Made by a program: the position numbers and the translations under genes
Assembly: GCF_029323795.1 (NCBI RefSeq)
Contig: NZ_CP119758.1
Location: 1,426,001 to 1,490,000 of the forward strand
Length of the DNA: 64,000 nt
Reading direction: 5' to 3'
Origin: Zobellia alginiliquefaciens
GTDB lineage: Bacteria; Bacteroidota; Bacteroidia; Flavobacteriales; Flavobacteriaceae
Notes under the pieces: model-generated
Seen by the model: only the letters and a program-made list of their open reading frames with translations
Told to the model about the DNA's origin: nothing
The model's database searches: none
Shown: piece by piece, positions 1 to 64,000 of the stretch
How the letters are laid out: every line of letters begins with the position of its first letter
Numbering within the stretch: position 1 is the stretch's first letter

Positions 1-2
1 CC

Positions 3-347
3 ATCTTGCTTATTAACAGCTCTATTAGACTTAGCATTTACTCTAAACGGTTTATCATTAAAACCATGCAAATGGTAGGTGCCACCAAGACTTTTATACG
101 ACGCCCTTTTATATGGATGAACATTAAATTGGGCATGTTAGGTGCATTAATTGCCCTTTTGGCCTTAACGGGTGCTTTGTATTATTTGGACCAAACTTTT
201 CCCGAACTAGAGCTTTTTAAAGATGTAGAGCAACTAGGCATACTGTACGGGGCCATTTTTGTTCTGGGTATTTTTATCTCTTTGGTGAGCACATTTTTTG
301 CCACGCAACGGTTTTTAAATCTAAGAACCGATGAATTATACTATTAA
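3..347 (+). CDS. ftsX: Cell division protein FtsX, C-terminal part (5' end outside window)
   Basis: The reading frame is open to the left edge, so this is the C-terminal third of a longer protein. The visible part carries the cytoplasmic stretch with the MVGATKTFIRRPF sequence followed by two hydrophobic segments, which is the typical end of FtsX, the membrane subunit of the FtsEX ABC-type complex that links the divisome to peptidoglycan hydrolases. The downstream order DUF3098, uppP, truB is the usual flavobacterial context for ftsX and supports the call. The true start lies before the window; the TTG near base 6 is internal. Confidence 0.88.
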   Translation: MLLINSSIRLSIYSKRFIIKTMQMVGATKTFIRRPFIWMNIKLGMLGALIALLALTGALYYLDQTFPELELFKDVEQLGILYGAIFVLGIFISLVSTFFATQRFLNLRTDELYY

Positions 348-422
348 GAGCCCTATTTACAAAGAAAAAACCTCCGAACAAGAAACCTTTACGACCATAA
401 ACTTTTTTAAGTAGAACTTCGT

Positions 423-430
423 TAAATTTG
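423..430 (+). promoter_or_regulatory. Bacteroidota -7 promoter element (TAAATTTG)
   Basis: The octamer matches the TAnnTTTG consensus of the Bacteroidota primary sigma factor. It ends four bases before the ATG of the DUF3098 gene, so a transcript starting the usual few bases downstream would be leaderless or nearly so. No clear -33 TTTG element is visible. Confidence 0.45.
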
Positions 431-434
431 CAGC

Positions 435-704
435 ATGGGTAAAAAATCAAAAGAACAGACCGGGCAACAGGCCAAGAAAGAATTTATATTTCAAAATAAG
501 AACTACATCTTCTTTTTTGTAGGTCTTGCGTGCATTGCCATAGGCTTTATACTTATGAGCGGTGGCGGTAGTGACGACCCAAATGTGTTCAATGAAGACA
601 TTTATAGTTTTAGAAGAATACGTCTGGCCCCTACCCTAGTATTAATAGGTTTAGGCATTGAGATATATGCCATATTATTGAACCCGCACAAGAAGAAAAA
701 CTAA
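435..704 (+). CDS. DUF3098 family small membrane protein
   Basis: An 89-residue protein with a polar, lysine-rich N-terminus, a hydrophobic segment near residues 25-42 that includes the pattern GLACIAIGFILMSGGG, a short loop (SDDPNVFNEDIYSFRRI) and a second hydrophobic segment near 64-80, ending in a lysine-rich tail. This matches the DUF3098 family, found in Bacteroidota between ftsX and uppP. Its function is unknown. It ends one base before the uppP start codon, so the two are probably co-transcribed and co-translated. A link to division or undecaprenyl metabolism is inferred from position only. Confidence 0.85.
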   Translation: MGKKSKEQTGQQAKKEFIFQNKNYIFFFVGLACIAIGFILMSGGGSDDPNVFNEDIYSFRRIRLAPTLVLIGLGIEIYAILLNPHKKKN

Positions 705-705
705 A

Positions 706-1500
706 TTGGAGACGCTAGACGCCATCATTCTCGGTATCATTCAAGGACTGACCGAATTTTTACCCGTATCATCAAGTGGACATTTAGAATTGGGCAAAGC
801 TATTTTAGGCGATAATTCCGTACCTGAAGAAAGTCTTTTGTTTACCGTTGTGCTCCATGCCGCTACAGCCTTGAGCACCATTGTGGTTTTTAGAAAAGAT
901 ATATGGGAAATCATTAGCGGTCTTCTGACTTTTAAGTGGAACGAAGAAATGCAGTTTTCCGTAAAAATCATCATTTCTATGTTACCCGCAGTTTTTGTAG
1001 GTCTCTTTTTTGAAGAACAACTAGAAGCTTTTTTTGGAGGAAACGTTCGGTTTGTAGGCTTTATGCTGATTATAACCGCAGTACTTTTATATTTTGCCGA
1101 TAAAGCGAAAGACACCGAAAAGAAAGTAAGTTTTAAAAACGCATTCATAGTAGGTATTTCGCAAGCCATAGCCATGTTACCCGGTATTTCCAGAAGTGGC
1201 GCTACTATTTCCACCTCTGTACTTTTAGGTGTGGACAAAACCAAAGCCGCTCGTTTTTCATTCTTGATGGTCGTACCCCTTATTTTTGGAAAAATCGCAA
1301 AAGACCTAATGAGCGGTGACCTCAACTTTGACGGTGGAAACAACTTTGCCATGGGTGCCGGTTTTATTGCTGCTTTTGTGGCCGGTCTTGCTGCGTGTAC
1401 TTGGATGATTCAATTGGTAAAAAAGAGCAAATTATCTTACTTTGCCATTTACTGCCTTGTTGTTGGGCTAATTGCCATTGCCTATGGTTATATGGCTTAG
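706..1500 (+). CDS. uppP: Undecaprenyl-diphosphatase UppP (BacA)
   Basis: A 264-residue polytopic membrane protein that dephosphorylates undecaprenyl diphosphate to recycle the lipid carrier for peptidoglycan and other wall polymers. The N-terminal signature GLTEFLPVSSSGH, with catalytic Glu17 and His26, and the second signature PGISRSGAT near residues 150-158 are both intact, and the length is normal for the family. The start is a TTG one base after the DUF3098 stop; the family normally begins MD/E-x-L-x-AIILGIIQG, which fits this start, and no upstream ATG is available. Tight spacing suggests an operon with ftsX, DUF3098 and truB. Confidence 0.95.
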   Translation: METLDAIILGIIQGLTEFLPVSSSGHLELGKAILGDNSVPEESLLFTVVLHAATALSTIVVFRKDIWEIISGLLTFKWNEEMQFSVKIIISMLPAVFVGLFFEEQLEAFFGGNVRFVGFMLIITAVLLYFADKAKDTEKKVSFKNAFIVGISQAIAMLPGISRSGATISTSVLLGVDKTKAARFSFLMVVPLIFGKIAKDLMSGDLNFDGGNNFAMGAGFIAAFVAGLAACTWMIQLVKKSKLSYFAIYCLVVGLIAIAYGYMA

Positions 1501-1542
1501 ACCGATTTTTGGCCTCACTGAACAGGATTTAATTTTATTTAC

Positions 1543-2256
1543 ATGGATTCTCGAACCGAAGAAGACTTTCTTGACGGACAAATACTACTTATAGACAAGC
1601 CAATTGGTTGGACGTCTTTTCAGGCGGTAAACAAACTAAAATGGGTTATCCGCTCAAAATTTAAGCTTAAGAAATTCAAAATTGGACATGCAGGAACGCT
1701 AGATCCCTTGGCAACAGGCCTTTTGCTTATTTGTTGTGGAAAATTTACAAAGCGGATTCCTGAACTTCAAGGGCAAATAAAAGAATACACGGGTACCATT
1801 ACCCTTGGTGCCACCACCCCTTCTTATGATCTAGAGACAGAAGTAAATAAGACCTACCCTACCGAACATATTACCCAGGCATTACTCAATAAAACCCTGC
1901 CTCAATTTATAGGCGATATTGAACAACGCCCACCTGTTTTTTCTGCATTAAAAAAAGATGGAAAACGCCTTTATGAATACGCCAGGGAAGGGAAAGAAGT
2001 AGAAATAAAAACAAGAAGCGTCCATGTTTCTGCCTTCGAAATTACGGAAATGAACCTCCCGAATGTTAAATTTAAAATAGTTTGCAGCAAAGGCACTTAT
2101 ATTAGGTCTTTGGCACACGATTTGGGGCAAGCACTACAAAGTGGCGGGCATTTATCCGAACTCAGAAGAACCAAAATAGGGGAGTACAACGTAAATATAG
2201 CCATTGACCCTAATGAATTTGCAGAAAATCTACTCGGTAAAACGACAGAATCGTAA
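1543..2256 (+). CDS. truB: tRNA pseudouridine(55) synthase TruB
   Basis: A 237-residue enzyme that converts U55 of the tRNA T-loop to pseudouridine in the cytoplasm. The catalytic motif GHAGTLDPLATGLL is intact with nucleophile Asp54, and the substrate-binding RPPVFSALKKDGKRLYEYAR and KGTYIRSLAHDLG motifs follow. The protein is short compared with E. coli TruB because it lacks the C-terminal PUA-like extension, as is common in Bacteroidota. It lies 42 bp after uppP on the same strand. Confidence 0.96.
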   Translation: MDSRTEEDFLDGQILLIDKPIGWTSFQAVNKLKWVIRSKFKLKKFKIGHAGTLDPLATGLLLICCGKFTKRIPELQGQIKEYTGTITLGATTPSYDLETEVNKTYPTEHITQALLNKTLPQFIGDIEQRPPVFSALKKDGKRLYEYAREGKEVEIKTRSVHVSAFEITEMNLPNVKFKIVCSKGTYIRSLAHDLGQALQSGGHLSELRRTKIGEYNVNIAIDPNEFAENLLGKTTES

Positions 2257-2325
2257 AAATATCAAGATAGTTTTTCCGTTCAACGAATAATTAAAATATA
2301 TTTTAAAAATTGTGGTTATATCACC

Positions 2326-3060
2326 ATGAGCTTGAACCGTAAACACTTAGCGTTCCTAATTACCTTTTTTTCGATGTCCATAATTGTGTTGGCACTCTAC
2401 AACATACATTTAGGCCAAGATAAAGAGCAGGACGACTATGTGGTGGAAATGATGCTCGAAGAAGATATTGAAGAGCTTCTAGAAGAGAAGGAAGAACTAC
2501 AAGAAGAAATTGAAAAAGCAGACCCTATTAAAAGCCATATGGCCTATAACGAAACTGCAAAGCCTAGCTACGGCAATCCAGAACCTCTAAAAACTCTAGA
2601 AGAGCTAATAAACGAGAAAATGGAAGCCGAAAGCAGTGACAGTCCAAGTGACGACATGCTTTCCGATTCTGAATATGCAGAGCGTGTAAAAGAACTGAAA
2701 AAGAAACGCCAAGAGGCCAAACAAATGCTAGGTGAAAAAGAGGCGCAAAAGAAAGAATTTACCAATAATCTTGCAAAACGCCGTACATCCGTTTCCTACT
2801 CCTTGGTAAACCGAAATAACTACAGGTTACCTCCCCCAATCTATACTTGTATAGAAGGAGGCAAAGTGGTTATAAATATTCAAGTAGATGCAATGGGCAA
2901 CGTTGTAGATGCGGATTACAATGCAAAAAGCTCAGGTACTTCTAACGGCTGTTTAATAGACAATGCCATTGCTTACGCGCTTAAAGCTAAGTTTAGCTCT
3001 GGCGAAAAGTCGGTTCAAAAAGGAACCATTACCTATCTATTCCAAGGGAAGGCGCGTTAA
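2326..3060 (+). CDS. Membrane-anchored TonB-like protein with acidic coiled coil
   Basis: A 244-residue protein with one N-terminal transmembrane segment (about residues 8-27), then a very acidic coiled coil (residues 40-65, rich in EELLEEKEELQEE), a second charged helical region (110-150) and a folded C-terminal domain (160-244). The C-terminal domain has the layout of the TonB C-terminal fold: a GGKVVINIQVDAMGNVVDADY strand pair followed by CLIDNAIAYALKAKF. The central region is acidic, unlike the Pro-rich linker of classic TonB, so it is better seen as a TonB-like or AgmX/TolA-like energy coupler. It ends inside the 3' end of the oppositely oriented thioredoxin-like gene (24-bp overlap). 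Confidence 0.7.
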   Translation: MSLNRKHLAFLITFFSMSIIVLALYNIHLGQDKEQDDYVVEMMLEEDIEELLEEKEELQEEIEKADPIKSHMAYNETAKPSYGNPEPLKTLEELINEKMEAESSDSPSDDMLSDSEYAERVKELKKKRQEAKQMLGEKEAQKKEFTNNLAKRRTSVSYSLVNRNNYRLPPPIYTCIEGGKVVINIQVDAMGNVVDADYNAKSSGTSNGCLIDNAIAYALKAKFSSGEKSVQKGTITYLFQGKAR

Positions 3061-3663
3061 AAGTTCCTTCAAGGTCGTTTGTCCTTTGTCCTTATTATAC
3101 CATTGTTGAATTTCCTCTTTAATTTCAGGTAGTAACTGACCGTGTTTTTCCTTATGATCCGCCACTAGTTTTGCTGCAGGTTCAGGTCTCGGACCCCAAT
3201 CTGCCAATACTTCTTGGTTTTCTTCATCCCAAAAAATTAATTTAGGAATAGACATTCCTCCATTGGTAAGGAACTGGTTCATGAGATCCACATTTTCATC
3301 TCTTAGAACCACTTTAAAATCTATATTATCATTCAACTGTGCCACTTTATTGATTACCGGTAATGCAGGAGCGGCATCTCCACACCAGCTTTCGGTCAAG
3401 ACAATTAGTTGTATTTTTTTATCCAACTTTGCAATTGTAGCTTCGGCTTCCGCACTAACTTTTACGGTCTTGTCAAAACGCTTCATACGACGGTCGTTAA
3501 GCATTGTATAATTGGCCAATGCTTCCGTTTGCACCGGCCCTGTTGAACGTCCTTCGAGTGCTAATTGATTTACCATAGCACGGTAATCTATATATGAAAC
3601 AGCCTGTGAAAGTGCTTTTTCTATTAACTGCGTTGTGTTATTCTCTGTTGTAGGTAGCGCCAT
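3037..3663 (-). CDS. Thioredoxin-family protein
   Basis: A 208-residue protein without a signal peptide. The core IQLIVLTESWCGDAAPALPVINKVA (residues 85-109, Cys94) has the WC-x-x-x-P layout of the thioredoxin fold, but the second redox cysteine is replaced (CGDA), so it cannot form the usual CxxC disulfide by itself. A FKVVLRDENVDLMNQFL segment and a GGMSIPKLIFW segment with the expected cis-proline follow. It could act as a monothiol reductase or binding protein. The gene converges on the TonB-like gene and shares 24 bp with it. Confidence 0.75.
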   Translation of the reverse strand: MALPTTENNTTQLIEKALSQAVSYIDYRAMVNQLALEGRSTGPVQTEALANYTMLNDRRMKRFDKTVKVSAEAEATIAKLDKKIQLIVLTESWCGDAAPALPVINKVAQLNDNIDFKVVLRDENVDLMNQFLTNGGMSIPKLIFWDEENQEVLADWGPRPEPAAKLVADHKEKHGQLLPEIKEEIQQWYNKDKGQTTLKELLTRLPLE

Positions 3664-3789
3664 TGTATTTGTCTTTAATTCATTACAAAGTTAAACCTCA
3701 ACTTTTATAGTTTCGGTAACTTAGGTAACATTGGTAGTAGTTCATTACCAAAACTTACAAACCTCTCGCCCAACGGTATTTTAACAAAG

Positions 3790-3825
3790 AAAAGTCCGCT
3801 GTACAGAGTTGTACAACGGACTTTT
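3790..3825 (-). terminator. Rho-independent terminator of the esterase-like gene
   Basis: On the minus strand AAAGTCCG-TTGTAC and GTACAG-CGGACTTT form a long stem around a short loop, followed by TTTTCTTTG. It lies directly downstream of the phytase-like lipoprotein gene. Confidence 0.75.
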
Positions 3826-3848
3826 AGCGCAGAATTGATATGTTCAGT

Positions 3849-4979
3849 TTACTTTACTTCAAGCAATATAAATTGATTTAACTGTGGACCGAAAGCACTA
3901 AAGTTATTATCGGCCACTAAAACCAAAGAACGGTTGCCATTCGCTAGTTTGGGCCCAAAAGTGATTCCTTCAATATTGTCTACCACACCATCCGTTAATT
4001 GATTGCGAACGCTTTCAAAATCGAACAACAGTGTTTTGGTCGCTTTCTTGTATTCAGCATCCATAAGGCTATCCATACCACTTACATCCGTGGCACTAGA
4101 AGCATCAACATCATAGATTTTCACGTTATTACCACCATCGGCATAACCGGTAGAAAAAGAACGCTCCAACACCAAAAACCTATCCGTATCATATTCCAGT
4201 ATTTCAACAACACCGTTTACCGTAAATGAAGTTTCATCAAATTTTCTGGCAATCGGGTCCAGCTCATAAGCGAATTCTCTTCCAAAAGCACCGGAATCAT
4301 CTATATGGACAATCCGTACCGGCGAATCCGTATCTTCTACAATTGGCTCAGAACCATCTTGGGTAAGCGGTAATTCCATTGAAGCCCAGTACCCGTTTTT
4401 ATCATGTGCCACGCTAAGACCTTCAATAACTCCGTTATGTCTTGGTCCTCGGTTTTCATCAGTATCTACTTTAAATTTATTAGATATAGAAATGCTAGAT
4501 TTATAACTACCGTCCATATCCGCTATACAAACAAAAGGATCAACACCACCATTCACATTTCCTTCACTAGACCAAATTAAACCACCGCCGGGCGTAACCC
4601 TGATCGCTTCCGGATCTACTTCATTGTCCGCAAAAGGCAGATTGTTTCCGCTCAACAATTCAGTTACCCCATTAATGCTAATGTCTTTGAATCCGTTTTC
4701 ATCCAATTGAATATCGGCATTATAAAAACGGATAGGTGCTTTAGGGTCATCACTGATCATATACCATTTTCCGTCTGCATAATCTATTGCAGAAAGTCCA
4801 CCAACTTGGGTATCTGCATACATTGTGCCATCTGGCACTACAAATTCATCTACATATTCCAGACTAGAAATGCTGTTATTCTGTGCTCCGCCATGACCTA
4901 CAAAATCATCTAAATGCTCACATGATATGATTGTTGTGAGAATCATTAGCCCCACAATTTCTAAGGTAAAGTTTTTCAT
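3849..4979 (-). CDS. Esterase-like activity of phytase family lipoprotein
   Basis: A 376-residue exported protein. The N-terminus is a lipoprotein signal ending TTIISC, with Cys20 as the lipid-modified residue. The mature part has the repeated blade-like strands of the Phytase-like family (PF13449): GGLSAIDYADGKWYMISDD near residue 62, then DPEAIRVTPGGGLIWSSEG, GVIEGLSVAHDKNGYWASMELP, and a C-terminal DNIEGITFGPKLANGNRSLVLVADNN block. Related proteins are described as esterase-like or alkaline-phosphatase-linked, but the substrate of this one is unknown. A strong terminator follows it. Other phosphate-ester genes (5797-7155, 41879-42895) occur in the window. Confidence 0.8.
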   Translation of the reverse strand: MKNFTLEIVGLMILTTIISCEHLDDFVGHGGAQNNSISSLEYVDEFVVPDGTMYADTQVGGLSAIDYADGKWYMISDDPKAPIRFYNADIQLDENGFKDISINGVTELLSGNNLPFADNEVDPEAIRVTPGGGLIWSSEGNVNGGVDPFVCIADMDGSYKSSISISNKFKVDTDENRGPRHNGVIEGLSVAHDKNGYWASMELPLTQDGSEPIVEDTDSPVRIVHIDDSGAFGREFAYELDPIARKFDETSFTVNGVVEILEYDTDRFLVLERSFSTGYADGGNNVKIYDVDASSATDVSGMDSLMDAEYKKATKTLLFDFESVRNQLTDGVVDNIEGITFGPKLANGNRSLVLVADNNFSAFGPQLNQFILLEVK

Positions 4980-5147
4980 TTTTTAGGTGTTTTTTGGATT
5001 AGCAAGATGACTTATAGATTTCAGAAGAAGTTTAACTGTGGATTACGATTAGATTAACCTTGTATTACTTTGACAAACCCAATTCTCCAATATCCCTAAG
5101 CACACTAACCTTAATATTCATGTAACGTTAACTTGACTTTTTAAAAA

Positions 5148-5155
5148 TAAATTTG
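5148..5155 (+). promoter_or_regulatory. -7 promoter element (TAAATTTG) of the Crp/Fnr regulator gene
   Basis: The octamer fits TAnnTTTG and lies 32 bp before the start codon at 5188, leaving a short leader. Confidence 0.45.
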
Positions 5156-5187
5156 TGGATTTCGATAATGATATATGTTGATGAGCT

Positions 5188-5814
5188 ATGAAAAACATTC
5201 GTCCCCAATTACACAAGAAACATGAATTTTGCCTCTATGGCTATTTAAAAAATTCTGAAAACCCCAATTTTTCCACATCGATCAGAGAAGTCATTGTCTC
5301 TAAAAACGAGATTATTTACAAACCACCACTTGCTGATAATTATATGTACGAAGTAGTACAAGGAGTTGTTAAGTTAGGGGGCTATTCAGAAACTGGGGAA
5401 GAGAACACTTATGATGTTATTTACACTGGCGATTATTTTGGCAACTTAAAATACTTGAACGGTCAATTTTTTGAATTTTCAAAAACCTTGGTAGATAGTA
5501 AAATACGTATCTATGACTTGGCTTTTTTCAAAAAAACTATCATTGAAAACTCGGTTACTTCCGAATGGTTCATTGCTTATCTTTTAAAACGATGGTGTCT
5601 TGCCGAAAAAAAATTGGGTCAAGTAAACGAACGGTCCACTTTTCAAAAACTTGAATTTTTAAAGTCTCACTTTAACATTCCAGTGCATGACATTCACGGA
5701 GAAGAGCATATACTTTACAACTTGCTAACCCAAAAAGACAAGGGTGACCTTATTGGGGCCACCCGCCAAACTATTGCCAATGCACTGAAGAAAAAATCAG
5801 TTTTTGTTGGTTAA
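5188..5814 (+). CDS. Crp/Fnr family transcriptional regulator
   Basis: A 208-residue protein with an N-terminal cyclic-nucleotide-binding-like beta-roll (residues 30-110: KNEIIYKPPLADNYMYEVVQGVVKLGG, GDYFGNLKYL), a long dimerisation helix (125-160) and a C-terminal winged helix with the recognition helix GATRQTIANALKKK near residues 190-203. It lacks the Cys cluster of Fnr and the RSA phosphate-binding motif of E. coli Crp, so the ligand is unknown; it resembles the Bacteroidota branch of this family. It runs opposite to the phosphatase gene and their stop codons overlap by 18 bp. Confidence 0.85.
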   Translation: MKNIRPQLHKKHEFCLYGYLKNSENPNFSTSIREVIVSKNEIIYKPPLADNYMYEVVQGVVKLGGYSETGEENTYDVIYTGDYFGNLKYLNGQFFEFSKTLVDSKIRIYDLAFFKKTIIENSVTSEWFIAYLLKRWCLAEKKLGQVNERSTFQKLEFLKSHFNIPVHDIHGEEHILYNLLTQKDKGDLIGATRQTIANALKKKSVFVG

Positions 5815-7155
5815 GATTCCTGGGTAAAGTATGCCGTGCTTAGATTCAAAATTAAGTTGTAACAGTTCGCTAACTACTGGAGCAATGTCTTCCAACCCCA
5901 TTTTTTCTATTTTTTTACCCTTATAGACTCCAGCTCCAAAAGCAATAAAACCTGTTTCTATTTCTTTAAAATCAGGAAAAAAGCCATGGGTTCCTCCTCT
6001 TCTAGGCGAAAGAACTTCTCCATTTGTTCTGGATGACATGGCAATGCCCGGTATTGGGGCCAATGCAAGTACAGCATTGGGATCCGCGCCAATACCAACT
6101 AGCTCTTCTCTTTCTACAACCCTAAATAGTTTTTTAATAGACGCCGGCAATCCATTTAATTTGGCACGCACCTTGGCGACACTCTTTTTATCGTTTTTAT
6201 CCTTCAACATTAAAAATGCCGAGGCCCCAGATGTATGGAAAGCAGCTTTCCAGTTGCCTCGGTCTTTTTGGTCTTCCATTAAACCCTCTTCCACTAGCCA
6301 GATATTAGGGTTTAGAGCGGAGTGAATATCAACAAAGCCATGATCTCCTGTAATAATAAATGTAGTTTTATCGAGAATATCGGCCCTTTCCGCAGCTTCC
6401 ATTATTTTGCCAATGGCACGATCTACAGCTGCAATTGCAGTATAGACCTTTTCTCCGTCCCTACCTTGTTCATGTTGAAAATGATCGGTAGCTATTAAAT
6501 GTAGTGTCATTAAATTGGGTTTGTATTTCTCCAAAGTATAGGCCGCCATCTCACCGGTTCTATCTTCACGGTTTAAATAATCGCCATTAAAGGTTTTCTC
6601 GTTCAGTTTTCCCAGAACTTCTTCTTCCATTTCCTTTAAAAACCCTTTTGGGTTCTCTTTGGTCCGCATAGACTCTATTCGACTAACCTTACTGTTCAAC
6701 AACCAGTATTCAGGAATATTATAATCAATAGGAGCTCCTACAGATACCGGCCAAATAAAACTGGCACTTGTTTTTCCAGCACTTTTTACGGCGTGCCATA
6801 GAGTTTCTGTCTGGATAAGGCTACTTTCCCAATACCAGCGCCCTGTCTGTCCACCTTCTTCAAATGGGCTATTATAAAACACACCGTGTTCTGCAGGGTA
6901 CGCACCTGTTATTATTGTAGTATGCGACGGATAGGTAACTGAAGGAAACACCCCTCTTACTCCCATAGCGGCAGCACCCTCCCGAACCATCTTTTTTAGG
7001 TTTGGAGTAGGCCATTTATCCTCTAGGTAGAAATTAGGCCTAAAACCATCTACCGAAACCAAAACCACGTGTTGGGTCAAGCTCTCTTCTTGTGCCCTTC
7101 CATATTTCACAATGGTTATAATCAATACCAGTACTAAATAAAAATTCTTTTTCAT
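5797..7155 (-). CDS. Secreted nucleotide pyrophosphatase/phosphodiesterase-like alkaline phosphatase family protein
   Basis: A 452-residue protein with an N-terminal signal peptide (about 21 residues, ending GRAQ). The alkaline-phosphatase superfamily core is complete: the first metal site VLVSVDGFRPNF (Asp36), the nucleophile motif FPSVTYPSHTTIITG (Thr74), LHLIATDHFQHEQG for a second metal pair, ITGDHGFVDIH, and a distal GTHGFFPD histidine. Threonine as nucleophile and the HGVFYN pattern place it with the NPP/ENPP branch, which cleaves nucleotide or lipid phosphodiesters. It follows the Oar-type receptor gene by 80 bp on the same strand. Confidence 0.88.
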   Translation of the reverse strand: MKKNFYLVLVLIITIVKYGRAQEESLTQHVVLVSVDGFRPNFYLEDKWPTPNLKKMVREGAAAMGVRGVFPSVTYPSHTTIITGAYPAEHGVFYNSPFEEGGQTGRWYWESSLIQTETLWHAVKSAGKTSASFIWPVSVGAPIDYNIPEYWLLNSKVSRIESMRTKENPKGFLKEMEEEVLGKLNEKTFNGDYLNREDRTGEMAAYTLEKYKPNLMTLHLIATDHFQHEQGRDGEKVYTAIAAVDRAIGKIMEAAERADILDKTTFIITGDHGFVDIHSALNPNIWLVEEGLMEDQKDRGNWKAAFHTSGASAFLMLKDKNDKKSVAKVRAKLNGLPASIKKLFRVVEREELVGIGADPNAVLALAPIPGIAMSSRTNGEVLSPRRGGTHGFFPDFKEIETGFIAFGAGVYKGKKIEKMGLEDIAPVVSELLQLNFESKHGILYPGILTNKN

Positions 7156-7177
7156 GTCTTAAAATAGATTGTAAAAA

Positions 7178-7213
7178 CTAGAGGGGTCAAAACTTTTCTG
7201 ACTCCCCCTAGAT
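7178..7213 (-). terminator. Possible imperfect hairpin between receptor and phosphatase genes
   Basis: CTAGAGGGGTCA and TGACTCCCCCTAG flank a nine-base loop and can pair with one bulge. There is no clean T-run after it, so it could be an attenuator or a processing site rather than a full terminator. Confidence 0.3.
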
Positions 7214-7235
7214 TGAGAAAAAATAAAAAATTCGA

Positions 7236-10200
7236 TTAGTTGAATGTATATCGTGCACCTAACTGAAGCCTCCATGGTGTACCATTAATAGGTTCGGTAC
7301 CGGCACCCGTTTGAACGGAATAGTCATAAGCTTGGGCCGCTTGATCAAAGCCGTTAATACGCATAAAATCACGTCTTCTACCAAAATTATGGGTTCGGCC
7401 CCATTCTTTGTTCAGTAAATTAGCAAAGTTGAAAATGTCCACGGACAGCTCTAGACCCTGCTTTTTGTTTTTAGTTTCAAATCTTTTTTGAAGCCTTAGA
7501 TCAATAGTTGCTGCAAAAGGATTTTTTCCACCGTTTCGCTCTGCAAAACCACCGTAACTATTCCTCAAATACTCCTTGAAGTTTTCTGGGGTTTCCGGAT
7601 CGTTCAATATTTCATTGTACCCTTCAACAATAGACTGTGGTGTACTAGGGTCATTGGGGTCAAAAATATACGCTATATCGTTTCTTAGATTAAAATCTCC
7701 GTTAGCGCTCGCGTTATCATCCACATGCAAAGAATATCTCGTTCCTCCCTGACCGATTACCGTTGCCCCGAGTGTAAACCCTTTCCATGTAGGAGTAGCT
7801 CCATTCACCACCATTTTAGTATCAAAATGATTATCTGAATATCCATAGTTCAAATCTCTTGGATCTCCTTCCACAGGAATAAAGGTTGATGTATTGGCCA
7901 CACAACAGTTGTAGGACGAATTATCTTTTGACCGATTAAAGGTCATGCTCGCATTTAAGTATCCATCTTTTCCAATCTGGGCCGTACCTTCAATTACAAG
8001 AGCCAAATTATCTAAAACACCATCAGAAGTTAACACCAAAGTTCTACCCACTTGGTCTGAAATTCGGGAATTTGTCCAATCCGTTCCCCCATTTTCAGAA
8101 ATAGTATTGGCAGGAACAAAGACTTCCCTACCCAGAGGAGTAACAAAGAAGGGCTCCGCAACCAAGTTGGCTTCTTGATAAATGTAATTATTGCTCGTAT
8201 GGCTATAAAGCGCATTAAAACCAAGGCTATATCTCTCACCAAAGAAATGGGTGTAACTTAAGTTTGCCTTGTATATAGTGGGAACCTGAAAATCCTCACC
8301 TACCGCATTGATGGTTGAAAAAGGGGTAACGCCTGCTGGTACGCCCGGAACTGTGCTAGGGTCGTTACGGTAAGATTGGAAGTCCGGAACGGGAACATTT
8401 GCACCAGTAACATCTATAGCGCCCAACAAAGTACCACTATTCTGTATGTTATTTACCTGTGCATAATAATGAGGTTGAGAAGAAAAAATACCACCTCCTA
8501 ATTTAAAGATATCCGTATTCTTTCCTTTTAAATTATAAGTTAATTGAAACCTTGGCTGAATGTTATTGTAGTCATCCAACTTTTCATTGGTACGAATTCC
8601 TAGTTCATTAAACACCACAGGGTTGAACTCCGCCTCATCTAAAAACTTTGTAGCATCCCATCGCACACCCGCAACCAAGTTTAGGTCTGGTGTAATATCA
8701 GTTTCCAACTGAGCGAACAACGAAAGGTCTAAAACAGTCTGTTTAACAAGAGGGAGACCTTGCAGTGGTACTTCCCTAGCATAGCGTGAAGCTATTTGAT
8801 TTTCAAAATCATCTAACGAATCAAAGAAAAAACGACCATTTTGCTCGTTGGAAAGCAAAGTTTCCAAATTAGTGATCATGTTGTCCGTACCAAAAGTAAG
8901 ATTATACTTCCCTGCATTTACATACGTAGTGTTCGTAAACTGAATTTGGTTTTCCTGATTGGTTTCCGGAGTAAAACGCTGCCCGCCCAACTGCACACTC
9001 CTACTTCTTGTGTTTCCATTTGGCAAAACCGATGAAACCTCAACAATTGCTCTTGGAATATTGGATTGTGGAAGTTCGGAGTTGGGAGTAAAAGCGCGCT
9101 CTGCATGTTGGTACTGAAACTTAAACTCATTGGTAACCTTGGAGCTGAACATAGATCTTAGAGACAACATAATGCTGTTTTCCTGAGACTCAAAATCAGA
9201 ATAAGATTCAGCAACTTCAATATTAGAGTTATCGCTTACACTAAAAGGGCTCTCCCATTTGTTATATAAATTCCTAACCGTTAAACGATGCTTATCATTG
9301 ATCTGCCAATCCAGCCTAAGGAACAAGTTATTTGCTTCCGTTTCGCGATCAAACTGACCCACTTGCTGAGAATTGCTTAAACCATACACAGTACGACCTA
9401 TATTTAAAAAACGCTCTAAGTTAGACGATGTAATACCCAATCTATTTTCATCATCTTCGTTCTGAATTTCAGCAATACTCGTTGGCTCTCCGGCATCCTG
9501 TCTTTCAAAAACAGCAAAGAAATGCAGCTTATCCTTTACTATAGGTCCACCAATACTTAAACCATATTGCGAGTTATAAAAGTCAGCATCTCGCTCCTGT
9601 CCTTGAATGGTATACTTACTTTGTAATCCATCTGCACGATGATAGAAAAACGTACTTCCGCTAAACTCATTGGTCCCCGCTTTGGTCACTGCTGAAATTG
9701 AACCTCCTCCTTGTCTACCCTCCGTAACATTGTAATCATTGGTTGAAACCTCAAATTCTCGGATAGCCTCTTGTGAAATGGTGTAAGGACCCCGGCCAAT
9801 TTCACCCGCAGTTAAGGTATTTCTAGCATTTAGCCCGTCTATAGTAACATTAGTAGAAGTTCTACGTTGTCCGCCCAAATTAATACTTCCAGCTCCTTGT
9901 AACGGAGACAAACTGGTTAATCCGGTAAAGTTTCTACCTTCCGTAGCTAACTTTTTTATTTGTCCGGCACCAATTTTTGTTGAAGCTCCTATTTGCTCAA
10001 TTCTTTTATACAAACTGTTAGAAGAAACTACCACCTCATTTAGAGCAGTAGAAGATTCTTGCAAAACAAAATCTACCGAAAGTGCATCACCTAAATTTAA
10101 AGTAAAACCTTCTTGTTTTGCGTCGGCGAAGCCCAAGTACTTTGCCGTTATTTCATAAGGGCCTCCTAAGGGCAATTGTAATATTTTAAAAGTCCCATTT

Positions 10201-10400
10201 TCATTAGTTATCGCTCCGGATATAAAACCTGTAGACGTATTCTTAAGGATTATCTCGGCGCCCAGTAAGGGTACTCCTGTAATGTCCTTTATAGTCCCGC
10301 TTACAGATGCGTTCGTTGCTTGGCCAAAAGACATATGTACTGCTCCAAAAATCAGGAACATGGTCATTGTTCTTAAATAGCTTAAGTAATTTGTTTTCAT
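7236..10400 (-). CDS. TonB-dependent receptor, Oar-like, with carboxypeptidase regulatory domain
   Basis: A 1054-residue outer-membrane protein. It has a signal peptide ending MSFGQ near residue 26, a CarboxypepD-reg beta-sandwich (30-115: VSGTIKDITGVPLLGAEIILKNT), a plug domain (about 120-250, with GGQRRTSTNVTIDGLNARN) and a C-terminal barrel ending in the aromatic RLQLGARYTFN. The plug and the GRQGGGSISAVTKAGTNEFSGSTFFYHR motif match the Oar group of TonB receptors, which lack a SusD partner; none is present here. The downstream gene is a secreted phosphodiesterase/phosphatase, so a phosphorylated substrate is possible, but this is inference from position. Confidence 0.9.
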   Translation of the reverse strand: MKTNYLSYLRTMTMFLIFGAVHMSFGQATNASVSGTIKDITGVPLLGAEIILKNTSTGFISGAITNENGTFKILQLPLGGPYEITAKYLGFADAKQEGFTLNLGDALSVDFVLQESSTALNEVVVSSNSLYKRIEQIGASTKIGAGQIKKLATEGRNFTGLTSLSPLQGAGSINLGGQRRTSTNVTIDGLNARNTLTAGEIGRGPYTISQEAIREFEVSTNDYNVTEGRQGGGSISAVTKAGTNEFSGSTFFYHRADGLQSKYTIQGQERDADFYNSQYGLSIGGPIVKDKLHFFAVFERQDAGEPTSIAEIQNEDDENRLGITSSNLERFLNIGRTVYGLSNSQQVGQFDRETEANNLFLRLDWQINDKHRLTVRNLYNKWESPFSVSDNSNIEVAESYSDFESQENSIMLSLRSMFSSKVTNEFKFQYQHAERAFTPNSELPQSNIPRAIVEVSSVLPNGNTRSRSVQLGGQRFTPETNQENQIQFTNTTYVNAGKYNLTFGTDNMITNLETLLSNEQNGRFFFDSLDDFENQIASRYAREVPLQGLPLVKQTVLDLSLFAQLETDITPDLNLVAGVRWDATKFLDEAEFNPVVFNELGIRTNEKLDDYNNIQPRFQLTYNLKGKNTDIFKLGGGIFSSQPHYYAQVNNIQNSGTLLGAIDVTGANVPVPDFQSYRNDPSTVPGVPAGVTPFSTINAVGEDFQVPTIYKANLSYTHFFGERYSLGFNALYSHTSNNYIYQEANLVAEPFFVTPLGREVFVPANTISENGGTDWTNSRISDQVGRTLVLTSDGVLDNLALVIEGTAQIGKDGYLNASMTFNRSKDNSSYNCCVANTSTFIPVEGDPRDLNYGYSDNHFDTKMVVNGATPTWKGFTLGATVIGQGGTRYSLHVDDNASANGDFNLRNDIAYIFDPNDPSTPQSIVEGYNEILNDPETPENFKEYLRNSYGGFAERNGGKNPFAATIDLRLQKRFETKNKKQGLELSVDIFNFANLLNKEWGRTHNFGRRRDFMRINGFDQAAQAYDYSVQTGAGTEPINGTPWRLQLGARYTFN

Positions 10401-10433
10401 TTCTATTTAGTGGTTTTGAAAAAATTAAAGCGA

Positions 10434-10441
10434 CAAAATTA
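10434..10441 (-). promoter_or_regulatory. -7 promoter element (TAATTTTG) of the Oar-type receptor gene
   Basis: The minus-strand octamer fits TAnnTTTG and lies about 33 bp before the start codon. A short dyad, ATGTTA-gtttt-TAACAT (10462-10478), lies about 20 bp further upstream and could be an operator. Confidence 0.4.
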
Positions 10442-10601
10442 CCCTTAAGTACTACCTGCCTATGTTAGTTTTTAACATTGCGGTTCTTCTTAACTTTAAG
10501 TTTATCGTTTCTTAATATTAAAAAGGCAATAGACAATTGTTTGGATTCCGTCCATAACCTTTTAATGATAAAGACGTATTTTTACCACTTAAATTCTCAA
10601 C

Positions 10602-11165
10602 ATGGAAAAACACAGATGCGGTTGGTGCAAAGGTGATGCGCTCTATGAAGCCTACCACGATGAAGAATGGGGTTCTCCCGTAAAAGATGACGCCGTACTT
10701 TTTGAATTTTTAGTCTTGGAAACCTTTCAAGCAGGGTTAAGTTGGATAACCATTTTACGAAAGCGGGAAAATTTCCGAAAGGCATTTGACAATTTTGAGT
10801 ATAAAAAGATTGTTGCCTATGAAGAGGATAAAATTCAAGATTTATTGCAAGATGCAGGAATTATCAGAAATAAACTAAAGGTGCGTGCCACCGTCTCAAA
10901 TGCTGCCGCCTTCTTAAAAATCCAGGATGAATACGGAAGCTTTAGCAACTACGTTTGGGGTTACGTAAATCATACTCCAATAAAAAACAGTGTTGAAAAT
11001 TATAAGAACGCCCCGGCCACAACCGAGATTTCCGACGCACTTAGCAAAGACCTTAAAAAAAGAGGTTTTAAGTTTGTAGGCAGTACCGTTGTCTATGCCT
11101 TTATGCAGGCGGTAGGCTTGGTAAACGACCATGAAGTCTCTTGCTTTAGATATAATGAAGTTTAA
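10602..11165 (+). CDS. tag: DNA-3-methyladenine glycosylase I
   Basis: A 187-residue base-excision enzyme that removes 3-methyladenine from alkylated DNA. The N-terminal HRCGWCKGDALYEAYHDEEWG motif provides zinc ligands and substrate contacts, and LFEFLVLETFQAGLSWITILRKRENFRKAF is the conserved helix-hairpin-helix region. The C-terminal VGSTVVYAFMQAVGLVNDHEVSC motif supplies the remaining zinc ligands (His and Cys). Length and motif order are standard. The next gene follows directly. Confidence 0.96.
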   Translation: MEKHRCGWCKGDALYEAYHDEEWGSPVKDDAVLFEFLVLETFQAGLSWITILRKRENFRKAFDNFEYKKIVAYEEDKIQDLLQDAGIIRNKLKVRATVSNAAAFLKIQDEYGSFSNYVWGYVNHTPIKNSVENYKNAPATTEISDALSKDLKKRGFKFVGSTVVYAFMQAVGLVNDHEVSCFRYNEV

Positions 11166-11184
11166 TTATAGTAACTCCTATACT

Positions 11185-11772
11185 ATGAATATCAAGTCCG
11201 TTTCCGTTCTGCTCTTATTTTTTGTTTTTGGTATAAGTACTGCTTTTGCCCAGATAAAAGATGAACGCGAACACCGTATAAAAAAATCGCAGTTTCCAGA
11301 GAACGCTCGCCTGTTCTTGCATCAAAAGTTGGTCAATGCCCGCCGCATTCGTTTTTATAAAGAAATTGATGGGAGCAAAGTTAGTTATGAAGCAAAGTTC
11401 AAGAAAGACCGTTTACGGTACAGTATTGAATTTAACACGGATGGCAAACTAGAGGATATAGAGATTGAGATTGAACCTTTGGACATACCCAATGACAGCT
11501 ATTCTAAAATAACGAAGTATCTAGAGCAGAATTTTAAGAAATACCGAATAAAAAAAATACAACAACAGTATAACGTTGATGATGACAATGTAGATGAAAC
11601 TTTGAAAAACGCATTTCAAAACCTGATGCTTCCTTCCATTAAATATGAGCTTATAATTAACGGAAAAAACGATAAAGGCTACGAACAGTTTGAGATACTT
11701 TTCAATGCCGAAGGCCAATTTGAATTGATCAAGAAAGCTCTACCTGCAAACTACGATCATGTCCTTTATTAG
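11185..11772 (+). CDS. Secreted hypothetical protein
   Basis: About 195 residues when started at the ATG at 11185, which puts a clean signal peptide (MNIKSVSVLLLFFVFGISTAFAQ) at the N-terminus. In-frame starts at 11131 and 11155 would add a non-signal extension overlapping tag. The mature part is a mix of strands rich in K, Y and F, with two similar halves (KVSYEAKFKKDRLRYSIEFNTDGKLEDIEIE and YELIINGKNDKGYEQFEILFNAEGQFELIKK), reminiscent of a duplicated PepSY-like beta-lactamase-inhibitor fold; that resemblance is weak. Its end overlaps the next gene by 14 bp, so the two are probably translationally coupled. Confidence 0.65.
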   Translation: MNIKSVSVLLLFFVFGISTAFAQIKDEREHRIKKSQFPENARLFLHQKLVNARRIRFYKEIDGSKVSYEAKFKKDRLRYSIEFNTDGKLEDIEIEIEPLDIPNDSYSKITKYLEQNFKKYRIKKIQQQYNVDDDNVDETLKNAFQNLMLPSIKYELIINGKNDKGYEQFEILFNAEGQFELIKKALPANYDHVLY

Positions 11773-12439
11773 AGCATTAGTATTTGTCTGTATCTGTTTT
11801 CTTGGAAATCCGGGCTTCTGCCAAGATAATTTCACGGGATATTTTGAACCTGACATTTCATTGAACTATAAGGTAACCACAAATTACTCGCATAATTTTA
11901 AGATTGCGCAGCGGGCCTATATGTACGAAGATAATTTCGCCTATTCCGTAAGACAGCTAGATGTTTCACATTTTTCCAGCCTTAAAATTGGTTTTGAACA
12001 GAGTTTGGCGGTGGGTATACAGTACCGTTTCCGGGATTCTTTTGATAATAACGGAGAAAATGAACTTCGTATTACCGAACAGCATAAATTTTCGCATGCT
12101 TACGAAATTATACGTTTGGGTGGCCGTTTTCGCGCAGAACAACGTATCAGTCCGTCATCTACCATTCATCGTTTTCGATACCAGGTTTCCATAGACCTTC
12201 CTTTAAAAGGGAAACAGGTAGATATTGGGGAGCCCTATTTTTCAGCCGCAACGGAAGCCTTACTGAGTGTAGCCAAAAGTAGCACCCCTGAATATGACCA
12301 ACGGCTGTCAACCCATGTGGGCTGGTTATTAAACCGTGAAACCCGATTAGAAACCGGAGCGCAATACAGAGCGGAGGATTATACTAATGGAGTGGAAAAT
12401 TCTATTTTTTTACTCGCCTCCCTTATTTTCAGCCTGTAA
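11759..12439 (+). CDS. DUF2490 family outer-membrane protein
   Basis: A 226-residue protein with a signal peptide ending GFCQ and alternating hydrophobic strands typical of a small outer-membrane beta-barrel, ending in an aromatic-poor but hydrophobic LLASLIFSL. The pattern of conserved tyrosine and arginine (FRAEQR, HRFRYQVSIDLPL) fits DUF2490, a family of unknown function frequent in Bacteroidota. It starts 14 bp inside the preceding secreted-protein gene, suggesting a two-gene unit. Its 3' end overlaps aat on the other strand by 30 bp. Confidence 0.75.
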   Translation: MSFIRALVFVCICFLGNPGFCQDNFTGYFEPDISLNYKVTTNYSHNFKIAQRAYMYEDNFAYSVRQLDVSHFSSLKIGFEQSLAVGIQYRFRDSFDNNGENELRITEQHKFSHAYEIIRLGGRFRAEQRISPSSTIHRFRYQVSIDLPLKGKQVDIGEPYFSAATEALLSVAKSSTPEYDQRLSTHVGWLLNRETRLETGAQYRAEDYTNGVENSIFLLASLIFSL

Positions 12440-13090
12440 TATTTGAATGAACTCACTACGCGGTATCTCTTCTGCACCCAAACTGTCTAGGTGATCCGTA
12501 TGAATCTGACAATCGATTAGTCGATAGTTCTTCTCGTCCAGTTCTTGGGCCAATTTTATAAAAGCGAATTTTGAAGCGTTACTCACTTTACTGAACATAC
12601 TTTCTCCACAGAAAATAGTACCCAAATCAACACCATAGAGCCCACCTACGAGCGTATTATTTTCCCAAACTTCATACGATGAGGCGTACCCATTTTCATG
12701 GAGTCTTTCATAAGCCTTTTTCATGTTCGCGGTGATCCAGGTGCCATCTTGCCCTTCTCTTGGCACGCTTGAACAGGCCTGAAGAACTGCTTTAAAACAG
12801 GTGTTTTTAGTTAATCGAAATCGCCCATCTCGTAACACTTTTCGCATGCTCTTGGAAATTCTTATGTTTTGGGGATATAACACCATTCGTGGATCGGGAC
12901 TCCACCACATTAATAAAGCATCATCATTGAACCATGGGAAGATTCCGCTTCTGTATGCCAGTAACAAGCGTTTAACGGACAAATCTCCACCCACCGCCAA
13001 TAGACCTTCATAATTGGCATTTTCCACCGAAGGAAAAACCAATTCTTCCGATAAAAAAGTCAATCCGTTTGTATGATTTTGATCTTGCAC
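12410..13090 (-). CDS. aat: Leucyl/phenylalanyl-tRNA--protein transferase
   Basis: A 226-residue cytoplasmic enzyme that attaches Leu or Phe from aminoacyl-tRNA to proteins with N-terminal Arg or Lys, marking them for ClpAP degradation (N-end rule). The start segment EELVFPSVENANYEGLLAVGGDLSVKRLLLAYRSGIFPWF and the motif WWSPDPRMVL are diagnostic, followed by GLYGVDLGTIFCGESMFS and DCQIHTDHLDSLGAEEIPR. Length and motifs are complete. It converges on the DUF2490 gene with a 30-bp overlap. Confidence 0.96.
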   Translation of the reverse strand: MQDQNHTNGLTFLSEELVFPSVENANYEGLLAVGGDLSVKRLLLAYRSGIFPWFNDDALLMWWSPDPRMVLYPQNIRISKSMRKVLRDGRFRLTKNTCFKAVLQACSSVPREGQDGTWITANMKKAYERLHENGYASSYEVWENNTLVGGLYGVDLGTIFCGESMFSKVSNASKFAFIKLAQELDEKNYRLIDCQIHTDHLDSLGAEEIPRSEFIQILQAENKGGE

Positions 13091-13120
13091 CGCTTTCCAT
13101 TAATTACATTCAAAAATAAG

Positions 13121-13154
13121 AAAAGCCCCATTAGGCATCAACCTATGGGGCTCT
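13121..13154 (-). terminator. Terminator of the DUF3127 gene
   Basis: On the minus strand AGCCCCATAGG and CCTAATGGGGCT form a G+C-rich stem with a six-base loop, followed by TTTTCTTATTTTTG. It lies just downstream of the DUF3127 stop codon. Confidence 0.75.
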
Positions 13155-13177
13155 TAACTTTTACTTAGATTCAATTT

Positions 13178-13555
13178 TTAGAAAGGCAAATCGTCGTGGT
13201 CTTCTTCATTAAGGTTGTCGGCAGGCTGAAAAGCTTCTGCTGGTGGCACCGGAGGCATACCTGCCGCACTCTGTTCTTTTTGAGCACCTTCAATTCTCCA
13301 TCCTTGAATAGAGTTAAAATACTTTACTTCACCCTGTGGGTTGGTCCACTCTCTACCTCTTAAGTTGATGCTGATTTTTACATCTTGACCAACGCTAAAG
13401 TTGTTTAGCAAGTCCGTTTTATCTTGTACGAACTCAACCATTATATGTTGTGGATACTGCTCTTCTGTAGTTACTACTATTTCGCGCTTTCTGAACCCGT
13501 TGTTACCAAACGTTTGGGTTTCTCCTACCATTTTTACTTTTCCTTGAACTTCCAT
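13178..13555 (-). CDS. DUF3127 protein, OB-fold SSB-like, with acidic LPF tail
   Basis: A 125-residue protein. Residues 1-90 match DUF3127 (VQGKVKMVGETQTFGNNGFRKREIVVTTEEQYPQHIMVEF), a Bacteroidota family predicted to adopt an OB-like fold, and carry the conserved GREWTNPQGEVKYFNSIQGW segment. A Pro-rich linker (95-110) leads to an acidic end, NEEDHDDLPF, which closely resembles the DDDIPF tip by which bacterial SSB recruits repair and replication proteins. A role on single-stranded DNA is therefore likely, but it rests on this resemblance. A strong terminator follows. Confidence 0.85.
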   Translation of the reverse strand: MEVQGKVKMVGETQTFGNNGFRKREIVVTTEEQYPQHIMVEFVQDKTDLLNNFSVGQDVKISINLRGREWTNPQGEVKYFNSIQGWRIEGAQKEQSAAGMPPVPPAEAFQPADNLNEEDHDDLPF

Positions 13556-13752
13556 GATTATGAATTATATGTGAACTAATTTATATTGGGAATAAAAGTA
13601 GTTTTAATCGTAAAATTCACCTAAAAAAACAAGCAGAAGTTATTAAAGGTTATCAGTTACCACTCATAAATAAATTTTATCCTAGCGAAGGGTTTCCCGT
13701 AAACCTTTCACGCTCTTCTTACTAACTGTGTTGGCTAATGATTTTACTACAA

Positions 13753-14421
13753 TTAAAGCTTGTAAAATAGCTTAAAACCCAAGGTAGGGTTTGGTCCAAA
13801 ATCATTTTCTTCCTTTTCATAGACCGTTCTAAACCCATGTCTTGGTAGCTCTACAGACCCCTCACGTGCGTTCACTAAATTATCAAAAGAGATATCTTTA
13901 AACCGAAAACCGATACCTCCGTAAAAATTAAATCCAAAATGACGACCCAGATTCAAGAACAGTCCAAATTTTAAGTGCATGCCATATTTCTGCCGTGTAA
14001 AATCTATCTTATCATAAAGAAAATCTACTCCATCTCTTCGCTCGTATCCGTCGTTCAAAAGAGTTATGGTCTCATTGATATAAAAGAATTCAATGGCCAT
14101 GTACTTTGGTGTTCTTGCTCCTTTCCCTATTCTGTAATATAATTCTGGCCGTACCTCGAAAAGCGAACCACCCTCTGCTTCTCTGTTTGAAAACAAACCT
14201 GTTCCTCCGCCTGCGCCCAAATCGAGACCCATTTTCCAATGCCCGCCTATATGTTGGATATAGCCCGCACGTAATCGTGGTGAATGAATATCTAATAACG
14301 AAAGTGGACTGAACGTAATATATGAATCCGTATCAGCATTATCAGTTTTATCTATATTTTGAGAAAATGCATGTGACACGAACAAAGAAAAAACAACAAT
14401 TGTAAGTAAAAGAGCTCTCAT
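13753..14421 (-). CDS. Outer-membrane beta-barrel protein, unknown function
   Basis: A 222-residue protein with a signal peptide (residues 1-21, ending HAFSQ) and amphipathic strands typical of a small OmpA-like barrel: SPRLRAGYIQHIGGHWKMGLDLGAGGG, YGMHLKFGLFLNLGRHFGFNFYGGIGFRFKDI, and a terminal NPTLGFKLFYKL strand. This is the general shape of the DUF3575/outer-membrane-beta-barrel proteins of Bacteroidota, but no specific family could be assigned. Confidence 0.65.
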   Translation of the reverse strand: MRALLLTIVVFSLFVSHAFSQNIDKTDNADTDSYITFSPLSLLDIHSPRLRAGYIQHIGGHWKMGLDLGAGGGTGLFSNREAEGGSLFEVRPELYYRIGKGARTPKYMAIEFFYINETITLLNDGYERRDGVDFLYDKIDFTRQKYGMHLKFGLFLNLGRHFGFNFYGGIGFRFKDISFDNLVNAREGSVELPRHGFRTVYEKEENDFGPNPTLGFKLFYKL

Positions 14422-14558
14422 AGCGTTGTGGTGGTTTTAGTGAATGTTAATTTTCACTAGAACACTCCGCATATAACTAAACCCTACTAAAATACTGGTT
14501 TTCCAGTAGTTTTACGGGTAATCGAGATTAAATGCCCCAAGGTTTGCCCCGTGGTAGT

Positions 14559-15443
14559 TTACTGTGCCAATAATACTTTCCAAGCAGAAAGCACATCTTT
14601 CTGTTGCAAAAATTCTTGAGCTTTAAGTTCTAAAGATTTTCTTTCCCCTCCACTAAGAAGCGAGCGTATTTCCATGTTGTTTTCTACAAATTCTTGAACG
14701 GAATTAGTATCCGGAATTTCCTCTATATTACCCAACATACCTAAATCGTTTCCGGTTAAAATTTTGCTCAACCTAATATGCTCTGGTAGAGCATCAACCC
14801 CAATTCCCAGAGAAGAAAGTGGTTTAGGCACCTCAAACATCCCAGCATTTGCACGGCTATACCAGTTACCTCCCATACGGGCAACTTGGTCTATTTTATG
14901 TTGATCAATAACTCCGTTTTCATCCAAAACATCTGGATCCACATGTACTTTTACAACCTCGGCAAATATTAGATTACCCGCACCTCCTTCTCGTCCTAAA
15001 GCTTCAACTTTAGTTACTTTACACTCAAACTGTACCGGTGATTCAGCAATCCGAAATGGTTTTACAATATCAGAAGGCAACATAGTGAGGCCAGATTTCT
15101 CAAACTCGTTCACCTCTTTTCCGTACTCCGTACTCGATAACGACATTTGCTGTACCATGTCATAATTAACAATGTTTATGACTACTTCCATAGTCAACAA
15201 AACATTTTGCAAGGTATGTTTGGTAGTATTATCGCGCACCCTACGTGCCGGAGAGAAAATTAAAATTGGCGGATTGGCACTGAACACATTAAAGAAACTA
15301 AAAGGAGATAAATTGGGATTCCCTTTTTCATCTACCGTACTTGCAAATGCTATAGGTCTTGGCCCTACCGCCCCTAAAAGATAACCGTGTAATTGCGCAG
15401 TGGAAACCGCTTCTGGAAGTATCGAAATCATTTCTTTTGCCAT
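14559..15443 (-). CDS. Flavin reductase family (FMN-binding split-barrel) protein
   Basis: About 294 residues with the ATG at 15443 (MAKEMISILPE); an upstream in-frame ATG at 15467 would add eight residues that do not look conserved. The split-barrel domain (residues 10-200) contains GAVGPRPIAFASTVDEKGNPNLSPFSFFNVFSANPPILIFSP, the FMN-binding core of this family, and NIVNYDMVQQMSLSS. A C-terminal helical extension (230-294) is typical of the longer Bacteroidota members. It probably uses NAD(P)H and FMN; the physiological electron acceptor is unknown. Confidence 0.87.
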   Translation of the reverse strand: MAKEMISILPEAVSTAQLHGYLLGAVGPRPIAFASTVDEKGNPNLSPFSFFNVFSANPPILIFSPARRVRDNTTKHTLQNVLLTMEVVINIVNYDMVQQMSLSSTEYGKEVNEFEKSGLTMLPSDIVKPFRIAESPVQFECKVTKVEALGREGGAGNLIFAEVVKVHVDPDVLDENGVIDQHKIDQVARMGGNWYSRANAGMFEVPKPLSSLGIGVDALPEHIRLSKILTGNDLGMLGNIEEIPDTNSVQEFVENNMEIRSLLSGGERKSLELKAQEFLQQKDVLSAWKVLLAQ

Positions 15444-15518
15444 GAAGCAAAGGTATGGAAATTGCATCCTGCCTTTAAACTTTCAACTTAATAATCTAAA
15501 GAATATTCAGAACTAAAA

Positions 15519-18383
15519 TTATTCTATAATAACCTTTTTAGTGCTCATTTTATGCTCTGTACTGATTTGCATCGTATAGACACCAGCTTGTAGGTGTACA
15601 ATTTCCACAAAGAAAGTATCTTCATTTTTCTTTTCTGGGATGCCATCTAGTACCATTACCCCACGAGCACTGAACAGCTGAAATCTAAGAATTGTACCAT
15701 CGCTACTTTTTACATAAATACGTTCTTTGGCAGGATTTGGATAAAAGCTCAGGTTTACTTCATCGCTATCTTCGATAGTATCCGTTTCTATACTTGTGCA
15801 ATCTTCACCATTTTCCATTTGTTTCTTAATGTCGAAAACACCCAAAGAACCACCACATGATAATCCTTCCCAACGTGCCCATAATTGATAGGTACCAACA
15901 GAAAGTTCAGAAATTTTGATTTCGTCAGACTCAGCATCAAATAGATAATCGTAATTGACGCCTCCATCTACGCTTACTTCAATCTGATTAAAATCAAAAT
16001 CGGACTCCAGCTCAAAAAGAAAAGTACCATCAGCACCTTCACAATTGGCATTAACAATCTCAACAGCAAGTTCAGGCACCTTTATAGGTTCTATCTGCAC
16101 CGTAATTCCCAAGGTTTCGCAGGATTCATCTTCCCACTTACCCAGAACATCATAAGTTCCAATTGTAAGATTTTCAAAAACCACAGACCCAAGAGAATCT
16201 TTAAAGGATTCAAAAGTTTTTCCTCCATCTATACTCAACAGCACCGTACTAAATCTTGGATGATCATTCAGGTACACTTTAATACTTCTATTATCATCGG
16301 TACAGGTCTCAGTTGTTACAAGCAACTCAGGCGTAAGTGTTAAAGGAGTAGGCTCTTGAATTTTAAATGTTCCCAATTCTTGAGAACATGCGGCATCCAT
16401 TCTTTCAACTACAACCGAATAATCGCCATATGGAACCGAAACAGTTAAACTATCTTCATTGGGTAGCCAAAGCTCGTTTGTGGGTTCTATGCCCGCAATA
16501 ACTACATTGAGCGCACCAACAGTATTGTTTCTATTCAATTGAATTAAACCGTCTGCGCTGCAAGTAGCCGCAGTAATAGCTACGGAAACATCCATATTGT
16601 GTTGGTATAATTCTGCTGGATCGGATATTACGAATTCTCCACAAAAATTACTTGCTATACAACGAAATTGAGATTGTTCTTTGTCACTGGCAACAACAGT
16701 TAATTGATTAGTAGCTACGCCGGAATAGCTATCATTATTCATTAAATCGACCCAAACTCCTTCTATGTTTTCCTGCCATTTCCAATTATGGGCAAAACCA
16801 ACATCAAAACTGAATTTCGCTGTTTCTCCTTCTACACAAACTACCTGATCTGACGGCTGGCCCGTTACAACCAAGGTCTCGCAGCACACCCAATTATAAT
16901 CCATTAAATCTCTTCCACAGACCGACTCTGTAGTACTTTTATTGGTGACGAACTCCCCTCCAAAACTATCTATTTCGCTCAACTCACGTTTTTGTTGTCC
17001 TGGCCCTACCGAAAAATGCATCACCTCACCCGAGTTGATCACATGACCCAACTGATGGGCATGACCTATTTCATGTAGCATTACAGTTTCAAAATCAAAT
17101 TGCTGGTTGCTTGGCAATCCGTCGCCATAATACCAATTGTAATCATCGTTGACCACGACTTCTATTTCAGAGACGAACCACTTAATGGTTCCTTCCTGGA
17201 AACAACCTTGATAACGTGACCGCGCATAAGCTAAGGTATTTCCACTAAGTTCATCCCCATTATCAAAACGTACCACGTTTATACCGTCCGCTGCATCTTC
17301 ATCTACAGCGGTAACCTCTCCTATTTTAAAATTTACACCCGTAGCACATGACCAAGTTTCAATTAATTTACTGAAAGCTTCAGTGGCGCCACTATTTTTT
17401 GAAAATTCGGTTTCATACTGAAAGCTATAGCCTCCCATACCATTATCGGATGTCAACTGGGTTTCATATGCATTGGCAGTTACATTTGTTGTGTATTCAA
17501 TATTAATGTGGTCATACCCAATAAGCAGACTTTCTTCGCTTATAAGGGATTCACCATTGGCCTTGTCAATCCGAACTGCACCTGTACCTGCCCGATACGG
17601 CACCTCCAGTTCAATGTGATCGTTAGACCACTGTTTTACCTGACTAGGCAAAGCAGCGATGTACGTATTTCCACCACTATTGGCATCGGGAAACAAAACA
17701 GACCCTTGCTCGTTTCCAAAATCGGCACCTGTTATAGTAAGTAGGTTTCCTACGCCGGCATGAATTTCAAAATTAGTATGACTGTTTTCTTCCTGGGTTG
17801 CAACAATTGATTTTTCAACCGAAGACACGCCAGAAAGTTCCGAATCTTCTTGATCCCATAACCCGACATCCAATATTGCTAAACCGGTACTATTGGTAAT
17901 CTGACCGTATAAGTCTCCAGATATATCCATGTAACTTTCATATATCCCTTGAGCAGTACCGATGGGCAAATCATAATGAATATACCCCAAAACCCCTTCT
18001 GTAGGACGATATAAATCTGAAGAGATAGGCAAATTAACTAAGTTATCTTGAAGCATAAACAGGCCCATGTCACCCACTTCTAGTTCTAAAGCACTGGAAA
18101 CCCTGTCCATTTGTAAACCAACTACACCACCTTTGGTGACTACATGAATAGTACTAGCTGTAAAAACACCTTGAAATACCTTAAAAACTTCAACTTCATT
18201 TACAGTATAAATGTTTTTGTTATCTGAATCCCAAAAACTTTCTTGAGAGCGAACTTTACCTTCCACCACCAAAGGCGAGGCCGCAATTAAATTTTCTAAA
18301 GGTTCCGGAACGGTCATACATTGCCCTTGAAGTAAAATGGATAGTGGCAAAAACAGGAATAAACAGAATAATCTTTGAAGCAT
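15519..18383 (-). CDS. T9SS-secreted matrixin-like metalloprotease with sorting domain
   Basis: A 954-residue exported protein. It has a signal peptide (1-20), an IPT/TIG-like region around residues 205-290 (ITGADFGNEQGSVLFP), and a protease-like domain containing TVMLHEIGHAHQLGHV near 435-450, where the HExxH zinc motif is followed by a third histidine (HEIGHAHQLGH). A downstream 'GRDLMDYNWVCCE' segment could hold the Met-turn. Ig-like regions follow, and the end (residues 875-954: FYPNPAKERIYVKS, GVYTMQISTEHKMSTKKVIIE) is a type A T9SS sorting domain, so the protein should be exported by type IX secretion and anchored or released. The usual Gly of the metzincin motif (HExxHxxGxxH) is Gln here. 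Substrate unknown. Confidence 0.8.
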   Translation of the reverse strand: MLQRLFCLFLFLPLSILLQGQCMTVPEPLENLIAASPLVVEGKVRSQESFWDSDNKNIYTVNEVEVFKVFQGVFTASTIHVVTKGGVVGLQMDRVSSALELEVGDMGLFMLQDNLVNLPISSDLYRPTEGVLGYIHYDLPIGTAQGIYESYMDISGDLYGQITNSTGLAILDVGLWDQEDSELSGVSSVEKSIVATQEENSHTNFEIHAGVGNLLTITGADFGNEQGSVLFPDANSGGNTYIAALPSQVKQWSNDHIELEVPYRAGTGAVRIDKANGESLISEESLLIGYDHINIEYTTNVTANAYETQLTSDNGMGGYSFQYETEFSKNSGATEAFSKLIETWSCATGVNFKIGEVTAVDEDAADGINVVRFDNGDELSGNTLAYARSRYQGCFQEGTIKWFVSEIEVVVNDDYNWYYGDGLPSNQQFDFETVMLHEIGHAHQLGHVINSGEVMHFSVGPGQQKRELSEIDSFGGEFVTNKSTTESVCGRDLMDYNWVCCETLVVTGQPSDQVVCVEGETAKFSFDVGFAHNWKWQENIEGVWVDLMNNDSYSGVATNQLTVVASDKEQSQFRCIASNFCGEFVISDPAELYQHNMDVSVAITAATCSADGLIQLNRNNTVGALNVVIAGIEPTNELWLPNEDSLTVSVPYGDYSVVVERMDAACSQELGTFKIQEPTPLTLTPELLVTTETCTDDNRSIKVYLNDHPRFSTVLLSIDGGKTFESFKDSLGSVVFENLTIGTYDVLGKWEDESCETLGITVQIEPIKVPELAVEIVNANCEGADGTFLFELESDFDFNQIEVSVDGGVNYDYLFDAESDEIKISELSVGTYQLWARWEGLSCGGSLGVFDIKKQMENGEDCTSIETDTIEDSDEVNLSFYPNPAKERIYVKSSDGTILRFQLFSARGVMVLDGIPEKKNEDTFFVEIVHLQAGVYTMQISTEHKMSTKKVIIE

Positions 18384-18625
18384 TTTGTAGTAGGTTGTAG
18401 TCAGATTTGGGGTCTGAGTTGTGATACATGTTTCTACCTACGCAACAAGGTTTTTAAGGTTTTGGTTAAAACCAATTTTTAGATAAAACGCAGTACTTAG
18501 ACTATTAACGGAATTTATTGAGAGAATCGTATGCTGTTAATGACATTTAGCTGTCAGCTCTATTTGCTTTATACAAATTCAACCAGATATATTCCAAACC
18601 GTATGAAGGGTGCTATTATATAGCG

Positions 18626-19192
18626 TTACTGCACTTTATTTTCTACCTCGTACAACTCAATTGCTTTTAGATAATTCATTGCCCCGTTCATTGTCATATC
18701 ATTAACAAAACCATCTAACTCAGGATGATTTACCTTTACCCAGCTTACGAGTGTATCTCTTTTTGTCTGCCAAATATTCCAATCTGGACCTTCGTAATCT
18801 AAATCTTCAATTTTTGAGATTTTATTAGAACTAAAAGAAATTTTCACCTGATACTCCAACGGATTATTTTCTAAAAATGCATTCCGAAGGTTCTTTTGCC
18901 CAATAATAGCGATAACCTCATTACCCTTTTCCTCCAATTCTATTATCTCATAAGATGATTTAAATATAGAATCCCATTTAAACATTGCGTACAAACTAGC
19001 ATGGTTGTAAGGAACAACGAAATCTCCTGAAACTATGGTTAGGCTATCGTTTGCAACTTCTTTTATTTTATTGAAGTTACCACTATCAAAGGCTTTGTAA
19101 TATGCAGTAACTGTTTCTTTATGCGTTGGTTTTTGGGTGTTGCAGCCGGTTAGGGCTAATAATAGCGATAGGATGAGGATGGTGGGTTTCAT
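18626..19192 (-). CDS. NTF2-like lipoprotein
   Basis: A 188-residue protein with a lipoprotein signal ending LTGC (Cys17). The mature part begins TVTAYYKAFDSGNFNKIKEVANDSLTIVSGDF, the typical start of an NTF2/SnoaL-like cone-shaped fold used for small-ligand binding or as a scaffold. No catalytic residues can be named. It begins the AT-rich accessory patch. Confidence 0.65.
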   Translation of the reverse strand: MKPTILILSLLLALTGCNTQKPTHKETVTAYYKAFDSGNFNKIKEVANDSLTIVSGDFVVPYNHASLYAMFKWDSIFKSSYEIIELEEKGNEVIAIIGQKNLRNAFLENNPLEYQVKISFSSNKISKIEDLDYEGPDWNIWQTKRDTLVSWVKVNHPELDGFVNDMTMNGAMNYLKAIELYEVENKVQ

Positions 19193-19248
19193 GGGTTATT
19201 CAAGTATTTTTAAGAATTGGGCTAAAGATTTTTATAGGAAGTTTTGTT

Positions 19249-19956
19249 TTAGTTTTTTTTTAAAAGTAATGGATATACTTCTCCCGAATCATGTTCATCA
19301 ATTATAAACATGAAATTATCTTTGTAATTTAGTGATTCAAATCCACGATTCTTATCGATTTTTACTAAAACATCGTGAATTGCAATCATTCCTTCACACT
19401 TATGAAGTTCAATTAGTTCATCATATCCTTCAACTAATTCGATATCGTTGAATTCTTCCATTTCTATGATATCTCCATCTTTCAGTTCATCAAAGTTGAT
19501 ATGATCGTTTGTGTATTTTTTAGGTAGATTTTCATGATGTAAACTTTCAAGACTATCGAAAAATCTTAATCCAATACCTGGGCATGCATAAAATTCTGTT
19601 GTGAAATCATAATCGAATCCCATATCAAATTGGTCAACCTTTACTTGGAAGTCCTTCCATTCGCCAATACCATATGCGGTAGCCTCTACATTCTTTTGAA
19701 AGAAATAATCATATTCAAAAAGGATGGCATGTAACTCTTCTTCTTTTTTTATTCCTTTTTCAGGATTTGACCACCAGTCCTTCAAGTTTTGAAGAACTTC
19801 AATTTCCAATTTCTTTTTGTAATCTTCAAAATTGAACTCTTTTAAATTTTGAAAAACAGTTTTTAAAAGGTTATCTAGATTTGAATTGGATTCAAGAGTA
19901 GATAAGTAGCTATTTCTTTTCTTTATTAAATTTTGTCTAATTGTTTCGTTGTTCAT
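19249..19956 (-). CDS. Acidic hypothetical protein
   Basis: A 235-residue protein of unrecognised family, rich in D, E, N and K, without signal peptide or membrane segment. The N-terminal half is helical and charged; the centre carries WKDFQVKVDQFDMGFDYDFTTEFYACPGIGLRFFDSL, and the C-terminal half has alternating acidic strands and helices (KDGDIIEMEEFNDIELVEGYDELIELH). Small acidic cytoplasmic proteins of this kind in accessory regions are often immunity proteins of toxin systems, but no toxin was seen nearby, so that role is only a guess. Base composition appears more AT-rich than the flanks. Confidence 0.5.
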   Translation of the reverse strand: MNNETIRQNLIKKRNSYLSTLESNSNLDNLLKTVFQNLKEFNFEDYKKKLEIEVLQNLKDWWSNPEKGIKKEEELHAILFEYDYFFQKNVEATAYGIGEWKDFQVKVDQFDMGFDYDFTTEFYACPGIGLRFFDSLESLHHENLPKKYTNDHINFDELKDGDIIEMEEFNDIELVEGYDELIELHKCEGMIAIHDVLVKIDKNRGFESLNYKDNFMFIIDEHDSGEVYPLLLKKN

Positions 19957-20027
19957 TTTTTAAGCATAATTAATGTTAACTTGTTTGTATACGAAACGTA
20001 GGGTGCAAAAGACACTAACTTATAGGA

Positions 20028-20356
20028 TTAACATAAAGCTATATTTTCTAAACGTCTTATGCTACGATATTTCTCTCCAACTAGCCATTCGATTGCTTTT
20101 TCTTTGGGATTGCTGGTTATAATGTCGGGGGAAATTTGACCTCCATATATTTTTTTGTTCTATCGGCCATAATTGTTGTTGTAAGGACAATTTTTGCTCC
20201 ATCACATAACAGATAAACCACATTTCCGGTAGATAATCCAGCTGTATTTTTCCCAAAGAATTTTGTGGATGACAATCCTTTAAAGGTAATGGTTATGACC
20301 TCTCCTGAACTGGCGGTCATTTCACCGATTACAACAGTAATCTTAGGTGGTTTCAT
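20028..20356 (-). pseudogene. Truncated and frameshifted S41 (tail-specific) peptidase remnant
   Basis: From the ATG at 20356 the frame reads KPPKITVVIGEMTASSGEV (active-site serine region), then FFGKNTAGLSTGN, DGAKIVLTTTIMADRTKKY, all characteristic of the catalytic core of S41 proteases. After Lys-Lys-Tyr the frame shifts: the next frame reads GGQISPDIITSNP then KEKAIEWLVGEKYRSIRRL and stops at 20028, which is the normal C-terminal end. TATATGG in place of TATGG suggests a 2-bp duplication. The PDZ and N-terminal parts are missing. The remnant's ATG overlaps the stop of the upstream GNAT-like gene (ATGA). It is very likely inactive. Confidence 0.75.
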
Positions 20357-20796
20357 TTGTAAAATTCAATTGTTGCTGATTCAGTCGATTTTCTCACAAT
20401 GTTACAATTGTTAAATCCGAGTTTTTTTGCCCATTTTCCAGTCGCAGTTTTGAAAGCACAATACTCTGGTTTTTCATTACTAATACAGTCAAGGAAGATT
20501 TTTAGGTTAGTTGACATTCCATTTTCACAATCTGCAAATTCTTCATCCTTATTCCAACTACCTATGATTTTTTTTATTTCAACTTCTTTATTAAGCTCAT
20601 CAAATACTTTTGAGAAGGATTTAAATCCTAGACCTTTCTGTTGATATTCTAGATTTATTCTTACTACAGAAGTTAGTACGCCGTATTTGTTAATATTACC
20701 TTCTACCGAACCAATTGGCTCTACATTTTCATTCAAAATAGTATAACTCTTGGAATCTTTTGTTTCAGGGTTATCATCAAAGTATGTTATTTTCAT
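20353..20796 (-). CDS. GNAT-like acetyltransferase domain protein
   Basis: A 147-residue cytoplasmic protein. The order of elements fits a GNAT fold: VRINLEYQQKGLGFKSFSKVFDEL (strand and CoA pyrophosphate-loop region, where Q/GKGLG replaces RxxGxG/A), then EIKKIIGSWN, and CAFKTATGKWAKKLGFNN near the end, typical of the GNAT C-terminal strand and helix. The match is distant and the substrate unknown. It shares its last bases with the start of the S41 remnant, an odd junction suggesting that a rearrangement placed it there. Confidence 0.55.
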   Translation of the reverse strand: MKITYFDDNPETKDSKSYTILNENVEPIGSVEGNINKYGVLTSVVRINLEYQQKGLGFKSFSKVFDELNKEVEIKKIIGSWNKDEEFADCENGMSTNLKIFLDCISNEKPEYCAFKTATGKWAKKLGFNNCNIVRKSTESATIEFYK

Positions 20797-20886
20797 TTCA
20801 AATGGTAGCTAAAAATCGTATATAGCAACTAGTTGCAATACCTCTATTTCATAAATAATTTAAATTGCTTATACTACCTAACAGCC

Positions 20887-21429
20887 TTATTGATACAAAA
20901 CATACCTCGGCGGCTTAAGTCCGTTCAACCGCATATACACTAACATTTGAGCACGGTGGTGGGTTATATGGTCTGACAGCAATAATAGAATCTGCCTTTT
21001 GCTTCTTTGTGCCCCAAAATAATCTAGCTCTTCACCTAGTTTGGTTACATCATATTGTTCAATGAACTTAATAGTTTTATCAAACACGGTAGTAATAGTT
21101 TCAATCATTTCTTTCTTCGATTTTTCATCTACTTTAAGTTCGGTATCCGTTTCCCAATCTCTGGCTTCGCGACCTCCCATTAACGACTGACTGTGCCAAT
21201 CCATGGCCCAACCAATATGCATTAAATGTTCGGCAAAACTCATTGCTTCAGGCACAGCCTTAAAATGGTATTTATCTTCTGGCATAGACTCCGAAACTAA
21301 CAGCAGATACGCTTTAGAGGTTTCCATTCTTTCTAGATAATCTTCAATAAAAATAGCATCTTGGGCAAACACATGCGTACCCATAGAAAAAAATAGCACT
21401 AACAGGGAGAAAATTGATTTCCGTTTCAT
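20887..21429 (-). CDS. DinB family protein, exported
   Basis: A 180-residue protein with a signal peptide (MKRKSIFSLLVLFFSMGTHVFAQ) followed by a DinB/YfiT-like four-helix bundle. The helices carry the expected metal-ligand histidines: SFAEHLMHIGWAMDWHSQSLMG and LLLSDHITHHRAQMLVYMRLNGL (last helix, HxxHHR pattern). Members are predicted metal-dependent thiol or hydrolytic enzymes; the function of exported versions is not established. Confidence 0.85.
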   Translation of the reverse strand: MKRKSIFSLLVLFFSMGTHVFAQDAIFIEDYLERMETSKAYLLLVSESMPEDKYHFKAVPEAMSFAEHLMHIGWAMDWHSQSLMGGREARDWETDTELKVDEKSKKEMIETITTVFDKTIKFIEQYDVTKLGEELDYFGAQRSKRQILLLLSDHITHHRAQMLVYMRLNGLKPPRYVLYQ

Positions 21430-21456
21430 AGTGGATTATTTATGTAATGCATATAT

Positions 21457-22032
21457 CTAGTTTGGCGGATTTTTACAAACGTTTACGATTCTCTCTAATC
21501 TATCATTAGTTATCCATTGTCTTCGTTCATCATCATTTTGACTATTCTTAGAAAACCGTTTACTAATAAGAACAAATAAGAACTCATTCCAAGGGGGTAT
21601 GCTTGGCGATAATTTTCTTTCTAGAAATATTCGTGTTCTGTCTCCGGTCTTTTTTAACTCAACACGGTCGTGCCAGTCATTTTTAGAATTTCCCCATGCG
21701 AATAATTTAGGTGGCTCCCAAAAAACTACATATGTATTAGTCTCATATTGCGAAGTAAACCCCTTTCTCTTAAAAACCGTTCCTGGTTCTATCTCATCAG
21801 GCATATCTTCAAACTCCGAATAATACCCAACCGTATAATATGCCATATTTTTAGGGTTGGTTATATGCTTCCAACATGTTTTAATATCTACATCTACCAA
21901 ACCATCTGCCTCTTTAAAAATGCTATCAACCCTACCCTTTTTCCGCCTTCTAGTTTCATAATCTATAATCCAGGCAATTAGAACAGACAGCCCTACACCT
22001 ATAATTGCCAATATAATTTCAGAAAGCTCCAT
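21457..22032 (-). CDS. Membrane-anchored SRPBCC (START-like) protein
   Basis: A 191-residue protein with an N-terminal transmembrane segment (about residues 5-23, LAIIGVGLSVLIAWIID), a short basic patch (RRRKKGR) and a SRPBCC fold: DVDIKTCWKHITNPKNMAYYTVGY at the start, then YVVFWEPPKLFAWGNSKNDWHDRVELKKTGDRTRIFLERKLSP. The fold forms a hydrophobic ligand pocket; the ligand is unknown. The basic patch implies the domain is cytoplasmic. Confidence 0.7.
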   Translation of the reverse strand: MELSEIILAIIGVGLSVLIAWIIDYETRRRKKGRVDSIFKEADGLVDVDIKTCWKHITNPKNMAYYTVGYYSEFEDMPDEIEPGTVFKRKGFTSQYETNTYVVFWEPPKLFAWGNSKNDWHDRVELKKTGDRTRIFLERKLSPSIPPWNEFLFVLISKRFSKNSQNDDERRQWITNDRLERIVNVCKNPPN

Positions 22033-22335
22033 ATGATAAACTCGCGATTAATTGCCCTAAGAATCCGTACCAGAATAGCAGCAATAAAATTGCTAACCCC
22101 TTACTTTTAAAGTATATACTAATCTTTACTCCCTTTAAAACTAAGAATAAAACCTGTCACAACTTACATTTAGCTTAAGAATTCAGCTACTTATTTGTGA
22201 CACCCCTATAATAAAGGGTTGGCAAGACCGCCCTACACCAACACTATCATATTTTCCTGATATTTACGTTATCTTTGATGAGTTCTGCTTAGAATAAAAC
22301 TTAAGCAAGCCCAGTTTCTAAAGCTATGTATCCCA
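22033..22335. other. Intergenic stretch between divergent genes
   Basis: No gene is visible. It holds the promoter of the histidine kinase gene and a pair of 8-bp inverted arms, TGTCACAA (22155-22162) and TTGTGACA (22195-22202), separated by 32 bp, which could be an operator or be chance. Confidence 0.4.
22270..22277 (+). promoter_or_regulatory. -7 promoter element (TATCTTTG) of the histidine kinase gene
   Basis: The octamer fits TAnnTTTG and lies about 58 bp before the start codon. Confidence 0.4.
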
Positions 22336-23484
22336 ATGAATTTTAATTCCAAAAACAGGACCACCAATCTTACTTTACTCATTGCTTCGTTTGGTTTTGT
22401 AAGCCTGATTTTGTGGAACACAAATAGTTTTTTCAGGCAATTTAAAGAAGAAGAACGCCTAAAAATGGAAATTTGGGCAACCGCACAATCTGAATTTCAA
22501 CAATCATCAGAAGAAATGGATTTAGGAAACCTTCACCTTAAAGTGTTTCAGAACAATACCTCTACTCCAATGATTCTGGTAAATAAAGACGGATCGGTAA
22601 AAACCAATAATATGGATAAAGAAAAGGTTTCCGATTCGGTCTATGTGCAAAATCAAATTCTGAAATTTCAAAACGAAAACATTCCTATTTCCATTGACCA
22701 GCAAGGCACACATTTGGCTACCCTATATTACGGCAACTCTGAAGTTCTAAATAAACTTAAGTACTACCCCATTGCACTTCTTCTAATTATATTTCTATTT
22801 GCAGCGGTCATTTTTTTCTTCTTCAAAACGAACAAAGCCTCCGAGCAGAACAAATTATGGGCCGGTATGGCCAAAGAAACAGCACACCAAATTGGTACGC
22901 CACTTTCTTCTTTATTGGGCTGGAACGAACTTTTGAAAACCGAAAACATCAATCCTGAAATCACAAAAGAAATAGCCAAAGATATCTCTCGTCTTGAAAC
23001 TATTACCGAACGTTTTTCCAAAATTGGGTCTTTGCCCAAATTGGATTCCCATGATATTGTTAAAGAAACAAAAGATGCCTACGAATATCTTAAATTGCGA
23101 AGTTCTAAACTTATTGAGTTTTCTTTTGCGTCTGATGCTGAAGAACTTCCTGTACTATTGAACCATTCTTTGTATAATTGGACTATAGAGAATCTTGTAA
23201 AAAACGGTATTGATGCCATGAAAGGCAAGGGAAGCATTCATATTGAAATCATTAGCGAAGGAAAACAGGTACACATTCAGGTTTCGGATACGGGTCATGG
23301 AATTCCTAAAAGCGATTTCCAAGCCATCTTTAACCCTGGGGTGACCAGCAAAAAAAGAGGATGGGGATTAGGCTTATCCTTAGTGAAAAGAATAGTTGAA
23401 GAGTACCATAAGGGGAAAATAAAAGTACTTTCGTCGAATAAACAGGGTACGGTTATGCAACTTACGCTAAAGACCCTAAGTTAG
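22336..23484 (+). CDS. Sensor histidine kinase
   Basis: A 382-residue membrane kinase. Two hydrophobic segments (about residues 10-27 and 142-162) flank a short sensor region. The dimerisation domain carries KETAHQIGTPLSSLLGWNEL with the phosphoacceptor His184; the H-box reads HQIGTP in place of the usual HE-x-R/K-x-P. The ATPase domain has the N-box NWTIENLVKNGIDAM, G1 DTGHGIPKSD and G2 GWGLGLSLVKRIVEEY. There is no receiver domain and no adjacent response regulator, so the partner is encoded elsewhere. The next gene (zinc-ribbon membrane protein) follows after 51 bp. Confidence 0.9.
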   Translation: MNFNSKNRTTNLTLLIASFGFVSLILWNTNSFFRQFKEEERLKMEIWATAQSEFQQSSEEMDLGNLHLKVFQNNTSTPMILVNKDGSVKTNNMDKEKVSDSVYVQNQILKFQNENIPISIDQQGTHLATLYYGNSEVLNKLKYYPIALLLIIFLFAAVIFFFFKTNKASEQNKLWAGMAKETAHQIGTPLSSLLGWNELLKTENINPEITKEIAKDISRLETITERFSKIGSLPKLDSHDIVKETKDAYEYLKLRSSKLIEFSFASDAEELPVLLNHSLYNWTIENLVKNGIDAMKGKGSIHIEIISEGKQVHIQVSDTGHGIPKSDFQAIFNPGVTSKKRGWGLGLSLVKRIVEEYHKGKIKVLSSNKQGTVMQLTLKTLS

Positions 23485-23535
23485 AAGGTCCAAATTAAAA
23501 AAGAAGTACAATCTTATATTTTTATACAGAGTAAA

Positions 23536-23877
23536 ATGGCAAATGAAAAGTTAGTGGTTATAAAAGAAGCGGACCTGACGAACAACTGTCCGGAATGTTT
23601 TAATCAAGATTTAAAGCTTTCATTTTCCCAAAAACACAAGCAGGGAAAACTTTTTAACTCCATTACCAATGAGGTTTCTTCTAAAATTGTTTGTAACAAA
23701 TGTGGAACGAACATCTACCCTGTAAGTTGGACAGAAGACATAGAACGAAGCTTTGAGTATTACCAAAAAATGGTCATACCACACCGTAGTACGGTAACAT
23801 TTACTTCTTTATTTTGGATACTTAGCCTTGTGGCAATTGCCGTAGTAGCGGCGGTTGTTACATTCTTGTTGCAATAA
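23536..23877 (+). CDS. Small zinc-ribbon membrane protein
   Basis: A 113-residue protein with two CxxC pairs (Cys18-Pro-Glu-Cys21 and Cys53-Asn-Lys-Cys56), which together look like a treble-clef or zinc ribbon, and one C-terminal transmembrane segment (about residues 89-112). The zinc-binding part should face the cytoplasm. Function unknown. It follows the histidine kinase gene closely. Confidence 0.65.
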   Translation: MANEKLVVIKEADLTNNCPECFNQDLKLSFSQKHKQGKLFNSITNEVSSKIVCNKCGTNIYPVSWTEDIERSFEYYQKMVIPHRSTVTFTSLFWILSLVAIAVVAAVVTFLLQ

Positions 23878-23881
23878 AACC

Positions 23882-24274
23882 CTACTGAAGTGCGGCTTTA
23901 ATCTGAGCCGCCGTTTCTTTAAATTCTTCCTCTGTAAGCGAGACCTTATTCTGAAACGTAGCATTTTGCATTGTCGTGAGCGGTATAAGGTGCACATGAA
24001 CATGAGGCACTTCTAAACCAATAACCGTCATTCCCACTCTTTTGCAATCTATAGATGCCTCTATAGCCTTGCCAATTTTTCGTGAGAATGCCATAAGCCC
24101 CATGTAGGTTTCTTCATCCAAATCCATAATCTTGTCCACCTCCTTTTTAGGTATGCACAGGGTATGCCCTTTTGCATTGGGGTTGATATCTAAAAAAGCA
24201 AAATAGTTGTCGTCTTCCGCTATTTTATAACAGGGAATTTCACCATTTATAATTTTCGTGAAAATAGAGGCCAT
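23882..24274 (-). CDS. HIT family protein
   Basis: A 130-residue histidine-triad nucleotide-binding protein that hydrolyses nucleotide phosphoramidates or adenylates. The N-terminal FTKIINGEIPCYKIAEDDNYFAFLDINP motif and the catalytic HVHVHLIPL triad near residues 91-99 are intact. It lies 12 bp after greA on the same strand, an arrangement common in Bacteroidota. Confidence 0.95.
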   Translation of the reverse strand: MASIFTKIINGEIPCYKIAEDDNYFAFLDINPNAKGHTLCIPKKEVDKIMDLDEETYMGLMAFSRKIGKAIEASIDCKRVGMTVIGLEVPHVHVHLIPLTTMQNATFQNKVSLTEEEFKETAAQIKAALQ

Positions 24275-24286
24275 TCGTATACGGTT

Positions 24287-24763
24287 TTATGATCTTGTAA
24301 TCTCTAAAATATCAAATTTTAAAGTACCGTTCGGCACGGTTATCTCAGCAATCTCACCCACTTTTTTACCAAGCAATCCTTTACCAATGGGAGAATTAAC
24401 AGATATTTTACCAGCTTTTAGATCAGCTTCACTTTCAGCAACCAATGTATATTTCATTTCCATTCCATTGGTCTGGTTTTTCAACTTTACAGTAGACAAT
24501 ACCAAAGCTTTAGAGGTATCCAACTGCGATTCGTCAATAAGGCGAGCGTTTGAAAGCGTTTCCTCCATCTTAGAAATTTTAAGCTCTAGCAAGCCTTGTG
24601 CCTCTTTGGCGGCATCATATTCGGCATTTTCAGATAAATCACCTTTATCGCGCGCTTCAGCAATAGCCTGGGACGCTTTTGGACGCTCAACATCTTTTAA
24701 TTGGTTAAGCTCTTCTCTCAACTTTTGAAGACCTTCTTTTGTATAGTAAGATATGTTACTCAT
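24287..24763 (-). CDS. greA: Transcription elongation factor GreA
   Basis: A 158-residue factor that enters the RNA polymerase secondary channel and stimulates cleavage of backtracked RNA. The N-terminal coiled coil contains the acidic tip DKGDLSENAEYDAAKEAQ, and the C-terminal domain carries NSPIGKGLLGKKVGE. Length and motifs are standard. It is probably co-transcribed with the HIT gene. Confidence 0.97.
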   Translation of the reverse strand: MSNISYYTKEGLQKLREELNQLKDVERPKASQAIAEARDKGDLSENAEYDAAKEAQGLLELKISKMEETLSNARLIDESQLDTSKALVLSTVKLKNQTNGMEMKYTLVAESEADLKAGKISVNSPIGKGLLGKKVGEIAEITVPNGTLKFDILEITRS

Positions 24764-24849
24764 GTGGTACTCATTTAATAATCTTGTAAAATAGGAAAAT
24801 CCTCTACATAAACCGATACATTGACCGTTATTTTAGAGAGGATTTAACG

Positions 24850-24857
24850 CAAATATA
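24850..24857 (-). promoter_or_regulatory. -7 promoter element (TATATTTG) of greA
   Basis: The minus-strand octamer matches TAnnTTTG and leaves a leader of roughly 80 bases before the greA start codon. Confidence 0.5.
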
Positions 24858-24907
24858 CATAATTTTTGTTCACTTTTGTTTCATGTATTTTAAATGACAA
24901 TTCTTCT

Positions 24908-25345
24908 ATGAAGTATTTTTTAGGCACCGTTCTTATCATATTCATGTTTTCATGTAGTAATGACGGCGCAATCCGTAATCCATACCTTCAAGAATTAGGA
25001 TTTCGGTTTGATATGAACCTGAACCTACCATTATACAGTGGGCTTACCAATCTTGGTAGTGTTGTTTATATAGACAATGCAGGAATAGGAAACAGAGGTG
25101 TGTACGTTATTAAATCCGGCTTTGATCAACTCCGTGCCTTTGAAGCTTCTTGCCCAAACCATATTCCCAATGAATGTTCAACAATGACCTTAGAAGGGCA
25201 AAATGTTACCTGTTCCTGTGAGGATTATGAGTACAGCCTTTTTACGGGTCAATTATTGAACCGTCCAGATGATGGCAACCGTTATTACGACATGTTGGAA
25301 TACCGAGCCACGCAAAGCGGTAATGTTGTAATTATTAGCAACTAA
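24908..25345 (+). CDS. Degenerate Rieske-like lipoprotein
   Basis: About 145 residues from the ATG at 24908, which places the lipobox FMFSC (Cys16) correctly; the in-frame ATG at 24866 would disturb the signal peptide. The C-terminal half resembles a Rieske domain: SCPNH at residues 81-85 in place of CxH, and TCSCEDYEYSLFTGQLL (101-117) in place of CPCHGSxFxxxTG. The second histidine ligand is replaced by Glu and the first motif has an extra residue, so a normal 2Fe-2S cluster is unlikely. It may be a structural relic or bind something else. Confidence 0.7.
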   Translation: MKYFLGTVLIIFMFSCSNDGAIRNPYLQELGFRFDMNLNLPLYSGLTNLGSVVYIDNAGIGNRGVYVIKSGFDQLRAFEASCPNHIPNECSTMTLEGQNVTCSCEDYEYSLFTGQLLNRPDDGNRYYDMLEYRATQSGNVVIISN

Positions 25346-25351
25346 CCTTCT

Positions 25352-26011
25352 TTATTCATTTCTATAACGGTCCATTATTGTTTTAAACAGCTCTCCTGTT
25401 GATGGTGGTGTGTAGGATATGGCATTAGCACCAGCTTCAATGGCAGATAGAATGGTTTCGTCTGTTTTTCCCCCTGTGGCAATAATGGCTACCTCATCAT
25501 CAATATCACGTATGCGTTTGATGATATCCGTTGTTTTTCCGGCTCCCGAGACATTAAACACATCAATACCCGCTTGTATTCTACCTTTAATATCGTCCTT
25601 TTCGGATACGATGGTTATGGTTACGGGAATATCTATTCTATCCTTCAATTGCCTGATAAGGTCATTGGGTGCCGGTTTGTTCAAGACTACCCCCAAAGCA
25701 CCTTGAAAATCTGCATGAACCGCCAATTCTACAGAACGGTTACCTGTTGTAATTCCTCCACCCACGCCACAAAAAATAGGCTTGTCCGCAGCTAAAATCA
25801 ATGCATTGGAAATGGTAGGCTGTGGTGTAAACGGGTAAACTGCAATGATAGCGTTGGCATTCGTATTGCGAATAATAGCCACATCCGTACTGAACAGAAA
25901 AGACTTCAACAATTGTCCAAAAACACGAATACCCGAACACTCGTCAATTATCTCCGGAACAGCCACAATATTCTTGCGTAGCTTGCTACCAAAAGCAGGT
26001 ACTTTTTTCAT
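25352..26011 (-). CDS. TIM-barrel phosphate-binding-type protein
   Basis: A 219-residue cytoplasmic protein. It reads as a beta/alpha barrel: NANAIIAVYPFTPQP, KPIFCGVGGGITTGN, IDIPVTITIVSE, AGIDVFNVSGAGKT, DEVAIIATGGKT, ANAISYTPPS, with the two Gly-rich loops near the C-terminal end forming a likely phosphate site. It is reminiscent of ThiG/NanE/HisA-type barrels and is sometimes named only 'hydrolase', but no specific reaction can be stated. Confidence 0.6.
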   Translation of the reverse strand: MKKVPAFGSKLRKNIVAVPEIIDECSGIRVFGQLLKSFLFSTDVAIIRNTNANAIIAVYPFTPQPTISNALILAADKPIFCGVGGGITTGNRSVELAVHADFQGALGVVLNKPAPNDLIRQLKDRIDIPVTITIVSEKDDIKGRIQAGIDVFNVSGAGKTTDIIKRIRDIDDEVAIIATGGKTDETILSAIEAGANAISYTPPSTGELFKTIMDRYRNE

Positions 26012-26066
26012 GTTCTTAATTGATTATGGTGATTTTGTTCTTTGGGTAAACTTGAAACTAATGCTA

Positions 26067-27056
26067 TTACAAATTATCTAGAATACTATCCATTACCCAA
26101 CTGGTATGTAAGGCAGTTTTTCCTGTAGACGGATGCCGTTGTCCTTCCAACAAATCTGCTTTCAGGTTTTCAACATGAAACTGTTGCACATGTTTTGGGT
26201 GTTCTATAAAAAGTCGTTTTTCACCCATTTCATTCTCTAATACAACATCGGCATCTTCAAAAACAGAAAAACTGATTTTACCTTCGCTGCCATAAATCTC
26301 AACACTGTCCTCTCTTTGTTGGGTTCCAAAATTCCATGTTCCAGAACCTGTTATTCCGTTCTCATGAAACCAATGTCCTGTAATAGCATCTTTTGCCGTA
26401 TAGAGTCCTTGTTGATTAACGGCCGTACCGGAAGCGCTTTCAAAATCGCCCAATAAAAAGGCAAAGAGATCTAAGCCATGACTGGCCAAATCATCAAAAT
26501 ATCCTGCTGGAGCCACTTTTGCATCGGTTCGCCAATTGTACTCACCGCTCAAATCTACAGCATTGGCAGGCTTGCCCAAGAACCAACGAATGTGACGTAC
26601 TTCACCTATTTTATCTGCATCCAGCCACTCTTTCACCTTTAAAAAACGAGGCAACGAACGGCGATAATAAGCAACAAACAAAGGCAAACTCTTATCTTCA
26701 AAAGCATTTTCAATTTCAAGGCTTTCTTCATAGCTAGACGCCATGGGTTTCTCAATACAACAAGGCTTTCCCGCTGCAGCAACCTTTAGAGCATACAGCT
26801 TGTGACTATCTGGTGGAGTAGCAATATAAACAGCATCTACCTCAGGGTCGTTTATAAGGGCCTCCGCATCTGAGTAATACTTGGCCACACCATGCCTTTT
26901 AGCATAGTCGGCTGCCTTGGCTTCATCTCGACGCATTACGGCAGTTACTTCAAAACCTTCCGTTTTTTGATAGGCAGGTCCGCTTTTCACTTCGGTTACG
27001 TTACCGCAACCCAGTATGCCCCACCGAATTTTTGTTTTATGTGCTGTTTCTTCCAT
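26067..27056 (-). CDS. Gfo/Idh/MocA family oxidoreductase
   Basis: A 329-residue NAD(P)-dependent dehydrogenase, probably acting on a sugar or polyol. The Rossmann start IRWGILGCGNVTEVKSGPAYQ, the AVYIATPPDSHKLYALKVAAAGKPCCIEKPMA segment with the conserved EKP lysine, and the C-terminal half (ASHGLDLFAFLLGDF with the substrate-pocket His) are all present. The substrate cannot be inferred from neighbours. It lies downstream of the TPP-riboswitch receptor on the same strand but 109 bp away. Confidence 0.88.
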   Translation of the reverse strand: MEETAHKTKIRWGILGCGNVTEVKSGPAYQKTEGFEVTAVMRRDEAKAADYAKRHGVAKYYSDAEALINDPEVDAVYIATPPDSHKLYALKVAAAGKPCCIEKPMASSYEESLEIENAFEDKSLPLFVAYYRRSLPRFLKVKEWLDADKIGEVRHIRWFLGKPANAVDLSGEYNWRTDAKVAPAGYFDDLASHGLDLFAFLLGDFESASGTAVNQQGLYTAKDAITGHWFHENGITGSGTWNFGTQQREDSVEIYGSEGKISFSVFEDADVVLENEMGEKRLFIEHPKHVQQFHVENLKADLLEGQRHPSTGKTALHTSWVMDSILDNL

Positions 27057-27165
27057 ATAGCCCGACTTTGAATCCGTAGTAAAAATAACGGATTTAACGA
27101 CAGCTTGTCATCAGCAATGAAACTATTTCAACAAGTTTTTAACCCAATCAAATACCAATAAAGAA

Positions 27166-29331
27166 TTAAAACCGAACCGTTGCCCCGAACAGGAAATTAA
27201 TTCCCGCTTGCGGATAATACCCAGCACCCTCAAAAGTTTGAACGGCACCTGAACTATCATCATCATAGGTATAGAAATAGCCGTTAGAAACTATATCCTC
27301 ATCAAAGATATTATTCACCAAAGCAGATAACGTAATACTCTTGATGCCCGATTTAAAACCAAACACGTACTGTATATTCAAATCTGTCTGTGAATATGCG
27401 TCCAAAATAGAATTATCCGAATCTATATTCCCCATATATTGCTCGCCAACGTATTTTGACAAAGCGGCTATCCGAAGATTCTCTATAGGCGAATAAGCGA
27501 TACTATTACCAATTACCACATTAGGCGAATACGCCATATTTGTATTCCCTAAATCAAGAAGTTCACCGTCGCGTTCAAAATAGAAATCTAAATTCTTATT
27601 AGTACTAACAGCAATATTAGGTTGTATTTGCCATTTGTTTCCTAAGAGAATATTGGCGTCCAACTCAATACCTGCCCGGTAACTGTCTCCAACATTTTCA
27701 CGTAATGGCGCCCCAACGTCATTTAATTGACCCGTTAGAACCAGCTGATCTTTATACCTCATGTAATAGGCGTTGGCATTCAACTGAAAAGCATTGGAGA
27801 CATAACGCCACCCCAACTCAAAGTCGTTTAGTTTCTCTGATTTTGGGTTACCGCTTTCGTAATCGTTTCTATTAGGCTCGCGATTGGCAACTGCATAGCT
27901 GAAATAGAAATTGTTGTTTCGGTTTAAATCAAACACCACTCCGGCTTTAGGATTGAAAAAGTGAAACGTATCATCTACCAGACCTGTTTCCTCGCCATTA
28001 GCCGTATACCCGACCCTTCTATATTGAAGATCTCCAAAAAGACTCCATTTTTCATTAAATCCGTAGTTCACTTTGGTATAAAAGTTGAAATCCGATTTAT
28101 TAGAATCATCTTCATAATAGCGGTCACGAATCTGATTATCATTTGAATAACGCGCCCAAATTACTTCTCCAAAATGATCGCCTTGGTAGGAATTCCACCC
28201 TCCGCCTAAAATAACATCCAAACGGTCTTTGGTATAATTAGCAGAAAAAACCGCGCCATAGAACTCATTATCTAGCCAACGACGACGAATTAAATCAGTT
28301 GTATTTATGGAATCTCCATCTACTATAATCGGCTCAAAACCATAGGTAGCAAATTTATCCTCTTGTTTGTACTGCTCAAAAAACCCGCTGCCTTTTGTAA
28401 AGTGAAATGCTATGTTGGTACTCCAATTATCCGAAATTTTTTGATTCCACAGAAGTTGCGCATGGTTCTGCTTATAATCATCTACCTCATTATCATAATA
28501 CCGCTCAACCCCATTCTCATCCTCATAAGCTCCAGCCGAATTATATGTGCGGTTCTCTTTTAAAGTTTGTGCATCTATTCCGTTCCACGATTGATAGGTA
28601 ACTTCATGTCCCCCAAAAAGCAATGCTTTTAGTTGTGTTTTAGCATCTGTGTAAGCCGCTTGAAGAAAATACGAGTCTAAATCCGAGGAAGCTCTGTCTA
28701 CATAACCATCCGAAGTTATTCTAGACAGCCGGCCTGAAATTTCAATATGGTCATTGAGCAATCCCGTACTAAACTTCACGTTATTTCTGAGGGTTTTAAA
28801 ACTACCTACCGAAGACGAAATTTGAGCATACGCTTCGTCCGAAACGGCATCCGTCAATAAATTTAGGCTAGCACCAAAAGCGCCCGAACCATTGGTTGAC
28901 GTACCTACACCACGTTGCAACTGCAAACTCTCCGTGGACGATGCAAAATCTGGCATGTTCACCCAGAACGTACCATGGGATTCAGAATCGTTATAAGGTA
29001 TGCCGTTTATAGTAACATTTACCCGTGTATTATCACTACCACGCACCCGAATACCCGTGTACCCAACACCCGCACCGGCATCTGAGGTAGTTACCACTCC
29101 TGGCAAGAAGTTCATAAGAATAGGAATATCCTGACCCAAGTTACGCGATGCGTATTCTTCTTTCTTAAGGTTGGAAAAGGTTACCGGAGTTGCTTTACTG
29201 ACTCGGATTGCAGAGACAAAAACCTCATCCAAGTCAATTTTCTTACCCTCAACCGAATCGATTTTTTTTTCTTGTGCGAAAAGTTGGGTGGTCATTGCTG
29301 AACAGACCAAAAGCATAACAAAGTACTTCAT
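27166..29331 (-). CDS. TonB-dependent receptor, probable thiamine transporter
   Basis: A 721-residue outer-membrane receptor. It has a signal peptide (1-19, ending LFAQ), a plug domain (about 45-165, with GYTGIRVRGSDNTRVNVTINGIPYND and GTSTNGSGAFGASLNLLTD) and a barrel ending in the aromatic INFLFGATVRF. There is no CarboxypepD-reg domain and no SusD partner. The leader carries a clear TPP riboswitch, and riboswitch-linked receptors of this type in Bacteroidota are predicted outer-membrane thiamine transporters. The specificity is therefore inferred from the riboswitch, not from the protein. Confidence 0.88.
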   Translation of the reverse strand: MKYFVMLLVCSAMTTQLFAQEKKIDSVEGKKIDLDEVFVSAIRVSKATPVTFSNLKKEEYASRNLGQDIPILMNFLPGVVTTSDAGAGVGYTGIRVRGSDNTRVNVTINGIPYNDSESHGTFWVNMPDFASSTESLQLQRGVGTSTNGSGAFGASLNLLTDAVSDEAYAQISSSVGSFKTLRNNVKFSTGLLNDHIEISGRLSRITSDGYVDRASSDLDSYFLQAAYTDAKTQLKALLFGGHEVTYQSWNGIDAQTLKENRTYNSAGAYEDENGVERYYDNEVDDYKQNHAQLLWNQKISDNWSTNIAFHFTKGSGFFEQYKQEDKFATYGFEPIIVDGDSINTTDLIRRRWLDNEFYGAVFSANYTKDRLDVILGGGWNSYQGDHFGEVIWARYSNDNQIRDRYYEDDSNKSDFNFYTKVNYGFNEKWSLFGDLQYRRVGYTANGEETGLVDDTFHFFNPKAGVVFDLNRNNNFYFSYAVANREPNRNDYESGNPKSEKLNDFELGWRYVSNAFQLNANAYYMRYKDQLVLTGQLNDVGAPLRENVGDSYRAGIELDANILLGNKWQIQPNIAVSTNKNLDFYFERDGELLDLGNTNMAYSPNVVIGNSIAYSPIENLRIAALSKYVGEQYMGNIDSDNSILDAYSQTDLNIQYVFGFKSGIKSITLSALVNNIFDEDIVSNGYFYTYDDDSSGAVQTFEGAGYYPQAGINFLFGATVRF

Positions 29332-29387
29332 TCGTATCTATTAACTACGAATAAAAGGGGCGTTATTCTTATTTTTAATTGGATTTC

Positions 29388-29436
29388 GTCCGATTACGGA
29401 CCTACATAAATATTCCAAGAAGTGAAAAATTCACTT
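29388..29436 (-). promoter_or_regulatory. Putative expression-platform hairpins of the TPP riboswitch
   Basis: On the minus strand, two small hairpins lie between the aptamer and the start codon: AAGTGAA-ttt-TTCACTT (29420-29436) and GTCCG-taat-CGGAC (29388-29401). Neither is followed by a long T-run, so they may regulate translation or stability rather than ending transcription. Confidence 0.35.
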
Positions 29437-29549
29437 TTCCCTTGACAGCATTACCCGTCCAGGTTCATTGGGTATAATCTCAGCTTATCTTACAACCATA
29501 AAGAGCATTTTACGCCTTTGCCATAGTAAGAATTAGCACCCCTTTGAGA
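29436..29549 (-). promoter_or_regulatory. TPP (thiamine pyrophosphate) riboswitch, THI element
   Basis: Read on the minus strand the leader contains, in order, AAAGGGGTGC, a long stem (CTTAC...GTAAG, the P3 extension), AGCTGAGATTATACCC, AATGAACCTG, GACGGGTAATGCTGTC and AAGGGAA. These are the diagnostic conserved blocks of the TPP aptamer (GGGGTGC, CTGAGA, ACCC...GAACCTG, GGTAATGC, AGGGA). It sits 105 bp before the TonB-receptor start and directly after a -7 promoter element. Confidence 0.94.
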
Positions 29550-29554
29550 TGCGG

Positions 29555-29562
29555 CAAATATA
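29555..29562 (-). promoter_or_regulatory. -7 promoter element (TATATTTG) of the riboswitch transcript
   Basis: The minus-strand octamer matches TAnnTTTG and lies a few bases before the first conserved block of the TPP aptamer, as expected for its promoter. Confidence 0.6.
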
Positions 29563-29713
29563 ACTTTGTCTTCTTACATATCATAACGATTTGACCAAAA
29601 CACACACTTATTGAGGTTTTATGTTTCATTTGAGGCAATAATTAACGCTTATTTATAAACCCTACGCCCTTTATATACGTATTTTTAGAAACACTTTTGT
29701 GCAATACACGAAT

Positions 29714-32194
29714 ATGGTAAACGCTTCTAAAAAATCTAAAAACAAGTTCACCTTAAAGATTGTTACCAGCTATTTAATTTTAGCCCTATTGGCAGCAGGT
29801 GTTGGCTATTTTGTTTACACGGAAATACAAACCTATATCTCTACAGAAACTGCAGATATCAATGACGAAAAATTACTTCGTACAAGCTCATTGATGACCA
29901 ATCTTTACGAAGCCGAAAGCTTATCTAAACTAGCTTTGCAAAGCAACATTAAAAGTAATTTTGATTCTTACGCCCTAAAAATTGATTCCATACAAGTGGA
30001 AATTGACACCCTAAAAAAGCTAATGTTGGGCGAGGAGCAAAAAAACTTACTGGACAGCCTGCAGGTATTATTGGGTGAAAAGGTCAATAACAACAACGAA
30101 TTACGCAAATTAAAAGTGAAAAGTAATTCCGCAAATTCACTAGATAAAGCCCTTAAGGAATTTGAAAAAATTGAAGAATCATTCGGCAAATTTTCCGCTG
30201 AAAACCTGTTTACGGATTTTGACCAATTATCACCAAAAGTCCAAAATTCGTTACGGGACTATGCCACTCTAATCAATAAAAATGCCCCAAATTCTGGTGA
30301 CAATACGCAAAATGCAGCTTACGTAGATTCCATTTTAAATGTTTCAAAAGCTATGCTAAGAAGGGCAAAACTGGCAGATACCAGATCGCAGCGCTCCTTG
30401 GCCCAAAAAGAAATTGAGGTAAACCGCAATGACCTTGAGCTGTCTCGTCAGCTACAAAATATAATTGCCGCTTTTGAAAAAGAAATTATCTCCAGTAGTT
30501 ATAACACCAGTATTGTTAAACGAGAAACCCTGAAAAGAACCACACGAATTGCCGGAATAGCAGCCCTTTTAGGCTTTATTATAGTTGGAATATTTTCGTT
30601 CTTGATTACAAGGGATTACTGGAAAGTACAAACCTACAGGGTACGATTGGAGAAAGAGAAAAAATTCTCAGAGTCGCTTTTAAAAAGTCGAGAACAGTTA
30701 ATATCAACTGTAAGCCATGACCTTCGTACGCCCTTAAATACCATTAGCGGTTATTCTGAACTGCTAGAAAGCACAGAACTATCCCGCAAACAAAATGGAT
30801 ATGTAAAGAAGGTAAAATCGGCTTCGGAGTATGTAGGTAATTTAGTAAACGACCTCTTGGACTTCTCCAAACTGGAAGCCGGAAAACTTAAAATTGAGAA
30901 CGTACCGTTTATTCCTGCTCATCTTATCCAAGAAACGGCTGAAAATTTACAAGCCTTACATGTTAACAAAGGATTGAAGTTGGTGCTAGAAATAGCACCG
31001 CAACTACAACAAACTGTATTGGGCGATCCTTTTAGAATTCGCCAAATACTGACCAACCTTATGGGCAACGCCTTTAAGTTTACGGAGGAAGGCGAGATTA
31101 GAATAACCGCCACTGCCCCAAAAGAGAAAGACAACGCTATTTCTGCTAAAATTCAGGTATCGGATACTGGAATTGGTATCGCCAAAGAAAAGCAGCATCT
31201 AATTTTTAAAGAGTTCACACAAGCGGATAATGATACGGACAAAAAATTTGGCGGGCACGGTTTAGGTCTTACCATTTCAAAAAAACTTGCGGAACTTCTT
31301 AAAGGAAGGCTCACCCTTGAAAGTAAATTAGGCTCCGGAAGCACCTTTACCTTACAACTACCGCTAGAGGTTACGGAGGCCATAGAAAAGCCTAGTAAAG
31401 AGATGCCTTATATGGCGCCAAAGCTACGTATGCTCATTATAGACGATGACACGGCTCTTTTACATATGCTACGTGAACTTGCGGAAAGTATGGGTATTAC
31501 AGCGCATACCTTTACTAATTTTCTCTCCATTGAAAAAGATTCACACTTGGCATATGACATAGTTCTCACAGATATTCAAATGCCACAAGTAACCGGTTTT
31601 GAGGTTCTCAAAAAATTACAATCCGGAGATTACAAACATTACAACACGCAGCCCATAGTAGCTATGACCGGAAGAAGGGATTTAGGGCCGGATGCTTATA
31701 TAGGTGTGGGGTTTTCACAAGTATTGCAAAAGCCTTTTTCTAAAGGTGAGCTAATCGCAACCTTAAAATTACTAGGCATAACCACACAAAAAGAACAACC
31801 CAAAGAAGAAAAAACGAAAATAGCGGAAGAAGAACCAAAATTGTACAATCTTAACATTATCCATTCCTTTTTGGGAACGAATGAAGATGCTATACAAGAT
31901 GTTTTGCGAACATTTTTAAGCGATACGGAAACCAATATGAAGCTTCTTGAAGAAACCGTCACAGCTAAGGATTACCCACAAGTAAACCAAGTTGCCCACC
32001 GCATGTTACCCATGTTTAGACAGCTTAAGGTCGAAAACTGTGTATCTATATTAGAAAAAATGGAGCTAGGCACGCCGGAGAATTTTGACCCGGATATGCT
32101 ACTCAATTCGCTAAAAGTCTTGAAACACCATGTTAAAGAACTAGTAACGGAATTGGAAGAGCGCTTGGCTATAAGTCCAGATTATAATGGTTGA
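29714..32194 (+). CDS. Hybrid sensor histidine kinase with receiver and HPt domains
   Basis: About 826 residues from ATG 29714; a GTG at 29699 would add five residues (residue numbers below count from it). Two transmembrane segments (about 20-40 and 285-303) enclose a large periplasmic helical sensor. A HisKA domain follows with STVSHDLRTPLNTISGYSELL (phosphoacceptor His340), then the ATPase domain (NLMGNAFKFTEEG, DTGIGIAKEKQ, FGGHGLGLTISKKLAEL), a receiver domain (LIIDDD at about 578, phosphorylated Asp625 in VLTDIQMP) and an HPt domain with VAHRML (His767). This is a complete phosphorelay. The convergent response-regulator gene shares 26 bp at its 3' end and is the obvious candidate target. 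Confidence 0.92.
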   Translation: MVNASKKSKNKFTLKIVTSYLILALLAAGVGYFVYTEIQTYISTETADINDEKLLRTSSLMTNLYEAESLSKLALQSNIKSNFDSYALKIDSIQVEIDTLKKLMLGEEQKNLLDSLQVLLGEKVNNNNELRKLKVKSNSANSLDKALKEFEKIEESFGKFSAENLFTDFDQLSPKVQNSLRDYATLINKNAPNSGDNTQNAAYVDSILNVSKAMLRRAKLADTRSQRSLAQKEIEVNRNDLELSRQLQNIIAAFEKEIISSSYNTSIVKRETLKRTTRIAGIAALLGFIIVGIFSFLITRDYWKVQTYRVRLEKEKKFSESLLKSREQLISTVSHDLRTPLNTISGYSELLESTELSRKQNGYVKKVKSASEYVGNLVNDLLDFSKLEAGKLKIENVPFIPAHLIQETAENLQALHVNKGLKLVLEIAPQLQQTVLGDPFRIRQILTNLMGNAFKFTEEGEIRITATAPKEKDNAISAKIQVSDTGIGIAKEKQHLIFKEFTQADNDTDKKFGGHGLGLTISKKLAELLKGRLTLESKLGSGSTFTLQLPLEVTEAIEKPSKEMPYMAPKLRMLIIDDDTALLHMLRELAESMGITAHTFTNFLSIEKDSHLAYDIVLTDIQMPQVTGFEVLKKLQSGDYKHYNTQPIVAMTGRRDLGPDAYIGVGFSQVLQKPFSKGELIATLKLLGITTQKEQPKEEKTKIAEEEPKLYNLNIIHSFLGTNEDAIQDVLRTFLSDTETNMKLLEETVTAKDYPQVNQVAHRMLPMFRQLKVENCVSILEKMELGTPENFDPDMLLNSLKVLKHHVKELVTELEERLAISPDYNG

Positions 32195-33551
32195 TTTTGT
32201 TATACAGTGTTTTTCTTGTCACCTGAAGTAATTTTGCCGCTTTGGATTTATTGAAATTAGTCTTCTTTAAGGCTTTAATAATTCGGTCTTTCTCAAATTC
32301 CGATTTGGAAAAGTTCTCAACCTTAGTCTCTTTTTCCTGTGGTTGAAGCACCTCTCTCGGCAAGGCATCCATTTGGACCTCATCTCCCATGGTGAGCAAA
32401 ACGGCACGTTTTACCACATTCTGTAGTTCCCGTAAATTACCCGGCCAATGGTACTGCTGAAAAGCTCCCCAAACCTCAGATGAAAATCCGTCTACATTTT
32501 TATCCAAACTTGCATTTGCCTTGTTCAAAAAGTTCTCTGCAAAAAGCATTAAATCTTCAAATCTATCTTCCAAAGATGGAATCTGAATAGAAAATTCGTT
32601 CAATCGATGAAAAAGGTCTTCCCTGAAAGTTCCTTTTTCCACGGCTTCGGTCAAATCTTCATTGGTAGCGGTAATGATGCGTAAATCAACATCAATCTCC
32701 TTAGTGCTACCCACACGTTTTACTTTTCGCTCTTGGAGGGCACGAAGTAACTGTATTTGGTTTTCATAAGAGAGATTACCTACTTCGTCCAAAAACAGAG
32801 TCCCCTTATTGGCGGCTTCAAAATTTCCGATTTTATCTTCTACGGCACCTGTAAAACTTCCTTTAATGTGACCGAAAAATTCACTAGTTGCCAGCTCTTT
32901 GGGAATTGCACCACAGTCTACCGCTATAAAATTGAAGTCTTTTCGTTTACTGTTGTTGTGAATAGCCCTAGCTGTCACTTCCTTACCCGTGCCACTTTCG
33001 CCGGTAATTAAAACGGACATATCCGTTGGCGCTACTAATTTTATATAATCCTCTAGTTTTTTGGATGCATCACTAACACCTTTGACTATAGTATTTGCGT
33101 CTGTTTTTGATGGGACCGACTTTGTGTTTTTTTTCTGTAGATTGTTATTGGAGACCTGTTCTGCAGCAGGTATTGCTTGAGATGTAGCAACTTCTACCTT
33201 TAAAGCATTATCCAAGATCATTACAATTTCATCTGGAGTAAAAGGCTTTGAAATATAGTCAAACGCCCCTTTTTTCATAGCGTTCACGGCTGTACCCACT
33301 TCGGCATAGCCCGTCATGACTATTACTTGTGTTTTGGGACTTACCTGTTTTATATCGGTCAACAATTGTATACCGTCATAATCGGGCAAGCGTAAGTCAG
33401 TCAAAATCAAATCGAATTTAGTTTTTCCGATTTTTTCTTTGGCATCTGGGGCAGCAAAGCTGGTCTCTACTTGGTAACCGTGTCTTGTCAAAAACTTTTG
33501 GAGCATCTGACAAAATGCGGCATCATCTTCAATGATTAAAAGGTTTGGCAT
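32169..33551 (-). CDS. Sigma-54-dependent NtrC-family response regulator
   Basis: A 460-residue activator with three domains: receiver (1-118, phosphorylated Asp52 in ILTDLRLPDYDG), AAA+ sigma-54 activator (about 152-395; Walker A GESGTGKE at 184-191, the sigma-54 contact loop GSFTGA at 231-236, Walker B TLFLDEVG at 251-258), and a Fis-type helix-turn-helix (NKSKAAKLLQVTRKTLYNKI near the end). The canonical loop is GAFTGA; Ser replaces Ala here, a tolerated variation. It overlaps the hybrid kinase gene by 26 bp and lies directly upstream of the PepSY-like gene cluster on the same strand. Confidence 0.94.
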   Translation of the reverse strand: MPNLLIIEDDAAFCQMLQKFLTRHGYQVETSFAAPDAKEKIGKTKFDLILTDLRLPDYDGIQLLTDIKQVSPKTQVIVMTGYAEVGTAVNAMKKGAFDYISKPFTPDEIVMILDNALKVEVATSQAIPAAEQVSNNNLQKKNTKSVPSKTDANTIVKGVSDASKKLEDYIKLVAPTDMSVLITGESGTGKEVTARAIHNNSKRKDFNFIAVDCGAIPKELATSEFFGHIKGSFTGAVEDKIGNFEAANKGTLFLDEVGNLSYENQIQLLRALQERKVKRVGSTKEIDVDLRIITATNEDLTEAVEKGTFREDLFHRLNEFSIQIPSLEDRFEDLMLFAENFLNKANASLDKNVDGFSSEVWGAFQQYHWPGNLRELQNVVKRAVLLTMGDEVQMDALPREVLQPQEKETKVENFSKSEFEKDRIIKALKKTNFNKSKAAKLLQVTRKTLYNKINHYNLDL

Positions 33552-33658
33552 AAAAGCAATCTAGTGTTCCGTATCTATGTACGTAAAAATAACACAAGAA
33601 AGCTCTTTCTCTTCTAAATTTATCATAAAAGATAATTTTAAAAAAGAGGTCAAACGCA

Positions 33659-33689
33659 AAAAAGGAACCGTTATAGAACGGTTCCTTTC
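33659..33689 (-). terminator. Terminator after the PepSY-like triplet
   Basis: On the minus strand AAAGGAACCGTT and AACGGTTCCTTT form a 12-bp stem with a short loop followed by TTTTTTG. It closes the three-gene array. Confidence 0.82.
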
Positions 33690-33730
33690 TCAAAATTGGT
33701 TCGGAATTTCTTCCGACAATTTAACACTTC

Positions 33731-34042
33731 TTATTGCTCAATAGCGTTACCTTCTTCATCAACGATAAGTGCTCCTGAAGTACCATCTTCTAAAGAAACT
33801 TCCAATTTGTACTGGTTAGCTTCGTTTTTATGGGCCTTATTGATCGTTGCGCCTGGGTAGTTAGTTTCTACCATTGTAGTTACCGCTTCCGGAACTTCTT
33901 CTACGGCTACTTCTGAAAAAGCATCCTGATCTTGAGCTACGGTTTCAGTTGCTGCATCAACAGCTTCTGTTGCTTGCTCTTCTTGAGCAAATGCAGTTAA
34001 ACTTCCTAATGCGAATACTGATGTTATGAATAATTTTTTCAT
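33731..34042 (-). CDS. Small secreted PepSY-like protein, tandem copy 1
   Basis: A 103-residue protein with a signal peptide (MKKLFITSVFALGSLTAFAQ), an acidic Gln/Glu/Ala-rich segment (21-50) and a C-terminal domain, EEVPEAVTTMVETNYPGATINKAH then NQYKLEVSLEDGTSGALIVDEEGN, which fits the PepSY-like family (PF11396: predicted periplasmic binding or inhibitor fold). It differs from the next two copies at only two or three positions (for example AVEEVPEAV and a final IEQ). It is the promoter-distal member of a probable three-gene operon ending at a terminator. Function unknown. Confidence 0.85.
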   Translation of the reverse strand: MKKLFITSVFALGSLTAFAQEEQATEAVDAATETVAQDQDAFSEVAVEEVPEAVTTMVETNYPGATINKAHKNEANQYKLEVSLEDGTSGALIVDEEGNAIEQ

Positions 34043-34112
34043 GATATTATATTTTATATATGTGAATGATTAATAATGTTCTTGTAATTTGGGGGAAATC
34101 CTAAGCGAATTC

Positions 34113-34424
34113 TTATTGCTCTATAGCGTTACCTTCTTCATCAACGATAAGTGCTCCTGAAGTACCATCTTCTAAAGAAACTTCCAATTTGTACTGGTTA
34201 GCTTCGTTTTTATGGGCCTTATTGATCGTTGCGCCTGGGTAGTTCGTTTCTACCATTGTAGTTACCGCTTCCGGAACTTCTTCTAAAGCTACTTCTGAAA
34301 AAGCATCTTGTTCTTGAGCTACGGTTTCAGTTGCCGCATCAACAGCTTCTGTTGCTTGCTCCTCTTGAGCAAATGCAGTTAAACTTCCTAATGCGAATAC
34401 TGATGTGATAAATAATTTTTTCAT
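34113..34424 (-). CDS. Small secreted PepSY-like protein, tandem copy 2
   Basis: A 103-residue near-identical copy of the proteins on either side; it reads EQDAFSEVALEEVPEAV and ends IEQ. The signal peptide and the 25-residue acidic linker are the same. The 70-74 bp spacers between the copies are also similar to each other (for example both contain ATTTTATATATGT-like text and AATTCTTA before the stop), which shows a tandem duplication of about 382-386 bp units. There is no promoter-like element in the spacer, so it is probably transcribed from the promoter before copy 3. Confidence 0.85.
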   Translation of the reverse strand: MKKLFITSVFALGSLTAFAQEEQATEAVDAATETVAQEQDAFSEVALEEVPEAVTTMVETNYPGATINKAHKNEANQYKLEVSLEDGTSGALIVDEEGNAIEQ

Positions 34425-34498
34425 AATGTTCTATTTTTATATATGTATATAATTAATGGTAATGTAATTGTGTTTTGAGAGAACTCTTAAGTGAATTC

Positions 34499-34810
34499 TT
34501 ATTGGGTGATAGCGTTACCTTCTTCATCAACAATAAGCGCTCCTGAAGTACCATCTTCTAAAGAAACTTCCAATTTGTACTGGTTAGCTTCGTTTTTATG
34601 AGCTTTGTTGATCGTTGCGCCTGGGTAGTTAGTTTCTACCATTGTAGTTACCGCTTCCGGAACCTCTTCTAAAGCTACTTCTGAAAAAGCATCCTGATCT
34701 TGAGCTACGGTTTCAGTTGCCGCATCAACAGCTTCTGTTGCTTGCTCCTCTTGAGCAAATGCAGTTAAACTTCCTAATGCGAATACTGATGTGATAAATA
34801 ATTTTTTCAT
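34499..34810 (-). CDS. Small secreted PepSY-like protein, tandem copy 3
   Basis: A 103-residue near-identical copy, differing mainly in DQDAFSEVALEEVPEAV and the last residues ITQ. It is the first gene of the triplet in the direction of transcription. Its leader holds the conserved promoter elements: a TTGGTATCAT element at 34864-34874 and paired GTGTG repeats at 34938-34953, arranged as in front of the two other paralogues. Confidence 0.85.
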   Translation of the reverse strand: MKKLFITSVFALGSLTAFAQEEQATEAVDAATETVAQDQDAFSEVALEEVPEAVTTMVETNYPGATINKAHKNEANQYKLEVSLEDGTSGALIVDEEGNAITQ

Positions 34811-34863
34811 GTTATAAAGGTTTTATGTTTACTACTAATTGATTTCCCTTTGTATATAGAAAA

Positions 34864-34874
34864 TATGATACCAA
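34864..34874 (-). promoter_or_regulatory. -24/-12-like promoter of the PepSY-like triplet
   Basis: The minus strand reads TTGGTATCATATTTTCTA. TTGG-N10-TC matches the TTGGCAxx-N4-TTGC layout of sigma-54 promoters in the GG doublet and spacing, but the -12 GC is TC. The start codon is about 60 bp downstream of it. Confidence 0.45.
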
Positions 34875-34912
34875 TATTCAACTCCCAAATCAATCAACTA
34901 TAAATCAACTAC

Positions 34913-34953
34913 TTACAAATAAACCTGATTTTAAAAAGTGTGTATTAGTGTGA
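34913..34953 (-). promoter_or_regulatory. Conserved upstream activator elements of the PepSY-like triplet
   Basis: On the plus strand TTACAAATAAA lies 41 bp from the -24-like GG, and GTGTGTA and GTGTGAA, ten bases apart, begin 66 bp from it. The same three elements at the same distances (41 and 66) occur before the gene at 35491-35796. They look like paired activator sites. Confidence 0.5.
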
Positions 34954-35084
34954 AATTCTATTTTATTTGGGTAATAATTTCACAGATATCACTTTACACA
35001 ATACAATTCTGAGTTTTAAAATCGGAACCCATCCTTACACTCTCTCATCTCCCTTATTATACAGATGAACTGTATTTCTACAAA

Positions 35085-35260
35085 TGAAAAAATCCGGTCG
35101 AATATATTCGCCGGAACGTGGTTCTTTTTTAATAAAGCTGAGTCATATTTTTTTTACTTCCAGAGGTTCAATCTATATTAACTAATAAGCCACCTCCCTT
35201 TGAAGAAATTTGAGCTATGAGGATGAATTGATTTTAAAAAGTAATATTATTTCATCACGC
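35085..35260 (-). ncRNA. Candidate small RNA between PepSY-like genes
   Basis: On the minus strand a TAAATTTG -7 element (35261-35268) lies about 150 bp before a hairpin of TCCGG-CGAATATATTCG-CCGGA with one bulge (35093-35115) followed by TTTTTTC, a typical intrinsic terminator. No reading frame of useful length lies between (the first ATG is followed by AAA-TAA). The gene before it on this strand, 35491-35796, already has its own terminator. The extents are predictions; no family was recognised and no -33 element is clear. Confidence 0.35.
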
Positions 35261-35421
35261 CAAATTTATTGTCCCATATTATGTTTGTTAGAATGCGACA
35301 CCCGTAAATCTTAAACATTCTATTCGCTTTAATACATTTCAAATCAGTTTATAGATTAAAAACAGCATACATTTCTTGCTATATGTTCTAAGTTAGTGAG
35401 AAACGTAACCTATATAAATAT

Positions 35422-35451
35422 AGAAAGGGGCTGCAGATGCAACCCCTTTCT
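35422..35451 (-). terminator. Terminator of the fourth PepSY-like gene
   Basis: AGAAAGGGG and CCCCTTTCT form a 9-bp stem, with TGCA/TGCA pairing inside the loop. It lies 40 bp after the gene's stop codon. Confidence 0.75.
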
Positions 35452-35490
35452 GACCAAACCAACTTGATACAAAACAAATAACTCAAGTTA

Positions 35491-35796
35491 TTACATTTCA
35501 ATCCAGTTACCATTTTCGTCTGCATATAAAGTACCAGCAGTACCATCTTCTAGAGATACTTCTAATTTATACTGATTTGCTTCATTTGCGTATGCTTTAT
35601 CTATTGATGCAGTAGGGTAGTTTTTAGAAACCGCTGCAGTTACCGCTTCTGGTAATTCACTAGCTGCTACCTCAGAAAAATTATCTTGTGTGGCTTCTGC
35701 CTCTGTTGCTGTTGCTTCAACTGCTGTTGCTTCTTCTTGAGCAAAAGCTGAAAGACTTCCTATTGCGAAAATTGCGGTGATAAATATTTTCTTCAT
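35491..35796 (-). CDS. Small secreted PepSY-like protein, paralogue 4
   Basis: A 101-residue paralogue of the triplet with a related signal peptide (MKKIFITAIFAIGSLSAFAQ), a shorter acidic linker rich in Ala, Glu and Thr, and a conserved domain SELPEAVTAAVSKNYPTASIDKAY, NQYKLEVSLEDGTAGTLYADENGNW. It is more diverged than copies 1-3, so its duplication is older. It has its own terminator and its own promoter with the shared elements. Confidence 0.83.
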   Translation of the reverse strand: MKKIFITAIFAIGSLSAFAQEEATAVEATATEAEATQDNFSEVAASELPEAVTAAVSKNYPTASIDKAYANEANQYKLEVSLEDGTAGTLYADENGNWIEM

Positions 35797-35840
35797 AATC
35801 GTTTTCTTTATTTTAAATATTCTGATTAGTGTATAGAAAT

Positions 35841-35851
35841 AATGATACCAA
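35841..35851 (-). promoter_or_regulatory. -24/-12-like promoter of the fourth PepSY-like gene
   Basis: The minus strand reads TTGGTATCATTATTTCTA, nearly the same as in front of the triplet. The start codon is about 50 bp downstream. Confidence 0.45.
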
Positions 35852-35889
35852 AAACCGAATTGAATTGTAAATAGTTGACAAATAGTATT

Positions 35890-35931
35890 TTACAAATAAA
35901 AGCAAGTTTTAAAAGTGTGTAATTGTGTGTA
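35890..35931 (-). promoter_or_regulatory. Conserved upstream activator elements of the fourth PepSY-like gene
   Basis: TTACAAATAAA (35890-35900) is 41 bp and GTGTGTA (35915) is 66 bp from the -24-like GG; a second GTGTGTA follows ten bases later (35925). The spacing is identical to that before the triplet. Confidence 0.5.
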
Positions 35932-36096
35932 TTTATATTGATTATTGTGTAAAATATATACGAACTCGGTCTTGACACGTTCTATAGATATAGGCGAGAA
36001 TTCTAAATACAACAAAACCAAGATTCCAGAGTTGCTTAGAGAATAAGAAACCGTGAGTTACTATTTTCAATTTAGATTGATTGTAGCCTAAACTCA

Positions 36097-36130
36097 AAAA
36101 TGCCCATCCTCAAATGAGGATGGGCATTTT
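36097..36130 (-). terminator. Terminator of the fifth PepSY-like gene
   Basis: AAAATGCCCATCCTC and GAGGATGGGCATTTT form a perfect 15-bp stem around a 4-base loop, one of the strongest terminators in the window. Confidence 0.88.
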
Positions 36131-36164
36131 CTACTAACTTTTTTAACTGTAAGCTATACTAAGC

Positions 36165-36473
36165 TTATTTTTCAATCCAGTTACCTTCGGCATCAGCATA
36201 TAATTCAGCTGTTTCACCATCTTCTTTAGCAACCTCTAACTTATACTCAGCTTCGTCGTTCATATAAGCTTGAGAAATAGTAGCTCCAGGGTGAGCAGCT
36301 TCTAAAGCATCGGAGATAGCAGCAGGTACTTCCTCAGCAGCTATTTCAGTATAGTTATCTTGAGTAGCCTCAACTTGTTCAGTTGCTACTTCTTCTACAG
36401 TTGTTTCTTCTTCTTGAGCGAAAGCAGTCATTGTACCTAAAGACAATACTGCAGCAAACATTAAATTTTTCAT
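36165..36473 (-). CDS. Small secreted PepSY-like protein, paralogue 5
   Basis: A 102-residue member with signal peptide MKNLMFAAVLSLGTMTAFAQ, an acidic linker (EEETTVEEVATEQVEATQDNY) and domain AEEVPAAISDALEAAHPGATISQAY, AEYKLEVAKEDGETAELYADAEGNW. It is the most diverged of the five. A promoter with a TTGGCATCAT element and GTGTGTA repeats precedes it, so all five seem to belong to one regulon. Confidence 0.82.
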   Translation of the reverse strand: MKNLMFAAVLSLGTMTAFAQEEETTVEEVATEQVEATQDNYTEIAAEEVPAAISDALEAAHPGATISQAYMNDEAEYKLEVAKEDGETAELYADAEGNWIEK

Positions 36474-36529
36474 TTCGTGTGTATTTTAATTATTGTTATT
36501 GTTTTGATAATCACTTAATGAAGAGAGAA

Positions 36530-36541
36530 AATGATGCCAAT
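36530..36541 (-). promoter_or_regulatory. -24/-12-like promoter of the fifth PepSY-like gene
   Basis: The minus strand reads TTGGCATCATTTTCTCTC, with a better match to TTGGCA at the -24 side than the other copies but TC at the -12 doublet. Confidence 0.45.
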
Positions 36542-36579
36542 CGTATGGCAAACCACACAAACCTCTGATATTCAGATAT

Positions 36580-36643
36580 TTATTTGTAAATCACTGAATT
36601 ACAGACATGTATACAGGTGTGTAAAAACAAAAAAAAGTGTGTA
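36580..36643 (-). promoter_or_regulatory. Upstream activator elements of the fifth PepSY-like gene
   Basis: TTTATTTGTAAA (36579-36590) lies 42 bp from the GG doublet, in the opposite orientation to the other copies. GTGTGTA occurs at 36617 and 36637, 20 bp apart, that is two helical turns. The second copy lies in the terminator hairpin of the DUF4301 operon. Confidence 0.45.
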
Positions 36644-36660
36644 AAAAATACACACTTTTT
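36632..36660 (-). terminator. Terminator of the DUF4301 operon
   Basis: AAAAAGTGTGTA and TACACACTTTTT form a perfect A+T-rich stem followed, on the minus strand, by a run of T. It lies just after the DUF4301 stop codon and overlaps the activator site of the fifth PepSY-like gene. Confidence 0.7.
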
Positions 36661-36698
36661 GAGTAAATAATTATTTGAGTTACTAATATAGCAACCTA

Positions 36699-38234
36699 TT
36701 ATACCTGATGCGCAGGTCTTAACAAGTCGTTTACCGTCTTTACAGGATTAAAAGTAGAAGAAGGTACTTCTACAAAAATAGTATTCCAAAAAGCCATAGC
36801 ACCGTTCCACAGTCCCGGAAGTTCCAGCGCTTTCAACTCCCTACCTTCTTTTGTTTTACCCGTAATAAAACCTTGTTTTACATCTACAAAGTTCATAAGA
36901 TTATATTTTTCTCCTTTATAGTTCTTAACCGCACAAACCAAGTCTACAGGGTTAAAATGAGTAGCATTTTTAAGAATACTGGCCTGTTGTTCTTTATCCA
37001 TATCTATTTGTGCCGACTCTATAATCTGAAGAGATATATTACCGTTTCTGTCATTAATCCAAAACGGTCCTCCACCTGGTTCCCCTTCATTTACCACCAT
37101 ACCACAAATACGTATAGGTCTATTGATCTTATCTTTTAAAATCTCAATCTGTTCGCCTATGCTAAATCCAGAAAAGCTATCTGAAAAACGAACATTAAGA
37201 TCACTTTCTAAAAAACTTTTTATTTCATCCAGCTGATCTGCAGTAAGCTCATCCGTATCTAAGTTCTTAGCATAATTAAACGCTTTTTCCTGAGCTGTTA
37301 TAAGAACACCTGCCAATACCTTTTTACTATCTGCAACCTCTGTTGCATATTTTGGCACCGTAACATTATCAATATTCTTAATAAAAATTATATCTGCATC
37401 CTGTTCATTCAAATTTTCTATTAAAGCACCATGACCACCTGGTCTAAAAAGAACGGAACCATCACTATTTCTAAAAGGTTCATTCTGCATATCTACCGCA
37501 ATGTTATCCGTAGAGGGTTTTTGATTGGAGTAACTTACTTTAAAAGAGGTGTTGGTAGCCGCTGATACCCGTTCTTTTACCTCATTGAATTCCGTATTGA
37601 ACATATCTCCGTGCTGCTCGCTTATCGTAAAATGCAACTCTGCCGTATCGCCTGTTTTTGCATAGACGGATGCCTCCTTTAAATGTTCCTCAAAAGGAGT
37701 GGCGGTATAATCTCCATAATTGTGAAAGGGCAACAATCCCTTAGGGTAAAAACCATAGTTTAACGCATCCTCGGACATCATCTCTTTTACAAAAAGATAA
37801 ACTTCTTCATCTTTGGAAGATGTTTTACCTGCAATGCGATTTTTTACTAAATCATAGAAAGCAAAATTGGTCATACCTTCGGAGAAAGCTTTTAACGCTT
37901 TATCTCCTGTTCTCTCAAAATAGGCATCCAAGGTTTCATTTGCAGGATTATAGGCATCCAAAAAATTAAACAATGCTTTAAACATACGCGATGCAGCACC
38001 AGAGGCCGGCACAAACTTCAACAAAGACAAATCACTTTTAGAAGCATCAAACTTTTGTATTAGTGTATTTTCCTCGGCTTCGGTAAATTTTGAAAGACCT
38101 TCACCAACGGTAGCGGCCTTTTCCAATTGCACAAACGGTATACCTTCTTTGAAAGTTTCTATTTGGTCATGTACCTTTTTTTCTGAAATTCCTTTTTTGG
38201 CCAGTAAAGCCAAATCATTTTCTGTTAGTGTCAT
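36699..38234 (-). CDS. DUF4301 family protein
   Basis: A 511-residue cytoplasmic protein, a full-length member of DUF4301: it begins LTENDLALLAKKGISEKKVHDQIETFKEGIPFVQLEKAATVGEG, then LKFVPASGAASRMFKALFNFL, then LFRPGGHGALIENLN and EQDADIIFIKNIDNV, and later GMVVNEGEPGGGPFWINDRNG. The ASGAASRMFK and GGHGALI segments are glycine-rich and could bind a nucleotide, like sugar-phosphate nucleotidylyltransferases; this is not proven. It is the last gene of the four-gene overlapping operon with the NadR-like kinase, PnuC and a thiamine-binding protein. Confidence 0.85.
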   Translation of the reverse strand: MTLTENDLALLAKKGISEKKVHDQIETFKEGIPFVQLEKAATVGEGLSKFTEAEENTLIQKFDASKSDLSLLKFVPASGAASRMFKALFNFLDAYNPANETLDAYFERTGDKALKAFSEGMTNFAFYDLVKNRIAGKTSSKDEEVYLFVKEMMSEDALNYGFYPKGLLPFHNYGDYTATPFEEHLKEASVYAKTGDTAELHFTISEQHGDMFNTEFNEVKERVSAATNTSFKVSYSNQKPSTDNIAVDMQNEPFRNSDGSVLFRPGGHGALIENLNEQDADIIFIKNIDNVTVPKYATEVADSKKVLAGVLITAQEKAFNYAKNLDTDELTADQLDEIKSFLESDLNVRFSDSFSGFSIGEQIEILKDKINRPIRICGMVVNEGEPGGGPFWINDRNGNISLQIIESAQIDMDKEQQASILKNATHFNPVDLVCAVKNYKGEKYNLMNFVDVKQGFITGKTKEGRELKALELPGLWNGAMAFWNTIFVEVPSSTFNPVKTVNDLLRPAHQV

Positions 38235-38802
38235 CTAATTTATTCTTCAATAGTTTATCTATATGCTTTACAGCAGTTTCTAGGCGTTCTTTTCTATTAC
38301 CTTTCAATATAATAAAATTACGATCATATTTTTGGAGGGTTTCTTTAAAGTAATCGAACATTCGTTCACGTTCGTTCGGCTTATCCCTTAAATCATCGCC
38401 TACCCACGGTACATCTATATACGTAAGCAAATACAAATCATAATGATTATTTAATGCATGCTTCTCCAAAGCAGGATCACAATAACCCAAATAATACGCT
38501 TCTGAATATACCTTGGTCTCTAACAAATCCGTATCACAAATAAGAACTTCGGAAGCTTTTTTAGCCAATTGGTTCTCTATTTTCATCTGTCCCGCTGCAA
38601 TAGGTAAGAGATCTTTGGGTTCGCACGTCTTTCGTTCGTTGTTCCATTTGTCCTGTAGATATTCCCTAGCGTACTCCGGTACCCAAACTGTATTGTAATA
38701 CCGTGCCAACTGATCTGAAAGCGTAGTCTTACCCGTAGATTCAGGACCGAACAGCACTACTTTAACAACGTCTGAGGGCTCTTGTTCAAACTTTTTTTCC
38801 AT
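38215..38802 (-). CDS. NadR-like AAA ATPase (nucleoside kinase)
   Basis: About 195 residues when started at the ATG at 38802 (MEKKFEQEPSD); an upstream in-frame ATG at 38877 lies inside pnuC and adds an unlikely extension. The Walker A motif VLFGPESTGKTTLSDQLA, the LICDTDLLETKVYSEAYYLG Walker B-like and lid segments and YVDVPWVGDDLRD-like LLTYIDVPWVGDDLRDKPNER match the ribosylnicotinamide-kinase domain of NadR, without its NMN adenylyltransferase domain. The natural substrate could be nicotinamide riboside or, given the neighbours, thiamine. It overlaps pnuC by 46 bp and DUF4301 by 20 bp. Confidence 0.85.
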   Translation of the reverse strand: MEKKFEQEPSDVVKVVLFGPESTGKTTLSDQLARYYNTVWVPEYAREYLQDKWNNERKTCEPKDLLPIAAGQMKIENQLAKKASEVLICDTDLLETKVYSEAYYLGYCDPALEKHALNNHYDLYLLTYIDVPWVGDDLRDKPNERERMFDYFKETLQKYDRNFIILKGNRKERLETAVKHIDKLLKNKLDDTNRK

Positions 38803-39395
38803 GCGAGATAACCGTAAACTGCAATAATGGTAAACAAGAAATATTGCAGGGAAGTAAATATAAGGCCTTTGTACCAATATAGAGGAACGCTAATGATATC
38901 ACCAATGATCCAATAAATCCAATTTTCTAATTTCTTTTTAGCCATTAACCACATGCCCACAAAAAAGATGGCAGTAGTAAGGGTATCTATATAGGCCGTC
39001 CAATTATTGAATTTATCAAAAAACAAATACACCAAACAGACAAAAAGAACAGTACCTACAAACAATAAGAATGTCCATTTCTTTTCTTGGGACGTAGTGG
39101 TCGTAATTGGTATAAAATGGGAATCGTCTATTTTTCTCGTCCATACATACCAGCCATATATGCTCATTGAAAAATAATAGGCATTTATAAGCATATCTCC
39201 TAAAAGCCCAAAAACCAACAGGATATAGACAAAGATAGCGGTGCTGATTATACCCGTAGGAAAAACAAGAATATTCTCTTTTTTAGAAAACCAGACGCTA
39301 AGAAAACCAAAAATGACCCCAATAATTTCTAAAACAACCAAGTACGCAGCCGTGCCTTCATACTGAGCAAAAATCCAATCAAAAAAATGGTTCAT
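38757..39395 (-). CDS. pnuC: PnuC family vitamin transporter
   Basis: A 212-residue inner-membrane protein with about seven hydrophobic segments, including LVVLEIIGVIFGFLSVWFS, GLLGDMLINAYYFSMSIYGWYVW and IYWIIGDIISVPLYWYKGLIFTSLQYFLFTIIAVYGYLAW, the conserved aromatic core of PnuC. Members take up nicotinamide riboside, and Bacteroidota PnuT members take up thiamine. The preceding gene encodes a thiamine-binding-type protein, so thiamine is a serious alternative. It begins inside the upstream gene (17-bp overlap), so translational coupling is likely. Confidence 0.86.
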   Translation of the reverse strand: MNHFFDWIFAQYEGTAAYLVVLEIIGVIFGFLSVWFSKKENILVFPTGIISTAIFVYILLVFGLLGDMLINAYYFSMSIYGWYVWTRKIDDSHFIPITTTTSQEKKWTFLLFVGTVLFVCLVYLFFDKFNNWTAYIDTLTTAIFFVGMWLMAKKKLENWIYWIIGDIISVPLYWYKGLIFTSLQYFLFTIIAVYGYLAWKKSLNKSPQTLLK

Positions 39396-39639
39396 ACTCG
39401 CTACGGTCAGACTTTACTATTTTCATGTACAACAAACCATTATCCATTAAATCAAAGGCTTCTTTTATCTCGTTGGTCAGCACATCCATCACCTTGTCAT
39501 ATTCCCCATACACCTGAGTACTTAAAGGATTTTCCAGAATCATAAGACCCGAGGCACGAAGTTTTTTAATAAAGTTGATGATAAGCTCCTCAAAATCATC
39601 CTGCAAAGGAGAAAAAGTAAGTTCTACCGATATATCCAT
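39379..39639 (-). CDS. MTH1187/YkoF-like thiamine-binding protein
   Basis: An 86-residue cytoplasmic protein with the ferredoxin-like pattern of the thiamine-binding (MTH1187/YkoF) family: SVELTFSPLQDDFEELIINFIKKLRASGLMILENPLSTQVYGEYDKVMDVLTNEIKE, then DNGLLYMKIVKSDR. Members bind thiamine or its pyrimidine and are found with thiamine uptake genes. It is the first gene of the overlapping operon with pnuC, the NadR-like kinase and DUF4301. No riboswitch lies directly in front of it. Confidence 0.8.
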   Translation of the reverse strand: MDISVELTFSPLQDDFEELIINFIKKLRASGLMILENPLSTQVYGEYDKVMDVLTNEIKEAFDLMDNGLLYMKIVKSDRSEYEPFF

Positions 39640-39691
39640 TCTCTTTGATTATTATGTTCAACACATATACAATTGACCGTGAGCCTCTGAT

Positions 39692-39710
39692 CTGAGATAA
39701 TAGCGCTCAG
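39692..39710 (-). terminator. Weak hairpin between PPTase and thiamine-binding genes
   Basis: CTGAG and CTCAG (minus strand) can pair around a nine-base loop just at the PPTase stop. There is no T-run, so termination is doubtful and read-through into the thiamine-binding gene is possible. Confidence 0.25.
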
Positions 39711-40339
39711 CTTTTTAAGGCGTACACACAGGTAAAACCTTCAAACTCCATAAACCGTATCTGATAACTTGATAAATCACCATGGTATAAAATTTCGGCA
39801 GTGGTAGCGGCACTATCAAAAGTAAAGTCCGCTACATCTATATGGTGTATAAAACTTAAGCCTTGTTGGGCATATATTTTATATAGGGCTTCTTTACTCC
39901 CCCAAACGATAGTCAGTTTTCTAATTAACGCATCCGTATTGGCAATGGTCCGGTATTCTTCAATTGGGGTAAACTTATGGGCAATACGCAGTATTTTCTC
40001 CCTTTGCATTTCAATATCAATGCCCACTTCATGTTTGGCACTTACAATAATGCCCGTAAAGTGATTGGAATGCGTAATGCTTATTTTTTTTCCATCCTTC
40101 AAATGTGGTTTTCCAAATTCGTCATAAAACAAATCGGCATCCACATAACCGGCCTCTGCCATTAAATGCCTGATGCTCAAGAAACCCCTGCGATGAAGCT
40201 CGGATTTCATGCCATCCATTCGGTTTTGGCAATGTTGGGTCAGGTCAATTCCTTCCGAAAGTTCCTGTTCTGATTCGGTAACCTTCCAAATAAACACCTT
40301 TGTGTCTTTATTTACCTTTACTATCTTATAAAGAGGCAT
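39707..40339 (-). CDS. 4'-phosphopantetheinyl transferase (Sfp family)
   Basis: A 210-residue enzyme that transfers the phosphopantetheine arm from coenzyme A to carrier proteins. The conserved core is present: FGKPHLKDGKKISITHSNH, EVGIDIEMQREKILRIAHKF with the magnesium-binding acidic residues, and IVWGSKEALYKIYAQQGLSF with the WxxKEA motif. Its size is that of the short Sfp-type enzymes. It may serve fatty-acid ACP and the ACP of the pigment cluster at the right edge of this window. Confidence 0.92.
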   Translation of the reverse strand: MPLYKIVKVNKDTKVFIWKVTESEQELSEGIDLTQHCQNRMDGMKSELHRRGFLSIRHLMAEAGYVDADLFYDEFGKPHLKDGKKISITHSNHFTGIIVSAKHEVGIDIEMQREKILRIAHKFTPIEEYRTIANTDALIRKLTIVWGSKEALYKIYAQQGLSFIHHIDVADFTFDSAATTAEILYHGDLSSYQIRFMEFEGFTCVYALKS

Positions 40340-40359
40340 ATGGTTCTATACGTTTTTCT

Positions 40360-40367
40360 TAACTTTG
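40360..40367 (+). promoter_or_regulatory. -7 promoter element (TAACTTTG) of ahcY
   Basis: The octamer matches TAnnTTTG and lies about 54 bp before the ahcY start codon. Confidence 0.45.
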
Positions 40368-40421
40368 CAACCACAAATAGCTGTATAGCTAATATAACGA
40401 AAGTAAAAAATAAAAAAGAAT

Positions 40422-41738
40422 ATGGATACCAAAACTGTTTCTTATGTACCTTATAAGGTAAAAGATATTTCTTTGGCGGATTGGGGACGAAAGGAAATTG
40501 AACTTGCAGAAGCCGAAATGCCTGGTCTTATGGCATTACGTGAAGAATATGGAAAAGAGCAGCCTTTAAAAGGTGCCCGCATTGCCGGATGTCTTCATAT
40601 GACCATTCAAACAGCCGTTCTTATTGAAACCTTGGTAGCCTTGGGTGCCGATGTTACTTGGAGCTCCTGTAATATATTCTCTACCCAAGATCACGCTGCC
40701 GCTGCAATTGCCGCTGCAGGGATACCGGTTTACGCTTGGAAAGGTCTTACCGAAGAAGAATTTAACTGGTGTATTGAACAAACTTTATTCTTTGGAGAAG
40801 AGCGTGAGCCATTAAACATGATTTTAGATGATGGTGGCGACCTTACCAATATGGTATTGGACGACTATCCTGAACTGGCAGATGCCATTAAAGGACTTTC
40901 CGAAGAAACAACAACTGGTGTTCACCGTTTGTACGAACGTATGAAAAACGGCACATTGCCAATGCCTGCCATTAACGTAAACGATTCGGTTACAAAATCT
41001 AAATTCGATAATAAATACGGATGTCGCGAAAGTGCTGTTGATGCTATTCGCCGTGCTACCGATACTATGCTTGCTGGTAAAAAAGTTGTAGTAGCCGGTT
41101 ACGGAGATGTTGGTAAAGGTACCGCTGCTTCTTTTAGAGGAGCTGGATCAATCGTTACCGTTACTGAAATTGACCCAATTTGTGCGCTTCAAGCCTGTAT
41201 GGACGGTTTTGAAGTTAAAAAACTGGAAACCGTTGTGGGTACTGCAGATGTTGTTATCACTACCACCGGTAATAAGGACATCATTCGCCCAGAGCATTTT
41301 GAAGCGATGAAAGACAAAGTTATTGTTTGTAATATTGGCCATTTCGATAATGAAATTGATATGACTTGGTTGAACAATACTCACGGAGCTTCTAAAGATG
41401 AAATTAAACCACAAGTAGACAAATATACTATTGACGGTAAAGATATCATTGTTTTAGCAGAAGGTCGTTTAGTGAACTTAGGTTGTGCTACCGGTCACCC
41501 AAGTTTTGTTATGAGTAATTCATTTACAAACCAAACCTTGGCACAGATAGAGCTTTGGAAAAACAGCGACAATTACAAAAACGAAGTATATATGCTACCA
41601 AAGCATTTAGATGAAAAAGTAGCTGCTTTGCACCTATCCCGTTTAGGAGCTGAGCTTACAGAACTTAAGCAAGAACAAGCCGAATATATAGGTGTAACTG
41701 TAGAAGGTCCGTTTAAGCCGGAGTATTACAGGTATTAG
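40422..41738 (+). CDS. ahcY: Adenosylhomocysteinase
   Basis: A 438-residue enzyme that reversibly cleaves S-adenosylhomocysteine to adenosine and homocysteine, removing the inhibitor left by methyltransferases. Conserved blocks are intact: [59 protein letters not shown], the NAD-binding [17 protein letters not shown] and the C-terminal [21 protein letters not shown] strong terminator follows, so it is probably a single-gene transcript. Confidence 0.98.
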
Positions 41739-41826
41739 GCCTTCGCTTGCGCTCAGTCCTAATTCATGATAGAACTGCGCTTAGTCCTGATTTTACAGGC
41801 TGTTCACAAGCCTCGTATAAAATTCA

Positions 41827-41857
41827 AAACCTCACAGTAGACTGTGAGGTTTTTTTA
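41827..41857 (+). terminator. Terminator of ahcY
   Basis: AAAACCTCACAG-taga-CTGTGAGG is followed by TTTTTTT, a classical intrinsic terminator on the plus strand. Confidence 0.88.
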
Positions 41858-41878
41858 TAAGTCAAATTTTAATAAGGT

Positions 41879-42895
41879 TTATTCCATTCCTAACTTTCCC
41901 AAATCATAGAAGTAGAAATTCTTTTCATCGTTCATAGCAACGAAGAGACCGTTCTTAAAAGTCGCGTTCAACGGTACTGTTACAACCTCGCAGCCATCGG
42001 TTTCCAATGTCGAAAGATTAACAGCTTTGATAAACGCGTTCGTTTTTCTTGAATAAATATTGAACTGTCCCTTTTGTTGGTCAGACACAATTATATACCC
42101 TTCTCCATTGGTGTAGCTTGCTATGGCAATACCTTCAATATCACTTTTAAAATCATCGCCGCCAAAACAGCTGAGTTCTTCATTGCCCATTTCTGGCTCC
42201 GCATAGTATTTTCGTATGCAATGCTGTTCATCCGAATAATAAACAAAACCAAGTTCACTATCAACGGCTATGGCTTCTATTTCCTTTTTTCCACTGAATT
42301 TTCCGAATTCTCGAACCAATTCAATCTCTACGCTCCCATTTTGTTTAACTACCAACTTATATTGATGTAAATACCCTTCGGCAGGCCCTACTTTACGCCC
42401 TACAATGGCATACATACTTTCATCCTTAGGTGATTTATACAAGCTAATACCCATGGGGAGTTTCATTTCAGGGTCTTTCTCATCAATGAAAACAGGAAAA
42501 CCGCCGTTATCCAAAGGTGTCATATCCGGCACTGAAAATAAGCGAATCTGACTTCGCTCACGTTCGGCAAACATTAAAACATCAACGGTAGTAGAGTCGT
42601 TTATAACCAAACCATAGGCCACATCAATATTATTGGGCCGTTGTATGTTTCTAATCGTTTTTTCCTCAATGATTTTACCGTCGAGGTCAAACGCGTAAAT
42701 AGCACCGTTCGTTTCCTTATCCGTACCAAATACTATACTCTTTGATGCATCTGAGGGATTGACCCAAATAGCGGGATCGTCCGTGTCATTTATTGTTTTC
42801 TCGGTAATTATATTGGGAGCTATAGCCGGCAGCTTGCTGGTCTTACATGACTGGATAACCAACAGAATGATAAAAAGGGATAGTAATTTTTTCAT
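41879..42895 (-). CDS. Beta-propeller phytase lipoprotein
   Basis: A 338-residue exported 3-phytase-type protein. It has a lipoprotein signal ending QSC (Cys17), and a six-bladed propeller region with DDPAIWVNPSDASKSIVFGTDKETNGAIYAFDLDGK near residue 39, GMTPLDNGGFPVF-type loops, EAIAVDSELGFVYYSDEQHCIRKYYAEP and DIEGIAIASYTNGEGYIIVSDQ, the acidic calcium-binding repeats of BPP phytases. It releases phosphate from phytate. It follows the TonB receptor gene by 58 bp. Confidence 0.86.
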   Translation of the reverse strand: MKKLLSLFIILLVIQSCKTSKLPAIAPNIITEKTINDTDDPAIWVNPSDASKSIVFGTDKETNGAIYAFDLDGKIIEEKTIRNIQRPNNIDVAYGLVINDSTTVDVLMFAERERSQIRLFSVPDMTPLDNGGFPVFIDEKDPEMKLPMGISLYKSPKDESMYAIVGRKVGPAEGYLHQYKLVVKQNGSVEIELVREFGKFSGKKEIEAIAVDSELGFVYYSDEQHCIRKYYAEPEMGNEELSCFGGDDFKSDIEGIAIASYTNGEGYIIVSDQQKGQFNIYSRKTNAFIKAVNLSTLETDGCEVVTVPLNATFKNGLFVAMNDEKNFYFYDLGKLGME

Positions 42896-42953
42896 GAATA
42901 GTATGTTATTGACATTTTAGGCAACGCCTTAAAGTGATGTTTTTATTAAATAT

Positions 42954-45818
42954 TTACTTTTTAAAAAGGTCATATTTGAGGCCAAATGTCAATCGCCTAC
43001 CATAAAATTCAACCTGCTGCGTACGGTCTTTTACACTCTGAAAATAACGAAGTGGCTGATTGGTTATATTATTTAAATCCGCATATACACTCAAGCTATT
43101 GGTAATCTTAAAACTTGCATTAAAATCTAAGAAAAGTTGAGTATCATAATATCGGTCTTCAAATTCATTACCCCCTAGCTCATCAATATAAGAATCGGAA
43201 AAATTAGAAGACAAACGGGCGGAGAATTTCTGGTCATTATAGCCTAACGACGCATTAAATGTATTGGGAGTCGTATTTGGCAAATCTACATCTTCGCGGT
43301 CTTCACCGTCTTCATTCTTTATACCATCCGCAGTAGAGGATATGAAAGTATAATTTAGATAAAGGCTAAAATTACGAGCAAATCCAGGCAGAAAATCCAA
43401 TTGCCGTTGAAAAGCGAACTCAGCCCCAAAAATACGCGCACCATCACCGTTCAGAGGTTGAAAAATCTCAAACCCTTCAGTATCTTCCCCATAAAAATCA
43501 TCTGTAGCCTCATCCCTGGAGAGGTATATAAAATTATCTATATTCTTATAGAAAAGCCCGCCAGACAGAATACCTACACTTTGGAAATAATGCTCCGCCA
43601 TTAGGTCAAAATTCATAGATGTAGTCGCCTCCAAATCTGGATTTCCCAAATAGATTTCCTCATCGCCAGAAACAACATCTAGAGAGGGCACCAAGTCTTC
43701 ATAATTTGGCCTAGCCAAAGTATTTGTCCATGCAAAACGTAGAATGGTCTCATCGTTAAGATTATATTTTAGATGAAGACCAGGCATAAAATTGGTGTAT
43801 GAACTTTCCTCTTTTAATTCACCTATTAGATCTTCTTCATCAATAATACTGTTACCCACGGCCGTTACCTTTGTAGTCTCTAAACGGAGACCAAAGAGAA
43901 GATTCAATTTATCCGTGATTTTTTGGTTGGTCATCGCATAAGCGGCATAAACATTTTCATCTACATTGAAATTCGCCCGTAAAAACTCGTCCGGTACAGA
44001 TTCACCGTTTACCAAGTTCAAGCCCCCAAGCCATTCTTCATCAGCGAAAGGTCCTGCCAAATACTGGCTGCCAGCAAGGAAGTCGGAATCAGAAAGGTCT
44101 CGGACGGTCACATCTGCCAAGGTGGGGAAATCATCTTCCAAGTCATACTCAAAAAAATCATTATCTCTTAGCTTTGTTTTAATTCTAGCCCTACCTCCAA
44201 ACTTTATGGAACCATCTCCATTACCAAAAAAATCAGAAGGTATTTCAAAATTCACAAACACATTAAAATCCTCTTCTTTGGTATATTGGTTTTCTTCAGT
44301 AACCTCATCATATTCAAAGTTTGACAAAGCAGCATCATTATTATTAACGGCAGTCATGAGCGGGTACCTAGAATTGGTATTATCATTGATAACTTCATAT
44401 TCGTTGGCAAAAACGATATATCTCTCATTCAAACGTTCTTCGGAAGCCTTTGCAAAAGAAGTCATCCAATCCATTTTTAGGGCACCCCATAAATGGTTAC
44501 CACCTAGACTGTAATTTTGCATTCGCTGGTCTTCCAAACGTCTATTTTTATTTCGGTTACTATCAATACCACCTTTTGTTTCTCTGGTAATTTCCGCTGG
44601 AAAACGGGTCAAACTACCATTGTTAACCATAAAATCTCCCAACTCAATATCTTCTCCATCCAATATTTCACTCTGCAATGCAAATCGGTTTTCACGATCA
44701 TCGCGCCAGTTATAAATGGTTTTAAGAAAAATGGAATTGTTGGCATCAAAACGGTAGTCAAAATTAGCCGAAACACTGCGCCTAATACGTTGTACCAAAT
44801 ATTCCCGTTGCTCAAAAACACTCGTGTAAGGATCAACATCCACTTCCTCTAAAATTGGCTCTCCTTCACCGTCATCTTCACCTGTGTAGTATTCAAATTC
44901 ATCAGACCACTCGGCTTCTACGTTATCTGACCCGAAGTCATTGTCGTTGTATGACGCGCTCGCCATCCATCCGAATTTACCATTAGTGCTTCTGTCTCCT
45001 ATTAGAAAAGAGCCATTAATGATAGCTTTATCCGTAATGAAATTAATACCTGAACCCAATGTAGACGAAAGTCTAAACCCTTGTGGAGAAGTTCTAGTCA
45101 CAAGATTTACCGAACCACCAAGGGCATCCGCATCCATATCTGGAGTAACCGCTTTACTCACTTCTATACTCTGAATCATATCTGCGGGAATCAAATCCAT
45201 CTGCACGTTTCTGTTATCGCCTTCGGCTGATGGCACACGACTACCATTTAAGGAAACCGAATTTAACTGAGGAGACAGTCCGCGTACAATTATATTTCTA
45301 GCTTCCCCTTGATCCACTTGCATGGTTATTCCCGGAATACGTTTTACAGCATCACCAATATTAGCATCCGGAAACTTTCCGATTTGATCAGTGGCAACCA
45401 CGTTGGTTATATTCATATTGGTCTTTTGGGTGTTCAGCGCTCTGGATTGACTTCCTAGACCGTACCCTCTTACTTCCACTCCGTCTAACTCTAAAGTTTT
45501 TGGAGTTATAAAAATGGAAACCGATGTTGTTTCCTTTTCCTTTACGGAAACCTCTTGTGAAATATCTGCGTAACCTAAATATGAAATGCTCAAAGTGTAA
45601 TTCCCGGCCGGAATACCTACTAAAGAAAAGCGACCATCAAAGTCCGAGATAGCACCTTTATTAAGCGTGGTTATAATGACATTGGCCCCTGGAACGTTAA
45701 TTCCGTTTTCATCGGAAATTGTCCCCTCTACATTACCCTGCTGAGCAGATAAGGCCGTACTAAAGCAGGCAACAAACAGCAATAAAGCTAAAAATTTGAA
45801 TGCGTTTCTATAATTCAT
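42954..45818 (-). CDS. TonB-dependent receptor linked to phytase
   Basis: About 954 residues from the ATG at 45818 (MNYRNAFKFLALLLF); an upstream ATG at 45860 would precede the likely transcription start. It has a signal peptide ending ALSAQ, a CarboxypepD-reg domain (VEGTISDENGINVPGANVIITT), a plug domain (RALNTQKTNMNITNVVATDQIGKFPDANIGDAVKRIPGITMQVDQGEARNIIVRGL), and a barrel ending RLTFGLKYDLFKK. There is no SusD-like neighbour. It is probably the uptake partner of the phytase product or substrate. Confidence 0.9.
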   Translation of the reverse strand: MNYRNAFKFLALLLFVACFSTALSAQQGNVEGTISDENGINVPGANVIITTLNKGAISDFDGRFSLVGIPAGNYTLSISYLGYADISQEVSVKEKETTSVSIFITPKTLELDGVEVRGYGLGSQSRALNTQKTNMNITNVVATDQIGKFPDANIGDAVKRIPGITMQVDQGEARNIIVRGLSPQLNSVSLNGSRVPSAEGDNRNVQMDLIPADMIQSIEVSKAVTPDMDADALGGSVNLVTRTSPQGFRLSSTLGSGINFITDKAIINGSFLIGDRSTNGKFGWMASASYNDNDFGSDNVEAEWSDEFEYYTGEDDGEGEPILEEVDVDPYTSVFEQREYLVQRIRRSVSANFDYRFDANNSIFLKTIYNWRDDRENRFALQSEILDGEDIELGDFMVNNGSLTRFPAEITRETKGGIDSNRNKNRRLEDQRMQNYSLGGNHLWGALKMDWMTSFAKASEERLNERYIVFANEYEVINDNTNSRYPLMTAVNNNDAALSNFEYDEVTEENQYTKEEDFNVFVNFEIPSDFFGNGDGSIKFGGRARIKTKLRDNDFFEYDLEDDFPTLADVTVRDLSDSDFLAGSQYLAGPFADEEWLGGLNLVNGESVPDEFLRANFNVDENVYAAYAMTNQKITDKLNLLFGLRLETTKVTAVGNSIIDEEDLIGELKEESSYTNFMPGLHLKYNLNDETILRFAWTNTLARPNYEDLVPSLDVVSGDEEIYLGNPDLEATTSMNFDLMAEHYFQSVGILSGGLFYKNIDNFIYLSRDEATDDFYGEDTEGFEIFQPLNGDGARIFGAEFAFQRQLDFLPGFARNFSLYLNYTFISSTADGIKNEDGEDREDVDLPNTTPNTFNASLGYNDQKFSARLSSNFSDSYIDELGGNEFEDRYYDTQLFLDFNASFKITNSLSVYADLNNITNQPLRYFQSVKDRTQQVEFYGRRLTFGLKYDLFKK

Positions 45819-45838
45819 TTTGATTGGTTTTATACCTC

Positions 45839-45846
45839 CAAAAATA
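45839..45846 (-). promoter_or_regulatory. -7 promoter element (TATTTTTG) of the phytase-linked receptor
   Basis: The minus-strand octamer fits TAnnTTTG and lies 20 bp before the preferred start codon at 45818, which also argues against the upstream ATG at 45860. A 22-bp direct repeat lies directly upstream. Confidence 0.5.
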
Positions 45847-45878
45847 TGTATATCAATCACATAGAGCGTTTCATAAAA

Positions 45879-45932
45879 GGAAACAAATAGGCAACATTAA
45901 AAGAAACGAGGGAAACAAGAAGGCAACATTAA
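45879..45932. repeat. 22-bp direct repeat, spaced 32 bp, candidate activator operator
   Basis: Two copies of GGAAACAAnnAGGCAACATTAA (45879-45900 and 45911-45932) match at 20 of 22 positions and start 32 bp apart, three helical turns. They lie about 35-90 bp upstream of the receptor's -7 element and directly downstream of the regulator gene, so they look like a dimer or tetramer binding site for it. Confidence 0.7.
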
Positions 45933-45972
45933 TATTAAGTTTACCTTGAACTTACCTAGCCGAAACACCTAT

Positions 45973-47550
45973 CTAAAAACCCGTTAAAAAAGTGCTCAAT
46001 TCTTCTTTTGCTCCTATAGGCAGTTTTTTACGCAAACGATATCTGGACACACGAACACTATCTGGTGTAAGCCGTAAAATTGCAGCAATTTCTTTAGAGG
46101 ATAAATTCAATCGTAGCAAAACACTTAAACGCAATTCTGCAGGTGACAACGAACATAACGCCTTAGTATTGAGCAGTTCAATATACTCTGGATGAATCTC
46201 ATTGAAAAAAGCCATAAACTCATCCCATTCATGCTCTTGCGATAAATTAAAATCGATTTCCTTGATCACCGTATTCAATTTCCTTTTTAAATCTACGTTG
46301 GATCGCACCAGGCTGTTTCTCAAAGTTTGAGAAAGGTCCGAAAGCATTTTATTCTTTTGGGCCAAGTGCAAGCTGTACCGCGATAATGCTGAGTTTTTTA
46401 GATGTACTTCTTTCTGTAAATTCGCTTCCTCGGTCTTCTTATTTTCTAACTCTACCTCTAGAATACGCTTTTCATAACTGGCCAGTTTTTGACCTTCCTT
46501 GCGTTTTCTTCGCAAAAACAAAAACCAGACAAAACCAATTACAGCCAATGCAACTAATGCACATACCAACACATACTTTTGAGCATCATCTATTTCGCCT
46601 TCGTGCAAGAGCTCCTTTATTTTCGCCTCCTTTTCTTTGGTATCATAAATTACCTGTAACGCACTAGCCTGATTAGCCCTATACCGTGCTTTATTTAGCT
46701 CGTCAATTTCTAAAAAGGTCAATAATTCTTGGTAAGCTCGGTCTTCATTGCCTATGAAATGGTATGTTTTTGACAAATCTTTATGAGCACTCGCCAGCTC
46801 CTCCGCATCATTGATCTGCTGGGCTATATGCAAAGACTGTTGGGTAAAATGCAGCCCCCTTTCAAACTCCCCCGTTTTCCTATAAACATCGCCCAAGTTA
46901 TTCAAGATATTGGCTTGTGCCTTATCCGGTGTAGTATGGTACTTCAAAGCTGTTTCAAAATAACTGCGTGCTAATCCAAAATCTTCCAAATCTTCATAAA
47001 TACTCCCAATGTTTTCGTTTACTAGAGAAACTCCATCTATATCGTCTAACTTCAAATACAGCTTAAGACTCTCTTTTTGATAATCTAGAGCTTTATCATA
47101 GTCGCCTTCTTTTTCGTAACAGGCACCCAAGTTACTTTTAGCTAAGGCAACTGCAGTATGGGCCTCTATTTTCTTTGCTTCTTGGATACACTTGTCAAAA
47201 TGGATTATTGCAGATTCATAGTTCTTTAGCTCCATATGAATGGCTCCCAGGCGATTGATAAGATTTACATATAAGGTATCGGGACCCTTCTTTTCCAATA
47301 AGATGATAGCCTTATTAAATTGATCTAAAGCCTCTGTATAGACCCCCGTTTTTTGACAGAAATAACCCAATTCTGCGCGTGCGAGTGCTATATTTTTGGT
47401 GTTCCCCGTTTCTTTCTCCGCTTTAAGCTTTTGATTTAAGTCGGCATAGGTAGCATTAATAATGACTTGACCTGAATATTGACACAGGGACAAAAAAGGA
47501 ATAATTAGAAAACCTAAAAGAAAGAGTATAGTTCTGATTTTGTGACTCAT
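45973..47550 (-). CDS. TPR-repeat transcriptional regulator with LuxR-type helix-turn-helix
   Basis: About 525 residues from ATG 47550. After an N-terminal signal/anchor segment (SHKIRTILFLLGFLIIPFLSLCQ) there are six to seven TPR repeats (about residues 35-300), a transmembrane segment (VLVCALVALAVIGFVWFLFL), a coiled coil and a LuxR-type HTH: CSLSPAELRLSVLLRLNLSSKEIAAILRLTPDSVRVSRYRLRKKL. The topology (extracytoplasmic TPR, cytoplasmic HTH) is typical of Bacteroidota regulators of nutrient uptake loci. It is adjacent to the phytase receptor gene, its likely target. Confidence 0.86.
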   Translation of the reverse strand: MSHKIRTILFLLGFLIIPFLSLCQYSGQVIINATYADLNQKLKAEKETGNTKNIALARAELGYFCQKTGVYTEALDQFNKAIILLEKKGPDTLYVNLINRLGAIHMELKNYESAIIHFDKCIQEAKKIEAHTAVALAKSNLGACYEKEGDYDKALDYQKESLKLYLKLDDIDGVSLVNENIGSIYEDLEDFGLARSYFETALKYHTTPDKAQANILNNLGDVYRKTGEFERGLHFTQQSLHIAQQINDAEELASAHKDLSKTYHFIGNEDRAYQELLTFLEIDELNKARYRANQASALQVIYDTKEKEAKIKELLHEGEIDDAQKYVLVCALVALAVIGFVWFLFLRRKRKEGQKLASYEKRILEVELENKKTEEANLQKEVHLKNSALSRYSLHLAQKNKMLSDLSQTLRNSLVRSNVDLKRKLNTVIKEIDFNLSQEHEWDEFMAFFNEIHPEYIELLNTKALCSLSPAELRLSVLLRLNLSSKEIAAILRLTPDSVRVSRYRLRKKLPIGAKEELSTFLTGF

Positions 47551-47635
47551 AACAAGCAAAAGAATTTTGCAAGTTACTATGCTAACCTTGTAATTATATT
47601 ACCTAAACATTAACTTAACGTATAAATAAAGCACA

Positions 47636-47669
47636 AAAAAACCCTCTCCAATAAAATTGGAAAGGGTTT
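47636..47669 (-). terminator. Terminator of the rplU-rpmA operon
   Basis: On the minus strand AAACCCTTTCCAAT and ATTGGAGAGGGTTT form a near-perfect stem, followed by TTTTTTTG. It closes the rplU-rpmA operon. Confidence 0.85.
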
Positions 47670-47691
47670 ATATACGATTAAGAAAAGCTTC

Positions 47692-47952
47692 TTAAGCCTC
47701 GAACGGCTCTATGGAAACATAAGATTTTCCACCAGCTTTCTTTTCAAACTTTACTAGTCCGTCTACACGGGCATGCAATGTATGATCTTTACCGGCATAC
47801 ACATTCTCACCTGGATTGTGTTTTGTACCACGTTGTCTAACGATGATATTTCCGGCAATAGCGGCTTGGCCACCAAAAATCTTAACGCCAAGACGTTTCG
47901 ATTCCGATTCCCTACCGTTTTTAGAACTACCTACACCTTTTTTGTGTGCCAT
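47692..47952 (-). CDS. rpmA: 50S ribosomal protein L27
   Basis: An 86-residue ribosomal protein that contacts the peptidyl-transferase region through its N-terminal tail. [63 protein letters not shown] are canonical. It has no cleavable N-terminal extension of the Firmicutes type. It follows rplU, the usual gene order. Confidence 0.98.
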
Positions 47953-48031
47953 GATATTAGGTTTTTAAAAGTGCTTCCGTTAGTAAACTTCAGGTTGCAC
48001 AATATTTGATTATACTTTAAGGCGTTAGCGA

Positions 48032-48676
48032 TTACGCTTTACCACCATCTAATTCGTCTTGCCATTTCTTTAACTCATCCCACTTACCTTCAGCAGCTAA
48101 TTTAGCTTGTGCAGGCCATGTGTCAGTTACGTGATTACCACGAACATCTGCAATGATTTCAGAAATTTTAGCAGCATCTGCTTTTGCCAATTCAGCAAAT
48201 GTAGAAATACCTGCAGCAATCAAAGTCTCGGCAATTTTTGGTCCGATACCTTCAACTTTTTTCAAATCATCTGCTTTTGCTGCTTTTTTAGGAGCGGCCT
48301 TTGGTGCTGCTTCTTTTTTAGCAGGCTTCTCCTCTTTCTTAGGAGCAGCAGCTTTCTTACCACCTTTCGCAACGATACTCTCGATTACGATTTCGGTCAA
48401 AGCTTGACGGTGACCGTTTTTAACGCGGTACCCTTTACGTCTCTTTTTCTTGAAGACGATTACTTTGTCACCTCTTAGGTGTTTAACGACTTTAGCCTCA
48501 ACAGTGGCTCCGTCTATAGCCGGGGCGCCAACAGTAACATTCGATCCGTCTGCTAAAAGAAGTACATTGTCAAAAGTTACCTTTTTACCTTCTTCAGTCT
48601 GTAAACGGTGAACATACACTTTTTGGTCTTTCGCAACTTTGAATTGCTGCCCTGCCATCTCTACGATTGCGTACAT
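48032..48676 (-). CDS. rplU: 50S ribosomal protein L21 with C-terminal helix-hairpin-helix extension
   Basis: A 214-residue protein, about twice the usual L21 length. Residues 1-103 are normal L21 (MYAIVEMAGQQFKVAKDQKVYVHRL, KKKRRKGYRVKNGHRQALTEIVI). Then comes a Lys/Ala/Pro/Glu-rich linker (106-135) and a second domain (136-214) with DDLKKVEGIGPKIAETLIAAGISTFAELAKADAAK, a helix-hairpin-helix motif of nucleic-acid-binding type, and a short tail (EGKWDELKKWQDELDGGKA). The reading frame is continuous and leads directly to the stop. This is a genuine fusion rather than a read-through of two genes. Confidence 0.95.
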   Translation of the reverse strand: MYAIVEMAGQQFKVAKDQKVYVHRLQTEEGKKVTFDNVLLLADGSNVTVGAPAIDGATVEAKVVKHLRGDKVIVFKKKRRKGYRVKNGHRQALTEIVIESIVAKGGKKAAAPKKEEKPAKKEAAPKAAPKKAAKADDLKKVEGIGPKIAETLIAAGISTFAELAKADAAKISEIIADVRGNHVTDTWPAQAKLAAEGKWDELKKWQDELDGGKA

Positions 48677-48728
48677 AATTGTGTATATATTAGTTTATTG
48701 TTTTCGCCTATTTTTTCAATAAGCGGAG

Positions 48729-48736
48729 CAAATATA
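48729..48736 (-). promoter_or_regulatory. -7 promoter element (TATATTTG) of rplU
   Basis: The minus-strand octamer matches TAnnTTTG and lies about 53 bp before the rplU start codon. Confidence 0.5.
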
Positions 48737-48860
48737 CGTCTAAATCGTTAACCCACAAGTGTTTTTTATATATTTTACCCTCATTTTTTGATGCCAAAGC
48801 ACAAAAATAAAGCCGCAAATTATCTTTGCAGCTCCATTCGCTTTCTAATTCTGTTATTAT

Positions 48861-49325
48861 TTAATGGTTATTTACCAATTTCCGCTTAAGATTTCGGCTT
48901 GTTTTAAACAGTTGCATGAAGGACAAAGTCAACACCAATGATGTGGCAAAGCCCATTATGGCAACGGTAAAGAAAACAATACCTTCAAAACTTTTATAAT
49001 CATTGAACCAGGCCGTAGAGAGTTCCTGTAAAAAAACTCCATTAAGTTCCGTGCTATAAAACGCAAAGAAGATAGTAAACACCAATGTGGCAACAAAGCC
49101 CGTAACCAAACCCGCCGTAAAGCCAATTCCATAATTAAAACTATCCGGGTTTTTCAGTTTAAAATACTTGATAGCCTCATAGATTCCGAAACCGGTTATC
49201 ACGGCATTAAAGAAACTAAAGAAAATATTAGTGTGTAAATTGAATAAAGAGAGTATCAAAAAATAAGCGATCAAGCAACCGCTAGTAGCGATTCCAAATC
49301 TAATGGGCTGTGCGAATTGTTTCAT
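48861..49325 (-). CDS. DUF4199 family membrane protein
   Basis: A 154-residue protein with four hydrophobic segments (about residues 13-32, 36-55, 68-92 and 118-140). The pattern FGIATSGCLIAYFLIL, NYGIGFTAGLVTGFVATLVFTIFFAFY, ISNS-like tail fits DUF4199, a Bacteroidota inner-membrane family of unknown function. Confidence 0.78.
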   Translation of the reverse strand: MKQFAQPIRFGIATSGCLIAYFLILSLFNLHTNIFFSFFNAVITGFGIYEAIKYFKLKNPDSFNYGIGFTAGLVTGFVATLVFTIFFAFYSTELNGVFLQELSTAWFNDYKSFEGIVFFTVAIMGFATSLVLTLSFMQLFKTSRNLKRKLVNNH

Positions 49326-49492
49326 TTTATAAGTTTTTGAAATTCAATTCTTTAATTTACAAATTATTTTAAAACGATGCTATAAAAGCATGTTAATTAG
49401 AAGCAATAGAGTTAACTTTTCTTACAAAAAAGATATATTCGTGTAACAATCTTAAATGCTCTGCTACTAACTAAGCATCTAAACGCTATATC

Positions 49493-50815
49493 ATGAAAAA
49501 CAAATTACTATCTGGAGGTTTTCTCCTGCTAGCTGGGCTTTGCCTTCAAGCACAAGAAGTGACTTATGAAGAGTATGATCTTAATAATGGGCTACATGTT
49601 ATTCTTCATCAAGATCCTACGGCGCCTATTGTCACAACCTCGGTTATGTACCACGTTGGTGGTAAGGACCGTACCGAGGGCCGTACCGGTTTTGCCCACT
49701 TTTTTGAACATTTGCTCTTTGAGGGAACAAAAAATATTGAACGTGGTAAATGGTTTGAAATCGTTTCTTCAAACGGTGGTAAAAATAATGCGAACACCTC
49801 TCAAGACCGCACCTACTATTACGAAGTATTCCCTTCCAACAACTTAGAATTAGGCCTTTGGCTTGAATCCGAACGGATGCTTCATCCGGTTATTGACCAA
49901 AAAGGCATAGATACGCAGCAGGAAGTGGTAAAAGAAGAAAAACGCCTTCGTTATGACAATAGGCCCTACGGCCAGCTCATTACGGTTGTGGGCGAAAACC
50001 TGTTCAAAAAACACCCCTACAAAGACCCTAACATTGGTTACATGGCAGATTTAGATGCTGCTACCCTAGAAGATGTTATCGCATATAATAAAAAATATTA
50101 CTCCCCCAATAACGCTGTGCTCGTAGTTGCAGGTGATATTGATTTAACGGATACTAAAAAAATGGTTGAAGACTATTTTGGAGATATCCCCAAAGGAGAA
50201 GAAGTTTCGCGCAACTACCCCAAAGAAGACCCCATTTTGAAAGAAGTCAGAACCAAGACTTATGATGCCAACATTCAAATTCCCGCGTCTGTAATTTCAT
50301 ATAGAACGCCAGGTTTCAGAGAAAGAGATGCCTATGTTTTGGATATGATCTCTACCTATCTGAGCGATGGACGCAGTTCCAAACTCTACAAAAAAATGGT
50401 AGATGACCAAAAACAGGCCCTGCAAGTGGGGGCATTTAATATTGGTCAAGAAGATTACGGCATGTACTTGGTGTATGCCCTTCCCGTGGGAGAAACCAGC
50501 TTAGATGTTCTAATAACCGAAATGGAAGAAGAGATTGCCAAAGTTAGAGATAGCTTAATTTCTGAGAAAGACCACCAAAAGCTATTGAACAAGTTTGAGA
50601 ACCAATTTGTAAATTCTAATTCTAGTGTAGAGGGTATTGCAAATTCTTTGGCTCGTAACTACTTACTGTATGGTGACACCGAATTAATTAATAAAGAAAT
50701 TGACATCTTTAGATCTATTACCCGTGAAGAAATAATGGAAGTGGCCAACAAATACCTAAGGCCGGACCAGCGAGTAATTATAGATTACCTTCCAGAAGAG
50801 CCACAAGCCAACTAG
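49493..50815 (+). CDS. M16 family zinc peptidase, catalytic subunit
   Basis: A 440-residue exported protein with a signal peptide (1-20, ending LQAQ). The inverted zinc motif HFFEH (His69, Glu72, His73) followed by QQEVVKEEKRLRYDN, the distal Glu ligand region, identifies an active M16 (pitrilysin-like) peptidase; SSKLYKKMVDDQKQAL marks the second domain. It probably degrades peptides in the periplasm or at the outer membrane. It is 37 bp before an inactive homologue and forms the active half of a two-subunit enzyme. Confidence 0.93.
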   Translation: MKNKLLSGGFLLLAGLCLQAQEVTYEEYDLNNGLHVILHQDPTAPIVTTSVMYHVGGKDRTEGRTGFAHFFEHLLFEGTKNIERGKWFEIVSSNGGKNNANTSQDRTYYYEVFPSNNLELGLWLESERMLHPVIDQKGIDTQQEVVKEEKRLRYDNRPYGQLITVVGENLFKKHPYKDPNIGYMADLDAATLEDVIAYNKKYYSPNNAVLVVAGDIDLTDTKKMVEDYFGDIPKGEEVSRNYPKEDPILKEVRTKTYDANIQIPASVISYRTPGFRERDAYVLDMISTYLSDGRSSKLYKKMVDDQKQALQVGAFNIGQEDYGMYLVYALPVGETSLDVLITEMEEEIAKVRDSLISEKDHQKLLNKFENQFVNSNSSVEGIANSLARNYLLYGDTELINKEIDIFRSITREEIMEVANKYLRPDQRVIIDYLPEEPQAN

Positions 50816-50852
50816 TTAACAGCATTTTACTTCTAAAAAAAATACACTATTC

Positions 50853-52922
50853 ATGAAAAATATATTCGCAACCCTATTCTTTCTTGCTTTTGCCTTGGTT
50901 GCAGAAGCTCAGATAGACCGTAGTCAAATGCCTGAACCAGGTCCAGCTCCGGAAATCAACCTAAAAGACCCACAAACTTTTGAACTTAGAAACGGACTTA
51001 AGGTACTTGTCGTGGAAAACCACAAACTCCCAAGAGTATCCATTCAATTGAGTATTGACAACCCTCCTGTTTTAGAAGGCAACAAAGCTGGTGTTTCGGC
51101 ACTAACGGGCAGTTTACTGGGCAAAGGTTCAAAAAATATAAAAAAGGATGATTTTAATGAGGAGGTCGATTTTCTTGGTGCGCGCATCAACTTTGGTTCT
51201 ACCAGTGCATATGCTTCTTCACTATCAAAATACTTCCCTAGGCTTCTTGAGTTAATGGCAGATGCAGCTATTAACCCCAACTTTACACAGGATGAATTTG
51301 ACAAGGAGAAACAGAAAATAATTACCGGCCTCAAATCCGAAGAAAAAAGTGTAGCGGCTATCGCAAGTAGAGCGGGTCTGGCATTGGCATATACTAAAAA
51401 ACACCCGTATGGCGAGTTCATGACCGAAGAGAGCCTAAACAAGGTATCCCTTACCGATGTCATTCAGTTTTATGAAGATTATTTTGTTCCCGCAAATGCC
51501 TATTTGGTAATTGTAGGCGATATTAAGTTTGATGATGTCCAGACATTGGTTGAAGAACAATTTACACCATGGACAAAAGCGACACCCCCTTCTTTTGGTT
51601 TCACGAAACCGTCTGATGCACTTTATACCCAAATAAACTTTATAGATGTGCCCAACGCAGTTCAATCCGAAATTACGGTAGAGAATCTGGTAGATTTACA
51701 GAAAAAAGACCCGGATTACCTCCCTGCACTTATGGCAAACGAAATTTTAGGGGGTGGCGGTGAAGGCCGTTTATTCTTGAACCTTCGGGAAGACAAAGCA
51801 TATACTTACGGCTCCTATTCCCGTCTTGGCAATGATAAATATGTACCGGCCCGTTTTAGAGCTACAGCAAGCGTTAGAAATGCGGTTACCGATAGTTCTG
51901 TTGTAGAAATCCTGAAAGAGCTTGAGCGTATTCGCACGGAACCCGTAACAAAAGAAGAGCTTGAGAACACAAAAGCCAAATACACCGGTCGGTTTGTTAT
52001 GGCATTGGAAGACCCTTCTACTATTGCCGATTATGCTTTGGATATTGAAACTGAAGATTTACCAAAAGATTTCTACAAGACCTATCTTGAAAAAATAAAT
52101 GCCATTACTATAGAAGACGTACAACGGGCTGCTCAGAAATATATAAAGCCGAAGAACATTCGCATAGTAGTAGCCGGCAAAGGCAGTGAAGTGGTCGATA
52201 ATCTTGAAAATGTAACCTATAAAGGCAGAAAAATACCCGTTCAATATTTTGATAAAAATATCAATGCTACCGAAAAGCCCGACTACAATGCCAGCGTACC
52301 TACCGATGTTACGGCAAAAACAGTCTTGAACGCCTATATTGATGCCATTGGAGGAAAAGAAAAGCTGGCAGGCGTTTCATCCTACATTCTTTTGGCCGAA
52401 GCGGAAATGCAAGGCATGAAATTGAACTTGGAAGTCAAAAAAACGAATAAAAACCAATTCATGCAAGACGTAACCGTAGCTGGAAGTTCTATGAGCAAAC
52501 AAGTGTTTAATGGAGATAAAGGATATATGGTCATGCAAGGACAAAGAAAAGACATGGGCCCTGACGAAATAGCAAAGGTTAAGGACGAATCTGCCCCTTT
52601 CCCTGAATTGAACTATCTAGATGCCAATGTTTCTTTAGAGGGTATAGAAACCATTGAAGGAAAAAAAGCTTATAAACTTCAAATTTCCGATGAAAAATCA
52701 ATTTTCTACGATATGGAAAGCGGACTGAAACTTCAAGAGGTAACTACTGCAGAAATGGCGGGACAGGTAATGACAAGTACCATTACCTACATGGACTACC
52801 AAGAAGTTTCCGGCATACAATTCCCATTTATATTGGCACAGACCGTAGGACCTCAACGCTTTGAATTTATAGTTTCCGAAATTAAAGTGAACGAAGGGGT
52901 TTCAGATACCGATTTTGAGTAG
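50853..52922 (+). CDS. M16 family inactive partner with C-terminal lipoprotein-sorting-like domain
   Basis: A 689-residue exported protein with signal peptide ending VAEAQ. The first 450 residues are a M16-type pair of domains, but the zinc motif is absent (AGVSALTGSLLGKGSKN replaces the HxxEH region), which is usual for the partner of an active M16 subunit. A third domain (about 480-689) starting TAKTVLNAYIDAIGGKEKLAGVSSY and carrying MKLNLEVKKTNKNQFMQDV resembles LolA/DUF-type lipoprotein-binding domains. It is co-transcribed with the active subunit. Confidence 0.9.
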   Translation: MKNIFATLFFLAFALVAEAQIDRSQMPEPGPAPEINLKDPQTFELRNGLKVLVVENHKLPRVSIQLSIDNPPVLEGNKAGVSALTGSLLGKGSKNIKKDDFNEEVDFLGARINFGSTSAYASSLSKYFPRLLELMADAAINPNFTQDEFDKEKQKIITGLKSEEKSVAAIASRAGLALAYTKKHPYGEFMTEESLNKVSLTDVIQFYEDYFVPANAYLVIVGDIKFDDVQTLVEEQFTPWTKATPPSFGFTKPSDALYTQINFIDVPNAVQSEITVENLVDLQKKDPDYLPALMANEILGGGGEGRLFLNLREDKAYTYGSYSRLGNDKYVPARFRATASVRNAVTDSSVVEILKELERIRTEPVTKEELENTKAKYTGRFVMALEDPSTIADYALDIETEDLPKDFYKTYLEKINAITIEDVQRAAQKYIKPKNIRIVVAGKGSEVVDNLENVTYKGRKIPVQYFDKNINATEKPDYNASVPTDVTAKTVLNAYIDAIGGKEKLAGVSSYILLAEAEMQGMKLNLEVKKTNKNQFMQDVTVAGSSMSKQVFNGDKGYMVMQGQRKDMGPDEIAKVKDESAPFPELNYLDANVSLEGIETIEGKKAYKLQISDEKSIFYDMESGLKLQEVTTAEMAGQVMTSTITYMDYQEVSGIQFPFILAQTVGPQRFEFIVSEIKVNEGVSDTDFE

Positions 52923-52931
52923 GATATTATT

Positions 52932-52991
52932 AAGTACAGTCAAATGGTTAGAAAAGCAATGTTCAGGCCTCTGTATCATTTGACTGTACTT
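52932..52991 (+). terminator. Long-stem terminator of the M16 operon, inside the end of the DMT gene
   Basis: AAGTACAGTCAAATG (52932-52946) and CATTTGACTGTACTT (52977-52991) form a perfect 15-bp stem with a 30-nt loop, followed by TTTTTTC on the plus strand. The right arm lies within the last codons of the oppositely oriented transporter gene. Confidence 0.78.
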
Positions 52992-53862
52992 TTTTTCTTT
53001 TATTCACCAACCACACTCCAAATAGAATTACCAAACCACCAATAAGTTGGTAACCATTTAGTGATTCGCCATCCAAAACCGCCCAAACAATAGCCACTAA
53101 AGGAATAAGATAGGTTACCGAAGCGGCAAACACAGGGCTGGACAAATGAATCAATTTATTAAAAAAGATATTAGCTATCGCGGTACCGATAACAGCCAAT
53201 GCCAAAAGGTACCATAAAGACATCTGCATCATTAGGTTACCCTGTACTTTGTTAAAAAAACCGGAATACACAACAAGAATCAACGCCGGGAAAAAAGCAA
53301 CTGCAAAACTAGCGGTTGTTACCGCCAACGGCCTTAAATGCGCCAAGTGCTTTTTTATAATATTAATGTTCAAGGCATACCCTAACGCCGAAATCAATAT
53401 AAAAATGGCATACCAGTAATTCTGATCGGGATTAAAGTCCATTCCTGCTACAATCAACGCAATGGTCCCGGCCAAACCAATAAACACCCCTAGAATCTGT
53501 CTTTTAGTAATGATAGCACCAAATAGAAGTACACCTACAATAGTGGTCAACAAGGGCACTACCGAATTAAAAATTGAAGTCACCCCGCTATCTATTTGGG
53601 TTTGCGCCAATGCAAATAAAAATGGTGGAAAAAAAGAACTTAACATGCCCGCCAATGTAACCCATTTCCAGTCTTTAAGACTTAAAGACCGAAGGGTCTT
53701 AAAACCGAATAAAAAAAGAACCAATGATGCAAACACAATTCGTAAGCCGCCTAATTGCATTGGAGTAAGACCAATTAAAGCCTTCTTTATCAAAATAAAA
53801 GAAGAGCCCCAAACTAGAGATAAGAGTATCAGATATAGCCACTTTTTCTTATAATCGTCCAA
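52963..53862 (-). CDS. EamA/DMT family transporter
   Basis: A 299-residue inner-membrane protein with ten predicted segments in two EamA repeats. The first repeat has LVWGSSFILIKKALIGLTPMQLGGLRI, the second YALNINIIKKHLAHLRPLAV and VTYLIPLVAIVWAVLDGESLNGYQLIGGLVILFGVWLVN. These are the conserved patterns of drug/metabolite exporters; the substrate is unknown. The start is TTG at 53862, with no ATG nearby in frame. Its 3' end overlaps the terminator of the convergent M16 operon. Confidence 0.88.
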   Translation of the reverse strand: MDDYKKKWLYLILLSLVWGSSFILIKKALIGLTPMQLGGLRIVFASLVLFLFGFKTLRSLSLKDWKWVTLAGMLSSFFPPFLFALAQTQIDSGVTSIFNSVVPLLTTIVGVLLFGAIITKRQILGVFIGLAGTIALIVAGMDFNPDQNYWYAIFILISALGYALNINIIKKHLAHLRPLAVTTASFAVAFFPALILVVYSGFFNKVQGNLMMQMSLWYLLALAVIGTAIANIFFNKLIHLSSPVFAASVTYLIPLVAIVWAVLDGESLNGYQLIGGLVILFGVWLVNKRKKVQSNDTEA

Positions 53863-54163
53863 TGTGCCGCTTAATTTGTCGTGATTTTAAACCGAATAGC
53901 GAACAACCTCATGGCCAACCTAAAAGCTTCTAAAAGGAACAACCTCTAAACTTGGAGGGAACCTGGGCATATCTAATCTCGATTATCAAGTAAAGATGCG
54001 CCTTTTTTCAGTAAAATGGACTTTTTATGCTTTAGAATACCCCTTTAAAATAAACCTCATATATCAATAGCATAAAATATTCGTTTTTAAACTACGCCAA
54101 TAATTAGGTTTCATGGAATTATTCTAACCGTCACAGGAGTATTATATTTGCAAAAAACATAAC
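53863..54163. other. 301-bp intergenic stretch
   Basis: No gene was recognised. It contains only the promoter of the following gene (TATATTTG at 54143-54150). Confidence 0.5.
54143..54150 (+). promoter_or_regulatory. -7 promoter element (TATATTTG)
   Basis: It matches TAnnTTTG and lies 13 bp before the start codon of the small lipoprotein gene, so the leader is only a few bases long. Confidence 0.5.
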
Positions 54164-54577
54164 ATGAAAAATATAGTTGTACTAATTACATTTGCCATTG
54201 CTACCCTAACTTTCTCATGCAATAACAAAGCAGATAACACTCAAATGAAAACCGTTATGGCCGTTCATGACGAGGTAATGCCAGAAATGAGCAAAATGGG
54301 CAAATTGGTAGGCGATCTTAGCGCCAAAGAAAATGATAGTACAGAGGTTGGCTTACAATACAAAGAGGCTCGAAAAGATTTACAGGCAGCCCATAAATCT
54401 ATGATGGATTGGATGCAAAATTTTGGTAGTCGCTTTACTTCAGATGAGATTCTTAACGGCGCAGAACTTTCAGAAGAAAAGCAGGTTTGGCTCAATGAAG
54501 AGGAAGAAAAAGTTGAAAAATTACGCGAGCAAATAAACGAAAGCATCAAAACCGCCGAAGATTTATTACAGGAGTAA
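54164..54577 (+). CDS. Small helical lipoprotein, paralogue A
   Basis: A 137-residue protein with a lipoprotein signal ending TFSC (Cys19). The mature part is helical and acidic: VMAVHDEVMPEMSKMGKLVGDL, YKEARKDLQAAHKSMMDWMQNFGSRFTSDEI, EEKQVWLNEEEEKVEKLREQINESIKTAEDLLQE. A conserved helical pattern with a His (HDEVMPEM) and an aromatic-rich centre (DWMQNFG) repeats in the next gene. No family was recognised. It is the membrane-attached member of a tandem pair. Confidence 0.7.
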   Translation: MKNIVVLITFAIATLTFSCNNKADNTQMKTVMAVHDEVMPEMSKMGKLVGDLSAKENDSTEVGLQYKEARKDLQAAHKSMMDWMQNFGSRFTSDEILNGAELSEEKQVWLNEEEEKVEKLREQINESIKTAEDLLQE

Positions 54578-54688
54578 CCGATTTGAAGTAATATACCGAA
54601 AAAACACAGCGTTAGCAGATAAATAAAAGCATCTACTGAGACTAAGATGTATTTTTACAAAGCATTTTAGCTTAAACGTCTTATTGCT

Positions 54689-55102
54689 ATGAAGAATTTA
54701 TTTTTAATACTGGCCACAGTTTTGGTTTTAGGAACCACTAATGCGCAAGATACCGCAACAGAACCCACCAAAATGGAAAAAGTCATGGAATCTCATGATG
54801 TGGTGATGGACAAAATGCCCACTATTTCCAAACTAATAAATCAGCTTCAGACTAAAGCGAACGCTTCCTACAAGAAGAAAAAGTACGAAGATGCCATCGC
54901 GGACCTTAAAAATGCCAACCAATCCATGAGGACATGGATGGAAAATTTTGGTAAGCGTTTTGATGCGGACGAAATGCTAAAAGGCAAAGCACTAACTCCC
55001 AAAAAACAAGAATGGCTACTTGAAGAGGAAGAAAATGTTGCTCAATTAGATGAAGAAATAGATTTAAGTATAGCCCAAGCAAACGCTGTTCTAAACAACT
55101 AA
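54689..55102 (+). CDS. Small helical secreted protein, paralogue B
   Basis: A 137-residue paralogue of the preceding gene: HDVVMDKMPTISKLINQL, KYEDAIADLKNANQSMRTWMENFGKRFDADEMLKGKAL, KKQEWLLEEEENVAQLDEEIDLSIAQANAVL. It has a normal signal peptide ending TNAQ and no lipobox, so one copy should be membrane-anchored and the other soluble. Both keep the HD-x-VM, WM-x-NFG and EW/VWL-x-EEE positions. Function unknown. Confidence 0.7.
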   Translation: MKNLFLILATVLVLGTTNAQDTATEPTKMEKVMESHDVVMDKMPTISKLINQLQTKANASYKKKKYEDAIADLKNANQSMRTWMENFGKRFDADEMLKGKALTPKKQEWLLEEEENVAQLDEEIDLSIAQANAVLNN

Positions 55103-55126
55103 ATCATACCTTATAACTTACTCCAC

Positions 55127-56380
55127 TTAGGACTTACCATGAGCCGCCATTTCCATATCGGCAATATGGGCTACTGTTTTTACTAGTCGGTTATGGTTCT
55201 TCACGAACGGGTTGGTTTTATCCCAAACATACCCTGCCAAGACTGCACAAATCTGTTCTTTTATTACCTTGTTTTCTGTACTATGAAAGAATATAGTCTG
55301 CAGATTACCCGTATACCATTCCTTTACATACGTAGAAAATACGTCAACACCTTCTAACATATAATCTGTGTACTGTGTTTGCCAATCTACCTCTTCGCCT
55401 TTCAATTCTTTAGTAATCAGTTGGGCCGCCAAATGTGCCGACTCTACGGCAAAAGTAACACCAGAAGAAAATACGGGATCTAAGAACTCCGCACTATTTC
55501 CGGTTAAAGCAAAACCTTTACCGTACAATTGTTTTACAGATTTGGCAATGTTCTTTATCATTCGGGGCTCGTACTTATAGTCTACGCCATCAAACCTATC
55601 AAAATAATAGCTGGACAACTTCATCATTTGTTGAAGTTTCTCGGCGCTCGTGCCTTCAAAAGAATCCATATAGTCCGTTTTTCCAACAAAACCTATACTC
55701 GTATCTCCATTGGAAAACGGAATGACCCACAACCAGGTATCGGTATCTATAACATCAAAAGTAATAATGGTTCCTTCCCGACCTTCTGGCCGTTTGGTTT
55801 CTTTTACATGGGTAAAAATAGACGAATGTTCCGGAATTTCAGAAGGCTTTTCTAAATCTAATAAACGAGGTAAAACCCTACCAAAACCACTAGAATCTAC
55901 AATAAATTTTGCAGCAACGGTAGATTCGTTTCCCTGGATATCTCTAATTGTAGTTATGGAAGAACCATCCTCGGAAAATTGAACAGCAGTAACCTCTTGT
56001 TCAAAAGCAATATCTACTCCCCGTGATTCAAGCTCATCTGTCAATGCCTTATCGAAATCGGCACGAGGCACTTGCCACGTCCAATCCCAACCTTCTCCAT
56101 GTTTCTTGCTGAAATCAAAGTTACACACTACACCCTTATCGTTCATAAAACGGGCTCCATCCTTAACTTCAAAATTCATTGCTTTCAGGCAATCCAATAA
56201 TCCTACGGCATCAAAATGATCCATACAGCGCGGTATCAAGCTCTCGCCGATAACAAATCTGGGAAACTTGCTCTTCTCCACAACCTTTACTTTTAAGCCT
56301 TGTTTATGGAGGTATGCGGAAGCTACAGAACCAGACGGCCCTGCCCCAATCACCAAAACATCAATATTTTCTTGCTGCAT
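55127..56380 (-). CDS. FAD-dependent oxidoreductase of the halogenase/geranylgeranyl-reductase type
   Basis: A 417-residue protein with an N-terminal Rossmann fingerprint DVLVIGAGPSGSVASAYLHKQGLKVKVVEKSKFPRFVIGESLIPR and FAD contacts FIVDSSGFGRVLPRLL and FALTGNSAEFLDPVFSSGVTFAVESAHLAAQLI. The halogenase motif WxWxIP appears as LWVIPFSNGDTSIGFVG; the active-site Lys of FADH2 halogenases could not be confirmed. It lies at the boundary of the flexirubin/dialkylresorcinol cluster and is divergent from the ammonia-lyase, so a tailoring role is likely. Confidence 0.82.
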   Translation of the reverse strand: MQQENIDVLVIGAGPSGSVASAYLHKQGLKVKVVEKSKFPRFVIGESLIPRCMDHFDAVGLLDCLKAMNFEVKDGARFMNDKGVVCNFDFSKKHGEGWDWTWQVPRADFDKALTDELESRGVDIAFEQEVTAVQFSEDGSSITTIRDIQGNESTVAAKFIVDSSGFGRVLPRLLDLEKPSEIPEHSSIFTHVKETKRPEGREGTIITFDVIDTDTWLWVIPFSNGDTSIGFVGKTDYMDSFEGTSAEKLQQMMKLSSYYFDRFDGVDYKYEPRMIKNIAKSVKQLYGKGFALTGNSAEFLDPVFSSGVTFAVESAHLAAQLITKELKGEEVDWQTQYTDYMLEGVDVFSTYVKEWYTGNLQTIFFHSTENKVIKEQICAVLAGYVWDKTNPFVKNHNRLVKTVAHIADMEMAAHGKS

Positions 56381-56493
56381 TTAGTTCACTTTAATGTTAA
56401 CATTCAAGAAGTTGTGACACTAATAAATGTAAGGTACCTCTTATAAAGAAGTGCTTTGTGGGCTAAATTAAGACATTGATTCACTAATTATTA

Positions 56494-56501
56494 TAAATTT
56501 G
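56494..56501 (+). promoter_or_regulatory. -7 promoter element (TAAATTTG) of the pigment cluster
   Basis: It matches TAnnTTTG in the intergenic region between the divergent oxidoreductase and ammonia-lyase genes, about 88 bp before the latter. Confidence 0.45.
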
Positions 56502-56588
56502 CAATCCAAAATCGCTAATTTTAGGTTATCAAGTCTTATTTACCGACGTCACTAAAATATTACAAATACCTCATAGAATCAACCATAG

Positions 56589-58127
56589 ATGCCAAAAATA
56601 AAAGGAACGTTAGGAATTGAAGAGTTCTACAGTATTATCTTTAAAGACGAACCGTTATCAATTGATGACAAAGTCTTCAAGACCGTTCAAAACAGTTTTG
56701 ATTTTCTCAAGGAATTTTCAAAAAATAAAGTTATTTACGGAGTCAATACAGGCTTTGGCCCCATGGCCCAATACAAAATAAAAGATTCTGAGACTATTCA
56801 ATTGCAATACAACCTGATACGCAGTCATGCCTCGGGTACGGGCAACCCTATACCTCCGCAATACGTTAAGGCAGCTATGCTAGCAAGATTGAATACGTTA
56901 AGCTTGGGTAATTCTGGTGTTCATCCTTCTGTTTTGGAAACGATGACCGACCTCATCAATAAAGATGTTACCCCACTTATCTACGAACATGGCGGTGTAG
57001 GTGCTAGTGGAGATTTGGTTCAATTGGCACATTTGGCACTTGTTCTTATTGGTGAAGGCGAAGTTTTCTACAAAGACGAAAGAAGACCTACCCAAGATGT
57101 TTTCAAAGAATTAAATATCACTCCTATAAAAGTGGAATTACGTGAAGGTCTTGGTTTAATAAACGGAACCTCCGTAATGACCGGTATAGGAATCGTAAAT
57201 GCTATTTATACCCGTAGATTACTAGAATGGACTATTTGTTGTTCTTCCGCTATAAATGAAATTATGCATGCTTATGACGATCATTTATCCGAAGAGCTCA
57301 ACCATACCAAAAAACACAAAGGCCAACGCGAAATTGCACGTGCCATGCGAAGCCATTTAAAGGACAGCACACTTACTCGTAAAAGGGAACATCACCTATA
57401 TGTAGATAACAACGGTGTTTCTGTTTTTGAAGAAAAAGTTCAAGAGTATTATTCTATACGTTGCGTTCCTCAAATTCTGGGACCCGTTTTAGACACGCTG
57501 AACAATGTGGAGCGTATTCTTATCGAAGAAGTCAATTCTGCCAATGACAATCCTATCGTAAATGTAGAAAAAGAGCATGTATACCATGGTGGTAATTTCC
57601 ACGGAGATTACATCTCTTTAGAAATGGACAAGCTTAAAATAGTGGTTACCAAAATGACCATGTTGGCTGAACGGCAACTTAACTATCTTTTAAACTCCAA
57701 GCTCAACGATATCTTGCCACCTTTTGTAAATTTAGGCACTTTAGGTCTAAATTTCGGAATGCAAGGCGTACAGTTTACAGCAACTTCCACTACGGCAGAA
57801 AACCAAATGCTATCAAACCCCATGTATGTTCATAGTATACCTAACAACAATGATAACCAAGACATTGTAAGCATGGGTACTAATGCCGCTAACATAACCA
57901 AAAAGGTGATAGAAAACGGCTTTGAAGTGGTTGCCATTGAAATGATTACCGTGGTGCAAGCCATAGAATATCTTGACCTGAAAGACAAGGTTTCGTCAAA
58001 GACGAGAAAAATGTACGACGCGGTTCGTAAAATAGTTCCCCCGTTTAAGGAAGACACCATTATGTATCCTTATGTAAATGAAGTAAAGAACTATATTATT
58101 AACCATCAAAATAAAGAAGTAAAATGA
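56589..58127 (+). CDS. Aromatic amino acid ammonia-lyase (HAL/PAL/TAL family)
   Basis: A 512-residue MIO enzyme. The prosthetic-group motif GGVGASGDLVQLAHLAL (Ala139-Ser140-Gly141) and the catalytic GVNTGFGPMAQ (Tyr50 just before) are intact, as are the substrate loop IRSHASGTGNP (residues 77-87) and the C-terminal NGTSVMTGI, NSANDNPIVN blocks. The selectivity pair at 79-80 reads Ser-His, as in histidine ammonia-lyases, not the His-Leu of classical tyrosine enzymes. The pigment-cluster context favours deamination of tyrosine to 4-coumarate as the starter of a flexirubin-type aryl-polyene. Confidence 0.88.
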   Translation: MPKIKGTLGIEEFYSIIFKDEPLSIDDKVFKTVQNSFDFLKEFSKNKVIYGVNTGFGPMAQYKIKDSETIQLQYNLIRSHASGTGNPIPPQYVKAAMLARLNTLSLGNSGVHPSVLETMTDLINKDVTPLIYEHGGVGASGDLVQLAHLALVLIGEGEVFYKDERRPTQDVFKELNITPIKVELREGLGLINGTSVMTGIGIVNAIYTRRLLEWTICCSSAINEIMHAYDDHLSEELNHTKKHKGQREIARAMRSHLKDSTLTRKREHHLYVDNNGVSVFEEKVQEYYSIRCVPQILGPVLDTLNNVERILIEEVNSANDNPIVNVEKEHVYHGGNFHGDYISLEMDKLKIVVTKMTMLAERQLNYLLNSKLNDILPPFVNLGTLGLNFGMQGVQFTATSTTAENQMLSNPMYVHSIPNNNDNQDIVSMGTNAANITKKVIENGFEVVAIEMITVVQAIEYLDLKDKVSSKTRKMYDAVRKIVPPFKEDTIMYPYVNEVKNYIINHQNKEVK

Positions 58128-59251
58128 AAGCACTAGCATTTTTATTGGTATTGGTCGTAAACTCTTTCACCCTTTTCTCGCAAGAATTGGCACTGGTAAG
58201 AGAGGATGGAAAATTTGGTTTCATTGATAAAACGGGAGCTTATGCAATAGAGCCTCAGTTCGAAAAAGCCGATAGTTTTTCAGACGGATTGGCAGCTGCT
58301 TTAGATAATGATCACTGGGGATACATCAATACAAAAGGAGAATGGGCAATTCAACCTGAATATGACCGGGCAAAAATGTTCAACTCCGGTTTTGCTTTGG
58401 CTTTAAAAGATGACCAGTGGAGGTATATAGATACCACAGGAAAAAAACTAGAAACTCCAAGCAGCGAAAAGTACTACGACTTTGAAGACGGCGTAGCACT
58501 GTACCGTTCAGGAGATAAAATAGGCCTATTGGGCACCAACGGCAAACTTATTTTAGAACCTACTTATGACGGTATAAAAAAATTTAGAAACGGTCATGCC
58601 AAAGTAAATAAGGGTGAATTATGGGGCATGATAGATAACACCGGTAAAATTGTTATTCCTGTGGAATATGAAGAAATAGGAAATACCTATCATAACTCTG
58701 GTGTCTACGGAAAAAAAGAGGGAACATTCGGCATTATACATAACGGAAGCTTCAACCCTATTGACAACGCAACCAAAGTGTACAACTTCCATGGTGATTC
58801 TAATCTCACCTATGCCGCACGCGAGAAAAAAGCAGGTTTTGTAAACAGTAAAGGAGAATGGGTCCTTGAACCTACATTTGACAAGGCCAGGGCTTTTTCT
58901 AATGGATTGGCTCCTGTTGCAATTGGTAAAAAGTGGGGCTATATCAATGAAAAAGGAGAAATGATCATAGAACCACAATTTCGCGACGCAGAAGTATTTT
59001 CCGCAAGCGGATTTGCACCCGTAAAAGATAAAGACTGGGGATTTATTGATACTTCAGGAAAAGTTATTATTCCAATGGAATATGGTATTTCAGGTAATTT
59101 TGCCTTCTTTAAAGGAGCTGAAGAAAAAGGTTTTGTAAACGGGCTAGCTAGGGTAAAATCTAAAAAAGGCTGGGGATTCTTTAATGAAAAAAGCGAGTTG
59201 CTGGGCGATAAGTGGTTTCAAAATGCGGAGCCTTTTGTGTCCGTTAAATAG
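58124..59251 (+). CDS. Secreted WG-repeat protein
   Basis: A 375-residue exported protein with a signal peptide (1-19) and eight to nine WG (KWG) repeats of about 40 residues, such as WGYINTKGEWAIQPEYDRAKMFNSGFALALKDD, WGMIDNTGKIVIPVEYEEI, WGYINEKGEMIIEPQFRDAEVFSASGFAPVKDK. The repeats form a beta-propeller-like or solenoid surface for binding. Its ATG overlaps the ammonia-lyase stop (ATGA), indicating translational coupling. Its role in the pigment cluster is unknown. Confidence 0.88.
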   Translation: MKALAFLLVLVVNSFTLFSQELALVREDGKFGFIDKTGAYAIEPQFEKADSFSDGLAAALDNDHWGYINTKGEWAIQPEYDRAKMFNSGFALALKDDQWRYIDTTGKKLETPSSEKYYDFEDGVALYRSGDKIGLLGTNGKLILEPTYDGIKKFRNGHAKVNKGELWGMIDNTGKIVIPVEYEEIGNTYHNSGVYGKKEGTFGIIHNGSFNPIDNATKVYNFHGDSNLTYAAREKKAGFVNSKGEWVLEPTFDKARAFSNGLAPVAIGKKWGYINEKGEMIIEPQFRDAEVFSASGFAPVKDKDWGFIDTSGKVIIPMEYGISGNFAFFKGAEEKGFVNGLARVKSKKGWGFFNEKSELLGDKWFQNAEPFVSVK

Positions 59252-59360
59252 AACCATACGCTTTTTTTAACTACAAAATTTTGCTAGCTTTAGTTAAAAA
59301 CTTAGCAACCAGAACTATTCACTCCTAACTTAGGAGTATGGAAAAACTTACAATTCTTAA

Positions 59361-60116
59361 ATGGAAGAAAAGAAAGCGGAAAAACAAAAATACGCATTGG
59401 TAACAGGAGGTTCCAGGGGAATAGGCCGTGCGGTCTGTGTACAATTGGCGAAAGACCTAGATTATCAAATTCTTATCAATTATAATAGCAATAAAGCTGC
59501 GGCCGAAGAAACCCTAAAACTTGTAGAGGAAGCTGGTGGAAAAGGCGAACTCATGCCCTTTAGCGTTACTGATGCCGAGGCAGTTAGATCCACATTTGAG
59601 AAATGGCACGAGTCTCATGAAAACGATGTAATTGAAGTAATCGTTAATAATGCCGGTATAACTCAAGACGGCATGTTCATGTGGATGAAATATGAAGATT
59701 GGTCTAAAGTTATAGACACAAGCCTTAATGGTTTCTATAATGTCACCAACACACTTATTCAAAAACTCTTGGTCAATAAATATGGCCGTATTATAAACAT
59801 GGTTTCGGTTTCAGGCCTTAAGGGCACACCTGGCCAAACCAACTATTCCGCAGCTAAAGGAGCCGTTATTGGGGCAACAAAAGCACTTGCACAAGAAATT
59901 GCCAAAAGAAACGTTACAGTAAATGCCGTTGCACCCGGTTTCATCAAAACCGATATGACCAACGACCTTGACGAAAAGGAATTAAAACGAATGATTCCCG
60001 CTAATAGGTTTGGCAAAGCAGAAGAAGTGGCACACGTAGTATCATTTTTAGCTTCAAAAAAATCAAGCTATATTACAGGTGAGGTCATCAATATCAACGG
60101 TGGTATTTATTCTTAA
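59361..60116 (+). CDS. fabG: 3-oxoacyl-ACP reductase of the pigment cluster
   Basis: A 251-residue SDR-family NADPH-dependent ketoreductase. It has VTGGSRGIGRAVCVQLA, NNAGITQDGMFMWM, the catalytic tetrad GRIINMVSVSGLKGTPGQTNYSAAKGAV (Ser, Tyr, Lys) and APGFIKTDMTN. FabG-type enzymes reduce the beta-keto group during chain extension. Its position between the WG-repeat and ketosynthase genes shows it serves the aryl-polyene chain rather than the housekeeping pathway. Confidence 0.93.
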   Translation: MEEKKAEKQKYALVTGGSRGIGRAVCVQLAKDLDYQILINYNSNKAAAEETLKLVEEAGGKGELMPFSVTDAEAVRSTFEKWHESHENDVIEVIVNNAGITQDGMFMWMKYEDWSKVIDTSLNGFYNVTNTLIQKLLVNKYGRIINMVSVSGLKGTPGQTNYSAAKGAVIGATKALAQEIAKRNVTVNAVAPGFIKTDMTNDLDEKELKRMIPANRFGKAEEVAHVVSFLASKKSSYITGEVININGGIYS

Positions 60117-60133
60117 AAACTACAGAAGGGGCA

Positions 60134-61351
60134 ATGAGAAGAGTAGTAATCACAGGTATGGGTATATATTCTTGTATAGGCAAAAACCTAGACGAGGTAA
60201 AGGCGTCCCTGTATGAAGGTAAATCCGGTATTGTCATTGACCAAGAACGACTTGACTTTGGATATCGCTCAGGACTTACCGGAATGGTGGAGGAACCCAA
60301 CCTAAAAAAACTCTTATCCCGAAGACAACGCCTAAGTCTTGGCGAAGAAGGCCAATATGCCTACATGGCCACTATAGAGGCGCTAAAAAATGCCAAAATC
60401 GAAGATAGTTTCTTTGATGAAAACGAAGTTGGTGTTATTTATGGAAACGACAGTACGGCCAGATCAGTAGTAGAATCTACAGATATTTTAAGAGAAAAGA
60501 AAGATACTACTTTGGTAGGTTCAGGTGCTATTTTTAAGGCGATGAACTCTACAATTACCATGAATCTTTCTACAATTTTCAGGCTCAGAGGTGTTAATTT
60601 CACCATTAGTGCGGCCTGTGCAAGTGGATCTCATTCCATTGGAATGGGGTATCACCTTATTAAAAGTGGACTACAAGATTGTATTATAACCGGTGGAGCT
60701 CAGGAAATAAACAAATTGGCCATGGGCAGTTTTGATGGCCTTGGAGTGTTCGCCACTGTTGAGGGCGACCCAGCAAAAGCATCAAGACCTTTTGACCAAG
60801 CCAGAAACGGATTGGTACCTAGTGGTGGTGGTGCCACTTTAATACTAGAAAGCTACGAGTCCGCAGTTAAAAGAGGTGCTCCAATTTTAGGGGAAATAAT
60901 AGGATATGGCTTTTCATCTAATGGGGGACATATTTCCACTCCAAATGTTGATGGCCCTTCACGCGCCATGCGTAATGCGCTTAAAGACGCAAATATTGAA
61001 GCCTCGGCCATAGACTATGTAAACGCACATGCCACGTCCACCCCAGTAGGTGACGCCAATGAAGCAAAAGCAATTTACGAGGTCTTTGGCGAAAGCAATC
61101 CTCCGGTAAGTTCCACTAAATCTATGACTGGCCATGAATGTTGGATGGCAGGAGCCAGTGAAATTATATATAGTATGTTAATGATGGAACATTCCTTTGT
61201 AGCACCTAACATCAATTTAGAAAATATTGATGAAGATGCTGCCAAATTAAACATAGTTAAAGAAACGTTAAATAAAAAAATTGACGTATTTTTGTCCAAT
61301 TCATTCGGGTTTGGTGGTACCAACTCCGCTTTGATATTAAAAAAATGCTAG
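60134..61351 (+). CDS. Beta-ketoacyl-ACP synthase (KAS II-type) of the pigment cluster
   Basis: A 405-residue condensing enzyme. The catalytic triad is complete: SAACASGSHSIGMGYH (Cys162), VNAHATSTPVGDANE and KSMTGHECWMAGASE (both His), plus the C-terminal FLSNSFGFGGTNSALI. It elongates acyl-ACP with malonyl-ACP. It lies 17 bp after the reductase and 6 bp before the ACP gene, a compact polyene module. Confidence 0.93.
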   Translation: MRRVVITGMGIYSCIGKNLDEVKASLYEGKSGIVIDQERLDFGYRSGLTGMVEEPNLKKLLSRRQRLSLGEEGQYAYMATIEALKNAKIEDSFFDENEVGVIYGNDSTARSVVESTDILREKKDTTLVGSGAIFKAMNSTITMNLSTIFRLRGVNFTISAACASGSHSIGMGYHLIKSGLQDCIITGGAQEINKLAMGSFDGLGVFATVEGDPAKASRPFDQARNGLVPSGGGATLILESYESAVKRGAPILGEIIGYGFSSNGGHISTPNVDGPSRAMRNALKDANIEASAIDYVNAHATSTPVGDANEAKAIYEVFGESNPPVSSTKSMTGHECWMAGASEIIYSMLMMEHSFVAPNINLENIDEDAAKLNIVKETLNKKIDVFLSNSFGFGGTNSALILKKC

Positions 61352-61357
61352 CGAAAA

Positions 61358-61606
61358 ATGGTGATGACCAAAGAAGATATTATTCAAAAAATAGATGATT
61401 TTCTAATCGATGAGTTTGAAGTCGAAGAAGAAGAAATCGCTGCTGATGCTAACCTTAAGGACACACTAGGTCTAGATAGCTTAGACTTTGTAGATCTTGT
61501 GGTAGCTGTAGAAAGTAATTTTGGCGTAAAATTGGTAGGTGAAGACTTTGTAAATGTTACCACCTTGCAAAACTTTTACGACCTTATTGAGCGTAAGCTT
61601 CACTGA
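61358..61606 (+). CDS. Acyl carrier protein of the pigment cluster
   Basis: An 82-residue acidic protein with the phosphopantetheine-attachment site LGLDSLDFVDLVV (Ser41) and the normal four-helix length. The start at 61358 is followed two codons later by another ATG; either is possible. It begins 6 bp after the ketosynthase stop. Activation would require a phosphopantetheinyl transferase such as the one at 39707-40339. Confidence 0.93.
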   Translation: MVMTKEDIIQKIDDFLIDEFEVEEEEIAADANLKDTLGLDSLDFVDLVVAVESNFGVKLVGEDFVNVTTLQNFYDLIERKLH

Positions 61607-61629
61607 TATCCCCCTCAGAAAACCCAAAA

Positions 61630-62517
61630 ATGGCAACAGAATGGGAAGGAAAATCCAAAGGCTCCGTTTTAGGATATAGAATCTATATTTTCTTTATCAA
61701 AAAATTGGGGCTAGGCGCTTCGTATCTGCTCCTCCATTTTGTGGTTCTTTACTATTGCATTTTTTCGGTTGCCAGTACAAAATCCATTTTTTATTATTTC
61801 CATAAAAGACTAGGATATTCTACCTTAAAAAGCCTATTTAATGTGTACAGGAACTATTATGTTTTTGGTCAGACCATTATTGACAAGGCGGCCATATCCG
61901 CAGGCCTAAGAGATAGATTCACATATGATTTTGATGGGATAGATAAAATTGAAAATCTTCTTGCCCAGAAAAAGGGAGGCATCCTTTTAAGTGCTCATAT
62001 TGGTAATTTTGAAGTAGCCCAACACTTTTTACAGGATGTAAACGCTTTTTCCTCCATTAATCTCGTCACTTGGGACCGTGAGCACGAAGAAATCAAAGCC
62101 TATATGGAGAGCGTTACCACCAAGAGCAACATAAAGCTTATTCTTATTAAAGAAGATATGTCTCATATCTTTGAAATTCATACCGCCTTGACGAATGGTG
62201 AACTAGTCTGTTTTACAGGCGACCGCTATATTGAAGGTACTAAATTCTTAGAACAACAGTTTCTTGGAGAAACAGCTAAATTCCCAATGGGCCCACACCT
62301 ATTGGCCTCACGCTTAAAAGTCCCAGTTTTGTTCGTTTATGTTATGAAGGAGTCCAAAAAACATTATCACCTATATGCAAGAACTGCGGAGGTTAAGCGT
62401 GGTGATGCCCAAGGTCTATTAGAAAAATACACTGAAAATCTAGAGTGGATAATTGAAAAATATCCGCTACAATGGTTTAATTATTTTGATTTTTGGGGAG
62501 ATAAGGTAAATAAATAG
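61630..62517 (+). CDS. Lipid A acyltransferase-like (LpxL/HtrB family) protein
   Basis: A 295-residue membrane-associated protein with an N-terminal hydrophobic region (about 20-45) and the acyltransferase motif SAHIGNFEVAQHF (H-x4-E) near residue 118, followed by ITGDRYIEGTKFLEQQFLGETAKFPMGPHLLASRLKVP. These fit the LpxL/HtrB family, which transfers acyl chains from ACP. In aryl-polyene/flexirubin clusters such a protein is thought to attach the polyene to a lipid or resorcinol; the acceptor is not known here. Confidence 0.85.
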   Translation: MATEWEGKSKGSVLGYRIYIFFIKKLGLGASYLLLHFVVLYYCIFSVASTKSIFYYFHKRLGYSTLKSLFNVYRNYYVFGQTIIDKAAISAGLRDRFTYDFDGIDKIENLLAQKKGGILLSAHIGNFEVAQHFLQDVNAFSSINLVTWDREHEEIKAYMESVTTKSNIKLILIKEDMSHIFEIHTALTNGELVCFTGDRYIEGTKFLEQQFLGETAKFPMGPHLLASRLKVPVLFVYVMKESKKHYHLYARTAEVKRGDAQGLLEKYTENLEWIIEKYPLQWFNYFDFWGDKVNK

Positions 62518-62580
62518 GATATTTGACCTATTCCATAACGGCCTGCTTATTATTATTTTCAAAGGCCGCACCATAACCGA

Positions 62581-63510
62581 ATGCAAATGAAAGAAGTACT
62601 TGTTGTTTATTACTCCCAAACGGGGCAATTACGGACAATTATAGATTCTGTGCTATCGCCATTAGAGCAAGAATCCGTTACCATCACCTACCACGAAATC
62701 ATTCCTGAAAAACCTTATGAATTTCCATGGAAAAAGGAACGGTTCTTTGATGTTTTCCCAGAATCCTTTCTTCAAATTCCAACAGAAATCAACTCACCCG
62801 AAGCTTCTGTTTTATCTAAAAAATATGACCTTGTAATCTTAGGCCATCAGGTTTGGTACCTCTCCCCTTCTATTCCCTTAAATTCATTTTTAAAATCGGA
62901 AGCCGCACAAACTTTATTACAAAACACTCCCGTTGTAACAGTAATTGGAGTGCGAAATATGTGGGCCATGTCACAAGAAAAAGTCAAAAAAATGCTGATT
63001 GGTCTAAACGCAAGGCTAGTAGGAAACATTGCATTGGTAGACAACCACATCAATCATATCAGTGTCATCACCATTGTTCATTGGATGTTAAAGGGAAAAA
63101 AGGACCGTATGTGGGGGATTTTCCCTAAACCGGGAGTTTCGGACAATTCTATTGCATCTGCAAATAAATTTGGTCATCCCATAAGAGAAGCGCTCATGGC
63201 TTCTGACTTTTCTTCCCTACAAGAAAAGCTAAACCTTCTTGATGCATCAAAAATCAGTAATCTACTGGTTCAGATGGACAAACGAGGCAATCTACTGTTT
63301 TCAAAATGGGCCAATCTTATTAAGAAAAAAGGAGACCAAGGAGACCTTGCCCGAAAAAAATGGCTACGTTTATTCAACTATTACCTGATATTTGCCATTT
63401 GGTTAATCGCACCTCTAGTTTTTATTGTATTTTTACTCACTTATATCCCTATGTATAGAAAAATACAGCGGGAAAATAAATATTACGCCTCTGTAGACTA
63501 TAAGGAGTAA
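62581..63510 (+). CDS. darA: Dialkylresorcinol biosynthesis protein DarA
   Basis: A 309-residue protein with an N-terminal flavodoxin-like start (KEVLVVYYSQTGQLRTIIDSVL), a central region VILGHQVWYLSPSIPLNSFLKSEAAQTLLQNTPVVTVIGVRNMWAMSQE, and two membrane-like C-terminal segments (RLFNYYLIFAIWLIAPLVFIVFLLTYIPMY). This matches DarA of flavobacterial and other dialkylresorcinol clusters, thought to aromatise the cyclic intermediate made by DarB. It is followed after nine bases by the DarB ketosynthase, the standard order. Confidence 0.85.
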   Translation: MQMKEVLVVYYSQTGQLRTIIDSVLSPLEQESVTITYHEIIPEKPYEFPWKKERFFDVFPESFLQIPTEINSPEASVLSKKYDLVILGHQVWYLSPSIPLNSFLKSEAAQTLLQNTPVVTVIGVRNMWAMSQEKVKKMLIGLNARLVGNIALVDNHINHISVITIVHWMLKGKKDRMWGIFPKPGVSDNSIASANKFGHPIREALMASDFSSLQEKLNLLDASKISNLLVQMDKRGNLLFSKWANLIKKKGDQGDLARKKWLRLFNYYLIFAIWLIAPLVFIVFLLTYIPMYRKIQRENKYYASVDYKE

Positions 63511-63519
63511 GACTGACAC

Positions 63520-64000
63520 ATGAAAAACGCTTACATTACCAAAATATCCAAGTTTTTGCCCAATTCCCCTGTCGAAAATGACCAAATTGAAGAAAAATTA
63601 GGCTTTATAGACGGACAAAAATCAAGGGCAAAAAGCATTATTCTTCGTAATAATAAAATTAAGAAAAGGTACTATGCCATTGATGAAAATGGTAATGTCA
63701 CCCATAACAATGCCCAACTTACCGCGGCAGCAATAGAAGACCTTTGCGATTCAAATTTTAGCAAAGAAAGTATTGAACTCCTTTCTTGTGGCACCTCCAC
63801 GCCAGACCAATTATTACCGTCTCATGCGGCTATGGTGCACGGTGTTTTGAAAAATGGGAATATGGAAATCAATTCCGCTTCAGGAGTTTGCTGCTCTGGC
63901 ATGAACGCTTTAAAATATGGCTACATGGCCATTAAAGTAGGTCAGGTAAAAAATGCTGTTTGTACAGGTTCGGAAAAAGTTTCTACTTGGACCAAAGCAG
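63520..64000 (+). CDS. darB: DarB-type ketosynthase (KAS III-like), 5' part, cut by window end
   Basis: An open frame from ATG 63520 to the window end (at least 160 codons). It reads MKNAYITKISKFLPNSPVENDQIEEKLGFIDGQKSRAK, then NNAQLTAAAIEDLCDSNFSKESIELLSCGTSTPDQLLPSHAAMVHG and the active-site region EINSASGVCCSGMNALKYGYMAIK, as in KAS III/chalcone-synthase-type ketosynthases with the nucleophilic Cys. Together with DarA it would condense two acyl chains into a dialkylresorcinol. The remaining catalytic His and Asn lie beyond the window. Confidence 0.9.
   Translation, partial: MKNAYITKISKFLPNSPVENDQIEEKLGFIDGQKSRAKSIILRNNKIKKRYYAIDENGNVTHNNAQLTAAAIEDLCDSNFSKESIELLSCGTSTPDQLLPSHAAMVHGVLKNGNMEINSASGVCCSGMNALKYGYMAIKVGQVKNAVCTGSEKVSTWTKA

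Follow-up and report, generated by a model that had tools for sequence, protein, structure and literature searches.

Which protein acts on the direct repeats that precede a phytase receptor gene in Zobellia alginiliquefaciens, and what do these repeats do? They lie in a 154-bp intergenic region of the window, i.e. the whole 64-kb stretch of DNA that was analysed. A first-pass annotation had placed them between the gene of a TPR/LuxR regulator and its presumed target, and the flanking genes agree with this, since the regulator gene lies upstream and a TonB-dependent receptor gene downstream:

45973..47550, minus strand: TPR-LuxR regulator gene, 525 aa if translated from ATG, with TTG at 47559 as an alternative start
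42954..45818, minus strand: TonB-dependent receptor gene, the presumed target
41879..42895, minus strand: beta-propeller phytase gene (Pfam Phytase), presumed to be co-transcribed

Based on sequence comparisons, we consider it probable that the repeats form a heptamer array that is the operator of the adjacent TPR-LuxR regulator and from which receptor and phytase are activated.

Several other genes of the window were also recorded. Five consecutive ORFs of 101-103 aa (33731-36473, minus strand) gave weak PepSY_like matches (19.9-24.5 bits, cut-off 28.3) and form a tandem family. Two adjoining 137-aa ORFs are located at 54164-54577 and 54689-55102, of which the first gave no match and the second matched the type VI secretion protein TssO below threshold (24.1 bits against a cut-off of 29.2). 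Ribosomal protein L21 (48032-48676, minus strand) carries a C-terminal extension with a helix-hairpin-helix match.

Results

Unit and geometry of the repeats

Two 22-bp copies, copy 1 at 45879-45900 (GGAAACAAATAGGCAACATTAA) and copy 2 at 45911-45932 (GGAAACAAGAAGGCAACATTAA), are identical at 20 of 22 positions and lie 32 bp apart from start to start, which bears out the direct repeat described before. The best chance pair in 2000 dinucleotide shuffles of the intergenic region was 17/22 (22-mers, offsets 22-80), and no other pair of at least 20/22 at these offsets was detected in the 64-kb window. The distance to the -7 element, formerly given as about 33 bp, is 32 bp when measured from the nearer copy. 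The 22-bp copies are real, but the true unit is finer and consists of heptamers in an 11-bp direct repeat. On the minus strand, which is the strand of all three genes, each 22-mer is composed of two 11-bp units (TTAATGTTGCC / TNNTTGTTTCC), and the pattern on the coding strand is TGTTGCC-N4-TGTTTCC with the heptamers 4 bp apart. Two such pairs, about three helical turns from each other, are present:

45911..45928, minus strand: distal heptamer pair, TGTTGCC at 45922-45928 and TGTTTCC at 45911-45917, near -94 and -83 relative to the predicted start
45879..45896, minus strand: proximal heptamer pair, TGTTGCC at 45890-45896 and TGTTTCC at 45879-45885, about -62 and -51

A lag of 11 was the top autocorrelation peak in 41 orthologous promoters with a regulator gene (Z 13.4; loci in receptor-first order, near-copies removed), and it was also seen in 28 promoters without the regulator (Z 6.1). 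The 32-bp step of the window is 33 bp in many relatives. The best-kept element of the array is the first heptamer of the distal pair.

Position of the array in the promoter

Two further elements frame the array:

45940..45956, minus strand: PHO-box-like module GGTAAGTTCAAGGTAAA, one mismatch to the GTTA-N7-GTAAA of relatives, 27 bp before the distal TGTTGCC
45839..45846, minus strand: -7 element TATTTTTG (TAnnTTTG), 82 bp after the first heptamer

With the -7 box placed at -12 to -5, following the promoter description in PMC9723704, transcription is predicted to start near 45834, with a leader of about 16 nt. Of the two Bacteroidota sigma-A promoter elements, the -7 box TAnnTTTG is present and the -33 TTG is not. 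Among related promoters, with L015-L017 left out, a TTG at -33 was found in 7 of 44, which is not above chance (about 6.4 expected). Heptamers upstream of the -7 box together with a -33 TTG no more frequent than by chance suit an activator site, or dependence of the promoter on an activator.

The same layout recurs in relatives. For these counts, 51 distinct regulator-bearing loci with a heptamer were used, and the Zobellia near-copies L015-L017 were left out. TAnnTTTG was found in 45 of the 51, starting 83 bp after the heptamer in 35, 82 bp in nine and 72 bp in one, so that the spacing is 82 or 83 bp in 44/45 of this first locus set. Further TGTT units cluster 33/44 or 32/43 bp after TGTTGC[CT]. 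An exact GTTA-N7-GTAAA lies upstream in 31/51 loci and always 27 bp before TGTTGC (31/31). The consensus was built from 47 of 54 anchored loci, near-copies dropped, and its TGTTGC[CT] anchor columns are invariant by construction. When the loci with a regulator were considered irrespective of the heptamer, again without L015-L017, GTTA-N7-GTAAA was present in 31/53 (0.2 in shuffles), and it also occurred in 6/19 Flavobacteriaceae loci without the regulator (0.05 in shuffles). Since this motif is found with and without the regulator and the TGTTGC heptamer only with it, the promoter contains two modules.

Occurrence of the heptamer with and without the regulator gene

The first-pass annotation had proposed an activator-binding site for the TPR-LuxR class, and had named lack of conservation before orthologous receptors as one of the outcomes that would refute it. 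We therefore compared 84 orthologous-receptor loci, four obtained through a genus search and 80 from named genomes (L016 and L018 apparently represent one genome). A regulator homolog is located upstream on the same strand in 56 of them and absent in 28, several of which are draft genomes or metagenome bins, with little upstream DNA in L070 and L095-L097. TGTTGC[CT] was found within 200 bp in 54/56 loci with the regulator and in 0/28 without it; in reversed sequences the counts were 2/56 and 0/28. The site TGTTGCC-N4-TGTTTCC at no more than 2 mismatches within 300 bp upstream gave 35/56 and 0/28. In Algoriphagus and Echinicola, where the order is regulator-phytase-receptor, the heptamer precedes the phytase gene in 5/7 loci; two Algoriphagus loci (L088 and L094) have the regulator without a heptamer. 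The proposal of an activator site for the TPR-LuxR class is supported by this co-occurrence with the regulator. The location before the -7 box fits it as well, as does a -33 TTG that is no commoner than by chance.

On a quick receptor tree (81 rows, with long-branch warnings; L015-L017 left out), at least 12 changes of the regulator label are required. In nine independent tree pairs on well-supported branches, heptamer presence agreed with the regulator in 8.6 on average, opposed it in 0 and showed no difference in 0.4 (median p 0.004). A site located between regulator and receptor genes could be gained and lost with the regulator through physical linkage. Linkage alone is argued against because the GTTA module, which shares this linkage, is kept in some regulator-less loci. 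A search of the 28 genomes lacking the neighbouring regulator returned no match better than E 4e-34, with matches at E <= 1e-25 in 9/28, and this ceiling is about the level of the best paralog in the genome of the window (5e-36).

Some of these loci showed peculiarities of their own. Five regulator-less Maribacter loci (L023, L024, L025, L043 and L078) carry other 11-bp repeats, of the CTTAAAATAG-CTTAA type, closer to the receptor gene. In L064 (Galbibacter orientalis), the receptor match at 4001-7852 is about 1 kb longer than elsewhere, and the gene seems interrupted or extended. The receptors of L095 and L097, from bins titled Spirosoma fluviale, are nested among those of Algoriphagus in the quick tree, and these bin labels look doubtful.

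A second locus set was assembled through the regulator. Among 299 family genomes, 32 gave a match at E <= 1e-40, of which 29 were examined besides the genome of the window; the two weakest of the 32 yielded no locus. L116 of this set is the Z. uliginosa genome of the first set, and the sets may overlap further. The phytase receptor gene lies directly downstream of the regulator in 29/29 loci, TGTTGC[CT] is present in 29/29 (one in the reversed control), and the distance from the heptamer to the start of TAnnTTTG is 82 or 83 bp in 29/29, with regulator identities down to about 37%. The full heptamer pair at no more than 2 mismatches was found in 9/29, and an exact GTTA-N7-GTAAA in 10/29 (27 bp before the heptamer in nine and 16 bp in one). 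The constant features of the array are its first heptamer and its spacing; the second heptamer drifts.

This constancy also bears on the view that the sequence is kept because it belongs to the 3' end of the regulator gene or to an RNA element transcribed from the intergenic region. In the examined loci, the element does follow directly on the regulator gene. However, its units are direct and not inverted repeats, the predicted leader is very short, and the distance to the -7 box is kept (44/45 and 29/29) down to about 37% regulator identity; we regard this explanation as very improbable.

The regulator protein

At E <= 0.001, Pfam assigned TPR families only; the TPRs are clear and no ATPase domain was found at this threshold. 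On the last 91 residues, two HTH families scored below their thresholds, GerE with 22.2 bits against 23.5 and Sigma70_r4_2 with 22.4 bits against 25.7. An AlphaFold2 model built with 33 aligned orthologs (mean pLDDT 87.1, pTM 0.60) contains an N-terminal helix, paired TPR helices up to about residue 266, a very long helix from 269 to 414 and C-terminal helices with an HTH. By eye, the sequence looks signal-like at its N terminus and is hydrophobic near residues 325-350. Sequence and model together suggest that the TPRs are periplasmic, that a helix spans the membrane and that the HTH lies with a coiled coil in the cytoplasm, and the protein is probably anchored in the inner membrane. Among the 50 matches listed by a Foldseek search against the PDB were TPR proteins such as LGN and kinesin light chain, and none of the 50 informs the DNA-binding end; comparison of the last 91 residues with PDB sequences gave nothing significant (best E 0.057, EL222).

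One residue of the recognition helix varies together with the site. Among 53 regulators (L015-L017 left out, ancestry ignored), the site at no more than 2 mismatches accompanied 30/37 proteins with a V-type residue and 2/16 with an I-type residue.

Possible phosphate control and binding by PhoB

In Flavobacterium johnsoniae, phosphate depletion induces the phytase and its receptor, as reported in PMC8115612. The main rival to the regulator is PhoB or another OmpR-family response regulator that binds the whole array, with the TPR-LuxR protein acting indirectly or elsewhere. In addition to the induction by phosphate depletion, several points favour such a protein on the heptamers. SARP proteins, whose DNA-binding domain is of the OmpR type, bind heptamers with 4-bp spacers, and heptamers at an 11-bp pitch are typical of winged-helix activators in the account of PMC5930380. 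The 11-bp periodicity persists without the regulator, as shown above, and the genome of the window has a phoBR-like pair (L223). Its PhoB candidate scored 210 bits with the PhoB model, the best of its list and under the cut-off of 296.2. A histidine kinase gene adjoins it, and the locus also has a divergent gene with a TonB receptor gene behind it.

Other observations speak against PhoB on the heptamers. TGTTGC[CT] is absent from all 28 regulator-less promoters, the heptamer pair was found in 0/10 pstS promoters (best 4 mismatches), the promoter stretch of L223 has GTTA-type repeats and lacks TGTTGCC, and the array was found at the phytase receptor promoter alone in this genome. Binding of PhoB or a relative to the whole array is thus unlikely in our view. 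A relaxed form of the GTTA module was present in 4/10 pstS promoters (genes assumed to start at the first ATG in the longest frame; pstS was used in place of PhoX promoters). Tentatively, we regard PhoB as the binder of the GTTA module and the TPR-LuxR protein as that of the heptamers.

Two guides to PhoB sites were discarded. PhoX promoters gave mixed matches and uninformative upstream regions, and the relaxed GTTA pattern is not diagnostic, as it was also found near an RprY-like pair (L221) and inside a gene. In the genome of the window no PhoX match and one sub-cut-off PstS-type match were detected, despite the phoBR-like pair.

Search for further targets

The motif search elsewhere, recommended by the first-pass annotation, located the array at one promoter of this genome and revealed no wider regulon. 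The exact pair has 26 matches in 22 of the 299 family genomes (one match with the reversed pattern), and the phytase promoter accounts for four of these, spread over three genomes. The remaining 22 fall mostly in reading frames: 20 overlap an ORF of 120 aa or more, with eight of the 20 in a single conserved gene of about 541 aa, whereas L205 and L213 do not; a wider regulon or a global box was rejected on the ground of these 20/22. TGTTGCY-N75/76-TAnnTTTG matched twice in the genome of the window (control one), and one match is the promoter under study. It could be argued that another, unlinked transcription factor binds the heptamers. This is improbable, as heptamer presence tracks the adjacent regulator gene and a second target in this genome was not found.

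Next to the TPR paralogs L111-L114 of the same genome, lag 11 was not among the best lags, which is uninformative on the operators of paralogs.

Discussion

In this study, the 22-bp repeats were resolved into an operator-type array with rigid geometry that appears to be tied to a dedicated regulator, which is a stronger statement than the original one. Assuming that the TPR-LuxR protein binds the array, it is tempting to speculate on the course of regulation. The regulator, probably anchored in the inner membrane, might use its TPRs to sense phytate, an inositol phosphate or a cue from the envelope. As an oligomer it could then bind head to tail along the heptamers and recruit RNA polymerase, leading to transcription of the receptor and phytase genes. 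The upstream GTTA-N7-GTAAA, as a probable PhoB-type box, would add control by phosphate starvation, and the promoter would receive two inputs, the regulator signal and phosphate starvation. The complete version, in which a membrane-anchored, one-component TPR-LuxR protein that serves a single operon reads, while tethered to the inner membrane, a head-to-tail array with the 11-bp pitch otherwise usual for winged-helix proteins, at a rigidly spaced composite promoter shared with PhoB, and expression requires both low phosphate and a substrate or envelope signal, is possible and put forward only tentatively.

Potentially, these results have a wider meaning. They suggest that marine Flavobacteriaceae control phytase expression through two combined inputs, phosphate and another that is dedicated to it. 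No operator assigned to a TPR-LuxR regulator of Bacteroidota was found in the literature (openly licensed PMC papers), and the array provides a base-level candidate that could show how this class contacts DNA. The class is worth understanding because some weaker paralogs of the regulator in the same genome adjoin SusC-like genes, as judged by eye.

Comparison with known systems

The regulator resembles the BT3442 family (NF053779), which residues 45-517 match with E 2.6e-14. However, the match reaches 52.9 bits and the family cut-off is 940, so that membership was rejected. The one paper found to mention BT3442 deals with the structure of a MACPF protein.

Direct repeats at an 11-bp pitch are common to the heptamer array and to PhoB promoters. 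The Bacillus PHO box has the form TTAACA-N5-TTAACA, which the GTTA-N7-GTAAA module resembles. The gene class served by this promoter is, in addition, the one induced by phosphate depletion in F. johnsoniae (PMC8115612). In contrast, pairs of TGTTGCC and TGTTTCC are present in 0/10 pstS promoters and in 0/28 regulator-less phytase promoters.

The operators of SARP-LAL regulators such as PimR of Streptomyces are described in PMC5930380 as 22-nt boxes with two heptameric direct repeats and 4-nt spacers, and this 22-nt layout of heptamer pairs is shared by the array studied here. The binder there is an OmpR-like winged-helix domain, whereas the candidate here has a LuxR/sigma-region-4-like HTH.

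MalT of E. coli has a LuxR-type DNA-binding domain, and the MalT boxes include direct repeats. As summarized in PMC4381067, MalT combines a TPR-like sensor with a DNA-binding domain; it acts as a multimer, which occupies several boxes in a cooperative manner and recruits RNA polymerase. The regulator of this study has clear TPRs and a putative DNA-binding domain, an HTH that scores below the cut-offs of both GerE and Sigma70_r4_2. It does not qualify as a MalT-type activator with a STAND ATPase domain, given that only TPR families were found at E <= 0.001. MalT is a cytoplasmic STAND ATPase, whereas for the protein described here sequence and model suggest a membrane helix.
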